Assembly: GCF_024112395.2 (NCBI RefSeq)
Contig: NZ_CP078013.2
Coordinates: 4,464,001-4,528,000, forward strand
Origin: Pseudomonas pergaminensis
GTDB taxonomy: Bacteria > Pseudomonadota > Gammaproteobacteria > Pseudomonadales > Pseudomonadaceae
Reading direction: 5' to 3'
Length of the DNA stretch: 64,000 bases
Below are positions 1 through 64,000 of the stretch, piece by piece (the stretch's first letter is position 1; each line of letters opens with the position of its first letter). The notes under the pieces were generated by a model that saw only the letters and a program-made list of their open reading frames with translations, had not been told where the DNA came from and did no database searches. Position numbers and translations under genes: made by a program.

Positions 1-1
1 C

Positions 2-769
2 GCGCTGGAGCATGTCGGCGAGCATTTTCGCGTCAAAGGCCCGCTGAACGTGGCGCGCTCGCCCCAGGGCCACCCGGTGATCGTGCAGGCCGGCTCCTCG
101 GAAACCGGCCGTGAACTGGCGGCGCAAACCGCCGAGGTGGTGTTTACCGCGCAGACATCGCTGGAAAATGCCCAGGGGTTTTATGCCGACCTCAAGGCGC
201 GCCTGGGGCGGCATGGACGTGAGCCGGATTCGCTGAAAATCATGCCGGGGGTGTTTGTGGTGGTGGGCCAGACCGAAGCCGAGGCCCAGGCGAAATTCGA
301 CGAGTTCCAGGACCTGGTCGAGCCGGAAGTCGGCGTGGCCTTGCTGGGGCGCATGCTGGGCAACTTCGACTTGTCTGGTTACCCGTTGGACGGGCCGCTG
401 CCGGCGTTGCCGTTGACTGACAGCGGGCAACGCAGCCGCCAGCAATTGCTCAGTGACCTGGCCCACCGCGAGCAACTGACACTCGCCCAACTGGGCCGGC
501 GGATTGCCGGTGGACGCGGGCATTACAGCCTGATCGGCACGCCCGCACAGATTGCCGATGAGCTGCAGCGCTGGTTCGAAGGTGGCGCCGCCGATGGTTT
601 CAACATTTTAGTGCCGCACCTGCCGGGCGGGCTGGAGGATTTCGCCCGATGGGTGGTGCCCGAGCTGCAGCGGCGCGGCCTATTCCGAACCGAATACACC
701 GGCTCGACCTTGCGTGAGAACCTCGGTTTGGCGCGCCCCGACCATCGCTTCAAAAAGGAGGAGGCATGA
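2..769 (+). CDS. Flavin-dependent monooxygenase, NtaA/SnaA/DszA type (C-terminal part)
   Basis: The reading frame is open from the window edge, so about 255 C-terminal residues are visible and the start lies outside. The text around residues 5-45 (EHFRVKGPLNVARSPQGHP, then VIVQAGSSETGRELAAQTAE) is typical of the FMNH2-dependent luciferase-like monooxygenases of the nitrilotriacetate, pristinamycin and dibenzothiophene type. These enzymes oxidise small organosulfur or amine substrates with reduced flavin from a partner reductase. The stop overlaps the start of the next gene by four bases (ATGA), so the two are translationally coupled. The partner is a sulfonate-type binding protein, which suggests use of an organosulfur compound. 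The exact substrate cannot be read from the sequence. Confidence 0.85.
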   Translation, partial: ALEHVGEHFRVKGPLNVARSPQGHPVIVQAGSSETGRELAAQTAEVVFTAQTSLENAQGFYADLKARLGRHGREPDSLKIMPGVFVVVGQTEAEAQAKFDEFQDLVEPEVGVALLGRMLGNFDLSGYPLDGPLPALPLTDSGQRSRQQLLSDLAHREQLTLAQLGRRIAGGRGHYSLIGTPAQIADELQRWFEGGAADGFNILVPHLPGGLEDFARWVVPELQRRGLFRTEYTGSTLRENLGLARPDHRFKKEEA

Positions 770-1686
770 AGATTCCGGCACTGTTACTGACCCTGCTGGC
801 CGTCACCCACACCGCTCTGGCGGCCGACCCCGCTACGCTGCGCATCGGCTACCAGAAAGGCTCCATCGCCCTGGTGCTCGCCAAGGAGCATGGCCTGCTG
901 GAAAAGCGCTTCCCACAGACCGCCGTGAAGTGGATCGAATTCCCCGCCGGCCCGCAGATGCTGGAAGCGCTCAACGTGGGCGCACTGGATGTGGGCTCCA
1001 CCGGCGACATCCCGCCCCTGTTCGCCCAGGCTGCCGGGGCCGACCTGCTCTACATCGGCGCCGAACCGCCCAAGCCCAGCGCAGAAACCATCCTGGTGCG
1101 CAACGACAGCCCGCTGCACTCAGTCGCGGATTTGAAGGGCAAGAAGGTTGCGTTCCAGAAGGGCTCCAGTTCCCATAACCTGATCCTGCGCGCCCTGAAC
1201 AAAGCCGGGCTGAGCTACAAGGATATCCAACCGGTGTACCTGCCGCCCGCAGACGCACGCGCAGCATTCGAGCAAGGCAGCGTGGACGCCTGGGCCATCT
1301 GGGAGCCTTACTCGTCCCTGGCCCTGAGCCAAAGCCCCAGCCATGTGCTGGCCAATGGCGAAGGCCTCGGTTTATCAGGACCGGTGTATACCGCCCGGCG
1401 TGAGTACGCGAAGACTAACGGAGCATTTGTGCACGACGTGCTCGATGAACTCAGCGCGGCCGAAGCCCTCACCCGCAGCCAGCGTGAGGACAGCCTCAAG
1501 GTGCTGACCGAATTCATGGGCCTGCCCGCCGAGGTAATCGCACGCTACATGGACAACCGCCCGCCTTCACCGATCCTGCCGATTGATGAAAAAGTCATCC
1601 AGGCACAGCAGGCGACGGCGGACCTGTTCTACCAAAACCGGTTGCTACCCAAGGCTATCGACGTGAAGCAAGCTGCTGCTCTGTAA
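766..1686 (+). CDS. SsuA-like aliphatic sulfonate ABC transporter substrate-binding protein
   Basis: 306 residues with a clear signal peptide (about residues 1-19, hydrophobic, ending ALA before ADP), so it is exported to the periplasm. The mature part reads like the SsuA/TauA/NrtA binding-protein family: RIGYQKGSIALVLAKEHGLL near the start, then FPAGPQMLEALNVGALDVG, and VDAWAIWEPY about two thirds along. Such proteins deliver sulfonates or sulfate esters to an SsuBC-type importer, but no permease or ATPase lies downstream here. A GGAGGAGG Shine-Dalgarno sits just before the ATG. The gene overlaps the preceding monooxygenase by four bases, so the pair probably acts on one sulfur source. Substrate is inferred from family only. 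Confidence 0.85.
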   Translation: MKIPALLLTLLAVTHTALAADPATLRIGYQKGSIALVLAKEHGLLEKRFPQTAVKWIEFPAGPQMLEALNVGALDVGSTGDIPPLFAQAAGADLLYIGAEPPKPSAETILVRNDSPLHSVADLKGKKVAFQKGSSSHNLILRALNKAGLSYKDIQPVYLPPADARAAFEQGSVDAWAIWEPYSSLALSQSPSHVLANGEGLGLSGPVYTARREYAKTNGAFVHDVLDELSAAEALTRSQREDSLKVLTEFMGLPAEVIARYMDNRPPSPILPIDEKVIQAQQATADLFYQNRLLPKAIDVKQAAAL

Positions 1687-1765
1687 GAGCCGGCGATGGC
1701 AGCGAGTAAACCCACCCTAACCACGATGCGAAGCGAGCCGCTCTTGATCTAGGTTTTGATCTTGA

Positions 1766-2010
1766 TCCTAGGCGCCCCGTCAAACACGCTGGCCGGAATT
1801 CGACAGGGATTTGGGGGGTAAACCGGCAGGGATGCCGGTTTAGCCGCCCCGCGCCATGGATGGCGCGTGGCGGCGGCCCCCCAAATACCTGTCGGATTAC
1901 GGGCACACCGAGCCTAGGCGAGGTGCCGAGTGTTGGGGCAAGAGCGTTTTGCTTACTTTTGCGCTTTTCAAAAGTGAGCCGCCGTAAGGGCGGAACCCAT
2001 AGCAGCCTTT
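1766..2010. repeat. Multi-stem palindromic intergenic element
   Basis: Bases 1801-1818 pair with 1877-1894 (17 of 18 positions). Inside this stem sit a perfect 10-bp hairpin (1819-1828 with 1833-1842, loop GGGA) and a second hairpin (GCGCCA at 1851-1856 with TGGCGC at 1861-1866). Together they form a cruciform-like structure of about 94 bases. The right flank carries another stem, ACTTTTG/CAAAAGT near 1955-1975, and a short GCCGCC/GGGCGG stem. The layout resembles dispersed non-coding repeats of Pseudomonas rather than a simple terminator. It lies between convergent genes and may also end transcription of the SsuA-like gene. Confidence 0.7.
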
Positions 2011-2049
2011 ACCTAAATAACGGATATGTACCTGGTCTGATCCAACATT

Positions 2050-2660
2050 CTGGTCGGCTGTCAGGCCGCCTTCGCGAGCAAGCCCGCTCCCACATTTGGG
2101 TCGCGGGGCAACAGTTTTAGAGTGGTTGGCTGTCAGGCCGCTTTCGCAGGCAAGCCAGCTCCCACATTTGGATCGTGGGGTGGCAGTTAGAGAGCGGTCG
2201 GCAGTTAGGCCGCCTTCGCAGGCAAGCCAGCTCCCACATTTGGATCGTGGGGTGGCAGTTAGAGAGCGGTCGGCTGTCAGGCCGCCTTCGCAGGCAAGCC
2301 AACTCCCACATTTGGATCGTGGGGTGGCAGTTAGAGAGCGGTCGGCTGTCGGGCCGCTTTCGCAGGCAAGCCAGCTCCCACATTTGGATCGTGGGGTGGC
2401 AGTTAGAGAGCGGTCGGCTGTCAGGCCGCTTTCGCAGGCAAGCCAGCTCCCACATTTGGATCGTGGGGTGGCAGTTAGAGAGCGGTTGGCTGTCAGGCCG
2501 CTTTCGCAGGCAAGCCAGCTCCCACATTTGGATCTTGGGGTAGCAGTTAGAGAGTGGTCGGCTGTCAGGCCGCTTTCGCAGGCAAGCCAGCTCCCACATT
2601 TGGATCGAGGGGCAGCAGTTCGGCCGCCATCGCTGGCAAGCCAGCTCCTACACTTTCAAC
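2050..2660. repeat. Tandem array of 72-bp REP-like units
   Basis: The string CACATTTGG recurs at 2091, 2163, 2235, 2307, 2379, 2451, 2523 and 2595, exactly 72 bases apart, followed by a shortened diverged unit near 2649. Each unit contains the REP-like core TTCGCAGGCAAGCCAGCTCC plus about 40 bases of linker including GGCAGTTAGAGAG. The first unit carries a different core flavour (GCGAGCAAGCCCGCTCC). All units point the same way, unlike the usual inverted REP pairs. Because 72 is a multiple of three, frames stay open on both strands; these are judged artefacts. The array abuts the 3' end of the fecE-like gene. Confidence 0.93.
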
Positions 2661-2670
2661 CAAGCCAGGC

Positions 2671-3456
2671 TTAAAGCCGTGTGCTTTTTTCGATCAAACA
2701 CATCGGCGTACCTGCCACCGGCTCACTCATCACCCGCACCTGCACCTCAAACACCTGCCGCATCAACCCGACACTGATCACCTCCCCCGGCGCCCCATCG
2801 GCCACCAACTGGCCGCCGTGCATCACCGCCAAGTGATCGGCGTAGCGACAGGCCTGGTTGATATCGTGGAGCACGGTGATCACCGTCTTGCCTTCAGCCG
2901 CCAGCTCAGCCATCAGGTCGAGCAATTCGACCTGATGGCTGATGTCGAGATAAGTGGTAGGTTCGTCGAGCAGCACCACCGGCGCGTTCTGCGCCAACAC
3001 CATGGCCAGCCAGGCCCGTTGACGCTGGCCGCCGGACAGGTCCGCCAGGGCGCGGTCGGCCAGAGTGTCCAGTTCCAAACGTTGCATGGCCTGGGTGACA
3101 TGGGATTGATCGTTGCCGCTCAGGCGTCCCCATAGCGAGTTGTGCGGGCTGCGGCCATAGGCAACCAACTGGCGCACGCTGACGCCTTCCGGCACCGGCA
3201 ACACCTGGGGCAAGAACGCGATCTGACGCGCCAATTGGCGGGCGGACAGGCTCGCGTAGGCCTGGCCATCCAGGGTCAATTCACCCTGGGTCGGCTTGAG
3301 AATGCGGGCGAAGGCCTTGAGCAAGGTGGATTTGCCGCAGCCATTGGGACCGATCAGGGCGGTGACCTTTCCGGCGGGGGGTGCAAAGGACAACCCCTGT
3401 ACGATACGCGTGGTGCCGTAGCCGATATCCAGCTCGCGTGCTTGAAGAATACTCAT
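2671..3456 (-). CDS. fecE: Iron-chelate ABC transporter ATPase (FecE-like)
   Basis: About 261 residues starting at MSILQARELDIGYG; a longer frame exists upstream but this ATG follows the permease stop by four bases. It is the cytoplasmic ATPase of a FecCD-type importer. Visible are Walker A (GPNGCGKST, around residue 39), the Q-loop region (FLPQVLPVPEG), the signature LSGGQRQRAWLAMVLAQ, Walker B with VVLLDEPTTYLD, and the switch histidine in TVLHDINQA. Last gene of the uptake operon. It would energise ferric-siderophore passage through the two permeases encoded just upstream. Confidence 0.92.
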   Translation of the reverse strand: MSILQARELDIGYGTTRIVQGLSFAPPAGKVTALIGPNGCGKSTLLKAFARILKPTQGELTLDGQAYASLSARQLARQIAFLPQVLPVPEGVSVRQLVAYGRSPHNSLWGRLSGNDQSHVTQAMQRLELDTLADRALADLSGGQRQRAWLAMVLAQNAPVVLLDEPTTYLDISHQVELLDLMAELAAEGKTVITVLHDINQACRYADHLAVMHGGQLVADGAPGEVISVGLMRQVFEVQVRVMSEPVAGTPMCLIEKSTRL

Positions 3457-3460
3457 GTCA

Positions 3461-4429
3461 TCAGCCCTTGAACCGTGCCAGCAACCAAAGAAAATACGGC
3501 GCACCGATCACTGCGGTGAGCACCCCGGCGGGGATTTCACTGGGCGCGATCAACGTACGCCCCAGCGTATCGGCCAGCACCAACAACAGCGCGCCAATCA
3601 GCATCGCGGCCGGCAGCAGGCACTGGTGATGCCCACCGACCAACCGGCGCGCCATGTGCGGCGCCACCAGGCCGATAAAACCAATCGGCCCGATCACGCC
3701 CACGCCCAGGCTGGTCAACACCACCGCGCACGCCATTGCCAGCCAGCGCGTGCGGCCCAGGACCGTGCCGAGACTGTGGGCGGCTTCATCGCCGAGGGCG
3801 ATCAGGTTCAGCGGCTTGGCCAGGCACAGGCCCAGGGGGATCAGCACCAGGAACGGCAGCACCAGCGCCACATGGTGCCAGTTGCGGCTCCACAGGCTGC
3901 CGGTCAGCGCGAGCAAGGCGGTGTTGATATCCAGCGGGTGGGACAGGATCAGGAATTCGGTGACACTGGACAGGGTCACCGCAATCGCCACGCCGGACAG
4001 CGCAAAGCGCACCCCGGAAAAACTCACCCCGGTGTTGTACAGCGCCAGCAGCAACGCGCCACCGGCACCGCCCAGGCAGGCCACCAGCGGCAGCCAGGCA
4101 ATCGGCAAATGCGGCCAGCCGATGATCGCGACGGTCAGTGCCAACCCGGCGCCCTGGGTCACACCGAGTATCTCCGGCGAGGCCAACGGGTTGCGGATCA
4201 CGCCCTGCACAATCGCGCCGGCAAGGCCGAAGGCGCAACCGGCCAGGATCGCGATCAGGCTACGTGGCAGGCGGTGGTTCCACACTTCGAAATCGAGGGC
4301 GTCGTGGGCCAGCAGGCGCTCCAAAACAGTATGCGGCGTGAGCCACAAGGTACCGGCGCTGAGGCTGACCAGGGTGGCCAGCAGCAACAGGCCGAGCAGC
4401 AGCCAGAGGCGCAGTCGTGGGCGGATCAT
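3461..4429 (-). CDS. fecD: Iron-chelate ABC transporter permease (FecD-like)
   Basis: 322 residues with roughly nine to ten hydrophobic segments, typical of the FecCD/BtuC permease family of the inner membrane. Family text is visible in HRLPRSLIAILAGCAFGLAG, GVIRNPLASPEILGVTQGAG and, near the end, GPIGFIGLVAPHMARRLVGG, the region that contacts the ATPase. Its start overlaps the stop of the other permease by four bases (4426-4429), so the two are translationally coupled. It should pair with the neighbouring permease as a heterodimer that carries the ferric chelate from the periplasmic binding protein into the cytoplasm. Confidence 0.92.
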   Translation of the reverse strand: MIRPRLRLWLLLGLLLLATLVSLSAGTLWLTPHTVLERLLAHDALDFEVWNHRLPRSLIAILAGCAFGLAGAIVQGVIRNPLASPEILGVTQGAGLALTVAIIGWPHLPIAWLPLVACLGGAGGALLLALYNTGVSFSGVRFALSGVAIAVTLSSVTEFLILSHPLDINTALLALTGSLWSRNWHHVALVLPFLVLIPLGLCLAKPLNLIALGDEAAHSLGTVLGRTRWLAMACAVVLTSLGVGVIGPIGFIGLVAPHMARRLVGGHHQCLLPAAMLIGALLLVLADTLGRTLIAPSEIPAGVLTAVIGAPYFLWLLARFKG

Positions 4430-5415
4430 AGGGCGCGCCTGGCAAGAAAGAGGAAGAACGGTGCGCCGATCAGGGCAGTGACCACGCCGGCCGGGGTCTC
4501 CACCGGAAACGCCACGGCGCGGCTGAGCAGGTCGGCGCCCAGTACGATCACAGCGCCCAATGCCGCGCTCAGCGGGATCAGCCAGCGGTAGTCATTGCCG
4601 AGGAACTGGCGAAGGATATTCGGTGCGATCAGCCCGACAAACCCGATCGGCCCCACCGCACACACGCTCGCCCCCACCAGCAGCAAGCTGGCGATAAACA
4701 CCTGCAGGCGCAGGCTGGCGATGCCCACGCCCAGCGAGCGGGCGGCGTCCTCACCGAGGTTGATCAGGTTCAGCCGCGGTGCACACCAAAGGGCCCACAG
4801 CCCGCCGATCAAGGTACATGGCCACAGCAATTGCACTTGCGCGGCGCCGACATTCGCCAGGGAACCGGCCAGCCAGTTGAGCACGCTTTGCGCCTGGGCC
4901 TCGACCAGGATCACCGTGAGCCGGGTCAAGGCCGCGCACAATGCCGCCACGGCCACGCCGGCCAATACCAGGCGGCCTTGGGCGGTGGTCGGCGACCACG
5001 CGCCGCCGAGGCTGAATACTGTGACCCAGGCCAGCGCGCCACCCAGGCAGGTCATCAACAACGCACCGCCCGCGAAGGGTGGCGCGACCAACCCAGTGGA
5101 AAACAACGCCAACCCCAGCGCCGCCCCCGCCGTCACACCAAACAAGGAGGGTGAAGCCAGCCGGTTGCGGGTAATGCCCTGCATCAACGCGCCGGCCAGG
5201 CCCAGGCACGCACCGACCAACGCCGCGCACACGGCACGCGGCACCCGCAACTGAGCGACGATATACGCCATGTTGCCGCCCACGCTGCCCTGATGCACCA
5301 GGCCATTCCATGCGTCCGTCGCGGTAAGCGTGAACGGCGACCAGCTGTACAGCGAACACCAGAACAACCCAGCGCCCAACAGCAGGATGCCAATGGCAGC
5401 GAAACTGCGTTGCAC
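4426..5415 (-). CDS. fecC: Iron-chelate ABC transporter permease (FecC-like)
   Basis: About 329 residues from a GTG start (VQRSFAAIGILLLGAG) located two bases after the stop of the fecB-like gene. A longer upstream frame would run back into fecB and is rejected. The protein has the repeated hydrophobic segments of FecCD permeases, with LRVPRAVCAALVGACLGLAG, GITRNRLASPSLFGVTAGAA and GPIGFVGLIAPNILRQFLGN. It forms the second half of the inner-membrane channel. All genes from fecB to fecE are packed with gaps of four bases or less or with overlaps, indicating one transcript. Confidence 0.9.
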   Translation of the reverse strand: MQRSFAAIGILLLGAGLFWCSLYSWSPFTLTATDAWNGLVHQGSVGGNMAYIVAQLRVPRAVCAALVGACLGLAGALMQGITRNRLASPSLFGVTAGAALGLALFSTGLVAPPFAGGALLMTCLGGALAWVTVFSLGGAWSPTTAQGRLVLAGVAVAALCAALTRLTVILVEAQAQSVLNWLAGSLANVGAAQVQLLWPCTLIGGLWALWCAPRLNLINLGEDAARSLGVGIASLRLQVFIASLLLVGASVCAVGPIGFVGLIAPNILRQFLGNDYRWLIPLSAALGAVIVLGADLLSRAVAFPVETPAGVVTALIGAPFFLFLARRAL

Positions 5416-5417
5416 GG

Positions 5418-6338
5418 TTATTGGCTCAATACGGCTTTGCCGCCCTTGAGAATCGCCAGCGCGTCTTCGGCGATCTGCTCCGACGCCAGCACGCCACGGT
5501 TGCGCGCCCAACTGTCGCCGTCCACTTCGGCTACGTGCTTATTGCGCACCGCACCGAGTACTTGCCACAGCGGCTGCTTGCTCCAGCTGTCGACAATGCT
5601 GGGGCGACGGTAGTGCCCGACCAGCAACCAGCCAGGGTCGAGGGCCAGCAGTTGCTCCAGGCTGACGAACTCGGTGGGCGCGGCGTTGGCGCGCACCGAT
5701 GGAACCTTCAGGCCGATGGCTTCAAGCACGCTGCCGGCATAGGAGTCCGGACCGTGCACGGAGAAGCTGTCCTCACGCGCCACCCCGAACAACACACTGG
5801 CGCCGGCGGGTATCTGTTGCGCAATGGCCTTGAGGTTTTCACGGTTCTGCTGGATGCGTGCTTGCATCTGCGCGCTCTTGCCAAGGGCTTTGCCGATCAG
5901 CTCGGCGGATTTCAGGCTGCCCTGGTAATCCTCGCCACGCGAGGGCAGCAACAGCGTCGGCGCGATACTCGCCAGGTCGCTGTACAAGGCCTGGTGGCGG
6001 TTGAGGTCGGCCACGATCAGGTCCGGCTTGAGCCGGGCGATTTCCTCGATGCTCGGCTGCGAGCGCAGGCCCACGGACGTCCACTGACCGATGGCCTGGC
6101 GCACACGGGGCAGTACACGGTTGGCATCGCCATCATCGGCAGCGCCGACCGGCGTTACGTCAACGGCGGCCAGGCTGTCGAGGAAGGAAAACTCCAGCAC
6201 CACCACACGCTTGGGCGCATCCGGCAGATGCACCGCGTGCTGGCCGTCGTTGAGGTCGATGGGGGCGGCGCTCAGCAGGCTTGAAGACAACGCCAACACG
6301 CAGGCGGCAAGGGTGGGGATGGAGCGCAGCATTCGCAT
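5418..6338 (-). CDS. fecB: Ferric-dicitrate-type periplasmic binding protein (FecB-like)
   Basis: 306 residues with a signal peptide (about residues 1-24, ending LLSAA). The mature part closely follows E. coli FecB: RVVVLEFSFLDSLAAVDVTP, then VGLRSQPSIEEIARLKPDLIVAD, IAPTLLLPSRGEDYQG and WLLVGHYRRPSIVDSW. FecB binds iron citrate in the periplasm and hands it to FecCDE. Here the outer-membrane receptor next door is not FecA-like, so the true ligand may be another citrate-containing or hydroxycarboxylate siderophore such as vibrioferrin. That ligand assignment is inference. Confidence 0.9.
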   Translation of the reverse strand: MRMLRSIPTLAACVLALSSSLLSAAPIDLNDGQHAVHLPDAPKRVVVLEFSFLDSLAAVDVTPVGAADDGDANRVLPRVRQAIGQWTSVGLRSQPSIEEIARLKPDLIVADLNRHQALYSDLASIAPTLLLPSRGEDYQGSLKSAELIGKALGKSAQMQARIQQNRENLKAIAQQIPAGASVLFGVAREDSFSVHGPDSYAGSVLEAIGLKVPSVRANAAPTEFVSLEQLLALDPGWLLVGHYRRPSIVDSWSKQPLWQVLGAVRNKHVAEVDGDSWARNRGVLASEQIAEDALAILKGGKAVLSQ

Positions 6339-6419
6339 GAAAAGGACCTCGGCGTTAAAACACCCCAGCTAGACAGGCTGGGGAAAACGGCGGGTACTAT
6401 TCCATATCGAGGCGGCGTG

Positions 6420-6438
6420 ATCAAAAAACATTCTCATT
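6420..6438 (-). promoter_or_regulatory. Possible Fur box upstream of fecB
   Basis: On the minus strand this 19-mer reads AATGAGAATGTTTTTTGAT. The first half matches the Fur motif AATGAGAAT exactly; the second half is poor. It lies about 80 bases before the fecB start. An iron-uptake operon is expected to be Fur-repressed, so the site is plausible but weak. Confidence 0.4.
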
Positions 6439-6465
6439 TATACCCCGCTCGACGATGTGGATGCA

Positions 6466-6577
6466 GGCTTGCCCCGCGCTCGGCTGCGCAGCAGCCCCAA
6501 CAAGAACACCGCATCGTCTCAGGTGGAACGCGGTGCCAGGTTTTCGGGCGGCTTCGTCACCCGGCGCGGGGCAAGCC
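6466..6577. repeat. REP-like inverted pair
   Basis: A perfect 14-bp inverted repeat: GGCTTGCCCCGCGC at 6466-6479 and its complement at 6564-6577, separated by 84 bases. It lies between the TonB receptor gene and fecB, where it could reduce read-through or stabilise the receptor mRNA 3' end. Confidence 0.65.
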
Positions 6578-6616
6578 CACTCACTACAGAAGCAGGCCCA
6601 CACCGAAAGCCCAGTG

Positions 6617-9022
6617 TTAGAAGTCGACAGTGGCCGACAGCAGGTAGGTGCGCGGCGTCGACAAGGTCAGCCCCGGCTCACTGTCATCCGACGCGCCGGC
6701 CGAGCTCCAATAGCGTTTATCCGCGACGTTTTCCACATTCGCGCGCAGGGTGATGTGTTTATCGTCCACCTTGAACGCATAGCGCGCACCAACGTCGAGG
6801 CGGTTCCAGGCGTCGATTTCCTTGACGTTGGACTGGTCCAGGTACTGCGAACTGGAATACAGGCCACGGCTGGTCAACGTCAGGCCTTCGAGGCCCGGCA
6901 CGTCCCATTCCGCGCCGAGGTTGACGTTGTACTTGGGCGTTGCCGGGGCGCGGTTGCCATCGAAGGTACCGTTGGTGGTGTTGGTCAGTTCACTGTCGAT
7001 GTACATCACCCCGCCCAGCAGTCTGAAACCTTTGAGCGGCTCGCCGAACACACTCAGCTCCGCACCGGTGTTTTCACGCTTGCCGTTGGGACCAAAGAGC
7101 CGCGTGGTGGCGTTGGTTTCATAGGCCGGCTGCTTGATGCGGAACACGGCGGCGGTCACAGCGAATGCGCCGGCGTCGTACTTGGCGCCCACTTCCACCT
7201 GGCGACTGATGAACGGCGGGAAGATTTCGTCTTCGTTTCTTGAGGTAGAGGGCGCGATCTTGCCCTGGCTCAGGCCTTCCATGTAGTTGGCGTACAGCGA
7301 CAGCTTGTCGGTGGCCTTGAACAGAATGCCACCCGACGGCGAGACCTTTTCTTCATCGTAGGCGGTGCTGCCTTTGATGCCGTCGCTCCAGTCATCCACC
7401 TTCACGCGCTGCCAGCGCGCACCGAGGGTGAGCAGCAGGCGGTCGTCCAAAAAGCCCAGGGTGTCGGACAAGGCCACGCCGCTGAACTTGTTTTCGGTGT
7501 AGACCTTGGCGTCCTGGCGGGTAGCGGTGGACGGCGTCGGCGTTTGCACCGGGTTATAGAGATTGCTCGGCGCCGCCCCATAGCGTGCGCCACCGTTGGT
7601 GAAGTCCATATCGAAGTAGCTGGCGGCGAGGTTGACCTCATGGCTCACCGGCCCGGTATGGAACCAGTTGCGCACACCGGCCGTGTAGGTGCGCACGTTT
7701 TCATCACGGGTAAAATCCCGTGGCTGCACGCTGAAGTCACCCGCCGCGTTGGTCACGGACACCGCGTGACGCAGGAAATCATGGTTGCTTTTACGCGCGC
7801 CCACACCGCCGTAGAGCATCACGTTATCGCTGAGATCGTACTCACCGTTGAACGTCCCGAACGTGTCATTGGTGCTGGCCTTGCTCCAGGACTGCGCGTA
7901 ATTGCGACGCACGTCGTTGGCACTCGGCACCGGGGCCGCCGCCGCGACTTGCACACGCTCCTGCGGGGCATCGGTGTCGCGCTCGGTGTGGCCGATATCG
8001 GTGGAAAGACGCAGACGCTCGCCGCGAAAATCCAGGCCCAGCACGGCCATTTCGCGATCAACGCTCTGATGGTCCCACTCGGTATCGCCGGACTGCTTCA
8101 CGCCGTTGAAACGAATGCCGAACTGGTTGTCCTCGCCAAAGCGTCGGCCGATGTCGACCGCGCCGCCCGCCTGGCTGTCGGAGGCCCAGTTGCCGGTAAA
8201 CGAGTTGATGTCCTTGTCGGTGGCGCGCTTGGGCACCACGTTGATCCCACCGCCCACGCTGCCGCGCGGAGAGATGCCGTTGATCAACTGGCTCGGGCCT
8301 TTGAGGATGTCGACGCGGTCGGCCATTTCCATGTCGATGGTGTAGGTCGGCAGCACGCCGTACAGGCCGTTGTAGGCCACGTCACTGTTGAACAGGCTGA
8401 ACCCGCGAATGGTGAACTGCTCGTAACGCCCGCCGGCCGGGTTGGTGGCCCGCACCGAAGGGTCGCTGGCGATCAAGTCGCCCAGGGTGCGCGCCTGTTG
8501 GTTCTTCACCGCATCGGCGGTGTAGGTGGTGATGCTGAACGGGGTCTCCATGAAGTCCCGCGTGCCCAGCATGCCCTGGGCCGTGCGGCGTGCAACCTGG
8601 CCGCCGGCATAGGTGTCGCCGTCATACAGGCCGGTGGTGCCGAGGATCGAGGTGGGCGCCAATTCCAGGCTGCTGCCCTCCGGCGCCGGTATCAGCCTGT
8701 AGCCCTGCTCACCCATTGGCTGCAATTGCAGGCCGGAGCCCTGCAGCAAGCGGGCAAAGCCCTCCTCTACCGCATATTCGCCAGACAACCCGCTGCTGGT
8801 TCGACCACTGACCAGCGCCGGGTCTACCGACAGGTTGACCCCCGACAGCCCGGCAAAACGCGTCAACGCCGCACTCAGGCTGCCGGCCGGTACCTGGTAG
8901 CTGCGGCGGGTGGCGGTATCTTCGCCGTAGCTGACAGTGGCGAATAACGGGCTGGCGCTGAGGCTCAGCATCAGGCTCAGTTTCAGCAACGGGCGCAAGC
9001 GCAAGGGTCGGACTGCGGGCAT
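6617..9022 (-). CDS. TonB-dependent siderophore receptor with N-terminal STN domain
   Basis: 801 residues. A signal peptide (to about residue 33) is followed by an STN signalling domain (about 40-112: YQVPAGSLSAALTRFAGLSG, then VDPALVSGRTSSGLSGEYAV). Next come a plug domain (about 150-265, with TRDFMETPFSITTYT and TIRGFSLFNSDV and the conserved VDILKGPSQLINGISPRGSV) and a 22-strand barrel ending in phenylalanine (SATVDF). It imports a ferric siderophore through the outer membrane with TonB energy. An STN domain normally contacts a FecR-type anti-sigma factor, but no FecI/FecR pair lies within this window. It sits directly upstream of fecBCDE on the same strand. Its plug resembles FhuE/FpvA-like receptors more than FecA. 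Confidence 0.92.
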   Translation of the reverse strand: MPAVRPLRLRPLLKLSLMLSLSASPLFATVSYGEDTATRRSYQVPAGSLSAALTRFAGLSGVNLSVDPALVSGRTSSGLSGEYAVEEGFARLLQGSGLQLQPMGEQGYRLIPAPEGSSLELAPTSILGTTGLYDGDTYAGGQVARRTAQGMLGTRDFMETPFSITTYTADAVKNQQARTLGDLIASDPSVRATNPAGGRYEQFTIRGFSLFNSDVAYNGLYGVLPTYTIDMEMADRVDILKGPSQLINGISPRGSVGGGINVVPKRATDKDINSFTGNWASDSQAGGAVDIGRRFGEDNQFGIRFNGVKQSGDTEWDHQSVDREMAVLGLDFRGERLRLSTDIGHTERDTDAPQERVQVAAAAPVPSANDVRRNYAQSWSKASTNDTFGTFNGEYDLSDNVMLYGGVGARKSNHDFLRHAVSVTNAAGDFSVQPRDFTRDENVRTYTAGVRNWFHTGPVSHEVNLAASYFDMDFTNGGARYGAAPSNLYNPVQTPTPSTATRQDAKVYTENKFSGVALSDTLGFLDDRLLLTLGARWQRVKVDDWSDGIKGSTAYDEEKVSPSGGILFKATDKLSLYANYMEGLSQGKIAPSTSRNEDEIFPPFISRQVEVGAKYDAGAFAVTAAVFRIKQPAYETNATTRLFGPNGKRENTGAELSVFGEPLKGFRLLGGVMYIDSELTNTTNGTFDGNRAPATPKYNVNLGAEWDVPGLEGLTLTSRGLYSSSQYLDQSNVKEIDAWNRLDVGARYAFKVDDKHITLRANVENVADKRYWSSAGASDDSEPGLTLSTPRTYLLSATVDF

Positions 9023-9240
9023 TGGAGGAAGCTCTCGATGATGTTCACTTACCTGGAATGACAGGCGAAGTGAAAAAAGGGGACAGCTGCCGCCGACATT
9101 TTTTTAAAAGCTTCAGTACGCAGACTCAGGATCCCAGCCAGCCGGCAGGTTCATGAACATTGCTTTAAGAAGGAACTCTGCGACGCCCCACAAGGTCGGG
9201 TGATGTACGCACTTTCCTTTTAACTGCACGGCTGGGTCGG

Positions 9241-10092
9241 ATGAAACAGATATCCTTGATGGGCACCGAGCCTGCTGGTCATACCCGGCAGGCTTCGCAG
9301 GCACGCCGTTCAGGACCACGGGTTTCGAACAAAGGCGAACTGGACCTGCACGCGTTTGAGTCCTGCCGGAACACCGAATCCGGCGCAGTGTTTATCGTCG
9401 CCTCAGGCTTGTCCGCACAGTCGTTCCCCGTCGAGAAATTCGCGCACGTGCCAATGATCACGATGAACGGCGCTATCTCGATGTTCTTGGACACTGACGT
9501 TAAGCCGTATTTCTACGCCTGTACGGACAGAAGCTTTTCCGAGCAGCAACCGGCGTTATTCAAACACGCCATGGCTGTCAGCCAACGAGTCGCGCTCTGG
9601 GAGGATCACGCACGGTCTTCACAGGCTCGCCCGACCGGGCGGCTATACCCGTTAACCAAAGCCAAGAGACCCTCCTGGCTGGAGTCGGTGCTGGGCAAAC
9701 ACAGCGTCTTGGTCGTCAACCACCCCCTGCTGCCGAGTCGTGAAAGACCGCTGGGGTTTAGCAAAGACATGAGCGAGGGCTTCTTCGACGCCCGAACCGT
9801 GGCCTACCTGGCCCTACAGCTGGCGTATCACGTTGGATTCACTCAGGTCTTCCTGGTGGGCGTTGATCTGGACCAGAACGCCGGCAGGTTCTACGAAAAC
9901 CGCGACAGCACAAACTCTCCCTGCGGCCTCGATCATCATTACTTCACACGCATATTGCCGTCGTTTGAGCTGATGTCCGCAAAGGTCATGGGCAACGACT
10001 TCATGGTCTACAACTTGTCTGACACCTCAAAAATCCCGGACAGTGTCGTCCCGCATGTCACCCTCGCGGACGTTGAGGCCATGCTCACTTAG
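9241..10092 (+). CDS. MptE/DUF115-like protein of unknown function, possibly glycan-related
   Basis: 283 residues, start uncertain because no good Shine-Dalgarno precedes the ATG; a second ATG follows at 9259. From residue 48 the protein shows a Rossmann-like pattern: AVFIVASGLSAQSFPVEKF, then MITMNGAISMFLDTDVKPYFYACTD reduced here to its key features, and later HVGFTQVFLVGVDLDQN. The combination of an early VASGxS turn, NGA and a late VxLxGVDL is reminiscent of 6-hydroxymethylpterin-diphosphokinase-MptE-like (DUF115) and GT42 sialyltransferase-type proteins, some of which act in surface glycan synthesis. No signal peptide or membrane segment is visible. It stands alone beside tRNA-Pro and is flanked on both sides by an AAAGGGGAC motif (9076 and 10115). 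Function is not assigned. Confidence 0.6.
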   Translation: MKQISLMGTEPAGHTRQASQARRSGPRVSNKGELDLHAFESCRNTESGAVFIVASGLSAQSFPVEKFAHVPMITMNGAISMFLDTDVKPYFYACTDRSFSEQQPALFKHAMAVSQRVALWEDHARSSQARPTGRLYPLTKAKRPSWLESVLGKHSVLVVNHPLLPSRERPLGFSKDMSEGFFDARTVAYLALQLAYHVGFTQVFLVGVDLDQNAGRFYENRDSTNSPCGLDHHYFTRILPSFELMSAKVMGNDFMVYNLSDTSKIPDSVVPHVTLADVEAMLT

Positions 10093-10114
10093 GGTGGTGA
10101 ACGCCAGAAACGAG

Positions 10115-10150
10115 AAAGGGGACCAACTACCTAGGTAATTGGTCCCCTTT
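10115..10150. terminator. Bidirectional terminator between the MptE-like gene and tRNA-Pro
   Basis: AAAGGGGACCAA at 10115-10126 pairs with TTGGTCCCCTTT at 10139-10150, with a short CTAGG palindrome in the loop. A-rich and T-rich ends suit termination from both sides. It lies 9 bases beyond the 3' end of tRNA-Pro on the minus strand. Confidence 0.75.
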
Positions 10151-10158
10151 CGGAATAA

Positions 10159-10235
10159 TGGTCGGGACGGAGTGATTCGAACACTCGACCCCTAGCACCC
10201 CATGCTAGTGCGCTACCGGACTGCGCTACGCCCCG
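10159..10235 (-). tRNA. tRNA-Pro (GGG)
   Basis: 77 bases on the minus strand, starting CGGGGCG and ending CCGACCA with an encoded CCA. The anticodon stem CTAGC/GCTAG encloses ATGGGGT, giving anticodon GGG. The T-arm GAGTGTTCGAATCACTC is intact. It follows the merR-like gene on the same strand. Confidence 0.97.
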
Positions 10236-10325
10236 ACTAGGCGTGTTACTGGGTTCGCTTCTTGACGAAGCGATCCGGAATATACCGCAAGCTTTTGAAA
10301 TGTGGAAGTATTTTAAAAGCCGGAA

Positions 10326-10682
10326 TTACTTTTTCAACACCACCAGCACATCTTCGAGTTCGGAGATCATCTGGCGGATCAGTTGCTTGTATTGGGTGGT
10401 GTCGTCTTTGGCTTCATCACCGGACATGCGCTGACGCGCGCCGCTGATGGTGAACCCCTGGTCGTACAGCAACGCGCGGATCTGTCGGATCATCAGCACA
10501 TCCTGGCGCTGATAATACCGACGGTTCCCAGTGCGTTTGACGGGGTTGAGTTGAGGAAACTCCTGCTCCCAATAGCGCAGCACGTGCGGTTTTACCGCAC
10601 AGAGCTCGCTGACTTCACCAATGGTGAAGTAGCGTTTGCCTGGGATGACGGGTAGCTCGTCGTTATGACTTGGTTCCAGCAT
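10326..10682 (-). CDS. MerR-family transcriptional regulator downstream of ihfA
   Basis: 118 residues from [11 protein letters not shown]; the ATG lies inside the end of ihfA (20-base overlap). The N-terminal winged helix-turn-helix is clear: [22 protein letters not shown] followed by [13 protein letters not shown], as in MerR proteins. The C-terminal part is short (about 45 residues) and ends in a helix, with no cysteine or ligand domain, so it may dimerise without sensing a metal. This gene follows ihfA in many gammaproteobacteria. Its targets are not known from the sequence. Confidence 0.9.
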
Positions 10683-10965
10683 AAGCCTCAACTCGGGCCT
10701 TCAACTTCTGCCCTGGACGAAAGGTGACCACACGGCGAGCCGTGATCGGGATTTCTTCTCCCGTTTTTGGATTGCGGCCAGGCCGCTGGCGTTTGTCCCG
10801 CAGGTCAAAATTGCCGAAGCCGGACAATTTGACCTGTTCGTTGTCTTCCAGAGCGTGTCTGATCTCTTCAAAAAACAGCTCGACCAATTCCTTGGCCTCG
10901 CGCTTGTTCAGACCCAACTCTTCGTACAGACGTTCCGCCATCTCAGCTTTCGTCAAAGCCCCCAT
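10663..10965 (-). CDS. ihfA: Integration host factor subunit alpha
   Basis: 100 residues, the usual IhfA length. It belongs to the HU/IHF DNA-bending family: [20 protein letters not shown] at the start, [14 protein letters not shown] in the beta region and [20 protein letters not shown] in the arm, where the NPK proline intercalates into DNA. With the beta subunit it bends DNA at sites used by sigma-54 promoters and recombination. Three bases separate it from pheT, the standard pheST-ihfA arrangement, so it is cotranscribed. Confidence 0.98.
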
Positions 10966-10968
10966 ACG

Positions 10969-13347
10969 TCACTTCCTTAACGTGGCGTTCAACCTTTGTT
11001 CGAGCGAGGTGAGGATATTTTGTGTCGTGGTATTCACCTCATCGTCATTAAGAGTGCGCGATGGATGCTGCCAGGTCAAGCCAACTGCAAGGCTTTTTCT
11101 ATGCGGATCAATACCTTTACCCTGATAGACGTCAAATAGCCTGAGGTCTGTCAGCCATTCCCCTGCATTTTCACGGATTACATCCAGAACAGCAGTGGCG
11201 GCCACTTCGCGGTCGGCAATCAACGCCAGGTCACGACGCACTTCAGGGAAGCGTGACAACTCGCTGAATTTAGGCATTTTGCCCGAAGCGACTTCAGCCA
11301 GGACCAGTTCGAACACGAACACCGCACGGTCGAGACCGAGGGTTTTCGACAATTCAGGGTGAATGGCACCGACGAAGCCCACCAAACGGCCTTCGCGCTC
11401 GATGCGTGCCGTCTGACCCGGGTGCAACGCCGGGTGGCTGCCAGCGACGAAGGTGAAGGCGTCCAGCGCACCGGCAAAGCCCAGCACAGCTTCCACGTCA
11501 GCCTTGACGTCGAAGAAGTCCACGGCATCGCGGCCCTGCGCCCAGCCTTCCGGCAGGCGGCTGCCGCACACCACACCAGCCAGCATTGGCTCTTGCTTCA
11601 GGCCGTCGAGTTGGCCGACGAAACGCAGGCCGCTCTCGAACATGCGCACGCGGTCTTGTTGGCGGTTCAGGTTGTGGGAAAGCGCTTTCACCAGGCCAGG
11701 CCACAGTGACGAACGCATGGCCGCCATGTCGTTGGAGATCGGGTTGGCCAACAGCAGCGGTTCGACGCCTGGGTTGAACAGCTCGAACTGCTTGGGATCG
11801 ATGAAGCTGTAGGTCACCGCTTCCTGGTAGCCACGGGCAACCAGCAGGCGACGCAGTTCAGGCAAGTGCGCACGCGCCTCAGCCTTGGGTTGCGGCGCCA
11901 GACGCGCTTGCGGGTAACGAACCGGCAGACGGTTGTAACCGTAGAGACGAGCCAGTTCTTCGATCAGGTCAACTTCCAGGCTGATATCGAAGCGGTGGCT
12001 TGGCACTTCAACGGTCCACTGCCCTTCCCCGCCAGCGGAAATACCCAGGCCGAGGGCGGACAACAGTTGTTCGATTTCAGCCGGCTCGATCACCAGGCCG
12101 AGCATCTGCTCGACACTTTTGGCGCGCAGGGTGATCGGCGCAACCGACGGCAGGTACTGCTCGTTGACGGTTTCGGTGATCGGACCCGCTTCGCCACCGG
12201 TGATTTCCAGCAGCAGGCCAGTGGCGCGCTCCATGGCTTCACGCGCCAGCTTCCAGTCCACGCCGCGCTCATAGCGGTGCGATGCGTCGGTGTGCAGGCC
12301 GTAGGAACGGGCTTTGCCGGCGATGGCGATCTGGTCGAAGAATGCACTTTCAAGGAACAGGTCACGGGTGGTCTCGGACACACCGCTGTGCTCGCCACCC
12401 ATTACGCCGGCAATCGCCAGGGCGCGGGAGTGGTCGGCGATGACCAGGGTGTCGGCACGCAGGCTGACTTCCTGACCATCAAGCAACACCAGTTTCTCGC
12501 CTTCTTCGGCCATGCGTACGCGGATGCCGCCGTTGATTTCGGCAAGGTCGAACGCGTGCAGCGGCTGACCCAGTTCCAGCATCACGTAGTTGGTGATGTC
12601 GACGGCAGCGTCGATGCTGCGTACGTCGGCGCGGCGCAGGCGTTCAACCATCCACAGGGGGGTTGGCTTGGACAGGTCGACGTTGCGGATCACACGGCCC
12701 AGGTAACGCGGGCAGGCGTTTGGCGCCAGCACGTCAATCGGGCGTACTTCGTCGTGCACAGCCGGGACGGCGGCAACCACTGGACGGGTGACTGGGGCGT
12801 TGTACAGCGCGCCCACTTCACGCGCCAGGCCAGCCAGGGACAGGCAGTCGCCGCGGTTTGGGGTCAGGTCGACCTCGATGCTGGCGTCTTCCAGTTCAAG
12901 GTAAACGCGGATGTCCTGGCCCACTGGCGCGTCGGCCGGCAGCTCCATCAGGCCATCATTGCCCTCGCCGACCTGCAGCTCCGCCTGGGAGCACAGCATG
13001 CCGTTGGACTCAACGCCACGCAGCTTGGCCTTCTTGATTTTGAAGTCGCCCGGCAGCTCGGCACCGATCATGGCGAATGGGATCTTCAGGCCCGGGCGCA
13101 CATTGGGCGCTCCGCACACGACCTGGAAGGTTTCCGTGCCATTGCTGACCTGGCAAACACGCAACTTGTCGGCATCGGGGTGCTGCTCGGTGCTCAGCAC
13201 CTCGCCCACCACCACGCCACTGAATACACCGGCGGCCGGGGTAACGCTATCGACCTCAAGACCGGCCATCGACAGACGCGCAACCAGCGCGTCGCGATCT
13301 ACCTGCGGGCTTACCCAGCCACGTAGCCATTGTTCACTGAATTTCAT
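10969..13347 (-). CDS. pheT: Phenylalanyl-tRNA synthetase beta subunit
   Basis: 792 residues, full length. Cytoplasmic enzyme that charges tRNA-Phe with phenylalanine as an alpha2-beta2 tetramer. Domains in order: an N-terminal tRNA-binding OB fold (about 40-150, VVVGEVLSTEQHPDADKLRV), the B3/B4 editing region (about 210-380), the B5 DNA-binding-like domain (about 400-475), a catalytic-like core, and a C-terminal anticodon-binding ferredoxin-like domain (about 698-792, FSELSRFPEVRRDLALIAD). It follows pheS by 26 bases with a clear AGGAG, in the same operon. Confidence 0.98.
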   Translation of the reverse strand: MKFSEQWLRGWVSPQVDRDALVARLSMAGLEVDSVTPAAGVFSGVVVGEVLSTEQHPDADKLRVCQVSNGTETFQVVCGAPNVRPGLKIPFAMIGAELPGDFKIKKAKLRGVESNGMLCSQAELQVGEGNDGLMELPADAPVGQDIRVYLELEDASIEVDLTPNRGDCLSLAGLAREVGALYNAPVTRPVVAAVPAVHDEVRPIDVLAPNACPRYLGRVIRNVDLSKPTPLWMVERLRRADVRSIDAAVDITNYVMLELGQPLHAFDLAEINGGIRVRMAEEGEKLVLLDGQEVSLRADTLVIADHSRALAIAGVMGGEHSGVSETTRDLFLESAFFDQIAIAGKARSYGLHTDASHRYERGVDWKLAREAMERATGLLLEITGGEAGPITETVNEQYLPSVAPITLRAKSVEQMLGLVIEPAEIEQLLSALGLGISAGGEGQWTVEVPSHRFDISLEVDLIEELARLYGYNRLPVRYPQARLAPQPKAEARAHLPELRRLLVARGYQEAVTYSFIDPKQFELFNPGVEPLLLANPISNDMAAMRSSLWPGLVKALSHNLNRQQDRVRMFESGLRFVGQLDGLKQEPMLAGVVCGSRLPEGWAQGRDAVDFFDVKADVEAVLGFAGALDAFTFVAGSHPALHPGQTARIEREGRLVGFVGAIHPELSKTLGLDRAVFVFELVLAEVASGKMPKFSELSRFPEVRRDLALIADREVAATAVLDVIRENAGEWLTDLRLFDVYQGKGIDPHRKSLAVGLTWQHPSRTLNDDEVNTTTQNILTSLEQRLNATLRK

Positions 13348-13373
13348 CCTGCTCTCCTAAAGATTCGTTACGA

Positions 13374-14442
<1,069 letters not shown>

Positions 14443-14498
14443 TTATGACGTTTAACACCTTGGGCTACAGCGTAACCCAGGGTGACTGTCGGGGGTAC

Positions 14499-14855
14499 TT
14501 AAGCCAAGGTGGCTTTAGCTTTCTCGACAATCGCAGCAAACGCCGCTTTTTCGTTCACTGCCAGATCAGCCAGAACCTTACGGTCGATCTCGATGGACGC
14601 TTTTTTCAGGCCAGCGATGAAACGGCTGTAGGACAGACCGTTAACACGTGCACCAGCGTTGATACGAGCGATCCACAGAGCGCGGAACTGACGTTTTTTC
14701 TGACGACGGTCACGGTAGGCGTATTGGCCTGCCTTGATTACCGCTTGCTTGGCAACACGGAATACGCGTGAACGCGCGCCGTAGTAGCCTTTAGCAAGTT
14801 TCAGAATTTTTTTGTGACGTTTACGGGCAATGACGCCACGCTTTACACGAGCCAT
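14499..14855 (-). CDS. rplT: 50S ribosomal protein L20
   Basis: 118 residues, standard length. Basic N-terminal extension ([20 protein letters not shown]) followed by the conserved globular part with [21 protein letters not shown]20 binds 23S rRNA early in 50S assembly. In E. coli it also represses its own operon by binding the leader of rpmI-rplT. Here it follows rpmI by 30 bases, as usual. Nothing unusual is visible. Confidence 0.99.
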
Positions 14856-14885
14856 GAGTTACTTCCTCTATTCTTGATCCAAAAA

Positions 14886-15080
14886 TTAACGAAGGCGCAG
14901 CATGCGCTCGACTTTTGCCACGTCAGACGGATGCAGCAAGCTGCTACCGCGCAGTTGACGCTTACGCTTGGTCGACATTTTGGTCAGGATGTGGCTCTTG
15001 AAAGCGTGCTTGTGCTTGATACCGTTAGCAGTTTTCAGAAACCGCTTAGCAGCACCACTTTTAGTCTTCATCTTTGGCAT
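14886..15080 (-). CDS. rpmI: 50S ribosomal protein L35
   Basis: 64 residues, very basic, with the family text [20 protein letters not shown] at the start and [20 protein letters not shown] at the end. A small component of the large ribosomal subunit. It lies between infC and rplT with a 60-base gap to infC that holds its Shine-Dalgarno (GGAGT). Standard gene order of the initiation factor 3 operon. Confidence 0.99.
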
Positions 15081-15140
15081 GTTCGGATACTCCGCATTCA
15101 GTTGATAAACATAATCAGAAGGCCTGCCGTGCCCTGTTGA

Positions 15141-15686
15141 TTACTTCTTCTTTTTCGGGGCGATGACCATGATCAGCTGGCGTCCTTCCATCTTAGGATG
15201 CTGTTCGACGGAACCGTACTCGAGCAGGTCAGCTTCAACCCGCTTGAGGAGTTCCATCCCCAGCTCCTGGTGGGCCATCTCACGGCCGCGGAATCGCAAG
15301 GATACCTTGGCCCTGTCCCCATCACTCAGGAAACGTACCAGGTTGCGCAGTTTTACCTGGTAATCCCCTTCCTCCGTCCCTGGACGAAACTTGATTTCTT
15401 TTACTTGAATCTGCTTCTGGTTCTTCTTCGCCGCAGCAATCTGCTTCTTCTTTTCGAAGATCGACTTGCCGTAGTCCATCACCCGGCAAACAGGCGGGAC
15501 TGCGTCGGCGGAGATTTCCACCAGGTCCAATTTGGACTCTTCAGCGATACGAAGCGCTTCATCAATCGAGACGATGCCAATCTGCTCGCCGTCAGCGCCA
15601 ATTAACCGAACCTCGCGTGCCGAGATATTCTCGTTGATCGGGGCTTTCGGTGCAGCTCGTTTATCTTGTCTCATTTCACGCTTAAT
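15141..15686 (-). CDS. infC: Translation initiation factor IF-3, ATT start
   Basis: About 181-183 residues. IF-3 checks the start codon on the 30S subunit. Family text is complete: [37 protein letters not shown] and the C-terminal [13 protein letters not shown]. The first ATG (15674) has no Shine-Dalgarno at proper distance; upstream in frame are three ATT codons (15692, 15689 and 15686) before AAG CGT GAA ATG. GGAG stands just before them. E. coli infC starts at ATT and is autoregulated through it, so an ATT start is chosen; which of the three is used is open, and the most distant overlaps the thrS stop codon. Confidence 0.93.
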
Positions 15687-15691
15687 AATAA

Positions 15692-17614
15692 TTACTCCGA
15701 ATCTGGGCGACCACGCCGGGAAACCGCTTGCGCGAGGAACTCAGCGAACTGGGCGACGGGCATCGAGCCCAGGTCAGCACCTTCACGAGTACGCACAGCG
15801 ACAGTCTGCATCTCGACTTCCCGATCTCCGATAACCAAAAGATAGGGAACCTTGAGCAAAGTATGCTCGCGGATTTTAAAGCCGATCTTTTCATTTCTCA
15901 AGTCGGACTTGGCACGAAATCCGCTTTCGTTGAGTGTTTTTTCAACTTCAGCGGCAAAATCTGCCTGTTTATCAGTGATATTCATGATCACTGCCTGGGT
16001 CGGAGCCAGCCACGCAGGGAATGCACCCTCGTAGTGCTCGATCAGGATCCCGACGAACCGTTCGAACGAGCCGAGGATCGCCCGGTGCAGCATAACCGGG
16101 TGTTTACGGCTGTTGTCTTCGGAGACGTATTCGGCTCCCAGACGGATCGGCAGGTTAAAATCGAGCTGCAGGGTACCACACTGCCAGACGCGGCCAAGGC
16201 AATCTTTCAACGAGAACTCGATCTTCGGACCGTAGAACGCGCCCTCACCCGGTTGCAGGTCGTACGCAAGCCCCGCACTGTCCAGCGCTGCAGCCAGTGC
16301 AGCTTCGGCGCGGTCCCACAGCTCGTCGGAGCCGACGCGTTTTTCCGGACGAGTGGACAGTTTCATTTCGACTTCGGTAAAGCCGAAATCGCGGTAAACA
16401 TCCATGGTCAGCTTGATGAACGCGGCGGATTCAGCCTGCATCTGCTCTTCGGTGCAGAAGATGTGGGCGTCGTCCTGGGTGAAGCCACGCACGCGCATGA
16501 TGCCGTGCAGCGCACCCGATGGTTCGTTACGGTGACAGGCACCGAACTCGGCCAGGCGCATTGGCAACTCGCGGTAGCTCTTCAGGCCTTGGTTGAACAC
16601 CTGCACGTGGCATGGGCAGTTCATCGGCTTGATGGCGTAGTCGCGGTTTTCCGACTGGGTGGTGAACATGTTGTCGGCGTAGTTGGCCCAGTGCCCGGAT
16701 TTCTCCCACAGGCTGCGGTCAACGACCTGAGGCGTCTTTATCTCCAGGTAGCCGTTTTCGCGCTGAACCTTGCGCATGTACTGCTCGAGCACTTGGTACA
16801 GGGTCCAGCCGTTCGGGTGCCAGAACACCATGCCCGGTGCTTCTTCCTGGAGATGGAACAGGTTCAGGCGCTTGCCGATCTTGCGGTGGTCGCGTTTTTC
16901 AGCTTCTTCGATACGCTGGATGTAGGCCGCCAGCTGCTTCTTGTCAGCCCACGCAGTGCCGTAGATTCGCTGCAGTTGCTCGTTTTTCGCATCGCCACGC
17001 CAGTAGGCACCGGACAGCTTGGTCAGCTTGAACGATTTGAGGAAGCGCGTGTTCGGCACGTGCGGGCCACGGCACATGTCGACGTATTCTTCGTGGTAGT
17101 ACAGGCCCATGGCCTGCTCGTCCGGCATGTCTTCCACCAGGCGCAGCTTGTAGTCTTCGCCACGGGCGGTGAACACGTCGATCACTTCGGCGCGCGGCGT
17201 GACTTTCTTGATCACGTCGTAATCTTTTTCGATCAGCGCGTGCATGCGCTGCTCAATGGCAGCCAGGTCGTCCGGGGTAAAAGGACGCTCGTAGGCGATG
17301 TCGTAATAGAAGCCTTCTTCAATGACCGGGCCGATTACCATCTTCGCGGTGGGGTACAGCTGCTTGACCGCATGGCCAATCAGGTGCGCGCAAGAGTGGC
17401 GAATGATCTCCAGCCCCTCTTGATCCTTGGGCGTGATGATTTGCAGGCTGGCGTCGCTGGTGATCAGGTCGCTGGCGTCGACGAGCTTGCCGTCGACCTT
17501 GCCGGCCACGGTGGCCTTGGCCAGGCCTGCACCAATGGATGCGGCGACCTCGGCTACGGAAACCGAATGATCGAATGAACGTTGACTGCCGTCGGGAAGA
17601 GTAATAGTTGGCAT
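15692..17614 (-). CDS. thrS: Threonyl-tRNA synthetase
   Basis: 640 residues from [20 protein letters not shown], preceded by AGGAGAGGAGG. Class II synthetase charging tRNA-Thr. Domains: TGS (1-62), editing domain (about 63-225, with [16 protein letters not shown], holding the editing histidines), catalytic core (about 240-535) with the zinc-binding cysteine in [30 protein letters not shown] and the histidine in [14 protein letters not shown], then an anticodon-binding domain (about 540-640). First gene of the thrS-infC-rpmI-rplT-pheST-ihfA cluster. Two hairpins upstream with Thr-like anticodon loops suggest translational autorepression. Confidence 0.98.
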
Positions 17615-17633
17615 GGCGCCTCCTCTCCTAGTG

Positions 17634-17686
17634 GTGACCCCTACCAAAGGTCACGTGGGTTGGGATGAGCCAGTACAAGATCCAAC
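17634..17686 (-). promoter_or_regulatory. Candidate thrS autoregulatory operator (tRNA-Thr anticodon mimics)
   Basis: On the minus strand GTGACC (17654-17649) pairs with GGTCAC (17639-17634). Closing one more T-G pair leaves a seven-base loop TTGGTAG whose middle is GGT, the Thr anticodon, with T before and A after it as in real anticodon loops. Four bases upstream another stem (GTTGGAT 17686-17680 with ATCCCAAC 17666-17659) encloses CTTGTAC, resembling a tRNA-Thr(UGU) loop. The proximal hairpin ends 19 bases before the ATG. E. coli thrS has two such arms that bind the synthetase dimer. Confidence 0.6.
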
Positions 17687-17981
17687 ACCAGGCCGTTCAG
17701 TGATGAACGCCTGCCTTACAGCGGCAGGAGCCTTTCGGCCAACCGATAATCGAACCAGAGTGACTGGAGTGAGCTAAAAAGAACCTGGCAAGGCGGCAAT
17801 TGGCACGCCTGGAGATAGCCAAGCGCAAGATGCTAGCACAGATGAACGGTCATCGCGGCGCTGCTATCTTGCGTAACGACAAAATCCGGCCTTTATAGCT
17901 GCAAAAGTGAACTTGAGCTGTACGCAATGCCTCAAACCCACTGAGAATCGCCGTTCGTCCTCGACCCAAAGGAGCATCCTC
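17655..17981. other. Divergent intergenic region between thrS and the small exported protein gene
   Basis: Beyond the operator-like hairpins, the minus-strand leader can form GTTCA/TGAAC (17694-17707) and CCTGCC/GGCAGG (17710-17729) stems, so a long structured thrS leader is likely. AAAGGAG at 17968-17974 is the Shine-Dalgarno of the plus-strand gene. No further gene was recognised. Confidence 0.5.
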
Positions 17982-18296
17982 ATGATGCGTTTTACCTCTA
18001 CCCTCGCTCTCGCCGCTTCCCTGACCCTCCTTTCCCTCGGCGCCCAGGCAGCAGCCCCGTCGAACTGGCCAGCCGGTGCTCGCGACAGCTTCGTCAGCGA
18101 TTGCAGCGCAGCTGCCAGCCAGAACGTAGACGTCAAAACTGCCAAAGCCCACTGCGAATGTGGCGCCGACAAGATCAACGCTGAATTGAGCACCGCCGAA
18201 ATCAAAGAGCTCATGACCAACCAGAACGCCAGCCCGGAGCTTAAAAACAAAGCTGTCGCGGCTATTTCGTCCTGCAAAGTCGTGAAGAAAAAGTAA
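17982..18296 (+). CDS. Small exported four-cysteine protein, function unknown
   Basis: 104 residues from the ATG eight bases after AAAGGAG. A signal peptide is evident (residues 1-23, hydrophobic, ending AQAAAP). The mature part of about 80 residues has four cysteines in the pattern SDCSAA, AHCECGADK and SSCKVV, suggesting two disulfide bonds in the periplasm. The rest looks helical and ends in a basic tail (KVVKKK). I do not recognise a named family. It stands alone between thrS (divergent) and a cold-shock gene; an AAGCCCCG/CGGGGCTT hairpin follows at 18409-18429. Confidence 0.75.
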   Translation: MMRFTSTLALAASLTLLSLGAQAAAPSNWPAGARDSFVSDCSAAASQNVDVKTAKAHCECGADKINAELSTAEIKELMTNQNASPELKNKAVAAISSCKVVKKK

Positions 18297-18585
18297 GATC
18301 TGCCACTGATCACACGGCTTTTTCACGGGTAAAACAGCCCGAAAACTGCCATTTCTCACAAATTACGCAGCTTTTACGGCTTTTTTTACCAGTTGATATT
18401 TCGAGCCAAAGCCCCGTAGATCGGGGCTTCCAGCCGAAAACGGTACTAAACGCAACGCTATTGATTAGCAAACAATGCCTTGGGGGGGCTCCCAAGCCGA
18501 ACATTTCGACTATGATAGCCCGGTGTGCCCAGTTGGCCTGAGCAGCACAGCACTACTGAAAATATATGTTTCTTGGAGATACACC

Positions 18586-18798
18586 ATGTCTAATCGCCAA
18601 ACCGGCACCGTTAAATGGTTCAACGATGAAAAAGGCTTCGGCTTCATCACTCCTCAAGGTGGCGGTGACGACCTGTTCGTACACTTCAAAGCTATCGAAA
18701 GTGACGGTTTCAAAAGCCTGAAAGAAGGCCAGACCGTTTCCTTCGTGGCTGAGAAAGGCCAAAAGGGTATGCAAGCTGCACAGGTTCGCGGCGAGTAA
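18586..18798 (+). CDS. Cold-shock protein (CspA family)
   Basis: 70 residues with the full cold-shock OB fold. RNP1 is present as KGFGFITP and RNP2 as LFVHFKAI, the aromatic nucleic-acid-binding motifs. Such proteins bind single-stranded RNA or DNA and melt mRNA structure during cold or stationary-phase adaptation. Start chosen at [12 protein letters not shown], six bases after TTGGAGA. A 5' untranslated stretch of well over 50 bases is likely, as is common in this family. Which Pseudomonas Csp paralogue it is cannot be settled. Confidence 0.95.
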
Positions 18799-18812
18799 TT
18801 CTCCGCTGAGCT

Positions 18813-18845
18813 AAAAAAACCCCGTCCATGTGACGGGGTTTTTTA
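18813..18845. terminator. Terminator shared by the csp and I78 inhibitor genes
   Basis: CCCCGTC (18820-18826) pairs with GACGGGG (18832-18838), five-base loop, with A-runs on the left and T-runs on the right. It serves the cold-shock gene on the plus strand and the convergent lipoprotein gene on the minus strand. Confidence 0.92.
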
Positions 18846-18871
18846 TGGGCACTGCAAAAGCCTTGAATGAC

Positions 18872-19192
18872 TTAGCCGCAGTTGACCCGCGTGATCACCA
18901 GGTTGTCATCGGTGTTCAGGTTCAGGCGGTCGGAGCGGTATTCCAGGGTAATCATGTCGTTGGGCTTGAGGATGCGTGCGTTCTGCGCACCGGCACGGGT
19001 GCGTGCCTGCTCCAGCAACTGGGGCGAAGCTTTCTGGCCGATCGTGAATTCGGCGGCCTTCGACTCACAGCGGCTATGACCGGCATCGGCCACGGCGGCG
19101 TCTTTGGCTGGCTCAGAGGCACCCGGGGTGCTGCAACCCGCCAACGCGAGTGCTGCCAACAAAGTACCGAATGATGCGAGCTTCCAAGGCAT
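18872..19192 (-). CDS. I78-family peptidase inhibitor lipoprotein
   Basis: 106 residues. The N-terminus is a lipoprotein signal with lipobox LALAGC (cysteine at residue 20). The remainder fits the peptidase inhibitor I78 family: CESKAAEFTIGQKASPQLLE, RTRAGAQNARILKPNDMITL and RLNLNTDDNLVITRVNCG, with the conserved first and last cysteines likely paired. Members inhibit serine peptidases; this one would do so from the outer or inner membrane in the periplasm. TAGGAGG precedes the ATG. Single gene convergent with csp. Confidence 0.85.
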   Translation of the reverse strand: MPWKLASFGTLLAALALAGCSTPGASEPAKDAAVADAGHSRCESKAAEFTIGQKASPQLLEQARTRAGAQNARILKPNDMITLEYRSDRLNLNTDDNLVITRVNCG

Positions 19193-19336
19193 GAAGCCTC
19201 CTATGATAAAAAATGGACAGAGATCGTGCGACAGCGATTGGGCGGATTGGTTTCAAGACGTAAACCGCCGCTTGGCAAGTCTGCCTGACTCTCGGCAGGC
19301 ATTCGCCCGGTCAATCGTGACCAGATATGAATGTAT

Positions 19337-19645
19337 TCAGTAGATGTCGATGTAGTCGAACGCCGGCTTCGGCCAGTTTTCCTTCAGCGCATTGAAAATC
19401 TGCGTCACCCAGACTTCGTCGCTGGCGGCCACATTGCCTACGTACCCGGACCCCTTGGCCCAGGTCTCCAGGCGAAACAGCAGCCCGTCGATGTCCACGC
19501 CACCCACGACCCTCCCTGAGGAGATGTAGGCGATCCCGGCCTTGGTCACCCGCAGTTGGGCATGTTCGTCGTCACTGGCACTGGCGAGAAGCTGGCGCAC
19601 ATTCGCCAGCGTCAGGTTCTCGGGGTTGTTCAAGTCGATCTGCAC
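19337..19645 (-). CDS. Conserved hypothetical protein
   Basis: 102 residues, soluble, acidic, with no signal peptide or membrane segment. The text MQIDLNNPENLTLANVRQLL, DEHAQLRVTKAGIAYIS and VGGVDIDGLLFRLETWAKG suggests a small mixed alpha/beta fold. I recall no named family. Codon use is like the neighbours, and it stands alone between other single genes. Confidence 0.7.
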   Translation of the reverse strand: MQIDLNNPENLTLANVRQLLASASDDEHAQLRVTKAGIAYISSGRVVGGVDIDGLLFRLETWAKGSGYVGNVAASDEVWVTQIFNALKENWPKPAFDYIDIY

Positions 19646-19816
19646 GTGGTGTTCCCCGGCAATTAAACAGGCGGACAGTGTCGCACAGCGCCGCCGTCAT
19701 TCCGAATCGCCTCATGCCTAAGTATCAGTGCCAAACCCGATACAAAATGGTTAACTGGGCTGGTAAGAACCGCGTTCCAGCGCATTGCCCAGTACTTCCA
19801 GCCCCGTGAGACAGTC

Positions 19817-20029
19817 ATGACCACCGTAACGCTCCAAGCCGACATCAAAGCCAAGTGGCCCCAAGGACAGAGCTCCTACAGCCCTGGAAGCCCAGAGGAA
19901 TTGGCGATCATTGGTATCGACCTGCTGGTCAAGGAGCTAGGTACACAAGCGGCACAAGCGTTCATCGGCCAGATATTCGAGAAATATCCGGCCGATCACA
20001 TGGGCGCACACGACCCCGAGCGCGAATAA
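19817..20029 (+). CDS. Small conserved hypothetical protein
   Basis: 70 residues starting MTTVTLQADIKAKWPQGQSS. No signal peptide, cysteine or membrane segment; the middle (ELAIIGIDLLVKELGTQAAQ) looks helical. The length and clean start suggest a genuine small gene, but no family is recognised. It converges with the nucleoside hydrolase gene. Confidence 0.6.
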   Translation: MTTVTLQADIKAKWPQGQSSYSPGSPEELAIIGIDLLVKELGTQAAQAFIGQIFEKYPADHMGAHDPERE

Positions 20030-20031
20030 GA

Positions 20032-20055
20032 ACCGGCCGGCGAACGCCGACCGGT
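20032..20055. terminator. Hairpin between convergent genes
   Basis: ACCGGCCGGC (20032-20041) pairs with GCCGACCGGT (20046-20055), one mismatch. It sits just after the stop of the nucleoside hydrolase gene (minus) and of the small plus-strand gene. T-runs are weak. Confidence 0.45.
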
Positions 20056-20062
20056 CAACACG

Positions 20063-21091
20063 TTACTTCAGGCGCGCCAGGCGCTCGGTCAGCAGATCGA
20101 AGAAGCCTTGGGCATCACCGTTTTCTACCCAGAACGCATTCTTCGGTTGTTTCAGGCCATCGTACCAGTCGACGATCGTCTGGCCGAAGGTCGGGCCTTC
20201 ACGGCTGTCCACCACCACGTTGACTTCACGGCCGCTGAACAGCGATGGCTTGAGCAGGTAAGCAACGACGGTAGCGTCATGCACAGGACCGCCTGGAATA
20301 CCGTAGTGCTCCATGTCGCCCTTGACGTATTCATTGAGGATATCGCCAACAACCTTGCTTGCGTTGTTCTTGAGGTCGGCGATCTTTTTCAGGCGGGCTT
20401 CGCTGGTCAGTACCTTGTGGGTCACGTCCAGCGGCAGGTAGGTCAGCTTGACACCGCTCTTGAGCACAATCTCAGCCGCAACCGGGTCTGCGAACAGGTT
20501 GAACTCCGCCACCGGTGTGATATTGCCGCCATTGAAGTGCGCGCCGCCCATCACCACCACTTCCTTGATGCCCTGGGTGATTTCCGGTGCCTGGGTCAGC
20601 GCCAGCGCCAGGTTGGTCTGCGGACCGAGCATGGCGATAGTGATGCTGTGAGGCTTGGCGGTGGTGAGGGTCTTGATCAGGTAATCAACGGCATTACCTT
20701 CAGCCAAGCCCTTTTTCGGCTCATGCACGGTGACGCCGGAAATACCTTCCTTGCCATGGATATTATCGGCATAGATCGGCGTGCGCAGCAGTGGCGCCGG
20801 CGCCCCCGCGTACACCGGGATGTCCTCGCGCCCTGCCCACTCGCGGGCCAGGCGTGCATTGCGGGAAGTCTTGTCCAGGCGCACGTTGCCGGCGACGGTG
20901 GTCAGCGCACGAATGTTCAGTTCCTCCGGAGAGGCCATGGCAAACAGCAGCGCCACCACATCATCGGCGCCTGGGTCGGTGTCGATGATCAGGTCGATTT
21001 TTTCCGCCGCCTGGGCGCTTGCAGCAGTGAGTGCGGACAAAAGCAGAACACTCCGGAACAGGTTTTTCAGGGTGGGAAGACCATATTGCAT
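20063..21091 (-). CDS. Exported inosine/uridine-preferring nucleoside hydrolase
   Basis: 342 residues with a signal peptide (about residues 1-28, ending ASAQA), so a periplasmic enzyme. The calcium-binding hallmark of the family, DTDPGADD, is at about residues 37-44, followed by ALTTVAGNVRLDKTSRNA and IAMLGPQTNLALAL; a later HDATVVAYLL carries the C-terminal metal and substrate residues. It hydrolyses nucleosides to base and ribose. It is the last gene of the ribose operon, 25 bases after rbsD, so nucleoside breakdown outside the cell membrane would feed RbsB directly. That coupling is inference from position and signal peptide. Confidence 0.92.
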   Translation of the reverse strand: MQYGLPTLKNLFRSVLLLSALTAASAQAAEKIDLIIDTDPGADDVVALLFAMASPEELNIRALTTVAGNVRLDKTSRNARLAREWAGREDIPVYAGAPAPLLRTPIYADNIHGKEGISGVTVHEPKKGLAEGNAVDYLIKTLTTAKPHSITIAMLGPQTNLALALTQAPEITQGIKEVVVMGGAHFNGGNITPVAEFNLFADPVAAEIVLKSGVKLTYLPLDVTHKVLTSEARLKKIADLKNNASKVVGDILNEYVKGDMEHYGIPGGPVHDATVVAYLLKPSLFSGREVNVVVDSREGPTFGQTIVDWYDGLKQPKNAFWVENGDAQGFFDLLTERLARLK

Positions 21092-21116
21092 AAAACACTC
21101 CTTGTCGTTGAGAACG

Positions 21117-21521
21117 CTAGAACGTTACGCCGGACACCAGCGCGATATTGCAGTAAGGCTGGCATTCGCCGGTGCGCACCACGGCGCGTGCCTTGTGGCT
21201 GAGCTGCTTGAACTCCTCATGACTGACCAGACGCCGCTCACCGAGGGCCGCCTGCTCTGTGAGCGTATTGAGCTCGGCCAGCGCCGGTGGTTGCTTGAGC
21301 AGGATCTCTTCTGCCAGCACATGGCGCTCCACCTGCATTTCGCTGAGTACGATACGCAAGGTGCTGATGAAGTCCGGGATACCCTGGGTCAACGCCAGGT
21401 CGATCAATTCGACGCCCGGCGGGACTGGCAGGCCAGCGTCGCCGATCACCAGGATGTCACCATGCCCAAGCGAGGCGATGACACGCGACAGGGCGATATT
21501 GAGCAGAGGTGTCTTTTTCAT
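21117..21521 (-). CDS. rbsD: D-ribose pyranase
   Basis: 134 residues. Catalyses interconversion of beta-pyranose and beta-furanose forms of ribose so that ribokinase can use it; cytoplasmic, usually a decamer. Family signatures are [22 protein letters not shown] with the catalytic histidine in [24 protein letters not shown], and the C-terminal [19 protein letters not shown]. The start overlaps the rbsK stop by four bases (ATGA), indicating coupling. Confidence 0.96.
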
Positions 21522-22435
21522 GAGGGCACAAAACCTTGTACGTCGTGCAGCGTTGGAATAGAGGGTTGCGCGCCGGCACGGGTGACCGACAGCGCCGCCG
21601 CGACCTGGCCAAAACGGATGGCCTCGGCCTCGCTTTTGCCATTGGCCAGTGCCGCCGCAAAGCCGCCGACGAAGGTGTCGCCCGCGGCCGTGGTGTCGAC
21701 CGCCTTGACCTTTGGCGCCAGCAGGTGCTCAAAGACCTGGCCGTCAGTGAACAACGCGCCTTGAGCCCCCAGGGTGATGATGACTTTGCCGGCGCCCGCC
21801 TGGATCAGTTGGGTCGCCGCCGCCTTGGCGCTGTCAATGGAGTCGACCGTCACGCCACTCAGTGCGGTGGCCTCGCTTTCATTGGGGATCAGGTAGTCGA
21901 TCGAGGCATACCACTCAGCCGGCAACGGTGCGCTGGCCGGTGCCGGGTTGAGGATCACCGTCTTGCCCAGCTCACGACCGCGCTTGAGGGCGTAGCCCAC
22001 CGTATTCATCGGCACTTCCAACTGGCAAACGATCACGTCAGCCGCTTGCAGCACCGCGTCAAACGCCTGCAACGAGGCAGGCGTCAGTTCGCCATTACTG
22101 CCTGCCACAATCACAATCGCGTTCTGGCTGCTGTCATCGACCACGATCAGGGCCACGCCACTGGAACCGTCCACGGTACTGACGGCCTGGCAATCGATGC
22201 CCTCCACCGTCAACGCGTCACGCAATTGGGTGCCGTAGGCATCGGTACCGACACAGCCAATCATCGACACATCGGCACCCAGGCGTGCGGAGGCTACCGC
22301 CTGGTTCGCGCCCTTGCCGCCGGGCACGGTGGAGAACGTCTGCCCGATCAAGGTTTCACCGGCACGCGGCAACCGGCTCGCGCGAGTCACCAGGTCCATG
22401 TTCAAGCTGCCTACTACCACTACTTTTGCTGGCAT
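21518..22435 (-). CDS. rbsK: Ribokinase
   Basis: 305 residues, PfkB family. Phosphorylates D-ribose to ribose 5-phosphate. Seen are the N-terminal [20 protein letters not shown], the [18 protein letters not shown] di-glycine motif and the C-terminal anion-hole and catalytic signature [20 protein letters not shown], where the aspartate of AAGD acts as base. It lies 23 bases after rbsR and overlaps rbsD by four bases. Confidence 0.96.
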
Positions 22436-22458
22436 ACATCAGTACTCATCAATTCGGT

Positions 22459-23481
22459 TCAGCGGTATTGGGCGAACGTACCGGCGACAGGCGCCGTCGA
22501 CTCACGCAATACGATGCTCGGCGTCACGATGCGTTGATCGATCGGCAGTTGGGGTGTCGCAATTCTTCGCAGTAAAAGTTCGGCCGCCGTCTCGCCCAAC
22601 TGCACGATCGACTGCCCGACCGTGGTCAACGCCGGGTAGACGTAACGGCCCATTTGAATGTCATCGAAACCGATCACCGAGAGCTCGCCCGGCACACGGA
22701 TATTGCGCTCTGCTGCGGCGCGCAACACACCGAAACCAATCATGTCGTTGCTGGCAAAAATGGCACTCGGCGGGTTGTGCGCCAGCAGCTGCACCGCGGC
22801 GGCATACCCGCCGGTGCTGGTGAAGTCGCTTTCCTGGATGCGATTGGCCGCCACTTCCACGCCCGCCTCGCGTAATGCGCGGTGATACCCCGCCAGACGC
22901 ATTTGCGCGACACGGGTATGGGCAGGGCCGCCGATGCAAGCAATGTCGCGATGACCGAGTTCGAGCAAGTGCCGGGTCGCCAGGTAGGCGCCCTCCTCGT
23001 GATCGATACGCACCAGGTCCACATCAATACCATCCAGCGCCCGGTCGACGATCACCATGGGCGTGCGTACCGCGCTCAACCCAGCGGCAAGGCCGCTGTC
23101 GTCGCCGCCGACCGAGGTCACGATCAAGCCGTCGATGCGCTTTTCCAGCAATACGCGCAAATAGCTGCGCTGCTTTTCAGCGTTGTCGTCGGAGTTGCAG
23201 AGGATCACGCAGTAACCGTTACGCTCGCAGTAATCCTCGATGCCGCGGGCCAGTTCCGCAAAATACGGGTTGAGGCTGTTGGGCACCAGCAGACCGATGG
23301 TGGCCGTGGTCTTGGCCTTGAGCGAACGCGCGACGGCACTGGGCACGTAGTCGAGTTGCTTGATCGCCGCCTCAACCTTGATGCGCACCGGTTCACTGAC
23401 CGGGCGCGTCTTGTTCACCACATGGGACACCGTCGTGTAGGAAATACCTGCAAGCGCTGCCACATCCTTGATCGTTGCCAT
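22459..23481 (-). CDS. rbsR: LacI-family ribose operon repressor
   Basis: 340 residues. The N-terminal helix-turn-helix and hinge read ATIKDVAALAGISYTTVSHV and VARSLKAKTTATIGLLVPN, typical of LacI/PurR regulators. The ligand domain (about 60-335) resembles periplasmic ribose-binding proteins. It lies inside the operon between rbsC and rbsK, so it is autoregulated. The likely operator is the perfect palindrome CGCAAACGTTTGCG at 27152-27165 upstream of rbsB. Ribose or ribose phosphate would relieve repression. Confidence 0.93.
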   Translation of the reverse strand: MATIKDVAALAGISYTTVSHVVNKTRPVSEPVRIKVEAAIKQLDYVPSAVARSLKAKTTATIGLLVPNSLNPYFAELARGIEDYCERNGYCVILCNSDDNAEKQRSYLRVLLEKRIDGLIVTSVGGDDSGLAAGLSAVRTPMVIVDRALDGIDVDLVRIDHEEGAYLATRHLLELGHRDIACIGGPAHTRVAQMRLAGYHRALREAGVEVAANRIQESDFTSTGGYAAAVQLLAHNPPSAIFASNDMIGFGVLRAAAERNIRVPGELSVIGFDDIQMGRYVYPALTTVGQSIVQLGETAAELLLRRIATPQLPIDQRIVTPSIVLRESTAPVAGTFAQYR

Positions 23482-23484
23482 GGT

Positions 23485-24462
23485 TCAGCCTCGCCGACTG
23501 GCGCGCTGGCTGCGGTAGGTATCGAGGACCACGGCGATCACGATCACGGCACCCGTGATGATGCGTTTCGTGGGTTCCGTGGCACCGATCTGCGCCAGGC
23601 CAGCCGCCAATACCGAAATAATCAACACACCAAAAAAGGTACTGATCACCGAGCCGCGCCCGCCCATCAGGCTGGTGCCGCCGATCACCACGGCTGCAAT
23701 CACTTGCAGTTCCAGGCCGGAACCGGCGTTCGGGTCCGCCGCTTCCAGGCGCGAGATCTGGAACAGCGCGGCCACACCGGCCAGCAGGCCCATGAGGCTG
23801 AACACCAGGATCTTGTAGGGCTTGGGATTGATCCCGGCCAAGCGCACGGCCTCTTCGTTGGTGCCGATACCAATCAGGTAACGACCAAACACAGTGCGGG
23901 TCAATACCAGCTGCGCGGCGATGATCACCAGCAAGGCGATGATGAATGACGGCGAGATACCAAAGGCAATCGGGTTGGACAGCCAGGCAAACGAATCACC
24001 GATGTAAGCGGTACGCGAGCCGGTCATTTGGTACGCCACGCCACGGGCCATTTCCAGCACGCCCAGGGACACGATAAACGACGGAATGCGCCAAGCCACG
24101 GTGATCGAGCCGGTGATGGTACCGGCCAATGCCGCGCAGCCCATGCCCAGCACGGCCGCCGGCAATACGCTCCAGCCCCAGCCGAGAATCGCTACGCTGA
24201 CCGCCGACGCCGCCAGTGCCAGCACCGAGCCCACCGACAGGTCGATTCCGCCGATGATCAGGATGAAGGTCATGCCCACCGCCAGCACCATCAAGTCCGG
24301 TATCTGGTTGGCGAGGGTGCTGAAGGTGTCATAGGACAAGAAGTGATCGCTGAGCACCGAGAACAGCGCAATCATCGCCAGCAAAGCACCCGCCAAGCCC
24401 AGGTAGGTGCCCAGGCCGTAGAAGTTGCCGCCAGTCTTGCCGGGGGAAGTTGTGGTTTTCAT
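23485..24462 (-). CDS. rbsC: Ribose ABC transporter permease
   Basis: 325 residues with about eight to ten hydrophobic helices. Inner-membrane channel of the ribose importer. Family text includes ILIIGGIDLSVGSVLALAAS and GIGTNEEAVRLAGINPKPYK, and the well-conserved QVIAAVVIGGTSLMGGRGSV near the C-terminus. Its start overlaps the rbsA stop by four bases. Confidence 0.95.
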   Translation of the reverse strand: MKTTTSPGKTGGNFYGLGTYLGLAGALLAMIALFSVLSDHFLSYDTFSTLANQIPDLMVLAVGMTFILIIGGIDLSVGSVLALAASAVSVAILGWGWSVLPAAVLGMGCAALAGTITGSITVAWRIPSFIVSLGVLEMARGVAYQMTGSRTAYIGDSFAWLSNPIAFGISPSFIIALLVIIAAQLVLTRTVFGRYLIGIGTNEEAVRLAGINPKPYKILVFSLMGLLAGVAALFQISRLEAADPNAGSGLELQVIAAVVIGGTSLMGGRGSVISTFFGVLIISVLAAGLAQIGATEPTKRIITGAVIVIAVVLDTYRSQRASRRG

Positions 24463-26012
24463 GGGGTATCCCTAAGCACTGCGTCGTTGAGCAGCGCATC
24501 ACGTTTCTGATAGCCGGCGAAGGCGGCGGCGAGCAATTCGTCTTGGGTCCAGCTGTCGCGCTCGAACGTCTCGATCAAGCGCCCGGCGGACAACACACCG
24601 ATGCGGTCGCAGATCAGCATGAGTTCACGCAGATCACTGGACACCACCACCAGCGCTTTGCCCTGGCGGGTCAACTCGCCCAGCAAGGCATAAATATCGA
24701 ACTTGGCACCCACGTCGATGCCGCGGGTTGGCTCATCGAACAGCATCACCGAGCAGTCGCGCTCCAGCCAGCGGCCAATCACCACCTTCTGCTGGTTGCC
24801 GCCGGACAATTCGGAAACCAACTGCGCCGGACTGGAACTGCGGATGCGCATGGCGTCGATCTGACGCTTGGCCAGGGCGGTTTCGTCGCGGCTGTTGACC
24901 ACGCCACCGCCGGAGATCTCCGGCATATTACCCAGGGCAATGTTGGCGCTGATGGACTGGGTCAGCAACAGGCCTTCACCCTTGCGGTCTTCGGTGATCA
25001 GGGCAATGCCATGGCCTACCGCGTCCACGGGCGAGCGGATGCTCACGACCTGGGCTGGCGAACCAAGCGCCACAGTGCCGCTGTCGGCCAGGTCGGCACC
25101 AAAGATCAGCCGCAACAACTCAGTACGCCCCGCACCGATCAGGCCGGAGATACCGTAGATCTCGCCCGCGCGCACCTCGAAGGACACATCGCGGACCTTG
25201 TCCGAGCGAGTCAGGCCTTTTACCGTCAGGGCTGGACCACCAATGGAACGCGGGCCCAGGTCGATGTGTTCGCCCAGCTCGCGACCGACCATCAAGGTGA
25301 CCAGTTGCTCGCTGTTGTAGTTGGCCATCGGCTCGACACAGACCAGCTTGCCGTCACGCAGTACCGCAATACGTTGGGCAACACGGGCCAGCTCTTCCAG
25401 CCGGTGCGAAATATAAATGATCGCCACGCCCCGGGCCTGCAGGCGGGTGATTTGTTCAAACAGCATCTCGACTTCACGCGCCGTGAGCATGGCCGTGGGT
25501 TCGTCGAGGATCAGTACGTGACAATCGCCGATCAGGTTGCGGGCGATTTCGACCATCTGCTGGTGACCAATACCCAGGCTGCCAACCAGCGTATCGGGGT
25601 CGATGGCGTCCAGACCGACCTGGGCCATGGCCTCGATCGCGGCCTTGCGCAGTTGCTTTCGGCTAATCCAGCCACAGTGGCTGGGCAGGTTGTCCAGGAA
25701 CAGGTTCTCGGCGACGGTCAGGGTCGGCAGCAGGTTGAGCTCCTGCATGACCATGCGCACGCCCAGCTCTTCGGCCTGGGTGCGGCTGCCAGGGCGGAAA
25801 TCCTGGCCATTGAACTGCATGTGCCCGGTGGTCGGTGTGACCAGCCCGCCGATGATCTTCGACAAGGTACTTTTGCCTGCACCGTTCTCACCGGTCAGCG
25901 CCAGCACTTCCCCGCGATTGAGCGTCAGGGTGATGTCGGACAGAACCGGCTGGGCATAGGTCTTGCCGATACCGCTGACCGAGAGGACAGCGTTCGGGGC
26001 GGAAGATGACAT
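24459..26012 (-). CDS. rbsA: Ribose ABC transporter ATPase (two nucleotide-binding domains)
   Basis: 517 residues containing two fused ABC domains, as in all sugar ATPases of the RbsA/MglA type. The first has Walker A GENGAGKST (about residue 41) and LILDEPTAMLT; its signature is degenerate (LGIGHQQMVEIARNLIGD). The second has GLIGAGRTELLR in place of a standard P-loop, the signature LSGGNQQKVVIGRWLERD and MLFDEPTRGIDVGAK. Powers ribose import through RbsC. Lies 57 bases after rbsB. Confidence 0.95.
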   Translation of the reverse strand: MSSSAPNAVLSVSGIGKTYAQPVLSDITLTLNRGEVLALTGENGAGKSTLSKIIGGLVTPTTGHMQFNGQDFRPGSRTQAEELGVRMVMQELNLLPTLTVAENLFLDNLPSHCGWISRKQLRKAAIEAMAQVGLDAIDPDTLVGSLGIGHQQMVEIARNLIGDCHVLILDEPTAMLTAREVEMLFEQITRLQARGVAIIYISHRLEELARVAQRIAVLRDGKLVCVEPMANYNSEQLVTLMVGRELGEHIDLGPRSIGGPALTVKGLTRSDKVRDVSFEVRAGEIYGISGLIGAGRTELLRLIFGADLADSGTVALGSPAQVVSIRSPVDAVGHGIALITEDRKGEGLLLTQSISANIALGNMPEISGGGVVNSRDETALAKRQIDAMRIRSSSPAQLVSELSGGNQQKVVIGRWLERDCSVMLFDEPTRGIDVGAKFDIYALLGELTRQGKALVVVSSDLRELMLICDRIGVLSAGRLIETFERDSWTQDELLAAAFAGYQKRDALLNDAVLRDTP

Positions 26013-26069
26013 AGGAAAATCTCCAGGCGCCCGCTCAGGACGAGCGGGCGCTGTTGGGTGCTGCCAGGA

Positions 26070-27026
26070 TTACTTCTTGAGGACGAGTTCGACCGGGGTT
26101 TCGATCACGCCATCTTTGGCATCGACTTTCTCACCCTTGACCAGCTTGAGCGCATTCTGGATACCGAACACGGCTTGCTGGGCAGCCGCCTGGTCGGCGG
26201 TCGCCAGTACACGGCCGTCCTGCAGCATCGGCTTGATGGCTTCGATGTTGTCGTAGCCTACGACCAGCACCTTGCCAGCCTTGCCGGCCGCACGCACGGC
26301 GGAGACCGCGCCCAGGGCCATGTTGTCGTTACCGGCCAACAGCGCCTTGAGGTCCGGGTACTCGCTCAGCATGGCGGATGCCACTTTCTGGCCCTGGTCG
26401 ATTTCCCAGTTGCCGGACTGAGTGGAAACGATCTTCATGCCGGCAGCGTCCATCGCATCCTTGTAACCTGCGGTACGTTGCTGGGCGTTGGTGGTCGTCG
26501 GCACACCTTCGATGATGCCAACCTTGTCACCCGAGGCCAGTTGCTTGGCCAGGTAGTCGCCCACCAGCTTGGAGCCTTTGCGGTTGTCCGGGCCTACGAA
26601 CGGAATATCGAGGTTCTTGCTCTTGAGCACGTCCGGATCCAGGCGGTTGTCGATGTTGACGACCTTGATGCCGGCGTCCGAGGCTTTCTTCAGCACGGTG
26701 ACCAGCGCCTTGGAGTCGGCAGGTGCGATGACGATGGCGTTGACCTTGGCGAGGATCATCTGGTTGACGATGTCGATCTGTGCGCTGGTATCGGTTTCGT
26801 TCTTGATCCCGTTAGTGATCATGTCGAAATCGGCGGCGTGTTCTTTCTGGTACTTCTTGGCACCGTCTTGCATGGTGACAAAGAATTCGTTGGCGAGGGA
26901 TTTCATGACCAGGCCGACCTTGGGTTTGGCGGCATCATCAGCAAATGCAGAGGAGAGAGGCAGGGCAGCGGATGCGGCGGCAAGCACAGCGACAGCAAGA
27001 AGACGTCCAGCAAATGGCAGCTTCAT
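26070..27026 (-). CDS. rbsB: Periplasmic ribose-binding protein
   Basis: 318 residues with signal peptide (about 1-29, ending SAFADD). Type I periplasmic binding fold: KPKVGLVMKSLANEFFVTMQ at the start of the mature protein, IVIAPADSKALVTVLKKASD and VGIIEGVPTTTNAQQRTAG. Binds ribose and docks on RbsC. First gene of the operon, hence the most abundant product expected. A LacI-type operator lies about 126 bases upstream. Confidence 0.95.
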   Translation of the reverse strand: MKLPFAGRLLAVAVLAAASAALPLSSAFADDAAKPKVGLVMKSLANEFFVTMQDGAKKYQKEHAADFDMITNGIKNETDTSAQIDIVNQMILAKVNAIVIAPADSKALVTVLKKASDAGIKVVNIDNRLDPDVLKSKNLDIPFVGPDNRKGSKLVGDYLAKQLASGDKVGIIEGVPTTTNAQQRTAGYKDAMDAAGMKIVSTQSGNWEIDQGQKVASAMLSEYPDLKALLAGNDNMALGAVSAVRAAGKAGKVLVVGYDNIEAIKPMLQDGRVLATADQAAAQQAVFGIQNALKLVKGEKVDAKDGVIETPVELVLKK

Positions 27027-27151
27027 GGGTTCACTCCGATCTTATGATTATTGTGAGCAACGCTTGCACCGAAGAGCGCTTCGGCAGCCTTCCCACCCGG
27101 GTGGCTGATACGAGCTGTCACGATACTCCAGGCGTGTTCCGTGAAACATCT

Positions 27152-27165
27152 CGCAAACGTTTGCG
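27152..27165. promoter_or_regulatory. RbsR operator candidate
   Basis: CGCAAACGTTTGCG is a perfect 14-base palindrome with the central CG and AAACGTTT core seen in LacI/PurR-family operators. It lies upstream of rbsB, and the operon encodes such a regulator. Confidence 0.8.
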
Positions 27166-27353
27166 TTAGTCAAACTATGAGAACCTTGTCGAGATTTGTC
27201 AACGGTTGAAAACAGCCTTTCATCCACGCTATCCAACCCTCCCCCTCGTCTGGCAAAGTGGCGTATTAAACATTCCCCCCTGCCGGTCGTTCTCTAAAAC
27301 GACAGGCAACGCCGTGTCACTCGGCCAATCTCCAAGCCCCTGGCGCCACTTTT
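27166..27353. other. Part of the rbsB-ansB divergent intergenic region without gene
   Basis: The 561 bases between rbsB and ansB hold the rbs operator, the ansB activator boxes and the ansB promoter. Between them I see no gene; open frames here lack ribosome-binding sites and family text. Confidence 0.5.
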
Positions 27354-27398
27354 TTCGGACATCCGAACACAATACAGCCAAATGTTCGGAAAGCCGGA
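27354..27398 (+). promoter_or_regulatory. AauR-type activator boxes upstream of ansB
   Basis: TTCGG-ACAT-CCGAA at 27354-27367 matches the inverted repeat TTCGGNNNNCCGAA described for the acidic amino acid response regulator AauR in Pseudomonas. A second copy, TTCGG-AAAG-CCGGA at 27385-27398, has one mismatch. The copies are 31 bases apart, about three helical turns, as expected for two dimers on one DNA face. Confidence 0.65.
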
Positions 27399-27483
27399 CA
27401 CCTGCACGACCGACCACCCACAAAAAACAATATAACTTGTTATAAATCAGTAATTTATTTTCTAACCGCGAATACGATCAGCC

Positions 27484-27499
27484 TGGTATAGATCCTGCT
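27484..27499 (+). promoter_or_regulatory. Possible sigma-54 promoter of ansB
   Basis: TGGTATAGATCCTGCT keeps the invariant GG and GC ten bases apart (-24/-12 type). The rest of the consensus is only partly met. It lies about 90 bases after the activator boxes and 89 before the ansB ATG, a suitable spacing. Confidence 0.5.
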
Positions 27500-27548
27500 C
27501 TACTCCATCACCTCGTGGCATTCAGAACCGCCCGGGTGTTCTAGATGA

Positions 27549-28676
<1,128 letters not shown>

Positions 28677-28692
28677 TCCCTAGTTTTTCCCC

Positions 28693-28790
28693 GTAGGTGC
28701 GAGCTTGCTCGCGAAGGTCGTTAACGATGATGCGGCGCGTCTGGTTTAACCCATCGCCCTCAAGCCTCTCGCGAGCACGCTTGCACCTAC
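28693..28790. repeat. REPIN-like inverted pair after ansB
   Basis: GTAGGTGCGAGCTTGCTCGC from 28693 and its imperfect complement ending CACCTAC at 28790 face each other across about 45 bases. A typical pair of inverted REP sequences, of a flavour different from others in this window. Confidence 0.75.
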
Positions 28791-28884
28791 AACTCCCCTC
28801 CCCCGCCCCTACAAAATTGCCTGAATTGCTGTCAGACGAACTTCCTGAAGTTTAAGCAGTTGCGAAATTGCCTACAGTTAAATA

Positions 28885-28900
28885 CTGTATGTGCGTACAG
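28885..28900 (+). promoter_or_regulatory. LexA (SOS) box upstream of DUF1654-endA
   Basis: CTGTATGTGCGTACAG fits CTG-N10-CAG with the favoured TATG/GTA flanks of LexA boxes. A candidate promoter (TTGCGA near 28860, 17 bases, TACTGT) overlaps it, so LexA binding would block RNA polymerase. It ends 18 bases before the GTG start of the DUF1654 gene. Confidence 0.7.
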
Positions 28901-28918
28901 CTTATTAAGGAATACTCC

Positions 28919-29170
28919 GTGGCAAAGTCCTCTTCCGCAGTGCCAACCCCGCCCGATGCCTATGAACGCCTGGCCATCCGCGTGCAAAAGATCATCAACT
29001 CGACCCATGCCCAGAAAGCCAAGGCAGCCTTGATCTTCCGTTTGCCGGATGAACCAGAGGATGAGTGGGCGCGTTTGCTGGAAGAAATCGCGGAGAACGA
29101 TAACGTCACCCTCGCCTATCGGGACGACGGCGGTGTGCAGATTTTCTGGGTTGTACCGAAGGAAGATTGA
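28919..29170 (+). CDS. DUF1654 domain protein
   Basis: 83 residues from a GTG start after AAGGAAT. The text PDAYERLAIRVQKIINSTHA, then ALIFRLPDEPEDEWARLLEE and a final DDGGVQIFWVV fits DUF1654, a small soluble family found mainly in Pseudomonas. Its function is unknown. The stop lies four bases before the endonuclease I start, so the two form an operon. A LexA box stands immediately upstream, which suggests induction by DNA damage and a role tied to DNA release or breakdown. An upstream in-frame ATG at 28868 precedes the LexA box and is rejected. Confidence 0.85.
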   Translation: MAKSSSAVPTPPDAYERLAIRVQKIINSTHAQKAKAALIFRLPDEPEDEWARLLEEIAENDNVTLAYRDDGGVQIFWVVPKED

Positions 29171-29174
29171 TTTA

Positions 29175-29864
29175 ATGAGCGTCCGTTTTATCGCTGTGTG
29201 CTGCCTGTTTTTTGCCGTTACCGCCCACGCCCAGGCACCCCGAACGTTCAGCGAAGCCAAGAAAGTTGCCTGGAAGCTCTACGCCCCGCAATCCACCGAG
29301 TTCTATTGCGGCTGCAAATACACCGGCAACCGCGTGGACTTGAAAGCCTGCGGCTACATCCCGCGCAAAAACGCCAACCGCGCTGCGCGCATTGAATGGG
29401 AGCACATTGTACCGGCCTGGCAGATCGGGCATCAGCGCCAGTGCTGGCAAGATGGCGGGCGCAAGAACTGCACGCGCCACGATGATGTGTTCAAGCGTGC
29501 CGAAGCCGACCTGCACAACCTGGTGCCGAGCATCGGCGAGGTCAACGGGGACCGTAACAACTTCAGTTTTGGCTGGCTGCCGGTGCAACGCGGGCAGTAC
29601 GGCTCATGCCTGACCCAGGTGGACTTCAAAGCCAAGAAGGTGATGCCACGCCCATCCATCCGGGGAATGATCGCCCGCACGTATTTCTACATGAGCAAGC
29701 AGTACGGCTTGCGCCTGTCAAAACAGGATCGCCAGTTGTACGAAGCCTGGAACAAGACCTACCCGGTGCAGGCCTGGGAACGCCAGCGCAACCAGACCGT
29801 GGCGTGTGTGATGGGGCGCGGCAATGAATTTGTCGGCCCGGTGAACCTTAAAGCCTGCGGTTGA
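29175..29864 (+). CDS. endA: Secreted endonuclease I
   Basis: 229 residues with signal peptide (1-19, ending AHAQA). It belongs to the endonuclease I/Vvn family of periplasmic or extracellular nucleases that cut DNA without sequence preference. The catalytic His-metal finger is seen as RIEWEHIVPAWQIGHQ, with the general-base histidine, and RAEADLHNLVPSIGEVNGDR, RNNFSFGWLP with the metal-binding asparagine and histidine. Cysteines (FYCGCKY, KACGY, ACVMGRG, KACG) suggest disulfides. GGAAG precedes the ATG. Coupled to a DUF1654 gene under a probable LexA box. Confidence 0.93.
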   Translation: MSVRFIAVCCLFFAVTAHAQAPRTFSEAKKVAWKLYAPQSTEFYCGCKYTGNRVDLKACGYIPRKNANRAARIEWEHIVPAWQIGHQRQCWQDGGRKNCTRHDDVFKRAEADLHNLVPSIGEVNGDRNNFSFGWLPVQRGQYGSCLTQVDFKAKKVMPRPSIRGMIARTYFYMSKQYGLRLSKQDRQLYEAWNKTYPVQAWERQRNQTVACVMGRGNEFVGPVNLKACG

Positions 29865-29870
29865 ATGTGT

Positions 29871-29888
29871 GCGGGGCTCGCGCCCCGC
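29871..29888 (+). terminator. GC hairpin after endA
   Basis: GCGGGGC and GCCCCGC pair with a four-base loop (TCGC), 7 bases after the endA stop and just before the end of the convergent lipoprotein gene. No T-run follows. Confidence 0.45.
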
Positions 29889-29895
29889 CAGGCTA

Positions 29896-30276
29896 TTACT
29901 GGGCGGCCTTGTGCTCAATGATCTCTGACACCGTGTCAGTTTTCTTCGCCCGGGCCATCTTCTCGTTAAGCAGCGTCTGCTTGGCCTCGGCCTCCGCCTT
30001 GGATGCGAACGGTCCCAGCAGGACTTCATCCTTGCCGTCCATCTTCACGATATAAAAATTGAAACCATGTTCCAGCAACCAGGCCGTGAGGTCGGTGATT
30101 GCCTGCAGCTTGTGGTCGGGCGGGCCTACCCGGATATCCCATTCCTGGGCGGCAATTGCGCCGGTTTGAGGCTGGCTTTCAGTCACGGCAGGCTTGGCCT
30201 TGGGCGCATCGACGCTTTTGCCTTCACCGCAACCGGCCAATGCCAACACCGCAATTGCCATCGCTACTTTACGCAC
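29896..30276 (-). CDS. Lipoprotein with SPOR-like domain
   Basis: 126 residues. Lipobox LALAGC puts the acylated cysteine at residue 16. A short linker rich in proline and alanine follows, then about 70 residues similar to a SPOR fold: EWDIRVGPPDHKLQAITDLT, NFYIVKMDGKDEVLLGPFAS and KAEAEAKQTLLNEKMAR. SPOR domains bind denuded peptidoglycan glycan strands at division sites. It would be a membrane-anchored periplasmic protein. The family assignment is by pattern and moderately sure. Confidence 0.75.
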   Translation of the reverse strand: MRKVAMAIAVLALAGCGEGKSVDAPKAKPAVTESQPQTGAIAAQEWDIRVGPPDHKLQAITDLTAWLLEHGFNFYIVKMDGKDEVLLGPFASKAEAEAKQTLLNEKMARAKKTDTVSEIIEHKAAQ

Positions 30277-30523
30277 TGCCCTGCTCCTTCAAAGATAAAG
30301 AGGCGACTTTATCATTCACTGTCTATTCTGGCCGTCATAAACGTTGGCTTAAACAATGCGAATCATGTATCGCAGACCTGTATGATGCCGCCATGGGAAT
30401 TAATGTCGCCTCTATGCGTCCTAAAAGAGGCAGTCACAGGGAAGCGCTTAGCAGTAAGCTACACACATCCGACACCTGCCCTGTCTGAAACATGTGTCCT
30501 TAAAAGTAATCAAGGAGAAGTCC

Positions 30524-30718
30524 ATGCTTATACTCACCCGCAAAGTTGGTGAAAGCATAAACATCGGTGATGACATCACGATCACCATCCTGGGCGTCAG
30601 CGGCCAGCAAGTACGAATCGGCATCAACGCACCCAAGGATGTTGCCGTGCATCGCGAGGAAATCTACCAGCGTATCCAGGCTGGCTTGACTGCTCCGGAC
30701 AAAAACCAGACACCTTGA
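30524..30718 (+). CDS. rsmE: Post-transcriptional regulator RsmE (CsrA family)
   Basis: 64 residues from [20 protein letters not shown]. CsrA/RsmA dimers bind ANGGA motifs in mRNA leaders and block translation; in fluorescent pseudomonads they are titrated by the GacA-controlled RNAs RsmX, RsmY and RsmZ. The RNA-binding residues in LTRK and [12 protein letters not shown] are intact, and the C-terminal [11 protein letters not shown] tail resembles RsmE rather than RsmA. The Shine-Dalgarno CAAGGAGA is itself an ANGGA motif, so autorepression is plausible. Confidence 0.95.
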
Positions 30719-30927
30719 AGCCCCCTCAGTAGCCAGCCCTTTCGTTCACGGTAACGGCTGGCGAAAACTCCTTCAGACTGTTCTTGTCGTTGTTGCGTGA
30801 CGGACGCTCCCCCAGTACATCTTCATGGAAAGATGAAACTGTCTTCACGCCTGGAACTTGTTGTTTCATACACGGCCGAATCTCTTGACTGACACTCAGC
30901 TATCCGTGTGCATTCAGGAGCACGTTG

Positions 30928-31164
30928 ATGAGGCCTAAGACCACACCGCCACTTGCCTACAGGTCATGGATGATCGCCTTATTGATAGGCCTGGTCTTCA
31001 TGGGGCTGGCTTATGGCTTGAGGTATGCAATAGAGGGCGCTGAGGCTACCGACCATTCCTGGCTGGACCTGGCGCTGCTGCTTTGCGGGTACCTGTTCCT
31101 ATTCTGTCTCCAACCTATCCAGAAAGCTGTGCTGCGTCGATTGAGCCAGCGAGCGGCACGCTGA
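30928..31164 (+). CDS. Small two-helix membrane protein, unknown
   Basis: 78 residues from the ATG seven bases after CAGGAG. Two hydrophobic helices are clear: about 13-32 (MIALLIGLVFMGLAYGLRY) and about 44-62 (LDLALLLCGYLFLFCLQP), followed by a basic C-terminus (RRLSQRAAR). No family is recognised. It sits 209 bases after rsmE, in a stretch with a GCCAGCC/GGCTGGC hairpin (30733-30763) that probably ends rsmE. Confidence 0.65.
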   Translation: MRPKTTPPLAYRSWMIALLIGLVFMGLAYGLRYAIEGAEATDHSWLDLALLLCGYLFLFCLQPIQKAVLRRLSQRAAR

Positions 31165-31258
31165 TGCCACGCGTTTCGCTATCAGATAACCGGTATTTAC
31201 AGCGCCACAGCAGGACCTATGCTTGGACATGCATGACCAGTCAAAGGCGCCGATACAG

Positions 31259-31552
31259 ATGGATACCCTGAGTAAATCCCAAATCGAATCTGCTCTGGCA
31301 GCCCGCCTGCCAAGCTACAAAGTGACCTGCACCCTGCACGCCGACGGGACCCTTTCAGCCGTACTCAGCGGCCCGGAAACCGACCACTTCGCAATTACGG
31401 GAATCGTGCGCGCGCATTATCGCGGGCCGGAAGCCATTGCTCGGCTGGCCAATGAGATCCTCAGGGAAATGGTGATGTCACGCCAGGGCATGCGCAATGA
31501 TCGAATGCAGCCCACCACCCCAGCCAACGCCGAACAAGGCCGAGACCGATAA
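31259..31552 (+). CDS. DUF1652-like small protein
   Basis: About 97 residues from MDTLSKSQIESALAARL, with AAAGG upstream; a start at 31229 is also possible. The middle text KVTCTLHADGTLSAVLSGPE, FAITGIVRAHYRG and RLANEILREMV resembles DUF1652, a small Pseudomonas family of unknown function. Soluble, no signal peptide. Its stop codon lies inside a terminator hairpin. Confidence 0.6.
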   Translation: MDTLSKSQIESALAARLPSYKVTCTLHADGTLSAVLSGPETDHFAITGIVRAHYRGPEAIARLANEILREMVMSRQGMRNDRMQPTTPANAEQGRDR

Positions 31553-31568
31553 GGAACTCGGCCTTCTT
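31536..31568. terminator. Terminator overlapping the DUF1652-like stop
   Basis: AAGGCCGAG (31536-31544) pairs with CTCGGCCTT (31557-31565), followed by CTTGT. It encloses the TAA of the plus-strand gene and lies just before the 3' end of the convergent HAD gene. Confidence 0.75.
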
Positions 31569-31571
31569 GTA

Positions 31572-32249
31572 TCAGCCCGCTCGGTTCTGCACGCACAACA
31601 AGCCTTGCGCGTCGCGCTGTACGTTCAGGTGTGCGTACCCGGCAATCGTAGGATGCTCGGTCTCCATCGGCGTGTGATGCGTCGACGTCACCACCATTAC
31701 GTCCGCCCCGGCGGCCTCCCCCGCACGAATACCCACCGCCGCATCTTCAAACACCAGGCACTCCTGCACCGGCACGCCCAGGCGTTGCGCGCCCAGCACG
31801 TAACACGCGGGGTTCGGCTTGCCGATGGCAACGTCTTCTGCCGTCACCAGCACCGCCGGCGGCGCAATGCCCGCCGCTTGCAGTCGACGCAACGCCAGTT
31901 CCCTGGGTGCCGACGTGACCAGCGCCCATTGGTCGCCCGGCAGGCTGTTCAGAAAATCGACGGCACCGGGAATCGCGACAACACCCTCGACATCATTGAG
32001 CTCAGCCTCGGTAATCCATTGCGCCTCCACCTCGGGATCGACGCCGGGCAATGCCTGGCGCGTGATGGTATCGATCGCGCGGGCACCGTGAATGGTCTTC
32101 AAGAACGCCGCCACATTCAGGCCGTGGCGTTCGGCCCAAATGCTCCATACCCGCTCGGCGGCGGCGATGGAGTTGAGCAACGTCCCATCCATATCAAACA
32201 GAAAGGCACGGTAATGGCGCTTGAATACGGCTGAACCTCGGATGGACAC
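31572..32249 (-). CDS. HAD-IA family sugar/glycerol-type phosphatase
   Basis: 225 residues. HAD motif I is FLFDMDGTLLNS (about residues 16-27) with the nucleophile and acid aspartates, motif II is the threonine/serine in WALVTSAP, motif III the lysine in AIGKPNPACYVLGAQRLGV, and motif IV is CLVFEDAAVGIRAGEAAGAD. The small four-helix cap (about 30-90) fits subfamily IA phosphatases acting on small sugar phosphates, such as 2-deoxyglucose-6-phosphatase or HxpA-like enzymes. Cytoplasmic. Divergent from the secreted hydrolase; the true substrate is unknown. Confidence 0.9.
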   Translation of the reverse strand: MSIRGSAVFKRHYRAFLFDMDGTLLNSIAAAERVWSIWAERHGLNVAAFLKTIHGARAIDTITRQALPGVDPEVEAQWITEAELNDVEGVVAIPGAVDFLNSLPGDQWALVTSAPRELALRRLQAAGIAPPAVLVTAEDVAIGKPNPACYVLGAQRLGVPVQECLVFEDAAVGIRAGEAAGADVMVVTSTHHTPMETEHPTIAGYAHLNVQRDAQGLLCVQNRAG

Positions 32250-32340
32250 TGCGTGGCTTCCTCGTGGGCTGTAATAAATAATCGGCCCGATGCAATCTAC
32301 GGATCACCTCGCTGCTTGTAAACGCTACCGACAGCGATTG

Positions 32341-32358
32341 CATTACAGGTTTGTAATC
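32341..32358 (+). promoter_or_regulatory. Response-regulator box upstream of the alpha/beta hydrolase
   Basis: CATTACAGGTTTGTAATC is an inverted repeat (ATTACA-N4-TGTAAT). It closely follows the E. coli HprR/CusR box CATTACAAAATTGTAATG. A further TGTAAG at 32363-32368 gives an 11-base direct-repeat spacing typical of OmpR-family sites. It lies about 100 bases before the hydrolase ATG. Confidence 0.65.
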
Positions 32359-32456
32359 AAGCTGTAAGTCTTGCCGGCACCCTCACTTCATACAGTGGAG
32401 TCGTCAGTCACCCACATCGGATGACGCTACTTCCTACTGATGAAAAGGGTCCACCC

Positions 32457-33227
32457 ATGAAACCTGCAAGTAAACTCTGCCTGATCGCCGCCAGCCTGTT
32501 GATGCTGGGTACCGGCACCGCCATGGCGAGCACCGTCACGCCGGTCAAAGCCAATAACGTGGTGCTGGTGCACGGTTCCTGGGCTGACGGTTCAAGCTGG
32601 TCCGAGGTGATCACCCGTCTCCAGGCCGCTGGCCTGCACGTCACGGCCGTGCAGAACCCCCTGACCTCGGTGGCCGACGATGTCGCCGCCACCAACCGTG
32701 TGCTTGACCAACAAGATGGCCCCACGGTGCTGGTCGGCCATTCCTATGCCGGCACCGTGGTCAGCGACGCCGGGGTCAACCCCAAGGTCAGCGCCCTGGT
32801 GTACGTCGCCGCGCGTGCGCCGGACGCCAACGAAGACTTCGTCGCGCTCTCGGCCAAGTACCCGACCATGCCGGTGCGCGCCGGTGTCGAAGACCACGGC
32901 GGCTACCTCACCCTGAGCCAGGACGCCTTCCTCAAGTACTTTGCCGCCGATGTACCACGCGCCAAGGCCCTCGAGCTCTACGCCTTGCAGCAACCCATCA
33001 CCAAGACCCTGTTCAGCGGCCGCACCGTCAATGCCGCGTGGCACACCAAGCCGTCCTGGTACGCGGTGTCGGCAAATGACCAGACCATCAACCCGGACCT
33101 GGAGCGCTTCCTCGCCAAGCGCATGAACGCCACCACCATCGAGCTGCCTTCGAGCCACTTGTCGCTGGTGTCCCACGCCAAGGAAATCACCGACCTGATC
33201 CTCGAAGCCTCTGGCCGTCAGCCCTGA
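32457..33227 (+). CDS. Secreted alpha/beta hydrolase
   Basis: 256 residues from MKPASKLCLIAASLLMLGTG, a signal peptide ending about residue 26 (AMAS). The mature enzyme has the alpha/beta hydrolase pattern NNVVLVHGSWADGSSW with the oxyanion HG, the nucleophile elbow TVLVGHSYAGTVVS, and a late histidine in LPSSHLSLVSHAKEI. It resembles small esterase-like proteins of the EstC/salicylate-esterase-like group. The substrate is unknown. A box for a heavy-metal-type response regulator lies upstream and is repeated before the next gene, which suggests induction together with the DUF2790-two-component operon. Confidence 0.88.
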   Translation: MKPASKLCLIAASLLMLGTGTAMASTVTPVKANNVVLVHGSWADGSSWSEVITRLQAAGLHVTAVQNPLTSVADDVAATNRVLDQQDGPTVLVGHSYAGTVVSDAGVNPKVSALVYVAARAPDANEDFVALSAKYPTMPVRAGVEDHGGYLTLSQDAFLKYFAADVPRAKALELYALQQPITKTLFSGRTVNAAWHTKPSWYAVSANDQTINPDLERFLAKRMNATTIELPSSHLSLVSHAKEITDLILEASGRQP

Positions 33228-33233
33228 GTCCTG

Positions 33234-33251
33234 CATTACACATTTGTCATC
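33234..33251 (+). promoter_or_regulatory. Response-regulator box upstream of the DUF2790 operon
   Basis: CATTACACATTTGTCATC shares CATTACA-N3-TTGT-N-ATC with the box at 32341. It lies about 88 bases before the DUF2790 ATG. The same spacing and matching sequence at both promoters suggest one regulator, most simply the one encoded at 33627. Confidence 0.65.
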
Positions 33252-33338
33252 ATCCTGTTGGTTGGCTGTTCGGGGAGCCTGGTTACTGTGAACTCACTGC
33301 CACGACCTGACAGCCAACCCTTTAAGAGAGATACCACC

Positions 33339-33584
33339 ATGAAACTGTTTATCCTCGGCTTTGCCGCTTTGCTCGCGACCGGTTCCGTGTTTGCTGCTGA
33401 ACCTGTGATCCACGACAAGACCGGCTTTTTCGTACACCTGGATGTGGCCAAAGTGCTGTCGAGCACCGACACCTACGGTCAATGCGGCATCGTCCCGGCA
33501 CGACTCGACTACCTGGACAGCCAGGGCCGCGAACACGTGCTGGACTACCAGGTCCAGGGCATTGGTTGCGCCAGTGACAATTGA
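33339..33584 (+). CDS. DUF2790 small periplasmic protein
   Basis: 81 residues from MKLFILGFAALLATGSVFAA, a signal peptide, followed by about 62 mature residues with DVAKVLSSTDTYGQCGIVPA, RLDYLDSQGREHVLDYQVQG and a final CASDN. This pattern is that of DUF2790, a Pseudomonas family of short exported proteins of unknown function. Two cysteines may form a disulfide. The stop is 42 bases before the response regulator start with no terminator between, so it is probably the first gene of a three-gene operon. Confidence 0.85.
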   Translation: MKLFILGFAALLATGSVFAAEPVIHDKTGFFVHLDVAKVLSSTDTYGQCGIVPARLDYLDSQGREHVLDYQVQGIGCASDN

Positions 33585-33626
33585 TCGGGCTACACTTGCG
33601 CCACGCATTGAAACAGGGCACTTCCC

Positions 33627-34298
33627 ATGAACATTCTCGTAGTCGAAGACGAACCCAAGGCAGGCAATTACCTGCTCAATGGCCTGCAGGAATTGGGCTA
33701 CTCCGTCAGCCTCGCCCGCGACGGCGTGGACGGCTTGCACCAAGCCCTGGAAACGCCGTTCGACGTGATCGTGCTGGACGTGATGATGCCCAAAATGGAC
33801 GGCTGGGAAGTGCTGCGCCGCCTGCGCAAGGAAGCCGATACGCCGGTGCTTTTCCTGACGGCCCGCGACGACATTGCCGACCGCATCAAGGGCCTGGAAC
33901 TGGGGGCCGATGATTACCTGATCAAGCCGTTTTCCTTCGCCGAACTGGTGGCACGCTTGCGTACCCTGACCCGTCGCGGCCCGAGCCGGGACGAGGAACA
34001 ACTGCAAATCGCCGACCTGCAAATCGATGTACTGAAGCGCCGTGTCACCCGCGCCGGCACCCGCATCACCCTGACCAACAAAGAGTTCGCCCTGTTGCAT
34101 CTGTTCGCGACTCATCAGGACCAGGTGCTCTCCCGCTCGCTGATCGCGTCGCGAGTGTGGGACATGAACTTCGACAGCGACACTAACGTGGTAGACGTAG
34201 CCGTGCGGCGACTGCGCTTGAAAATCGACGATCCTTTCCAGCTCAAACTGATCCACAGCGTGCGCGGCATCGGCTACCGCTTCGATACCCAGCCATGA
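33627..34298 (+). CDS. Heavy-metal-type response regulator (OmpR/PhoB family)
   Basis: 223 residues. Receiver domain 1-115 with acidic pocket (VVEDEP), phosphoacceptor aspartate in [16 protein letters not shown] (about residue 51), and lysine in [12 protein letters not shown]. The winged-helix DNA-binding domain (about 125-222) reads [37 protein letters not shown] and [10 protein letters not shown]. The closest named families are CusR, CopR, IrlR and HprR, which answer to copper, other metals or peroxide. Its stop overlaps the kinase start by four bases. It probably binds the CATTACA boxes at 32341 and 33234. Confidence 0.93.
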
Positions 34299-35695
34299 GC
34301 AAGCCTCGCCATTACTCCCTGACCCTGCGCCTGGCGTTGATCTTCGCCCTGCTCGCCTTCGCCTTGCTAGCGACCCTCGGTGTGGCACTGTATCGCGAGC
34401 TGGAGCGGGAATTGATCATGCGTGACGACGCGGCGTTGATCTACCGCATCGATCAGTTGCGCAACTTGCTCAATGACAGCAACACCCTGGACCTGATCAA
34501 GACCAAGCCGGAACTGTTCCAGAACATGCTGGGCAACCGCGAATCGGTGCTGAGCATCGCCGCGCCAGGGCAGAAGCCATTGCTGACGGTCAACCCCGGC
34601 AATATCGAGCTGCCTGCCGTGCCGCCAGTCCCCAAACACCATGAACTGACGTTCGCCGACGTGCACCATTTTCCCGGCATCAATGGCGTACCTCTCGCCA
34701 CCGTGGCCGCGTCCATCGACTCCGGTGACCTGGGCAGCCTGCAAGTGACTACGGGGCGCCTGATGACCGAGCGCACCGCCGTGCTCGCCAGCTATCGCTT
34801 GAGCGTTTATATCCTGGCGAGCATTGCCGCCATCATCCTGGCCGTGGTGGGTTACTTGTTCGTCCATCGTGGGCTGTTACCGCTTCGCCGCCTGGCACGG
34901 CATGCCCAGGGCATTGGTGTCGGCAACCTTGCCGAACGCCTCGACAGCCACGGCGCGCCGAAAGAGCTGCTGCCGATGATTGATTCGTTCAACACCATGC
35001 TTGAGCGGCTGGCCAAGGGCTTTGTGCAACTGGGCCAGGTGTCCACCGACATGGCCCACGAGCTGCGTACGCCCATCAATAACCTGCTGGGGGAAACCCA
35101 GGTCGCCCTGCAACAGAACCGCAGCATCGAGAGCTATCAGCAACTGCTGGCATCCAACGTTGAAGAACTTGAGCGCCTGGCGCGGATGCTCGACAACATG
35201 CTGTTCCTGGCCCGAACCGACCCGGCCAGCGCCCTGCGCCAGCGCCAGGAACTCAGCGCAGCGGACGAGGTGGAACGCATCGCCGAGTACTTCGAGGGTT
35301 TGGCGGGTGATGTGGACATCAGCATTCAGGCCGAAGGTGACGGCGTGATCTGGGCGGAACCGATGCTGCTGCGCAGGGCGCTGGCGAACCTGTGCGCCAA
35401 CGCCGTCAAATATGGTGCGCCGGGGACAACACTGGAGATCCGGGCGATTCCAAGTGCCGAAGGCATTCACCTGAGAGTCAGCAATCGAGGCGAAACCATC
35501 GCCGCCGAGCACCTGCCGCGACTGTTCGAACGGTTTTACCGGGTGGATGAGTCACGGGAACGTTCGGCGCAGTCCAATGGGTTGGGCTTGTCGATCGTGG
35601 CGACCATCATGCAACTGCATAACGGCCGTTACAGCGTCAGCAGTGATGCGGGGGTGACGTGTTTTGAGCTGTACTTTCCGAAACGCGAAAACTGA
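34295..35695 (+). CDS. Heavy-metal-type sensor histidine kinase (CusS/IrlS-like)
   Basis: 466 residues. Two membrane helices (about 10-33 and 167-190) flank a periplasmic sensor loop of about 130 residues, which contains the histidine-rich stretch [16 protein letters not shown], possible metal ligands. A HAMP domain (about 190-242) leads to the dimerisation domain with the phosphorylated histidine in [20 protein letters not shown] and a HATPase domain with [12 protein letters not shown] and NGLGLSIV. Inner membrane. It phosphorylates the overlapping response regulator. Metal or redox stimulus is inferred from family and histidines. Confidence 0.92.
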
Positions 35696-35819
35696 ACGGC
35701 GAACGCCCAGTGTTATTTTGCAAAGGTTTGTCGCTTACGGTTGGACTGAAGCCACACTATTCTCATTTCCAAGGGGCTCAAGGCAGAGCCGGCAACCGTC
35801 GACAAATGGAGATTCGGAA

Positions 35820-36044
35820 ATGGAAATACGTTTAGGTTTACTGGAAAAGGGGCTGGCTGAAATGAATGAGAAGCTGATCACCGTTTCGAGCAAGGCAGAC
35901 GCCATGGATAAGCACTTCGCGTCCAAGGCAGACCTCGCAACCACTGAACTGAACCTTATCAAGTGGTACGTGGCCACTGCCTTCGCAATGACAGGCCTGG
36001 CCTGCGCCATCACCTTCGGGCTCACTCGACTGTTTGCAGTTTGA
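35820..36044 (+). CDS. Small coiled-coil membrane protein, unknown
   Basis: 74 residues from MEIRLGLLEKGLAEMNEKLI, eight bases after GGAG. The first 45 residues look like a coiled coil with repeated KADAMDKHFASKADL-type heptads; a single membrane helix follows (about 50-70, WYVATAFAMTGLACAITFGL). The layout recalls DUF1640/CCDC90-like or phage-associated small proteins. Function unknown. It may be separate from the kinase gene, from which it is 124 bases away. Confidence 0.65.
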   Translation: MEIRLGLLEKGLAEMNEKLITVSSKADAMDKHFASKADLATTELNLIKWYVATAFAMTGLACAITFGLTRLFAV

Positions 36045-36059
36045 GAAGCGTCGGGCCGG

Positions 36060-36701
36060 TCAGCTGACTTGCCCGCCCGCTTCTTTCGTGTCCACCGGTG
36101 TATGCCACGCTGTCAGTACAGCCGTCTGCAATCCCGCGACCATCGTATCCAGCGCCATCGAGGGCCGCTGTGCTCCCGCCACCTGTTCCGGCAAAAGCGG
36201 TACGTGGATAAACCCACTGCGTATCCCAGACCCTGCAAGCGCATGCTGCAACAGATAAAAAATCTGATTACACACGAACGTCCCTGCCGTCTGCGATACC
36301 GAGGCCGCGATTCCCGCTTCGCGCACGGCCTTGACCATCGCCTTGATCGGCAGCGTCGTGAAATACGCCGCCGGGCCGCCAGCCACCACTGCCGTATCGA
36401 TTGGCTGCTCGCCGAGGTTATCGGGGATGCGTGCATCGTTGATATTGATCGCCACCCGTTCGACTGAGATATCGCTACGCCCTGGCCCCAGGCCAGTGGC
36501 GATCACCATCGCTGGGCGCAGCTCGTCGATCAACTGACTCAGGCGCTCGCCAGCGGTGGCAAATGCACAAGGCAGGCGGCGCGCAACAATCTGCGCATCG
36601 ACGCCCAGTGGCACGCCGTCCAGTTGGCGCACCGCTTCCCAGGACGGGTTCACCGGGTCTTGATCAAAGGGTTCAAATCCCGTCAGCAGTATGATTTGCA
36701 T
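36060..36701 (-). CDS. pcp: Pyroglutamyl-peptidase I
   Basis: 213 residues, the standard length. A cytosolic cysteine peptidase (family C15) that removes N-terminal 5-oxoproline from peptides. N-terminal TGFEPFDQDPVNPSWEAV, the catalytic glutamate region VERVAININDARIPDN, the catalytic cysteine in SQTAGTFVCNQIFYLLQHAL (about residue 144) and the histidine in GFIHVPLLPEQ (about 166) are all present. It follows the DUF979 gene by seven bases, so it is cotranscribed with a 5-oxoproline-type transporter. Confidence 0.96.
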   Translation of the reverse strand: MQIILLTGFEPFDQDPVNPSWEAVRQLDGVPLGVDAQIVARRLPCAFATAGERLSQLIDELRPAMVIATGLGPGRSDISVERVAININDARIPDNLGEQPIDTAVVAGGPAAYFTTLPIKAMVKAVREAGIAASVSQTAGTFVCNQIFYLLQHALAGSGIRSGFIHVPLLPEQVAGAQRPSMALDTMVAGLQTAVLTAWHTPVDTKEAGGQVS

Positions 36702-36708
36702 CCTGGCC

Positions 36709-37659
36709 TCACATCAGCAGGTAAAGCAGCACAATATTGACCACCAGCATCATCAACGCAGTTGGCAACTGAGCCTTGATCACTGCGTTCTTGTCCGGCA
36801 GCTCGAGCAACGCCGCCGGCACGATATTGAAGTTGGCGGCCATCGGGGTCATCAGGGTACCGCAGTAGCCGGAGAACATGCCGATCGCCGCCATCACCGC
36901 CGGATTACCGCCGTAGATACCGACCAGCACCGGCACGCCGACGCCGCCGGTCATCACCGGGAACGCCGCGAAGCCATTCCCCATGATCACCGTAAACAAC
37001 GCCATGCCCAGCACGTAGACCATCACTGCCACCAACTTGTAATCCAGGTTGATATAAGTGGTGGTGACATGCGCGACAGCCGTGCCGACCCCAGCTTCGT
37101 TAAACAGCAAACCCAGCATTGCCAGCATCTGCGGAAGCACCATGGCCCAGCCAAGCGCTTCAGTCAGGCGACGGGACTCGCGCAAGGCCTGTACCGGCGT
37201 ATCACGGGTCAGCCAGCAAGCCAGGCCCAGAGCGATCAGGCAGCCGATGCCCAGGGACACAAAGGTGGTGTTTTTCGGGTCCAGCAGCGGGACGCCGCCG
37301 ATCTCGGTGTGTTTGAGCAAAACCGAGCCGATCACGGTGGTTAGGGGAATGGCCAGCGCCGGGATAAACAGCTTATGACCCAGGCGGCCGGCACTGGCAC
37401 GGGATGCCTTGTCATGCAGTTCGGCATGTTTGCCACGGCCAACACCGCCCATGCCGGCGATCAACGCCATCACCACGACACCAGCGCCGATGGCCACTGA
37501 GGGCAGACGCTCGCCGATCAGGAATGGAATGGCGAACAACAGCCAGAACAGTGCCGTGGACCAGCGCTTGGGATGGGTCCGGTCCATCACGATCATGCCT
37601 GCCGTGATCAGCAGCAGAACCCCGGCCAGCCAGTAAAGGTATTGAATGGAAATAATCAT
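36709..37659 (-). CDS. DUF979 subunit of a 5-oxoproline-type transporter
   Basis: 316 residues with about ten hydrophobic segments; inner-membrane. Typical text includes YWLAGVLLLITAGMIVMDRT, NGFAAFPVMTGGVGVPVLVG and MFSGYCGTLMTPMAANFNIV. DUF979 proteins occur with DUF969 partners and are known as subunits of a 5-oxoproline transporter. Start overlaps the DUF969 stop by four bases. The pcp gene next door fits this substrate. Confidence 0.9.
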   Translation of the reverse strand: MIISIQYLYWLAGVLLLITAGMIVMDRTHPKRWSTALFWLLFAIPFLIGERLPSVAIGAGVVVMALIAGMGGVGRGKHAELHDKASRASAGRLGHKLFIPALAIPLTTVIGSVLLKHTEIGGVPLLDPKNTTFVSLGIGCLIALGLACWLTRDTPVQALRESRRLTEALGWAMVLPQMLAMLGLLFNEAGVGTAVAHVTTTYINLDYKLVAVMVYVLGMALFTVIMGNGFAAFPVMTGGVGVPVLVGIYGGNPAVMAAIGMFSGYCGTLMTPMAANFNIVPAALLELPDKNAVIKAQLPTALMMLVVNIVLLYLLM

Positions 37660-38372
37660 TGCGCGGCCTCCACGGGGGTGGCGGCAGTCGTCATCTCACG
37701 GGTGAGCCTTCGGTCGAACCGATGCAGGCGGATGGCGTGGATGATGAACGCGCAGATCGCTGTCGGAATCCCCCACACCGCAATGTGCAGTGGCTCCACA
37801 TCAATGCCCGAACCGAGCAGGAAGGTGTGCATCAGCGCGATCGCGCCAAAGGCGACAAAAATGTCTTCACCAAAAAACAGCCCGACGTTGTCCGTCGCGG
37901 CGCACATGGCCAACACCTTGTGACGCAACTTGTCTGGCAGCTTGCCGTAGCGTTTCTCCGCCGCGCCTTCGGCCATCGGTGCCAGCAGTGGACGCACCAT
38001 CTGCGGGTGCCCACCCAGGCTGGTCAAGCCCATGGCGGCCGTGGATTCGCGCACAAACAGATAGATGATCAACAAACGCCCCACCGTGGCGCGCTCGAAC
38101 CGCGCAATCCAGTTCTGCGCATGCAGGCGCAGCCCGTGACGCTCCAGCAGGCCGATGACCGCCAGGGGCAATAATAGAATCAATTGCAGGGCGCGGGTTT
38201 GAAGGAAGCCATCGCCCATGGTGGCGAGGATTTTTTCCAGCGGGAAATGAGCGGCAAACCCGGTGGCTATAGCGGCGGCGGTCACCACCAGCAAAGGGTT
38301 GAAGCGCAAGACAAAGCCAACCACGATCACAAGTACGCCGATCAACGGCCATAAGTTCACAACAGTTTGCAT
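37656..38372 (-). CDS. DUF969 subunit of a 5-oxoproline-type transporter
   Basis: 238 residues from MQTVVNLWPLIGVLVIVVGF; a longer frame begins at 38408 but lacks a good ribosome site. Several membrane helices and the family stretch RESTAAMGLTSLGGHPQMVR, CAATDNVGLFFGEDIFVAFG are visible. Partner of the downstream DUF979 protein in the inner membrane. First gene of the operon DUF969-DUF979-pcp. Confidence 0.9.
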   Translation of the reverse strand: MQTVVNLWPLIGVLVIVVGFVLRFNPLLVVTAAAIATGFAAHFPLEKILATMGDGFLQTRALQLILLLPLAVIGLLERHGLRLHAQNWIARFERATVGRLLIIYLFVRESTAAMGLTSLGGHPQMVRPLLAPMAEGAAEKRYGKLPDKLRHKVLAMCAATDNVGLFFGEDIFVAFGAIALMHTFLLGSGIDVEPLHIAVWGIPTAICAFIIHAIRLHRFDRRLTREMTTAATPVEAAQ

Positions 38373-38711
38373 GGCGGTGAGGTCCTTAAGTGCGCGCTGC
38401 GGCGCCATTACAGCAGGATGTGAACAACGGGTTCACAGCAAGAAGTGGCGTGCAGTCGGCTCGGTTTTTTATTGTTGACCCGTAAGGTCGAGCGTCAGTG
38501 GCGGCAACTTTGCTGCCTGGGAGCGGGAGGTGTCCAACAAGAAAAATTGTTGCTGCGAACCAATAAATTTTGTCGGTGATGCCACACCGCGCATGTAACG
38601 AGATGTGGACAGACCGGCAGGGATTCGCGCATCTTAGCGCCGCCTGTTTATCAGGCACGCGCCTCAAATCATTACACCCCTCCCGATTACTGTTGCGGAT
38701 ATGGAAATTCA
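38373..38711. other. Divergent intergenic region, no gene seen
   Basis: 339 bases between the DUF969 gene (minus) and the DUF4410 lipoprotein gene (plus). Promoters for both must lie here, but no convincing operator, hairpin with T-run or small gene was found. Confidence 0.5.
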
Positions 38712-39257
38712 ATGAAAACCCAAAAGGTCCTGATCGCCCTCTCCTGCGCCGTTGCGTTGTCCATGCTGGGCGGTTGCGCCGCCAAGGTAAAAAGTGGCGG
38801 CAGCGCCGCACTGGCGATCCCGGAATCCGCGAAACACAACCTCGTGGTCAGCATCAAGGGCGAAGGACAGGTCGAGCAAAACCCGGACTGGAACCTGCTC
38901 AAGCGTGACTGGAACAACGCGCTGCAGGTCGAAGCTCGCCAGGCCGGCTTCAATGTCACCGAAAGCCCCGCAGTGGCGCCGAGTGGTGAAGACGGCGTCG
39001 GCATTAACATTAATGTGAGCAAGTTCCGCTACATCGAGCCGGGTTCACGCTATGTCGCCGGTGCATTGGTCGGCAACGCCTGGGTGTTCTCCCGCGCCGA
39101 CTATTCCGACCTGAAATCCGGCGCCCCGATTGGCTCGCGCACCTACGACACGTCATCCTCCGCCTGGGAAGGCATTGCCTCGGCCATGACTCAGAAGCAG
39201 GTGCAGGCGATTGCCAAGCAGATGATCAGCGATATCAAGAGTGCAAAGGCCAAGTAA
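38712..39257 (+). CDS. DUF4410-type lipoprotein
   Basis: 181 residues. Signal peptide with lipobox MLGGC, cysteine at residue 22. The mature part (NLLKRDWNNALQVEARQAGF, VNVSKFRYIEPGSRYVAG-like text around residue 105, then IASAMTQKQVQAIAKQMISD) fits DUF4410, small lipoproteins of unknown role. Expected in the periplasm, membrane-anchored. A small membrane protein gene follows nine bases later and may be cotranscribed. Confidence 0.8.
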   Translation: MKTQKVLIALSCAVALSMLGGCAAKVKSGGSAALAIPESAKHNLVVSIKGEGQVEQNPDWNLLKRDWNNALQVEARQAGFNVTESPAVAPSGEDGVGININVSKFRYIEPGSRYVAGALVGNAWVFSRADYSDLKSGAPIGSRTYDTSSSAWEGIASAMTQKQVQAIAKQMISDIKSAKAK

Positions 39258-39266
39258 ACCGCCGCT

Positions 39267-39452
39267 GTGAGCGAACTCCTCGAATGTATCTGGAAGCTCA
39301 TCGACGTCGTGTTCAAGCTGCTTGAGTTCGCGGGCGACTACACACCACCGCGGCGAAAACGCGTGTTCTCATTGGGGTTCGTGATGTTTTTGCTGCTGGT
39401 GGCGGTCGTTGAACTGGCGCTGCTGCAGTTTTTTCTTGGCGGTAGCGGCTAA
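39267..39452 (+). CDS. Small single-helix membrane protein
   Basis: 61 residues from a GTG start nine bases after the lipoprotein stop. An N-terminal amphipathic segment (MSELLECIWKLIDVVFKLLE), a basic linker (PPRRKRV) and one membrane helix (about 35-57, LGFVMFLLLVAVVELALLQF). No family recognised. Close spacing suggests an operon with the lipoprotein. Confidence 0.6.
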   Translation: MSELLECIWKLIDVVFKLLEFAGDYTPPRRKRVFSLGFVMFLLLVAVVELALLQFFLGGSG

Positions 39453-39509
39453 GGCTGCCGCCCGGTATCGTCAGCCCAAGCGACCTTCATTGAACAAGGG
39501 CCTGCACCG

Positions 39510-40931
39510 GTGACTTCTTCCACAACACCCGACACCGACCTCAGCGTAAAAACCCGCTTGATTGCCCTGGTGGTCGCCGTGACCTTCTTCATGGAAAACC
39601 TCGATGCGACGGTGATCGCCACCGCCCTGCCGACCATGGCATCGGCCTTCGGGGTGACGCCGGTCGACATGAACATCGGCATCACCGCCTACATTCTCGC
39701 CGTGGCGATCTTCATCCCACTGTCCAGCTGGGTCGCTGACCGATTTGGAGCGCGCCGGGTATTTGCCGGCGCGATCATCGCCTTTACCCTCGCCTCATTA
39801 CTGTGTGGCCTGAGCCAGAGCCTTGAGATGTTCGTGTTCGCCCGCGTCCTGCAGGGCATCGGCGGCGCCCTGATGGTGCCGGTGGGGCGCCTGGCAGTGC
39901 TGCGCAATACCGACAAAAAAGACTTGGTGAAAATGATCGCGATCATCACCTGGCCAGGGCTGGTGGCGCCGATCCTGGGGCCATTGGCCGGTGGGTTGAT
40001 CGTGACCCATGCTTCGTGGCCATGGATCTTCTACGTGAACCTGCCGCTGGGCGCCTTGGCACTGGCCGCCGCACTGTGGCTGGTACCGGAAGGCCGCGAG
40101 GCCAGCGTGCGCAAGTTCGATGCGAAGGGCTTTGTGTTGCTCGCGGGCGCCTGCGTGGCATTGCTGGGTGGGCTGGAATGGCTGGGTAGCCAGTCCGGCG
40201 AAATGCTCATCCCCGGCGCCGGATTGGTGGCGGCGGGCCTACTGCTGTCGGTCTGGGCCGTGCACCATTGCCGGCATTACTCCGACTCGTTGCTGCCGCT
40301 GGAAACGCTGTCCATCAACACCTTCCGCGTCAGCATCTATGGCGGCTCACTGTTCCGCCTGGCCATCAGCGCACTCCCCTTCCTGTTGCCGCTGCTGTTC
40401 CAGGTTGCCTTCGGCTTGTCCCCGGTGGATGCCGGCTTGTTGGTGCTGGCGGTCTTCGCCGGCAACCTGGCGATGAAGCCATTCACCACAGCCATCATGC
40501 AGCGCTTCGGGTTTCGCAAGGTGCTCATGGTCAATGGCATGATCGGCGTGGTGTCAATCGCGGCCTGCGCCTTGTTTACGGCGCAGACACCGTTTGCAGT
40601 GATTGCAGCGGTGTTGTTCGTGGGCGGGCTGTCACGCTCGATGCAGTTCACTTGCTACAACTCGATTGGCTTTGCCGACGTGCCCAAAGCACGCATGAGC
40701 GAGGCGTCGGCATTGTTCAGCATGTCGTTCCAGCTGGCCATGGGCATGGGTGTGACGGTGGCCGCGTTGTTGTTGCGCGCATCCATGACGGTGCAAGGGC
40801 ATGAGGTTCAGGCCCAGGTTGTGGATTTCCGGGTGGCGTTTGTGGGGGTGGCGTTGCTGGGGGCGTTGGCGTTGGTGGATGTGTATCGGTTGCCGGCGCA
40901 GGCGGGGGAAAGTGTATTGACGCGAAGCTGA
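39510..40931 (+). CDS. MFS drug exporter, DHA2/EmrB type
   Basis: 473 residues, GTG start. About 13-14 membrane helices. Motif C-like and DHA text are visible: FFMENLDATVIATALPTMAS in helix 1, the loop WVADRFGARRVFAGAIIAFT (motif A) and LQGIGGALMVPVGRLAVLRN. Such proton antiporters expel drugs or metabolites. No regulator or membrane-fusion partner lies beside it, so it probably works alone in the inner membrane. The substrate is unknown. Confidence 0.9.
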   Translation: MTSSTTPDTDLSVKTRLIALVVAVTFFMENLDATVIATALPTMASAFGVTPVDMNIGITAYILAVAIFIPLSSWVADRFGARRVFAGAIIAFTLASLLCGLSQSLEMFVFARVLQGIGGALMVPVGRLAVLRNTDKKDLVKMIAIITWPGLVAPILGPLAGGLIVTHASWPWIFYVNLPLGALALAAALWLVPEGREASVRKFDAKGFVLLAGACVALLGGLEWLGSQSGEMLIPGAGLVAAGLLLSVWAVHHCRHYSDSLLPLETLSINTFRVSIYGGSLFRLAISALPFLLPLLFQVAFGLSPVDAGLLVLAVFAGNLAMKPFTTAIMQRFGFRKVLMVNGMIGVVSIAACALFTAQTPFAVIAAVLFVGGLSRSMQFTCYNSIGFADVPKARMSEASALFSMSFQLAMGMGVTVAALLLRASMTVQGHEVQAQVVDFRVAFVGVALLGALALVDVYRLPAQAGESVLTRS

Positions 40932-41092
40932 GTGAGCCATTCCGGTTGGAGCGTCGTTCGACGATTTCTTATCGTGCTCGACATTGACGAACACCCTGCC
41001 GGAGAGCCCGCCCAAGATTGAAGGTGGGCGCCGAACTGGCGTTCTGAGGTGGGGGTTTTGCAAAAGTTTTGCAAATCGCAGACAACAAAAAA

Positions 41093-41115
41093 GGGCCCAC
41101 CTTTCGGTGAGCCCT
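41093..41115 (-). terminator. Terminator of tRNA-Val(GAC)
   Basis: GGGCCCACC and GGTGAGCCC pair with one mismatch around TTTC. On the minus strand a T-run follows (41092 down), then TGTCTGCGATTTG. Confidence 0.85.
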
Positions 41116-41145
41116 TCTAGACCGCCCAGCAGAGCGGATTTTGTT

Positions 41146-41221
41146 TGGTAGGCGCGATTGGACTCGAACCAACGACCCCCACCATGTCAAGGTGGTGCTC
41201 TAACCAACTGAGCTACGTGCC
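41146..41221 (-). tRNA. tRNA-Val (GAC)
   Basis: 76 bases on the minus strand from GGCACGTAGCTCAG to CGCGCCTACCA, CCA encoded. Anticodon stem CCACC/GGTGG encloses TTGACAT, giving GAC. D and T arms are normal. Confidence 0.97.
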
Positions 41222-41235
41222 TGCTGTGAGGCGGC

Positions 41236-41263
41236 ATTCTACGGAATTCCGGAGGGGTGTCAA
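41236..41263 (-). promoter_or_regulatory. Sigma-70 promoter of tRNA-Val(GAC)
   Basis: Minus strand: TTGACA (41263-41258), 16 bases, TAGAAT (41241-41236), followed by a GC-rich discriminator GCCGCC, as is common for stringently controlled stable RNA promoters. Confidence 0.8.
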
Positions 41264-41406
41264 CATCTTTTTTGCAGCTAACCCTATGAATATGCGAATT
41301 TTTTATTTGCGTGGGGCACACCCGTGGATTTCGGGTGGCTGGCAGGCAATTTTCAACTCAGGTAGGATCGGCGCACTCGTAAAAAATATAAAACAGAGGT
41401 TCCAGG

Positions 41407-42690
41407 ATGGCGAACACCCCCTACCCCCAGTCGTATTACGCCGCTTCCGCGAATGCCGTTCCTCCCCGTCCCGTACTGCAAGGCGAGGTCGAAACCGATG
41501 TGTGCGTGATCGGCGCTGGCTACACCGGCCTCTCCAGCGCGCTGTTCCTGCTGGAGAACGGTTTTCGCGTGACGGTGCTGGAAGCCGCCAAGGTGGGGTT
41601 TGGCGCCTCGGGCCGCAACGGCGGGCAGATCGTCAACAGCTACAGCCGTGATATCGATGTGATCGAGCACAGTGTCGGGCCCAAGCAGGCGCAATTGCTG
41701 GGAGAGATGGCGTTTGAAGGCGGCAGGATCATTCGCGAGCGGGTGGCCAAGTATCAGATCCAGTGCGACTTGAAGGATGGCGGCGTGTTCGCCGCGCTCA
41801 ACAGCAAGCACATGGGCCACCTGGAATCGCAGAAGCGCCTGTGGGAGCGCTACGGCCATACTCAGCTGGAGCTGCTGGACGAGCGCCGCATTCGTGACGT
41901 GGTGGCCTGTGACAACTATGTGGGTGGCCTGCTGGACATGAGCGGCGGGCACATCCATCCGCTTAACCTCGCACTCGGCGAAGCGGCTGCCGTGGAATCC
42001 CTGGGCGGTACGATCTACGAACAATCGGCTGCGGTGCATATCGAGCGCGGTGCCAACCCGGTGGTGCACACCGCCGAGGGCAAGGTCAGGGCCAAGTTCA
42101 TCATCGTCGCGGGCAATGCCTACTTGGGCAACCTCGTGCCAGAGCTGGCGGCCAAGTCGATGCCGTGCGGCACACAAGTGATCACCACGGCCCCCCTGGG
42201 CGACGAACTGGCGAAGACGCTACTGCCGCAGGATTACTGCGTAGAAGACTGCAATTACCTGCTCGACTACTACCGCCTCACCAGCGATAAGCGCCTGATC
42301 TTCGGCGGCGGCGTGGTATACGGCGCGCGCGACCCGGCGAATATCGAGGCGATCATTCGTCCGAAGATGCTCAAGGCATTCCCGCAGCTCAAGGATGTGA
42401 AGATCGACTACGCCTGGACCGGCAATTTCCTACTCACCCTGTCGCGCTTGCCGCAGGTGGGGCGCCTGGGCGACAACATCTATTACTCGCAGGGCTGCAG
42501 CGGCCACGGCGTGACGTACACGCATTTGGCCGGCAAGGTACTGGCGGAAGCCCTCAGAGGCCAGGCAGAGCGCTTTGATGCATTTGCCGACCTGCCGCAC
42601 TACCCGTTCCCAGGCGGGCAATTGTTGCGTACACCGTTCGCGGCAATGGGCGCCTGGTATTACGGCCTACGCGACAAACTGGGGTTCTGA
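41407..42690 (+). CDS. FAD-dependent amine oxidase, PuuB-like (gamma-glutamylputrescine oxidase family)
   Basis: 427 residues. The FAD-binding Rossmann motif is VCVIGAGYTGLSSALFLLEN (about residues 32-51), followed by GFGASGRNGGQIVNSYSRDI, typical of PuuB/PauB-type DAO-fold oxidases. The C-terminal FAD loop is NIYYSQGCSGHGVTYTHLAG. These enzymes oxidise gamma-glutamylated polyamines or related amines in the cytoplasm. Pseudomonads have several paralogues, and the exact amine is not readable here. No puuA-like or aldehyde dehydrogenase gene lies beside it. Confidence 0.88.
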   Translation: MANTPYPQSYYAASANAVPPRPVLQGEVETDVCVIGAGYTGLSSALFLLENGFRVTVLEAAKVGFGASGRNGGQIVNSYSRDIDVIEHSVGPKQAQLLGEMAFEGGRIIRERVAKYQIQCDLKDGGVFAALNSKHMGHLESQKRLWERYGHTQLELLDERRIRDVVACDNYVGGLLDMSGGHIHPLNLALGEAAAVESLGGTIYEQSAAVHIERGANPVVHTAEGKVRAKFIIVAGNAYLGNLVPELAAKSMPCGTQVITTAPLGDELAKTLLPQDYCVEDCNYLLDYYRLTSDKRLIFGGGVVYGARDPANIEAIIRPKMLKAFPQLKDVKIDYAWTGNFLLTLSRLPQVGRLGDNIYYSQGCSGHGVTYTHLAGKVLAEALRGQAERFDAFADLPHYPFPGGQLLRTPFAAMGAWYYGLRDKLGF

Positions 42691-42700
42691 ACCGAAACCT

Positions 42701-42726
42701 GTAGGAGGCCGCACGCGGGCTCCTAC
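42701..42726. repeat. Single REP-like palindrome
   Basis: GTAGGAG and CTCCTAC flank a GC-rich centre, 11 bases after the oxidase stop. A solitary REP-type hairpin. Confidence 0.55.
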
Positions 42727-42756
42727 GGGTCGTACTTATCAAATCGCAGACACAAA

Positions 42757-42785
42757 AAACCCCGGTCTTTCGACCAGGGTCTTTG
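42757..42785. terminator. Terminator of the tRNA-Asp/Val operon
   Basis: ACCCCGGTC pairs with GACCAGGGT (one mismatch) around TTTC, with A-run on the left (T-run for the minus strand) and TCTTTG on the right. It can serve both the tRNAs and the PuuB-like gene. Confidence 0.85.
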
Positions 42786-42853
42786 CTATCGGATCAAAGT
42801 AGCCAGAGGCTTTCTTTGCGCTTCAAGGCGTTCAGTGGGCCTTGAGGCAGATA

Positions 42854-42930
42854 TGGCGCAGCGGACGGGACTCGAACCCGCGACCCCCGGCGTGACAGGC
42901 CGGTATTCTAACCGACTGAACTACCGCTGC
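42854..42930 (-). tRNA. tRNA-Asp (GTC), copy 1
   Basis: 77 bases, minus strand, GCAGCGGTAGTTCAG to CGCTGCGCCA with encoded CCA. Anticodon stem CCGGC/GCCGG around CTGTCAC, giving GTC. Identical to the copy at 43036. Confidence 0.97.
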
Positions 42931-43035
42931 GTATCGCTTGACCGGCTGAGCGTAAGGCCTCAACCGTCCTTAAACATCTGATCGATCAGCCTTGGCTGTT
43001 CAATCTCAAGCCCGACAAATCAGACTTGGAAAATA

Positions 43036-43112
43036 TGGCGCAGCGGACGGGACTCGAACCCGCGACCCCCGGCGTGACAGGCCGGTATTCTAACCGACTG
43101 AACTACCGCTGC
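43036..43112 (-). tRNA. tRNA-Asp (GTC), copy 2
   Basis: Same 77-base sequence as at 42854, 105 bases upstream in the operon. Two copies of tRNA-Asp after tRNA-Val raise gene dose. Confidence 0.97.
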
Positions 43113-43167
43113 GCGTCGGTGCAACCTTTAGCGTTGCGTCTTGCCCTGGGGCAAAACTCTCAAGAAG

Positions 43168-43243
43168 TGGTGGGTGATGACGGGATCGAACCGCCGACCC
43201 TCTGCTTGTAAGGCAGATGCTCTCCCAGCTGAGCTAATCACCC
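43168..43243 (-). tRNA. tRNA-Val (TAC)
   Basis: 76 bases, minus strand, GGGTGATTAGCTCAG to CATCACCCACCA. Anticodon stem TCTGC/GCAGA encloses CTTACAA, giving TAC. First gene of a three-tRNA operon. Confidence 0.97.
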
Positions 43244-43264
43244 TTTGCTTCGTTGAGGCCGCGA

Positions 43265-43293
43265 AATTTACGCAGGTAGCGGACCTAAGTCAA
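43265..43293 (-). promoter_or_regulatory. Sigma-70 promoter of the tRNA-Val/Asp/Asp operon
   Basis: Minus strand: TTGACT (43293-43288), 17 bases, TAAATT (43270-43265), then a GC-rich TCGCGGCC discriminator, about 22 bases before the mature tRNA end. Confidence 0.8.
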
Positions 43294-43350
43294 TAGCCCG
43301 CTTGAAGTTTTTCTGAAAAAGACAAAATGACTTCAAGACGGCAACCCGCC

Positions 43351-44130
43351 CTACTCGCTGTAAATCATCTTCTTGCTCATGCCACCGTCCACGACAAACT
43401 CTTGCCCGGTGACAAACCCCGCCTGGCGCGACAGCAGCCATGCCACCATCGCCGCTACGTCTTCTACAGTGCCCACCCTGCCCGCCGGATGCTGGGCGTG
43501 GTCGGTGTCGCTCAGCGGCTCGGCACGACGTGCTGCAGGATCACGCGCATCGATCCAGCCAGGACTGACCGCATTGACCCTTACTTCCGGGCCCAGGCTC
43601 ATCGCCAGGGCATGCGTGAGGGCCAGCAGGCCGCCTTTGCTTGCGGCATAAGCCTCGGTGTCCGGCTCCGACTGGCGAGCCCGTGTCGACGCCAGATTGA
43701 CGATGGCACCACCGTGGGCGCGCAGGTACGGCGCGCAGTGCTTGGCCAATAACATCGGCCCACCGAGGTTCACGGCCAGCACCCGATTCCAGTAAGCCAG
43801 GTCCAGGCTTTCCAGGGTGATATTGCGCGGGTCGGCCACTGCCGCGTTGCAGACCAACGCGTCCAGGCGCCCAAACTGCCCCAGCACTTCGGCGACACCC
43901 TGGGCCACTTGCTTCTCGTCGGCCACGTCCATGCTGATAAACCAGGCGTTCTCGCCCAGCACCTTGGACACCTTGGAACCGCGCTCGCGGTCCAGGTCGG
44001 TCAACACCACCTGCCAGCCTTCGCTGATCAGCCACGCGGCAATCCCGAGACCAATGCCCCGCGCCGCACCGGTGACCAGTGCGACACGCCCGTTACTGGC
44101 GGCTGCGGCTTCCATGGACCACTCGATCAC
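43351..44130 (-). CDS. SDR-family oxidoreductase downstream of metZ
   Basis: 259 residues from a GTG that overlaps the metZ stop (GTGA); an ATG at 44115 is an alternative. Classical short-chain dehydrogenase: nucleotide motif [20 protein letters not shown] ([12 protein letters not shown]), catalytic serine in [25 protein letters not shown] with Tyr and Lys. An aspartate after the second beta strand (LTDLDRERG) favours NAD over NADP. Coupled to metZ by overlap, as in other pseudomonads, but its substrate is unknown. Confidence 0.9.
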
Positions 44131-45338
44131 AAGGCTGCCAGCCCGCGAGCCAGGTCAGCCTGCAAGTCAGCCACGTCTTCCAGGCCAACCGCGATGCGGA
44201 TCAGGCTGTCACGGATACCCGCTGCCTCACGCTCCTGCGGCGCCAGGCGCCCGTGGGAAGTGGTACTCGGGTGGGTAATGGTGGTCTTGCTGTCACCCAG
44301 GTTGGCGGTGATGGAGATCAGGCGCGTCGCATCGATAAAACGCCAGGCGCCCTCTTTGCCGCCCTTGACTTCGAAGCTCACCACGGCACCAAAACCGCGC
44401 TGCTGGCGCTGGGCCAACGCGTGCTGCGGGTGGCTCTTGAGGCCGGCGTAATGCACCTTCTCGATACCGTCTTGCTGCTCCAGCCACTCGGCCAGCGCCT
44501 GGGCGTTGGCGCAATGGGCCTTCATGCGCAGGTTGAGGGTTTCCAAGCCCTTGAGGAAGATCCAGGCGTTGAATGGGCTCAAGCTTGGGCCAGCGGTGCG
44601 CAGGAAGCCCACGACCTCTTTCATCTGCTCACTGCGACCCGCAACCACACCGCCCATGCAACGACCCTGGCCGTCGATGAACTTGGTCGCCGAATGCACG
44701 ACGATGTCCGCGCCCAGCTTCAACGGCTGCTGCAGCGCCGGGGTGCAGAAGCAGTTGTCGACCACCAGCAGGGTGCCCTTGGCATGCGCCACTTCGGACA
44801 ATGCAGCGATATCCACCAGTTCGGCCAATGGGTTGGACGGCGACTCGACGAACAGCAACTTGGTGTTGGCCTTGATCGCTGCCTCCCAGCCAGACAAGTC
44901 CGCCAAGGGCACGTAGTCCACTTCGATACCGAAACGCTTGAAGTACTTTTCGAACAGGCTGATGGTCGAACCGAACACACTGCGCGACACCAGCACATGG
45001 TCGCCGGCACTGCACAGGCTCATGACCACCGCCAGGATCGCCGCCATGCCGGTGGCCGTGGCCACAGCTTGCTCAGCGCCTTCCAACGCCGCGATACGCT
45101 CTTCGAACGCGCGCACGGTCGGGTTGGTATAGCGCGAATACACGTTGCCCGGCACTTCGCCAGCAAAGCGCGCAGCGGCATCGGCGGCGGTGCGGAACAC
45201 ATAGCTGGAAGTGAAGAACATCGGGTCGCCGTGCTCACCTTCCGGGGTGCGGTGCTGGCCGGCGCGCACAGCCAGGGTATCGAAAGCTACGCCATCGAGG
45301 TCGCTGTCCAACCGACCGGCATCCCATTCCTGACTCAT
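44127..45338 (-). CDS. metZ: O-succinylhomoserine sulfhydrylase
   Basis: 403 residues of the Cys/Met PLP enzyme family. It makes homocysteine from O-succinylhomoserine and sulfide, the direct sulfhydrylation route of Pseudomonas methionine synthesis. Seen are [60 protein letters not shown] and the PLP lysine in [12 protein letters not shown] (about residue 210). It follows purF after a terminator, and is followed by an overlapping SDR gene. Confidence 0.96.
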
Positions 45339-45376
45339 GCTGCGACTCCTTACTCAATTCTTTATTTAAGATACAA

Positions 45377-45398
45377 AACCGGCCCCTCAGGGCCGGTT
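45377..45398 (-). terminator. Terminator between purF and metZ
   Basis: AACCGGCCC (45377-45385) pairs with GGGCCGGTT (45390-45398), loop of four, followed on the minus strand by TTTTGTAT. It would reduce read-through from purF into metZ. Confidence 0.85.
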
Positions 45399-45403
45399 GT
45401 CAC

Positions 45404-46909
45404 TCAGTTGTTGTACAGGTCGATGATCGCGCTGACCGCCTGGGTCTTGATCTTCGACGAGTCGTTACGCGCCTGCTCGATCTTGTCCAGGTACGCCTCG
45501 TCGACGTCACCGGTCACATACTTGCCGTCAAACACGGCGCAGTCGAACTGGTCGATCTTGATTTTGCCACCACCGACCGCTTCGATCAGGTCCGGCAAGT
45601 CCTGGTAGATCAGCCAATCGGCACCGATCAGGTCGGCCACGTCCTGGGTCGAACGGTTGTGAGCGATCAGTTCGTGGGCGCTCGGCATATCGATACCGTA
45701 TACGTTCGGGTAACGCACGGCAGGTGCTGCGGAACAGAAATACACGTTCTTCGCACCGGCTTCGCGGGCCATCTGGATGATCTGCTTGCAGGTGGTGCCA
45801 CGCACGATGGAATCATCCACCAGCATCACGTTCTTGCCGCGGAATTCCAGCTCGATGGCGTTGAGCTTCTGGCGTACCGACTTCTTGCGCGCTGCCTGGC
45901 CCGGCATGATGAAGGTCCGGCCAATGTAGCGGTTCTTCACGAAGCCTTCGCGGAACTTGACGCCCAGGTGGTTGGCCAGCTCCAGCGCGGCGGTACGGCT
46001 GGTGTCCGGGATCGGGATCACCACGTCGATGTCATGCTCAGGACGCTCGCGCAGGATTTTCTCGGCCAGCTTCTCGCCCATGCGCAGACGCGCCTTGTAC
46101 ACCGAAACGCCGTCGATGATCGAATCCGGACGCGCCAGGTAGACGTGCTCGAAGATGCACGGGGTGAGTTTCGGTGCCACGGCGCACTGGCGGGTGTGCA
46201 GCTTGCCGTCTTCGGTGATGTACACCGCTTCGCCTGGCGCGAGGTCGCGGATCAGGGTGAAACCCAGCACGTCCAGGGACACGCTTTCGGAGGCGATCAT
46301 GTACTCGACGCCTTCGTCGGTGTGACGCTGGCCGAACACGATCGGGCGAATGCCGTGCGGGTCACGGAAGCCGACGATGCCATAACCGGTGACCATGGCC
46401 ACTACGGCATAACCGCCGACGCAACGGTTGTGCACGTCGGTGACGGCAGCGAACACGTCTTCTTCGGTCGGCTGCAGCTTGCCGCGCTGGGCCAGCTCGT
46501 GGGCGAACACGTTGAGCAGCACTTCCGAGTCGGAACTGGTGTTGACGTGGCGCAGGTCAGATTCGTAAATCTCCTTGGCCAACTGTTCAACGTTGGTCAG
46601 GTTACCGTTGTGCGCCAGGGTGATGCCGTAAGGCGAGTTGACGTAAAACGGTTGAGCTTCGGCCGACGTCGAGCTACCGGCAGTCGGGTAACGCACATGG
46701 CCAATGCCCATGTGCCCGACCAGGCGCTGCATGTGACGCTGGTGAAACACGTCACGTACCAGGCCATTGTCCTTGCGCAGGAATAACCGGCCGTCGTGGC
46801 TGGTCACAATACCGGCAGCGTCCTGGCCGCGGTGCTGGAGGACGGTTAGCGCGTCATACAGCGCCTGATTGACGTTCGACTTACCGACGATACCGACGAT
46901 GCCACACAT
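45404..46909 (-). CDS. purF: Amidophosphoribosyltransferase
   Basis: 501 residues from [20 protein letters not shown]; cysteine 2 becomes the N-terminal nucleophile of the glutaminase domain, which fixes this start (three codons after an upstream ATG). First committed step of purine synthesis, PRPP to phosphoribosylamine. The Ntn glutaminase domain (1-230) has [20 protein letters not shown]. The phosphoribosyltransferase domain has the PRPP loop [19 protein letters not shown] (about 360-378). The usual cvpA-purF order is kept. Confidence 0.98.
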
Positions 46910-46950
46910 GCGACGCAACCCCTACTTAATGAATCTTGACTGAACACAGC

Positions 46951-47508
46951 TTACTGAGGCGTTTTGGCCGGTAAGAGGTGTTCCTTGAACGGAAGATCAG
47001 CGGGTACGCTGATTCCGCTGGCCAGCCACTGACTGCTCCACCCCAGAATGAGGTTTTTGGACCAATCTGCAACCAATAGAAATTTTGGCACGAGTACCGA
47101 CTCCTGCCACCACGAATCCTGCTGTACCGGCCCCAGGCTCAACAGCCCGACCGCCACGACCACCAGCAACGCGCCACGCGCGGCGCCGAAGGCCATGCCG
47201 AGAAATCGATCGGTCCCGGAGAGGCCGGTGACACGTATCAACTCGCCAATAAGATAATTGACCATTGCCCCCACCAGCAGCGTGGCGATGAACATGATGG
47301 CGCAGCCCGCGATGACGCGAGCCGAAGGTGTCTCGATGTATCCGGCCAGGTAGACCGACAATGAACCGCCGAACATCCAGGCTACGACTCCTGCGATGAT
47401 CCAGGTCAGCAACGACAGTGCTTCTTTTACGAAGCCGCGGCTTAGACTGATCAAAGCGGAGATGGCGACGATTGCAACGATCGCCCAATCAACCCAGGTA
47501 AATGGCAC
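46951..47508 (-). CDS. cvpA: CvpA family membrane protein
   Basis: 185 residues, inner-membrane, with four hydrophobic helices (about 5-22, 28-48, 62-84, 101-125). Typical text is DWAIVAIVAISALISLSRGF and LSGTDRFLGMAFGAARGALL. CvpA is linked to colicin V export and to envelope stress tolerance in other bacteria; its mechanism is unclear. It lies 41 bases upstream of purF. Confidence 0.93.
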   Translation of the reverse strand: MPFTWVDWAIVAIVAISALISLSRGFVKEALSLLTWIIAGVVAWMFGGSLSVYLAGYIETPSARVIAGCAIMFIATLLVGAMVNYLIGELIRVTGLSGTDRFLGMAFGAARGALLVVVAVGLLSLGPVQQDSWWQESVLVPKFLLVADWSKNLILGWSSQWLASGISVPADLPFKEHLLPAKTPQ

Positions 47509-47615
47509 GTTTGAGCCTACGGACAGATAAGGCGGCGCATTTTAGCAGAGCGTCGGGCTATCGGTAAGCTGTGATTACGGCAGCTTTGCAAATCAATGGG
47601 TTGTACCCCTGAATG

Positions 47616-47679
47616 TAGGAGCCCGGCTTGCCGGCGATAGCGATCTTATCGACGCCATCGCCGGCAAGCCGGGCTCCTA
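47616..47679. repeat. REPIN with perfect 23-bp arms
   Basis: Arms 47616-47638 and 47657-47679 are perfect inverted complements (core GAGCCCGGCTTGCCGGCGAT), with an 18-base loop. A REP pair between dedD and cvpA. Confidence 0.9.
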
Positions 47680-47710
47680 AAGGTATGCCGCATCTCAAGC
47701 AGGGATCAAA

Positions 47711-48373
47711 TCAGCCGCGTTCAGGCTGGAAACGAGTGACGAATCCTTTAAGGTTCTGCTGGCGATCCAGCAGGTCCCGCAGGCGATCCGCCTCGGCACG
47801 CTCGATCAGCGGGCCGATAAACACCCGATTCTTGCCGTCGGCGCTTCGAATATAGGCGTTGTAGCCCTGGCTACGCAGCTTCTTCTGCAAGGCGTCGGCG
47901 CCTTCGCGATTGCCCAGGCTGGCGACCTGGATCGACCAACTGATCGGCAAGCCATTCGGGTCGATACGGCTCTGCCCCACATCCGGCTTGCCCGGGGCGG
48001 CAGGTTGCGGCGCTACCGGCTTGGGTGCAGGTGCGGGCGCAGCGGGCTTGGTGGCGACAACCGGCGCCGCGGGTGCTGGCTTGACCACTGGCACGCTGGG
48101 TTGCACCGGCATCGACGGTGCCTGCTGCGCAGCCACTTCATCGTCAGTCGGTACAGGCTCTTCTTCAGGCAATGCCTGGGGCTCAGGCACCACCACCGGT
48201 TCAACCTGCACCTGGGGCACTGCGGGCGCCTGGGGCGCAGCCGGGGCTTCGACGACAACCTGACGCTCTTCGTCCTGGCGGGAAAACAGCATCGGCAGGA
48301 AAATCACCGCCAATGCCACCAGCACCAAGGCTCCGACCATTCGCTGCTTGTACGCGCTATCCAGTAATGCCAT
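47711..48373 (-). CDS. dedD: SPOR-domain protein (DedD-like)
   Basis: 220 residues from [20 protein letters not shown]. One N-terminal membrane helix (about 12-31), a long proline/alanine/valine-rich linker (about 40-140) and a C-terminal SPOR domain (about 145-218, WSIQVASLGNREGADALQKK, RVFIGPLIERAEADRLRDLL). SPOR domains bind septal peptidoglycan. Its start lies 17 bases inside folC, giving coupling. Confidence 0.92.
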   Translation of the reverse strand: MALLDSAYKQRMVGALVLVALAVIFLPMLFSRQDEERQVVVEAPAAPQAPAVPQVQVEPVVVPEPQALPEEEPVPTDDEVAAQQAPSMPVQPSVPVVKPAPAAPVVATKPAAPAPAPKPVAPQPAAPGKPDVGQSRIDPNGLPISWSIQVASLGNREGADALQKKLRSQGYNAYIRSADGKNRVFIGPLIERAEADRLRDLLDRQQNLKGFVTRFQPERG

Positions 48374-49664
48374 GTGCAGCTTCCTCCGTGGAGCGCCGGG
48401 CCAACCACTCAAGCGCCTCGGCAACACAATAAAATGACCCGAACAACAGAATCTCATCGTCGGGCGTGGCAATGGCGCACTGTGCTTCAAGGGCATCGGT
48501 CACGCTTGCATACGACGTCACCGGCGCACCAAGGTTCTGCAAGGCCACTTCCAGTTCGGTCGCCGGACGGCTGCGCGAGGTATCCAGAGGCGCCACGGCC
48601 CAAGCCTGGACATTGCCCAGCAAGGGCGCGACCACGCCCTCCAGGTCCTTATCGGCGAGCAAACCGAATACTGCAAGGCGACGGCCGACCGGTGGCCTGC
48701 GCGACAGGCGTTGTGCCAGGTACTCGGCCGCATGGGGGTTGTGGCCCACATCCAGCAGCAGGTTCAGGCGCCTGCCCTGCCATTGGAACTCACGTCGATC
48801 CAGACGCCCGACCACGCGCGTCGCCAACAAGGTGGCGGCGATCTGCTCGGCATTCCACGGCAGATCCAACAGCAGATAAGCCTGCAGCGCGAGCGCGGCG
48901 TTTTCCATCGGCAGGTTCAGCAGCGGCAGATCGCGCAGCTCCACAGCCTGGCCTTGTGCATCGCGCCCACGCCATTGCCAGTGCTGCTCACCGATCTCAA
49001 GGTTGAATTCGCGACCGCGCAGGAAAAAAGGGCAATCCAGCTCGCGCACCTTGTCCAGCAAGGTGTGTGGCGGATCCAGGTCACCACACAGCGCTGGCTT
49101 GCCCTGCCGGAAGATCCCGGCCTTTTCGTAGGCCACGGATTCGCGGGTATTGCCCAGGTAGTCGGCGTGGTCCACACCAATACTGGTGACCAGCGCCAGA
49201 TCGGCATCCACCACATTGACCGTGTCCAGGCGTCCGCCCAGGCCGACTTCCAGCACCACCACATCCAGTTGCGCACGCTCGAACAGCCAGAACGCCGCCA
49301 GGGTGCCCATCTCGAAGTAAGTCAGGGATGTCTCACCCCGGCCGGCATCGAGTGCGGCGAAGGCTTCGCAGAGTTGCTCATCGGTGGCTTCGACGCCATT
49401 GAGCTGCACCCGCTCGTTGTAACGCAGCAGGTGCGGGGAATTGTAGACGCCGACTTTCAGCCCTTGGGCCTGCAGCAGCGCCGCGACAAAGGCACAGGTA
49501 GAGCCTTTGCCGTTGGTGCCGGTCACCGTGATCACTCGCGGCGCCGGCCGGCCCAACCCAAGGCGGGCCGCTACCTGTTGCGAGCGCTCCAGGCCCATGT
49601 CGATGGCGGACGGATGCAACTGCTCAAGGTAGGCGAGCCATTCGCCCAGGGTACGTTGGGTCAT
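48357..49664 (-). CDS. folC: Folylpolyglutamate/dihydrofolate synthase
   Basis: 435 residues. Adds glutamate to dihydropteroate and to reduced folates. Mur-ligase-like ATP loop [20 protein letters not shown] (about residues 40-59), then [40 protein letters not shown] and [18 protein letters not shown]. It overlaps accD by four bases upstream and dedD downstream, in the conserved accD-folC-dedD-cvpA-purF string. Confidence 0.97.
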
Positions 49665-50581
49665 AGGTTTGCAGGCACCGGCGGCACAACAATCGGCTCG
49701 ACCTTAGGCGCGATGTAGACAGGCGTCGGCAGGCCCATCATTTGTGCCAGCAGGTTGCCCAGGCGTGGACGCAACTCGCCGCGCGGGATGATCAGGTCGA
49801 TCGCGCCGTGCTCCAGCAGGAACTCGCTGCGCTGGAAGCCTTCCGGCAGTTTTTCACGCACGGTCTGCTCGATCACGCGCGGGCCGGCAAAGCCGATCAG
49901 GGCCTTTGGCTCGCCAACGATCACGTCACCCAGCATCGCCAGGCTGGCGGATACGCCGCCGTAGACAGGGTCAGTCAGCACGGAGATGAACGGGATGCCT
50001 TCTTCGCGCAGACGCGCCAGTACCGCGGAGGTCTTGGCCATTTGCATCAGGGAAATCAGGGCTTCCTGCATACGCGCACCACCGGAGGCGGCGAAGCAGA
50101 TCATCGGGCAACGGTTTTCCAGGGCGTAGTTGGCCGCGCGGACAAAGCGCTCGCCGACGATGGCACCCATGGAGCCGCCCATGAAGGAGAACTCGAACGC
50201 CGACACCACGACAGGCATGCCCAGCAGCTTGCCGCTGACGGAAATCAGCGCGTCTTTCTCGCCGGTCTGCTTTTGCGCAGCGGTCAGGCGGTCCTTGTAC
50301 TTCTTGCCGTCACGGAACTTGAGACGGTCCACTGGTTCCAGGTCGGCGCCCAGCTCGTTACGGCCTTCGGCGTCGAGGAAGATGTCGATGCGGGCGCGGG
50401 CGCCGATACGCATGTGGTGGTTGCACTTGGGGCAAACGTCCAGGGTCTTTTCCAGCTCCGGGCGGTACAGCACCGCGTCGCAGGATGGGCACTTGTGCCA
50501 CAGACCTTCAGGAACCGAGCTTTTCTTCACCTCGGAACGCATGATCGAAGGGATCAGTTTGTCTACTAACCAGTTGCTCAT
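49661..50581 (-). CDS. accD: Acetyl-CoA carboxylase carboxyltransferase subunit beta
   Basis: 306 residues from [20 protein letters not shown]. An N-terminal zinc ribbon has cysteines at about 31, 34, 50 and 53 (CPSC and CPKC). The crotonase-like carboxyltransferase core follows, with [20 protein letters not shown] and [20 protein letters not shown]. With AccA it moves carboxyl from biotin to acetyl-CoA, the first step of fatty acid synthesis. In E. coli the zinc ribbon also binds its own mRNA. Confidence 0.98.
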
Positions 50582-50825
50582 GCTTTCTTTCTCCAGTACC
50601 GGTGGCTTGAACACAGCCCCGCGTATGCCCTTGAGCTAAATTCATATGTGGCGATGACACATGCTGGACGGGGTCAGACGTTCGACCGGCCTTTTCCCGC
50701 ATGTATCCTCAGCCTTCCAGACAACCTGCCAGCGCAGGGTTGCCACTTCATTTCCGAGCCACCCACAGGCGGCGCCGGGCTGTTTTACACAGTGGTAGTT
50801 ATGGACGGCGGCAGACTGCCAGCCG

Positions 50826-51458
50826 TCACATCCCACCGCTGCTGTTGCGCACGGCCTGCATGAATGCGCGAATCTTGCTGTGATCCTTGATGCCCTTGCC
50901 CTGCTCTACCCCACCGCTGACATCCACGGCATACGGGCGAACCTGCTTGATCGCCGCCCCGACATTCGCAGGGTTGAGCCCGCCGGCCAGGATAATCGGC
51001 TTGCTCAGCCCTGCGGGAATCAGCGACCAATCGAACGCTTCACCGGTTCCACCGGGCACGCCTTCGACGTAGGTGTCGAGCAGGATCCCGCGAGCGCCAC
51101 CATAGGCGGCACAGGCGGCTGCAATGTCATCCCCGGCCTTGACGCGCAATGCCTTGATGTACGGGCGCTGGTAGCTTTCACATTCGTCGGGCGTCTCGTC
51201 GCCGTGAAACTGCAGCATATCCAGCGGTACGGCATCCAGGGTTTCGTTGAGTTCGCAACGGCTCGCGTCGACGAACAACCCCACGGTAGTCACGAACGGC
51301 GGCAAGGCGGCGATGATCGCCCGCGCCTGCAACACATTCACCGCCCGTGGGCTCTTGGCGTAAAACACGAAACCAATGGCATCCGCCCCCGCCTCGACTG
51401 CCGCCAGAGCGTCTTCTATGCGGGCAATCCCGCAAATCTTGCTGCGAACGGCTGACAT
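50826..51458 (-). CDS. trpF: Phosphoribosylanthranilate isomerase
   Basis: 210 residues, a TIM barrel. Third step of tryptophan synthesis. The catalytic cysteine is in [16 protein letters not shown] (residue 9), and the acid aspartate in [20 protein letters not shown] (about residue 127). [20 protein letters not shown] and [18 protein letters not shown] form the phosphate-binding loops. As in other pseudomonads it stands alone, away from other trp genes, upstream of accD. Confidence 0.97.
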
Positions 51459-51522
51459 GTCGTGGAAACCTCAGGGGTTGGACCGAGAAAGTCCCGGATG
51501 GTAACAAAAGCTTTTCCGGGCG

Positions 51523-52347
51523 TCAGCCGCCAAGTTCGCTGAAACCTGTGAGGAAGTGTGGCCCGATGAAACGATCCGGCAGTTCGAACTCGTCGCGGTA
51601 CTCCACATCCACCAGGTATAGGCCGAACGGATGCGCCGTGACCCCGCCGGTACGGCGAACCCGGCTTTCCAGCACTTCCTTGGCCCACTCCACCGGGCGC
51701 TCGCCGGTGCCGATGGTCATCAGCACCCCGGCAATGTTTCGAACCATATGGTGCAGGAACGCCCCGGCGCGGATATCCAGCACGATCATCTTGCCGTGGC
51801 GGGTCACGCGCAGGTGATGGACTTCCTTGATCGGCGACTTGGCCTGGCACTGGCCGGCACGGAAGGCGCTGAAATCATGCACGCCCACCAGGTGCTGCGC
51901 GGCTTCGGCCATGCGCTCGGCGTCGAGCGGGCGATGGTTCCAGGTGATTTCTTCGTTGAGGTGCGCCGGGCGGATCTGGTCGTTGTAGATCACATAGCGA
52001 TAACGCCGGGCGATGGCCTTGAAGCGCGCGTGGAAATGCGCGGGCATGACCTTGGCCCAGCTGACACTGACGTCATGGGGCAGATTGATATTAGCGCCCA
52101 TCACCCAGGCCTTCATGGAGCGTTCTGCCTGGGTGTCGAAATGCACCACCTGGCCGCAAGCATGCACGCCCGCATCGGTGCGCCCGGCGCACATCAGCGA
52201 CACCGGCGAATCAGCAACTTTGGACAGGGCATTTTCCAGGGTTTCCTGCACCGTCAGCACGCCAGACGCCTGACGCTGCCAGCCGCGATAGCGCGAACCT
52301 TTGTATTCCACGCCCAGGGCGATGCGGTAAAAGCCTGCGGCCGCCAT
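51523..52347 (-). CDS. truA: tRNA pseudouridine synthase A
   Basis: About 274 residues from the first ATG (MAAAGFYRIALGVEYKGSRY), which matches the E. coli N-terminus length; TTG starts at 52377 or 52404 would add 10 or 19 residues. It forms pseudouridine at positions 38-40 of the anticodon stem. The catalytic aspartate is in CAGRTDAGVHACGQVVHFDT (residue 58 with this start). Between fimV and trpF as usual. Confidence 0.95.
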   Translation of the reverse strand: MAAAGFYRIALGVEYKGSRYRGWQRQASGVLTVQETLENALSKVADSPVSLMCAGRTDAGVHACGQVVHFDTQAERSMKAWVMGANINLPHDVSVSWAKVMPAHFHARFKAIARRYRYVIYNDQIRPAHLNEEITWNHRPLDAERMAEAAQHLVGVHDFSAFRAGQCQAKSPIKEVHHLRVTRHGKMIVLDIRAGAFLHHMVRNIAGVLMTIGTGERPVEWAKEVLESRVRRTGGVTAHPFGLYLVDVEYRDEFELPDRFIGPHFLTGFSELGG

Positions 52348-52470
52348 TTCGGCAGCCGGATTATCTATATTTGCCAAGAACTGAGAGCCTGATGAGTTGC
52401 GCAAAGGCGGCCATTATAAAGACCGTAAAGCGCGATGGGCACTTTTGTTACGGATTGGCCCCTAGCAAAA

Positions 52471-52559
52471 TGTGGGAGCGGGCTTGCTCGCGAAGGGGGC
52501 GGATCAGTCACAACTTCATTAACTGACACGCCGTCTTCGCGAGCAAGCCCGCTCCCACA
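52471..52559. repeat. REPIN with perfect 25-bp arms
   Basis: Arms 52471-52495 and 52535-52559 are inverted complements with core GCGGGCTTGCTCGCGAAG. Same family as the pair at 56408-56498. Lies between truA and fimV. Confidence 0.9.
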
Positions 52560-52577
52560 CTGGGTAGGCGTCGCCCG

Positions 52578-55142
52578 TTAAATGCGACCGAGCATTTCCT
52601 TGGCCTCGCCACGCTGGATCTCGTCACCTTCGGTCAGCACTTCCGAGAGGATGTCCCGTGCGCCGTCTGCGTCACCCATGTCGATATAGGCCTGGGCCAG
52701 GTCGAGCTTGGTGGCAACTTCGTCGGTGCCGGAGAGGAAGTCGAATTCCGGCTCATCATCGCCCAACGCCGCATCTTGCGCAGTGAAGGACGGTTCGATG
52801 GACGGATGCTCCAGGCTCTGGGACAGGCGGTCCAGCTCGGCGTTGACATCATCCAGCTCCGACGCAAATGCATCAGGCTTGGCCGGCGCTTCCGGCTCAT
52901 CGGCCAGGGACAGGTCGAAATCTTCCGGCAGGTCGAAGTCGTCCAGTGCCGCAGGTGTGAGGGTCGGTGGCTCGACGGCCGGCACGTCCTTCATCTGGTC
53001 TTCGAGGCCCGATAGAAAGTCGTCATCGGATTGCGCCGAAGCCGGGGCGTCCAACTGCAGGTCCAGATCGAAGTCCGACAGGTCGTCCGGGCTGGCCTTG
53101 GATTCAGTCTGCTGCTTTAGAAGCGACTCAAAGGTTTGCTGATCGTCCTTGACCTCGGCCGGGGAAGCTTCTTCGAGATCGTCCAGGCTCAGGTCAAAAT
53201 CGGTATCAAAGGCCTCCGGCTGCGCAGGCGCCGGTTTGTCTTCGAGCAAATCCTTGACGTATTGAGCGTCCAGGGCAGCAGCGGCCACCGCCGCGCTGAC
53301 GCCTGCCGCCAGCACGGCCATGGCCGGGAAGCGACTCTTGAGCTGCTCGACCTGGGCATGGTTTTCACCATTGGCCACCAACTGACGCTCCTGTGTCACA
53401 AAGCCGTCCTTGTCGTTTTGCAGGCCGTAGACTTCCATCAGCTTCAAACGCAGGTCGCTGCGCTTGGGCTCATGCTTGATCGCCTGTTGCAGCACGTCGG
53501 CGGCCTGGTTGAGGTGGCCACGGTCGATATGGGATTGAGCCTGGGCCAACGCATCGCTTGAGTTCACCGGAGCCACGGCAACGGCCAGCGGCGCGAGCAC
53601 GGAAGCAACGGTCGGCACCGCAACAGCCGGCGCGACCACCGGGGCCGGTGCTGGCGCCGCGGCCAGCTTGACGTTTGGCGGCGGCACTTCCAGGCCTTCG
53701 AAGCTGTCCGGCGGCAGGTCGTGATCGATGTTCGAGGTGAACTCTGGCTCTTCCGCCAGGGCCCGCGCCATGCGCAGGTGCTTTTCTTCTTCGCGGCGCG
53801 CATTGCGATGGCGCGCCCACAACAGCAGGAGCAACAGCACCAGCAAGATAGCGGCGCCGCCAAGTACGCCGAGCACGACCGGGTTGGTCAGCAGGTCGTT
53901 GAATTTGCCCTCGGTGGTGGCCGGCGCTGCATCCGCCTTGACCGGCTCAGGTGCTGGCGCTGGTGCGGTGGGTGCAGGGGCAGCAGTGGACGTGGCGGTA
54001 TCGGGCGCTACCGGGGCAGCCGCCGGTTCGCCTGCCAACTGCGCGGGCATCGCCGCCGTGGCCGCGGTAGCCGGGACACCCTTTTCCGCCTGCAAACGCG
54101 CCAGTTGATCGTTCTTCAGTTGAATCAGTTTTTGCAGCTTGTCCAACTGGCTTTGCAAGTCGGCCGCGCGGCTCTTCAGTTCTTCGTTGTCACGGCGGGT
54201 GGTGTCCAGTTGCTCCTGGGTCATCGCCAGCTTGTCGCTGAGTGCCGCGCTATCGCCGACCTTGCCTTTGGCCCCCTTCTTGGCCGCCTCGGCTGACACC
54301 AGGCTCAAGTTGTCCTTGGCGTTGGTGCTGGCTGGGGCGTTACCGGCCTGGGTGCGCTTGGTGGCGTCCAGTTGCTGCTTGCCCGCTGCGGGATTGGTCG
54401 CGGCACGCCGACCCTGGCGCCAGGCGGCGTTCTGCGCGCTCACCTCGGCAATCGCCTGGGGTTGCGGTAATGCGGTGCTTTGTACGGTGTCCGGCAGGCG
54501 CAGGACCTGGCCGGTTTTCAGGCGGTTGATATTGCCGTCCACAAAGGCATCGGGGTTCAGCGCCTGGATCGCCAGCATAGTCTGCTGCACCGAGCCGCCA
54601 TTGCGGTTCTTCGCGGCAATTTCCCACAGGGTGTCACGGGAGGTGGTGGTGTGCTGCGCCGTTTTGCTCGCGGCCGGCGCGGTGCTGGCCGGTGCAGCCG
54701 AGCGCGGTGCCGGCGCGGCGGTCGTCGGTGCCGGCTGGTCGAACTTGGCCGGGTCGAGCAACACGCTGTAGTCACGCATCAGACGGCCATTAGGCCATTG
54801 CACCTGCAACAGGAAACGGACGTAGGAATCAGGCAGCGGCTTGCTGGAGGTGACGCGCACCACACTGCGGCCGTTTGGATTGACCACCGGGGTAAACGTC
54901 AGGTCATCGAGAAATGCCTGGCGATCAACGCCCGCGTCCACAAACGCCTGGGACGAAGCCAGGCTCGGCGTGATCTCGGACGCCGTGAGGCCGCCGACAT
55001 CGAGCAATTCGATTTCCACCGCCAACGGCTGGTTCAACTTCGACTTGAGGGTCATCTCCCCCAGCTGCAGCGCCTGCGCCATACCGGAGGACAGCGCCGA
55101 GGCGGCCGCTATTGCTAACACCAGTTTGCGAACTTGAACCAT
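52578..55142 (-). CDS. fimV: FimV/HubP-like polar assembly protein
   Basis: 854 residues from MVQVRKLVLAIAAASALSSG (signal peptide). Conserved FimV N-terminal domain (about 25-140, LQLGEMTLKSKLNQPLAVEI), a LysM peptidoglycan-binding motif (about 165-215, SRDTLWEIAAKNRNGGSVQQ), a coiled coil (about 295-345), a membrane helix (about 425-450) and a long acidic cytoplasmic part with TPR-like repeats. It ends in the FimV C-terminal domain (DLAQAYIDMGDADGARDILS). Needed for type IV pilus assembly, twitching and polar cAMP signalling in relatives. Confidence 0.95.
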   Translation of the reverse strand: MVQVRKLVLAIAAASALSSGMAQALQLGEMTLKSKLNQPLAVEIELLDVGGLTASEITPSLASSQAFVDAGVDRQAFLDDLTFTPVVNPNGRSVVRVTSSKPLPDSYVRFLLQVQWPNGRLMRDYSVLLDPAKFDQPAPTTAAPAPRSAAPASTAPAASKTAQHTTTSRDTLWEIAAKNRNGGSVQQTMLAIQALNPDAFVDGNINRLKTGQVLRLPDTVQSTALPQPQAIAEVSAQNAAWRQGRRAATNPAAGKQQLDATKRTQAGNAPASTNAKDNLSLVSAEAAKKGAKGKVGDSAALSDKLAMTQEQLDTTRRDNEELKSRAADLQSQLDKLQKLIQLKNDQLARLQAEKGVPATAATAAMPAQLAGEPAAAPVAPDTATSTAAPAPTAPAPAPEPVKADAAPATTEGKFNDLLTNPVVLGVLGGAAILLVLLLLLLWARHRNARREEEKHLRMARALAEEPEFTSNIDHDLPPDSFEGLEVPPPNVKLAAAPAPAPVVAPAVAVPTVASVLAPLAVAVAPVNSSDALAQAQSHIDRGHLNQAADVLQQAIKHEPKRSDLRLKLMEVYGLQNDKDGFVTQERQLVANGENHAQVEQLKSRFPAMAVLAAGVSAAVAAAALDAQYVKDLLEDKPAPAQPEAFDTDFDLSLDDLEEASPAEVKDDQQTFESLLKQQTESKASPDDLSDFDLDLQLDAPASAQSDDDFLSGLEDQMKDVPAVEPPTLTPAALDDFDLPEDFDLSLADEPEAPAKPDAFASELDDVNAELDRLSQSLEHPSIEPSFTAQDAALGDDEPEFDFLSGTDEVATKLDLAQAYIDMGDADGARDILSEVLTEGDEIQRGEAKEMLGRI

Positions 55143-55304
55143 AGCCTCATCCTTTGTTTGAACACTCCCCGGCCTGCGAGAAGGTTGGTAACCGCTGCCA
55201 TAAGGCATGGCGAGCCGATAGGTCACCGACGCGCAACTTTTCCTGCCTGGGGCCAAGCATAGCGCTTGGCTAGAATCAATCTACAAATTGCCGCCAAGTA
55301 TCTT

Positions 55305-56315
55305 TTACGCAAGGCCTTTTATCAACAACTGCGCCAGCTGCACGGCATTCAACGCGGCGCCTTTGCGTACGTTATCTGACGTCAGCCACAGATTTAGTTC
55401 CGCCGGGTCATCCACGCCCGCCCTGACACGACCGACGTAGACCACATCCTGGCCCACTGCGTCACCTACGGCTGTAGGAAAATCCCCTTCATCCACGAGC
55501 TCGATCCCCGGCGCAGCGTCAAGTGCGCGGTTCACCGCAGCGAGGTCGACCGCCGCGCCCAGTTGCAGGGACACAGTCAGGCTATCGCCAAAAAACACCG
55601 GGGCTTGAACGCAGGTTGCGGAAATCTTCAGCAAAGGTGATTCCAGCACCGCACGCAGCTCATGGACGAGGCGCTTCTCCAGGGCGGTATGACCTTGGGC
55701 GTCCGGCGTGCCGACTTGTGCAAGCAGGTTGAAGGCTACCTGGCGATCGAAGAATTTCGGCTCCAGTGGGCGCATGTTCAACAGCTCGGCGGTTTGCCGG
55801 GCCAGCTCGCTGACGGCCTCACGCCCCTGGGCTGACATCGCCAGGCTGGCGGTGACACTCACTCGCTGGATATCCAGCAGGCCACGCAAGGGCGCAAGGA
55901 CGACCGCCAGGTTGGTCGCCGATGGGCTTGGGCTGCCGAGCTGGAACGGTTTTTCCAGGCCATCCAGCACATGGGCATTGGCTTCCGGCACGACTTGAGG
56001 CGCCTGCTCGGCCGGCAAGGCGCCGGACAAGTCGATCACCGAGCAACCCGCTGCCGTGGCACGCGGCGCAAAACTCAGGGTGGCCGCCGGCCCCGCCGCA
56101 AAGAACGCCAGCTGTACTTTGCTGAAGTCGAACTCATCGACCTCCCTCACCCGCAGGTTCTTGCCGCGAAACGGCACCGAGGCACCGGCAGAGTTGTTGC
56201 CGGCCAGCAGGTGCAGGGTGCCAACCGGGAAGTCCAGCTCTTCGAGGATCTGCACCAGGGTTTCGCCGACGGTACCGGTGGCGCCGATCACGGCGATATC
56301 AAAGGTCTGGGTCAT
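55305..56315 (-). CDS. Aspartate-semialdehyde dehydrogenase-like protein lacking the catalytic cysteine (Usg-like)
   Basis: 336 residues from MTQTFDIAVIGATGTVGETL (an ATG 18 bases upstream is also possible). The NADP-binding N-terminus GATGTVGETLVQ and overall length fit the Asd family. However, where active enzymes have NPNCST this protein has SPSPSATNLAVVLAPL, and its only cysteines (AAGCSVIDLSG and SATCVQAPV) are elsewhere. It therefore lacks the nucleophile, as in the E. coli Usg paralogue. It is likely to have lost the dehydrogenase reaction. It lies between fimV and the true asd. Confidence 0.88.
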   Translation of the reverse strand: MTQTFDIAVIGATGTVGETLVQILEELDFPVGTLHLLAGNNSAGASVPFRGKNLRVREVDEFDFSKVQLAFFAAGPAATLSFAPRATAAGCSVIDLSGALPAEQAPQVVPEANAHVLDGLEKPFQLGSPSPSATNLAVVLAPLRGLLDIQRVSVTASLAMSAQGREAVSELARQTAELLNMRPLEPKFFDRQVAFNLLAQVGTPDAQGHTALEKRLVHELRAVLESPLLKISATCVQAPVFFGDSLTVSLQLGAAVDLAAVNRALDAAPGIELVDEGDFPTAVGDAVGQDVVYVGRVRAGVDDPAELNLWLTSDNVRKGAALNAVQLAQLLIKGLA

Positions 56316-56407
56316 GGGGGCTGCCTCGGGCATTGCGGGGGGAGCGGCACTTTACCGGGTGGTGGTGGGTGAGGCAATTAACCCGGCTTTTGTGGTGTGG
56401 CTGATGG

Positions 56408-56498
56408 CCTCTTCGCGAGCAAGCCCGCTCCCACATTCAACCGAGTTTATTCAGTTGAAATGCAATCAAATGTGGGAGCGGGCTTGCTCGCGAAGAGG
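56408..56498. repeat. REPIN with perfect 30-bp arms
   Basis: Arms 56408-56437 and 56469-56498 are exact inverted complements (core CGCGAGCAAGCCCGCTCC), 31-base loop. Between the Usg-like gene and asd. Confidence 0.92.
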
Positions 56499-56515
56499 CC
56501 CCAAAGGCCAACAAA

Positions 56516-56546
56516 AAACCCGCGCCTGTCACCAGAGCGCGGGTTT
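56516..56546 (-). terminator. Terminator of asd
   Basis: AAACCCGCGC (56516-56525) pairs with GCGCGGGTTT (56537-56546), followed on the minus strand by TTTTTTGT, 20 bases after the asd stop. Confidence 0.9.
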
Positions 56547-56565
56547 CCAATATTGCCTCAAGCGA

Positions 56566-57678
56566 TCAACGCTCCAGCAGAATCCGCAGCATGCGACGCA
56601 GCGGTTCGGCGGCGCCCCACAGCAGCTGGTCGCCAACGGTGAACGCGCCGAGGAACTGGCTGCCCATGTTCAGCTTGCGCAAACGGCCCACCGGTACATT
56701 CAGGGTGCCGGTGACCTTGGTCGGGCTCAGCTCCTGCATGCTGATGTCGCGATTGTTCGGCACCAGCTTGACCCATGGGTTGTGCTGGCTGATCAACGCT
56801 TCGATATCGGCGATCGGCACATCTTTGTTCAACTTGATGGTCAGCGCCTGGCTGTGGCAGCGCATGGCGCCGATGCGCACGCAGATGCCGTCCACCGGGA
56901 TCGGGTTCTTGAAGCGGCCGAGGATCTTGTTGGTTTCGGCCTGGGCCTTCCACTCTTCGCGGCTCTGGCCGTTCGGCAGCTCTTTGTCGATCCACGGGAT
57001 CAGGCTGCCGGCCAATGGCACGCCGAAGTTCTCGGTCGGGTAGGCGTCACTGCGCATGGCTTCGGCCACACGACGGTCGATGTCGAGGATCGCGCTGGCC
57101 GGGTCGGCCAGTTGATCGGCAACGGCGGCGTGAGTCGCGCCCATCTGCTTGATCAGTTCACGCATGTTCTGCGCGCCGGCACCGGAGGCCGCCTGATAGG
57201 TCATGGCGCTCATCCACTCGACCAGGCCAGCCTCGAACAGGCCACCCAGGCCCATCAGCATCAAGCTGACGGTGCAGTTGCCACCGACGTAGTTCTTGGT
57301 GCCGGCGTCCAGTTGCTGGTCGATGACCTTGCGGTTCACCGGGTCAAGGATGATCACCGCATCGTCCTGCATGCGCAGGCTCGAGGCAGCGTCGATCCAG
57401 TAACCCTGCCAGCCGGCTTCGCGCAGCTTGGGGAAGACTTCGCTGGTGTAGTCGCCACCCTGACAGGTCAGAATCACGTCGAGGGTTTTCAGCTCTTCAA
57501 TGCTGTAGGCGTCCTTGAGCGGGGCAATATCCTTACCCACAGACGGCCCTTGGCCACCCACATTCGAAGTGGTGAAAAACACCGGCTCAATAAGATCGAA
57601 ATCCTGCTCTTCCAGCATCCGCTGCATGAGCACGGAACCGACCATACCGCGCCAACCGATCAGACCTACACGTTTCAT
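56566..57678 (-). CDS. asd: Aspartate-semialdehyde dehydrogenase
   Basis: 370 residues. Reduces aspartyl phosphate to aspartate semialdehyde, for lysine, diaminopimelate, methionine and threonine. N-terminal [20 protein letters not shown], the catalytic cysteine in [20 protein letters not shown] (about residue 134), the substrate region [20 protein letters not shown], and histidine in [14 protein letters not shown] (about 274). It follows leuB by 64 bases. Confidence 0.97.
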
Positions 57679-57742
57679 CGCAACTACACCTTGTTAAAAA
57701 GTGGGCCGCCTTGCAGCAACAACTGCAAGCGGGCCCGAGAGA

Positions 57743-58825
<1,083 letters not shown>

Positions 58826-58878
58826 GCGTTCCTCATTTCATCAAGCGACCCGCCCGTGGGCAGGTCGGGAAAAATCAA

Positions 58879-59643
58879 TCAGCGTTCGGCAAAGACCACC
58901 AGCACGTCGGTGCTGAAGGTGCCGTCGGCCTGAATTTCGTAATAATCGCGCACTTCCTGGCCCATCGCCTGTTGCAGCTCAAGTATCGCTGCGCGCAATA
59001 CCTCTGGCGTGCGCATGCGCTCGACCCAGGAGGTGTATTCCAGGCGCAAGCGTTGGCGGCTGCTGTTGCGCACATGCAGGCCGGACTCGCTGAGCTGCTG
59101 CATCCACTCGGCGGCGGCGTAATCGCGCACGTGGCTGGTGTCGCGCAGCACTTCGACGGTTTGCAGGTAAGTGTCCAACAGCGGGCTGCCCGGTGACAAG
59201 ACGTCGACGAACGCCGCTACGCCGCCCGGTTTGAGCACGCGGCGCACTTCGCGCAGGGCCAGGCCGAGGTCGCTCCAGTGATGGGCCGAATAACGGCTGA
59301 ACACGAAGTCGAACTCCCCATCGGCGAACGGCAGGCGCTCGGCAGCGCCGTGCACCGTACGGATATTGCCCAGGCCACGGTCCACCGCAGCGGCGGTGAC
59401 CACGTCAAGCATCTGCTGGGACAGGTCGTAGGCCACCACTTCTTTAACCAATGGCGCCACGTGGAAGCTGACATGACCGGCACCGCACCCAAGGTCCAGC
59501 AAGCGCGCGCTCCCCTGCCCGGCCAGTTCGGCCTGCAGCAGCGCGAATTCGGTGCCTTGGGCGTGCACGGCACTGCTCAGGTAGGCTGAGGCTTGCTCGC
59601 CGAATTGTTTTTGCACGACTTGGGTGTGGGCGGTGCTGGTCAT
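58879..59643 (-). CDS. Class I SAM-dependent methyltransferase within the leu cluster
   Basis: 254 residues from MTSTAHTQVVQKQFGEQASA. The SAM motif I is ARLLDLGCGAGHVSFHVAPL (about residues 47-66), then VAYDLSQQMLDVV (acid after beta 2), GAAERLPFADGEFDFVFSRY and VRRVLKPGGVAAFVDVLSPG. Similar to UbiE/BioC-like small-molecule methyltransferases. It stands between leuD and leuB on the same strand. No leucine-pathway step needs methylation, so the role is unknown. Confidence 0.9.
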   Translation of the reverse strand: MTSTAHTQVVQKQFGEQASAYLSSAVHAQGTEFALLQAELAGQGSARLLDLGCGAGHVSFHVAPLVKEVVAYDLSQQMLDVVTAAAVDRGLGNIRTVHGAAERLPFADGEFDFVFSRYSAHHWSDLGLALREVRRVLKPGGVAAFVDVLSPGSPLLDTYLQTVEVLRDTSHVRDYAAAEWMQQLSESGLHVRNSSRQRLRLEYTSWVERMRTPEVLRAAILELQQAMGQEVRDYYEIQADGTFSTDVLVVFAER

Positions 59644-59682
59644 GGTGGTTTCCTTGGGTTTTGGGGTGGCTGTACGGGCGCT

Positions 59683-59747
59683 ATCGCAGGCAAGCCAGCT
59701 CCCACAGTTGGAATGCATTCCAATGTGGGAGTTGGCTTGCCCGCGAT
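59683..59747. repeat. REPIN between methyltransferase and leuD
   Basis: Arms 59683-59706 and 59724-59747 are inverted with two mismatches (core GCAGGCAAGCCAGCTCC, as in the 72-bp array). A perfect 16-base palindrome, TTGGAATGCATTCCAA, fills the loop region 59708-59723. Confidence 0.88.
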
Positions 59748-59770
59748 GGGGCCCGCACGGTTACCGCAAA

Positions 59771-60415
59771 TCAGGCATCGCGAAACAACCAAGGCTGGCT
59801 CGCCCGGTGCTTGGCTTCAAACGCCGCTATCGCATCGCCGTCCTGCAAGGTCAGGCCGATATCGTCCAGGCCGTTGATCAGGCAGTGCTTACGGAACGCA
59901 TCCACTTCAAAGTGATACACCTTGCCATCCGGACGGGTCACGGTTTGCGCGGCCAGGTCGACGGTCAGTTGGTAGCCTTCTTCAGCTTCCACCTGCTTGA
60001 ACAGCTCGTCGACTTCTGCGTCGGTCAAGATGATCGGCAGCAGGCCATTCTTGAAGCTGTTATTGAAGAAGATGTCGGCGTAGCTCGGCGCGATGATGCT
60101 GCGAAAGCCATATTCTTCCAGGGCCCACGGCGCGTGTTCACGGCTGGAGCCGCAACCGAAGTTCTCACGGGCCAGCAGTACGCTGGCGCCTTGGTAACGC
60201 TCGGCGTTGAGCACGAAGTCCTTGTTCAGCGGGCGCTTGGAGTTGTCCTGGTAGGCGTAGCCCACGTCCAGGTAGCGCCACTCGTCGAACAGGTTCGGGC
60301 CAAAACCGGTGCGCTTGATCGACTTCAAGAACTGCTTGGGGATGATCTGGTCGGTGTCGACGTTGGCGCGATCCAAAGGGGCGACAAGGCCGGTGTGTTG
60401 AGTAAAAGCACGCAT
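59771..60415 (-). CDS. leuD: 3-isopropylmalate dehydratase small subunit
   Basis: 214 residues. With LeuC isomerises 2- to 3-isopropylmalate. Swivelling domain with [35 protein letters not shown] and [20 protein letters not shown], the substrate-specificity loop. Ten bases after leuC, clearly one transcript. Confidence 0.98.
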
Positions 60416-60425
60416 CGGGTATTCC

Positions 60426-61844
60426 TCAGATCAATTCGCGAACGTCGATGAAACGACCGTTGACGGCCGCCGCAGCGGCCATGGCCGGGCTGACCAGGTG
60501 GGTACGCCCGCCGGCACCCTGACGCCCTTCGAAGTTACGGTTGGAGGTGGACGCGCAATGCTCGCCCGATTCCAAACGGTCCGGGTTCATCGCCAGGCAC
60601 ATCGAGCAGCCTGGCTCACGCCATTCAAAACCGGCTTCAAGGAAGATCTTGTCGAGGCCTTCGGCTTCGGCTTGCGCTTTGACCAGGCCCGAACCAGGCA
60701 CCACGATGGCTTGCTTGATGGTCGACGCCACTTTGCGTCCCTTGGCGATCACCGCCGCTGCGCGCAGGTCTTCAATCCGCGAGTTGGTGCAGGAACCGAT
60801 GAACACGCGATCCAACTGGATATCGGTGATCGCCTGGTTGGCCTGCAAACCCATGTACTTCAAAGCGCGCTCGATGGAACCACGCTTGACCAGGTCGGCT
60901 TCTTTGGCCGGGTCCGGCACGTTCTGGTCGACGGCCAGGACCATTTCCGGCGAAGTACCCCAGCTGACTTGTGGCTTGATCTGGGCAGCGTCGAGTTCGA
61001 CCACGGTGTCGAACACCGCGTCGGCGTCGGAGACCAGGTCTTTCCAGGCTTCGACGGCGGCGTCCCAATCCGCGCCTTGCGGGGCGAATGGGCGGCCTTT
61101 TACGTATTCGACGGTCTTGTCGTCCGCCGCCACCATGCCCACGCGGGCACCGGCTTCGATGGACATGTTGCAAATGGTCATGCGGCCTTCGATGGACAGG
61201 TCGCGAATCGCGCTGCCGGCGAACTCGATGGCATGGCCGTTACCGCCGGCGGTGCCGATCTTGCCGATCACGGCGAGTACGATGTCTTTGGCGGTCACGC
61301 CAAATGGCAACTGGCCTTCGACCTTCACCAACATATTCTTCATTTTCTTGGCGACCAGGCACTGGGTGGCGAACACATGTTCCACCTCGGAGGTGCCGAT
61401 GCCGTGGGCCAGGGCGCCAAAGGCACCATGAGTCGACGTATGGGAGTCACCGCAGACCACGGTCATGCCCGGCAAGGTGGCGCCCTGCTCCGGGCCGATC
61501 ACGTGAACGATGCCTTGACGCACGTCATTCATCTTGAATTCGGTAATGCCATATTCGTCGCAGTAGTCGTCGAGGGTCTGCACCTGCAAACGCGACACCT
61601 GGTCGGCAATGGCTTCGATGCCGCCTTTGCGCTCTGGCGTGGTGGGCACGTTGTGGTCTGGCGTGGCGATGATGGAGTCGACGCGCCAAGGCTTGCGCCC
61701 GGCCAGTCGCAGGCCTTCGAACGCTTGGGGCGAGGTCACTTCATGGATGATGTGACGGTCGATATAGATCAGCGACGAGCCATCGTCGCGCCGTTTCACT
61801 TCATGGGAATCCCAAAGCTTGTCGTAAAGCGTTTTGCCGGCCAT
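60426..61844 (-). CDS. leuC: 3-isopropylmalate dehydratase large subunit
   Basis: 472 residues. Aconitase-like subunit with a [4Fe-4S] cluster: cysteines in [14 protein letters not shown] (about residue 352) and in [13 protein letters not shown] (about 412 and 415). Also seen are [20 protein letters not shown] and [20 protein letters not shown]. Cytoplasmic, leucine pathway. It is divergent from a LysR gene with 140 bases between. Confidence 0.98.
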
Positions 61845-61944
61845 CAGTCGGTCCTCATCAGCGGTGTTTCTTTATGCCGGGCTTTTCAATAACCCTTTGG
61901 CTTGTGAGGCTGATGGTATGGCGCTACATTAAATAACTCAAATT

Positions 61945-61957
61945 CATATTTTTTATG
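61945..61957. promoter_or_regulatory. Possible LysR-type site between leuC and the LysR gene
   Basis: CATA-TTTTT-TATG is an inverted repeat in the AT-rich divergent region, 27 bases before the LysR ATG. LysR proteins often bind such sites and repress themselves. Weak evidence. Confidence 0.35.
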
Positions 61958-61984
61958 CTTTGGATTACCAACTGGAATACCACC

Positions 61985-62875
61985 ATGGACCTGGCCAACC
62001 TCAATGCCTTTATAGCCATCGCCGAGACCGGCAGCTTCTCCGGCGCCGGCGAGCGTCTGCACCTGACCCAACCGGCCATCAGCAAACGCATCGCCGGCCT
62101 GGAGCAACAATTAAAGGTGCGTTTGTTCGACCGCCTGGGCCGTGAAGTCGGCTTGACAGAAGCCGGCCGAGCCTTGCTGCCGCGCGCTTATCAGATCCTC
62201 AACGTGCTGGACGATACGCGCCGCGCCCTTACCAACCTGACCGGCGAGGTCAGCGGGCGCCTCACTTTAGCCACCAGTCACCATATCGGCCTGCACCGCC
62301 TGCCGCCGATCCTGCGTACCTTTACACGGGAATACCCGAATGTGGCGCTGGATATTCAGTTCCTCGATTCAGAAGTGGCCTACGAAGAAATCCTCCATGG
62401 CCGCGCCGAAGTGGCGGTGATCACCCTGGCGCCCGATCCCCACCACCTGGTGCGGGCCACCCCGGTGTGGGACGACCCGCTGGATTTCGTGGTGGCGCCG
62501 GAGCACAGCCTGACCAGCAACGGCAAGGTCAGCTTGGCGGACATTGCCGGCCACCCGGCGGTTTTCCCCGGCGGCAACACCTTTACCCACCATATTGTCA
62601 GCCGGCTGTTCGAGGCCCAGGGCCTTACGCCAAACATCGCGATGAGCACTAACTATTTGGAAACTATCAAGATGATGGTGTCTATCGGCCTGGCCTGGAG
62701 CGTGTTGCCGCGCACGATGCTGGATGAACAGGTGGCAAGTATCGCTTTGCCGGGCATACAGCTCAGTCGCCAGCTAGGCTATATCGTGCACACCGAAAGG
62801 ACGCTGTCGAATGCTGCGCGGGCTTTCATGAGCCTATTGGATGCACAAGTCGATCTGCCAGGGATTCCGGCATGA
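61985..62875 (+). CDS. LysR-family transcriptional regulator divergent from leuC
   Basis: 296 residues from MDLANLNAFIAIAETGSFSG. The N-terminal winged helix-turn-helix is ERLHLTQPAISKRIAGLEQQ and LFDRLGREVGLTEAGRALLP. The effector domain (about 88-290) is of the periplasmic-binding type. Its position opposite leuCD suggests that it senses leucine-pathway status, as LysR regulators near leu genes do in related bacteria; the ligand is not known. No signal peptide. Confidence 0.92.
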   Translation: MDLANLNAFIAIAETGSFSGAGERLHLTQPAISKRIAGLEQQLKVRLFDRLGREVGLTEAGRALLPRAYQILNVLDDTRRALTNLTGEVSGRLTLATSHHIGLHRLPPILRTFTREYPNVALDIQFLDSEVAYEEILHGRAEVAVITLAPDPHHLVRATPVWDDPLDFVVAPEHSLTSNGKVSLADIAGHPAVFPGGNTFTHHIVSRLFEAQGLTPNIAMSTNYLETIKMMVSIGLAWSVLPRTMLDEQVASIALPGIQLSRQLGYIVHTERTLSNAARAFMSLLDAQVDLPGIPA

Positions 62876-62941
62876 ACCTGTGCGGCCTCAAGGTCTGAAC
62901 TGAACCGCGCCTTACGCCCATCGAGCCAAGGCCCTGTGATA

Positions 62942-64000
62942 ATGCGCAACCCCGTCGACTCCTTGCCACCCCTGCCCCGTATTTACGCCCTTGACCCTCA
63001 AGAGGCGGAACAAAGCTGGGACAGCGCCCCGCAATTGCTGGCAGCGCTCAATGCTGCCCGGCTGGGCGCGTGGTGCTGGGAAATCGACACCGGCAGAATC
63101 AGTTGGTCACGCGGCACCCAGGCGCTGTTTGGCTTTGATCCGCGCCAGCCACTGCCCAAGGACCTGGACTACCTCGACCTGCTCGCGCCACAGGATCGCG
63201 CCCGCGTGGTGCGGGCCTTTCACGCGGTTCTGGCCGGCGAGCCGTTCGAGCAGGCCATGCATCACCATATCCAGTGGCCGGACGGCACCCACCACTGGCT
63301 GGAAATCAATGGCAGCCTGGCACCTGACAAAGCCGGACGACGGCGCATGATCGGGGTGATCCGCGAGACCACCCGCCAACGCGAGCGGGAGCGCGCCCTC
63401 AGCCACTCGGAAAAACGCTTCGCCACGCTGTTTCACCTGTGCCCCAATATGGTCTTGCTGACGCGCCAGTCCGATGGACTGATCAGTGAAGCCAACCAGT
63501 ACTTCGAGATGCTCTTCGGCTGGCCGGTGGCCGACGCCATCGGCCGCACCACCCTGGACCTGGGCCTGTGGCGCCACCCCGAGCAACGCGCGCAGCTGGT
63601 CAAGGCCACCCAGCGCAAGGGCGAGCCCATCACCATGGAGGTGCAATTTTGCGCCAGTAACGGCCAGATCCACGACGGCACGCTCAGCGCACAAAAAGTC
63701 GAGCTGGAGGGTGAGGCCTACCTGATCAGTACGTTTCTCGACACCACTGAGCGCAAAAACGCCGAGCAGGCCCTCAAGGACAGCCAGGAGCGCCTCGACC
63801 TGGCCCTGGACTCGGCGCAACTGGGCACCTGGGACTGGCACATTCCCACCGGCATGCTCTACGGCTCGGCGCGCGCCGCCCAACTGCACGGCCTGCCACC
63901 GGAGCCATTCCATGAGTCCTTCGACGCCTTCTTCGAGGGCATGCCCGATGAAGAGCGCGATAGCATGCGCAACGCCTACCGCACCCTGCGCGAAGGCCCG
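62942..64000 (+). CDS. Multi-PAS sensor protein (start only; runs past window end)
   Basis: The frame from the ATG at 62942 (MRNPVDSLPPLPRIYALDPQ) stays open to the window edge, giving 353 residues so far. Three PAS/PAC-like units are visible: about 33-148 (LGAWCWEIDTGRISWSRG, then HHWLEINGSLAPD), about 158-275 (FATLFHLCPNMVLLTRQSDG, LISTFLDTTERKNAEQALKD) and a third from about 285 (LDLALDSAQLGTWDWHIPTG). Soluble so far. Such proteins usually end in GGDEF-EAL or histidine kinase domains; the output domain is outside the window. Confidence 0.85.
   Translation, partial: MRNPVDSLPPLPRIYALDPQEAEQSWDSAPQLLAALNAARLGAWCWEIDTGRISWSRGTQALFGFDPRQPLPKDLDYLDLLAPQDRARVVRAFHAVLAGEPFEQAMHHHIQWPDGTHHWLEINGSLAPDKAGRRRMIGVIRETTRQRERERALSHSEKRFATLFHLCPNMVLLTRQSDGLISEANQYFEMLFGWPVADAIGRTTLDLGLWRHPEQRAQLVKATQRKGEPITMEVQFCASNGQIHDGTLSAQKVELEGEAYLISTFLDTTERKNAEQALKDSQERLDLALDSAQLGTWDWHIPTGMLYGSARAAQLHGLPPEPFHESFDAFFEGMPDEERDSMRNAYRTLREGP

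Follow-up and report, generated by a model that had tools for sequence, protein, structure and literature searches.

The leader of thrS, the threonyl-tRNA synthetase (ThrRS) gene on the minus strand of the window (the whole 64 kb stretch of DNA analysed here), raises the question of whether this enzyme controls its own mRNA through RNA arms that imitate its tRNA and, if so, which parts of the leader form those arms. In E. coli, the thrS operator provides the textbook example of an mRNA imitating a tRNA to control its charging enzyme; domain 4 of that operator reads as one long hairpin. By analogy with that system, the leader at 17767-17615 (minus strand) is very probably (roughly 85%) an E. 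coli-type translational operator for ThrRS, with two arms through which the enzyme would bind and repress its mRNA. The first-pass annotation of the window had likewise claimed two anticodon-arm mimics; two do stand, but the second is at 17728-17710, outside the stretch in which it had been placed. The gene and the first arm, named here after domain 2 of the E. coli operator, comprise the following features.

15692-17614, minus strand: thrS, threonyl-tRNA synthetase, 640 amino acids, an open reading frame from the ATG at 17614.
17619-17629, minus strand: AGGAGAGGAGG, a purine-rich Shine-Dalgarno region, as read from the letters, kept in the aligned leaders with small changes in some.
17630-17633, minus strand: the CACT tail behind domain 2, present in 35/35 rows of alignment A1 and 89/92 of alignment A3, with CTCT in the other three.
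17634-17654, minus strand: the domain-2 arm, a 7-bp stem with a 7-nt loop, conserved and covarying across families and matched by covariance model R1 (17660-17630, 44.5 bits).
17654-17648, 17647-17641 and 17640-17634, minus strand: its 5' arm GTGACCT, loop TTGGTAG and 3' arm GGGTCAC, from the letters.
17645-17643, minus strand: the anticodon-like GGT in the domain-2 loop, from the letters.

The hairpin described earlier, a GTGACC/GGTCAC stem around a TTGGTAG loop 19 bases before the start codon, is confirmed at 17654-17634, with 19 nt (17633-17615) separating the domain-2 stem from the thrS ATG at 17614. Around the loop, 13/15 bases agree with the arm CACCC-TTGGTAA-GGGTG of the genome's own tRNA-Thr(GGU), and tRNA-Thr genes with the anticodons GGU, UGU and CGU occur in the same genome (part of its 64 tRNA genes inspected). 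On both strands of the 64 kb window, domain 2 is the sole hairpin that combines a stem of 6 pairs or more with a 7-nt loop of the form xTNGTAx; 20 dinucleotide shuffles of the window yielded seven such hairpins in total (stems of at least 7 pairs; 0-2 in each shuffle), and hairpins with looser NGU loops are frequent, 39 being present in the window among stems of at least 6 pairs.

Energy folding does not favour domain 2, so the case rests on comparison. A 75-nt piece of it folds no better than shuffles (z 0.55), the minimum free energy (MFE) structure of the whole 161-nt leader pairs the domain-2 bases otherwise (z -1.15), and the probability of the domain-2 stem ranges from 0.01 to 0.98, varying with the length folded. 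The MFE of the leader is -57.2 kcal/mol with other pairings, compared with -54.8 kcal/mol when the proposed helices are imposed. Folding of the leader had been proposed earlier as a check on the first hairpin, which free energy alone does not favour.

For comparison, 170 thrS leaders were collected via the ThrRS protein rather than the RNA, near-duplicates included. The 129 that came from the Pseudomonadaceae or close relatives all carry the hairpin end CACCACT (129/129), as do 19 of the other 41; inspection by eye of the remaining 22 found a hairpin with CATCACT in nine (Acinetobacter and Psychrobacter) and none, or a degenerate one, in 13. Alignment A1 holds 35 distinct domain-2 forms without gaps, selected by the presence of thrS and the CACCACT tail (the CATCACT forms by eye). 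Its stem is paired in 96.7% of cells (85.3% in shuffles) and has 26 cells with changes in both bases of a pair (7.4 in shuffles), values that none of 500 shuffles reached, though such controls do not remove relatedness; further pair types were not above shuffles (285/500). In the loop, U33 is present in 32/35 forms and position 34 takes all four bases (G18, C10, T4, A3), while G35 and U36 are present in 35/35. A conserved loop and a covarying stem had also been proposed as a check on the first arm, and this held across families but not within the family, as the domain-2 stem of 60 Pseudomonadaceae leaders taken alone changes on one side only.

Covariance model R1, built from the 35 forms of A1 with E. 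coli excluded, recovers the thrS leader of E. coli K-12 (35.1 bits). Judged by this match, the domain-2 arm is orthologous to domain 2 in the E. coli operator, which supports the earlier claim of an E. coli-type operator arm with GGU in place of CGU. R1 finds this operator core in 129/194 genomes sampled from the order, 110/369 from the class and 28/200 from the phylum; these samples overlap, E-values from R1 and from model R2 (below) are approximate, and weak matches are lost to the stricter filters applied in the genome scans. The class and phylum matches, rather than the 129 order matches as a set, were placed relative to thrS, with the window's genome and its congeners G028, G083 and G113 omitted. 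Of the 128 matches, which come from 126 genomes, 125 sit on the thrS strand 8-47 nt ahead of the gene, including 123 at 8-21 nt. Of the other three, that of G460 is on a broken contig, that of G453 is an orphan standing between genes, and that of G541, outside the class, is weak (24.7 bits), not at thrS and was taken as chance. Alignment A3 consists of 92 aligned R1 matches (87 distinct), and its stem has 45 double-change cells compared with 9.3 in shuffles (0/500). Its loop has U33 in 85/92 rows, C52, G30, A5 and T5 at position 34, a purine at 37 in 91/92 and G35-U36 in 92/92, although the conservation of GU is partly a product of selecting the rows by R1. Because position 34 is free in domain 2, GGU for CGU implies no new logic, and the earlier view of the different anticodons as a notable departure was overstated.

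The same comparison bears on whether the leader is instead an attenuator or a site for another protein, its likeness to tRNA-Thr being incidental. Binding of ThrRS to the leader is predicted by analogy with E. coli, which leaves room for such a reading, but the near confinement of R1 matches to thrS, the fixed G35-U36 of the domain-2 loop, the orthology with an experimentally tested E. coli element, the position of domain 2 next to the Shine-Dalgarno sequence and the failure to find a terminator-like site on the thrS strand between 17600 and 18000 together make it very improbable. No promoter-like site was found upstream of the thrS leader. Searches of Rfam (release 15) returned no match at E up to 1 over this leader (window positions 15000-20000 searched) or over the E. 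coli thrS leader, so annotation that relies on Rfam misses the thrS operator.

For the second arm, the first-pass annotation had proposed a stem holding a UGU-like CTTGTAC, and the letters GTTGGAT...CTTGTAC...ATCCCAAC are indeed present at 17686-17659 on the minus strand. The loop CTTGTAC (17679-17673) matches that of the genome's own tRNA-Thr(UGU), CTTGTAA, at 6/7 positions (one genome, by eye). Across 60 distinct Pseudomonadaceae leaders, however, the stem is paired in 63.5% of cells, which equals the shuffle mean, and shows no covariation, and the loop reads NGU in just 30/60 leaders and exactly CTTGTAC in 16/60. Moreover, GTTGGATC, the 5' arm of this hairpin, pairs instead with GGTTCGAT at 17756-17749, as the 3' strand of a helix that covaries. 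The second arm was thus misidentified, and we give almost no credence to the CTTGTAC hairpin in that role. The structure that emerges instead is a branched domain (domain 4), joined to domain 2 by a linker.

17763-17767, minus strand: 5' strand of helix P0, CCAGT, invariant in 60/60 leaders, which could pair with 17674-17670.
17749-17756, minus strand: 5' strand of helix P1, GGTTCGAT, pairing with 17686-17679; four pairs show changes on both sides.
17730-17739, minus strand: P2, a small hairpin GCC-GAAA-GGC, with 91-93% of cells paired and some both-side change in 3/3 pairs.
17710-17728, minus strand: P3, the putative second anticodon-arm mimic, CCTGCC-GCTGTAA-GGCAGG, from loop conservation and stem covariation.
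17720-17718, minus strand: the anticodon-like TGT of the P3 loop, from the letters.
17694-17709, minus strand: P4, a lineage-specific hairpin CGTTCA-TCAC-TGAACG, seen in the alignments and paired in folding, absent in many relatives and outside the covariation count.
17679-17686, minus strand: 3' strand of P1, GTTGGATC, the 5' arm of the CTTGTAC hairpin.
17670-17674, minus strand: 3' strand of P0, ACTGG (CCTGG in some leaders), from the alignment.
17655-17669, minus strand: the linker CTCATCCCAACCCAC, joining domain 4 to domain 2, highly conserved, whose tested partner helices lack covariation.

Alignments A2 and A4 comprise 60 leaders picked for diversity; with L123 and L124 dropped, the 129 reduce to 97 distinct leaders. 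In the P3 loop, G35 and U36 are the only invariant positions (60/60) and the other five of seven vary, with position 34 taking T45, C10, A4 and G1, position 33 more often C than U (C in 43/60) and position 37 G27, A23, T5 and C5. As its loop reads, P3 is therefore a looser tRNA mimic than domain 2, with C33 commoner and no fixed purine at 37. The P3 stem is paired in 98.9% of cells, and 2/6 pairs show both-side changes. When the 129 leaders were scanned, 127 yielded a hairpin whose 7-nt loop holds NGT, and L123 and L124 yielded none; in two of the 127 (L032 and L121) the longest-stem rule of the scan chose another hairpin, and the alignment shows P3 in both.

Domain 4 as a whole has 29 cells with both-side changes, compared with 9.1 in shuffles (0/500). 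The innermost pairs of P1 are open in many rows (19/59 at column 61 and 8/59 at column 62), and P0 hardly varies and so receives no covariation support. Another candidate for the closing helix of domain 4, GGTTGG/CCAACC, was rejected, as its pairing (80.9%) equals that of shuffles and it lacks covariation. The linker CTCATCCCAACCCAC is presumably single-stranded, corresponding by analogy to domain 3.

Covariance model R2, built from the branched domain, matched 8/194 order genomes at the threshold used, all of them Pseudomonadaceae, including three from a genus outside the training set (G562, G566 and G644), which lie near the threshold (E of 5e-4 to 8e-4). Over 100 leader loci, among them the Halopseudomonas-like L123 and L124 and that of E. 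coli, R2 matched only L206 and L207, which belong to the same genus as those three genomes; the model could miss more diverged forms of the branched domain. Simple hairpins with a 7-nt NGT loop upstream of domain 2 were found in 7/111 leaders of other families, compared with 3.8 (sd 1.9) in mononucleotide shuffles, and are not clearly enriched. Taken together, the sequences make the first arm the conserved core, the second being variable in form or unrecognised.

These results leave some room for a reading in which only domain 2 contacts ThrRS, while P3 and the branched domain are otherwise employed, in mRNA stability or as a ribosome-standby scaffold, with the GU of P3 kept constant by common ancestry or some other cause. 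The P3 sequences come from a single family, their loop differs from a tRNA loop at positions 33 and 37, and the scan of other families is in keeping with this reading. Against it, position 34 of P3 takes all four bases within the family and no loop base is invariant apart from the two of threonine identity, and in reviews of the E. coli operator a second anticodon-like arm is placed at the equivalent position (PMC9976931, PMC11088916, PMC7373986). We consider this reading unlikely, though far from negligible, and prefer P3 as a second ThrRS-binding arm, a contact predicted from the P3 loop alone.

GA and AC loops predominated in the same 111-leader upstream scan (40 and 39 leaders), and for the most part at least they trace back to tRNA-Val genes. 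Of 84 upstream pieces, 38 contain such a gene no more than 220 nt ahead of domain 2, in 37 cases on the same strand, and it is possibly co-transcribed with thrS.

Compared with the enzyme of E. coli, 417/640 aligned residues are identical, and the window ThrRS is full length, N-terminal domains included, the alignment spanning 640 positions. N575, R583, E600 and R609, which we take to be the anticodon-reading residues of ThrRS, are the same in both enzymes in this alignment. Structural relatives in the PDB include 6vu9, 1qf6 and 1kog, among others. In E. coli, deletion of the N-terminal region of ThrRS is reported to abolish regulation (PMC7373986).

Beside the observed architecture, conservation and covariation of the leader, the orthology of domain 2 and the G35-U36 fixed in both arms, a mechanism can be proposed in which ThrRS binding, bridging by the dimer, repression and competition by tRNA are carried over from E. 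coli. There, operator domains II and IV are described as forming two hairpins like the tRNA-Thr anticodon loop (PMC11088916), both arms with conserved G and U identity bases (PMC7373986), and the N-terminal part of ThrRS as clashing with the platform of the 30S subunit (PMC7373986); the operator is also covered in PMC9976931 and PMC3858243. In Pseudomonas, domain 2 would imitate the tRNA-Thr anticodon arm just 5' of the Shine-Dalgarno sequence, and P3 (UGU) would be held 55 nt upstream of it (17709-17655 between) in the branched domain 4, with helix P1, and probably P0 as well, closing it. When ThrRS is in excess over its tRNA, the dimer would take both arms, one per anticodon-binding domain, and the bound enzyme would hinder 30S binding and block its own translation, until tRNA-Thr, competing for ThrRS, relieves the repression. 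A hint concerning the CACT tail comes from E. coli lines exposed to ceftazidime and borrelidin, for which a G-to-A substitution at position 1,802,589 is reported, with relief of autoregulation offered only as the authors' hypothesis (PMC13148393). By position count, this site (NC_000913.3; L172 position 190) corresponds to base 3 of that tail, which is C in 35/35 rows of A1 and 92/92 of A3.

The thrS operator is a known kind, and the Pseudomonas leader resembles that of E. coli in the gene, the kind of enzyme, the place, stem length, loop size, NGU and CACT tail of domain 2 and the presence of a second anticodon-like arm upstream. It differs in that the first arm carries GGU rather than CGU and in that the second arm sits in a branched P0/P1/P2/P3(/P4) domain, for which R2 finds no match in the E. 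coli leader (L172) at E up to 1; the second domain of the Pseudomonadaceae therefore looks different in build from that of E. coli. In 2002 Torres-Larios et al. reportedly extended the operator motif to a subset of Gram-negative bacteria, and their paper may already include domain 2 of Pseudomonas. A literature search, with most subscription journals outside its reach, turned up no paper that appeared to describe a Pseudomonas thrS operator. Neither the branched domain of the Pseudomonadaceae, second arm included, nor leaders with tandem domain-2 hairpins (below) were met in it, so that both may be new. Yeast aminoacyl-tRNA synthetases are also described as using mRNA elements like the cognate anticodon for autoregulation (PMC6542539), a eukaryotic likeness involving other enzymes that implies no homology.

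Two genomes from two families, neither of them Pseudomonadaceae, carry tandem complete domain-2 hairpins directly before thrS: G502 (L203 32-99, minus strand), with the loops TGCGTAG and CTCGTAC, and G704 (L272 198-262, plus strand; also L294), with TTCGTTT and AACGTAG (loops by eye). Domain 2 may thus be old and widely kept, while the second ThrRS arm was built several times, as a branched UGU domain in the Pseudomonadaceae, a different hairpin in E. coli and a tandem copy of domain 2 in G502 and G704, with only G35-U36 held in each arm. We advance this tentatively, at slightly less than even odds; if true, unrelated RNA scaffolds have repeatedly met the need to hold both halves of the dimer. 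Whether two arms are needed, and whether the second can come from unrelated scaffolds, are questions that these data make testable.

Several further observations concern related loci. In two genera of family f231 (L289 and L290), a common short hairpin-like stretch with GGTA in the loop (CCCGTGGTAGGGG and CCTTTGGTAAGG) lies upstream of domain 2 and is a possible second arm of another make. G793 (L273 and L292) has two thrS-type starts with domain 2 before each; an initial assignment of one of these hairpins to a non-thrS gene was wrong, the open reading frame being a second thrS. Second, more distant ThrRS-like genes (60-64% identity) occur in some Pseudomonas genomes (G134:C44, G044:C5 and G070:C30). 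The orphan domain-2 hairpin of G453 (L204 493-523, plus strand; same place in L293) is not at thrS; it has a gene on either side, stands 9 nt ahead of an open reading frame of 11 codons (MITRFPSPKRF) and is perhaps the remnant of a copied thrS leader. Finally, within the window, a sub-threshold match to the cspA thermoregulator (18524-18846, plus strand; 69.7 bits against a gathering score of 78) overlies a small cold-shock-type open reading frame at 18475-18798.
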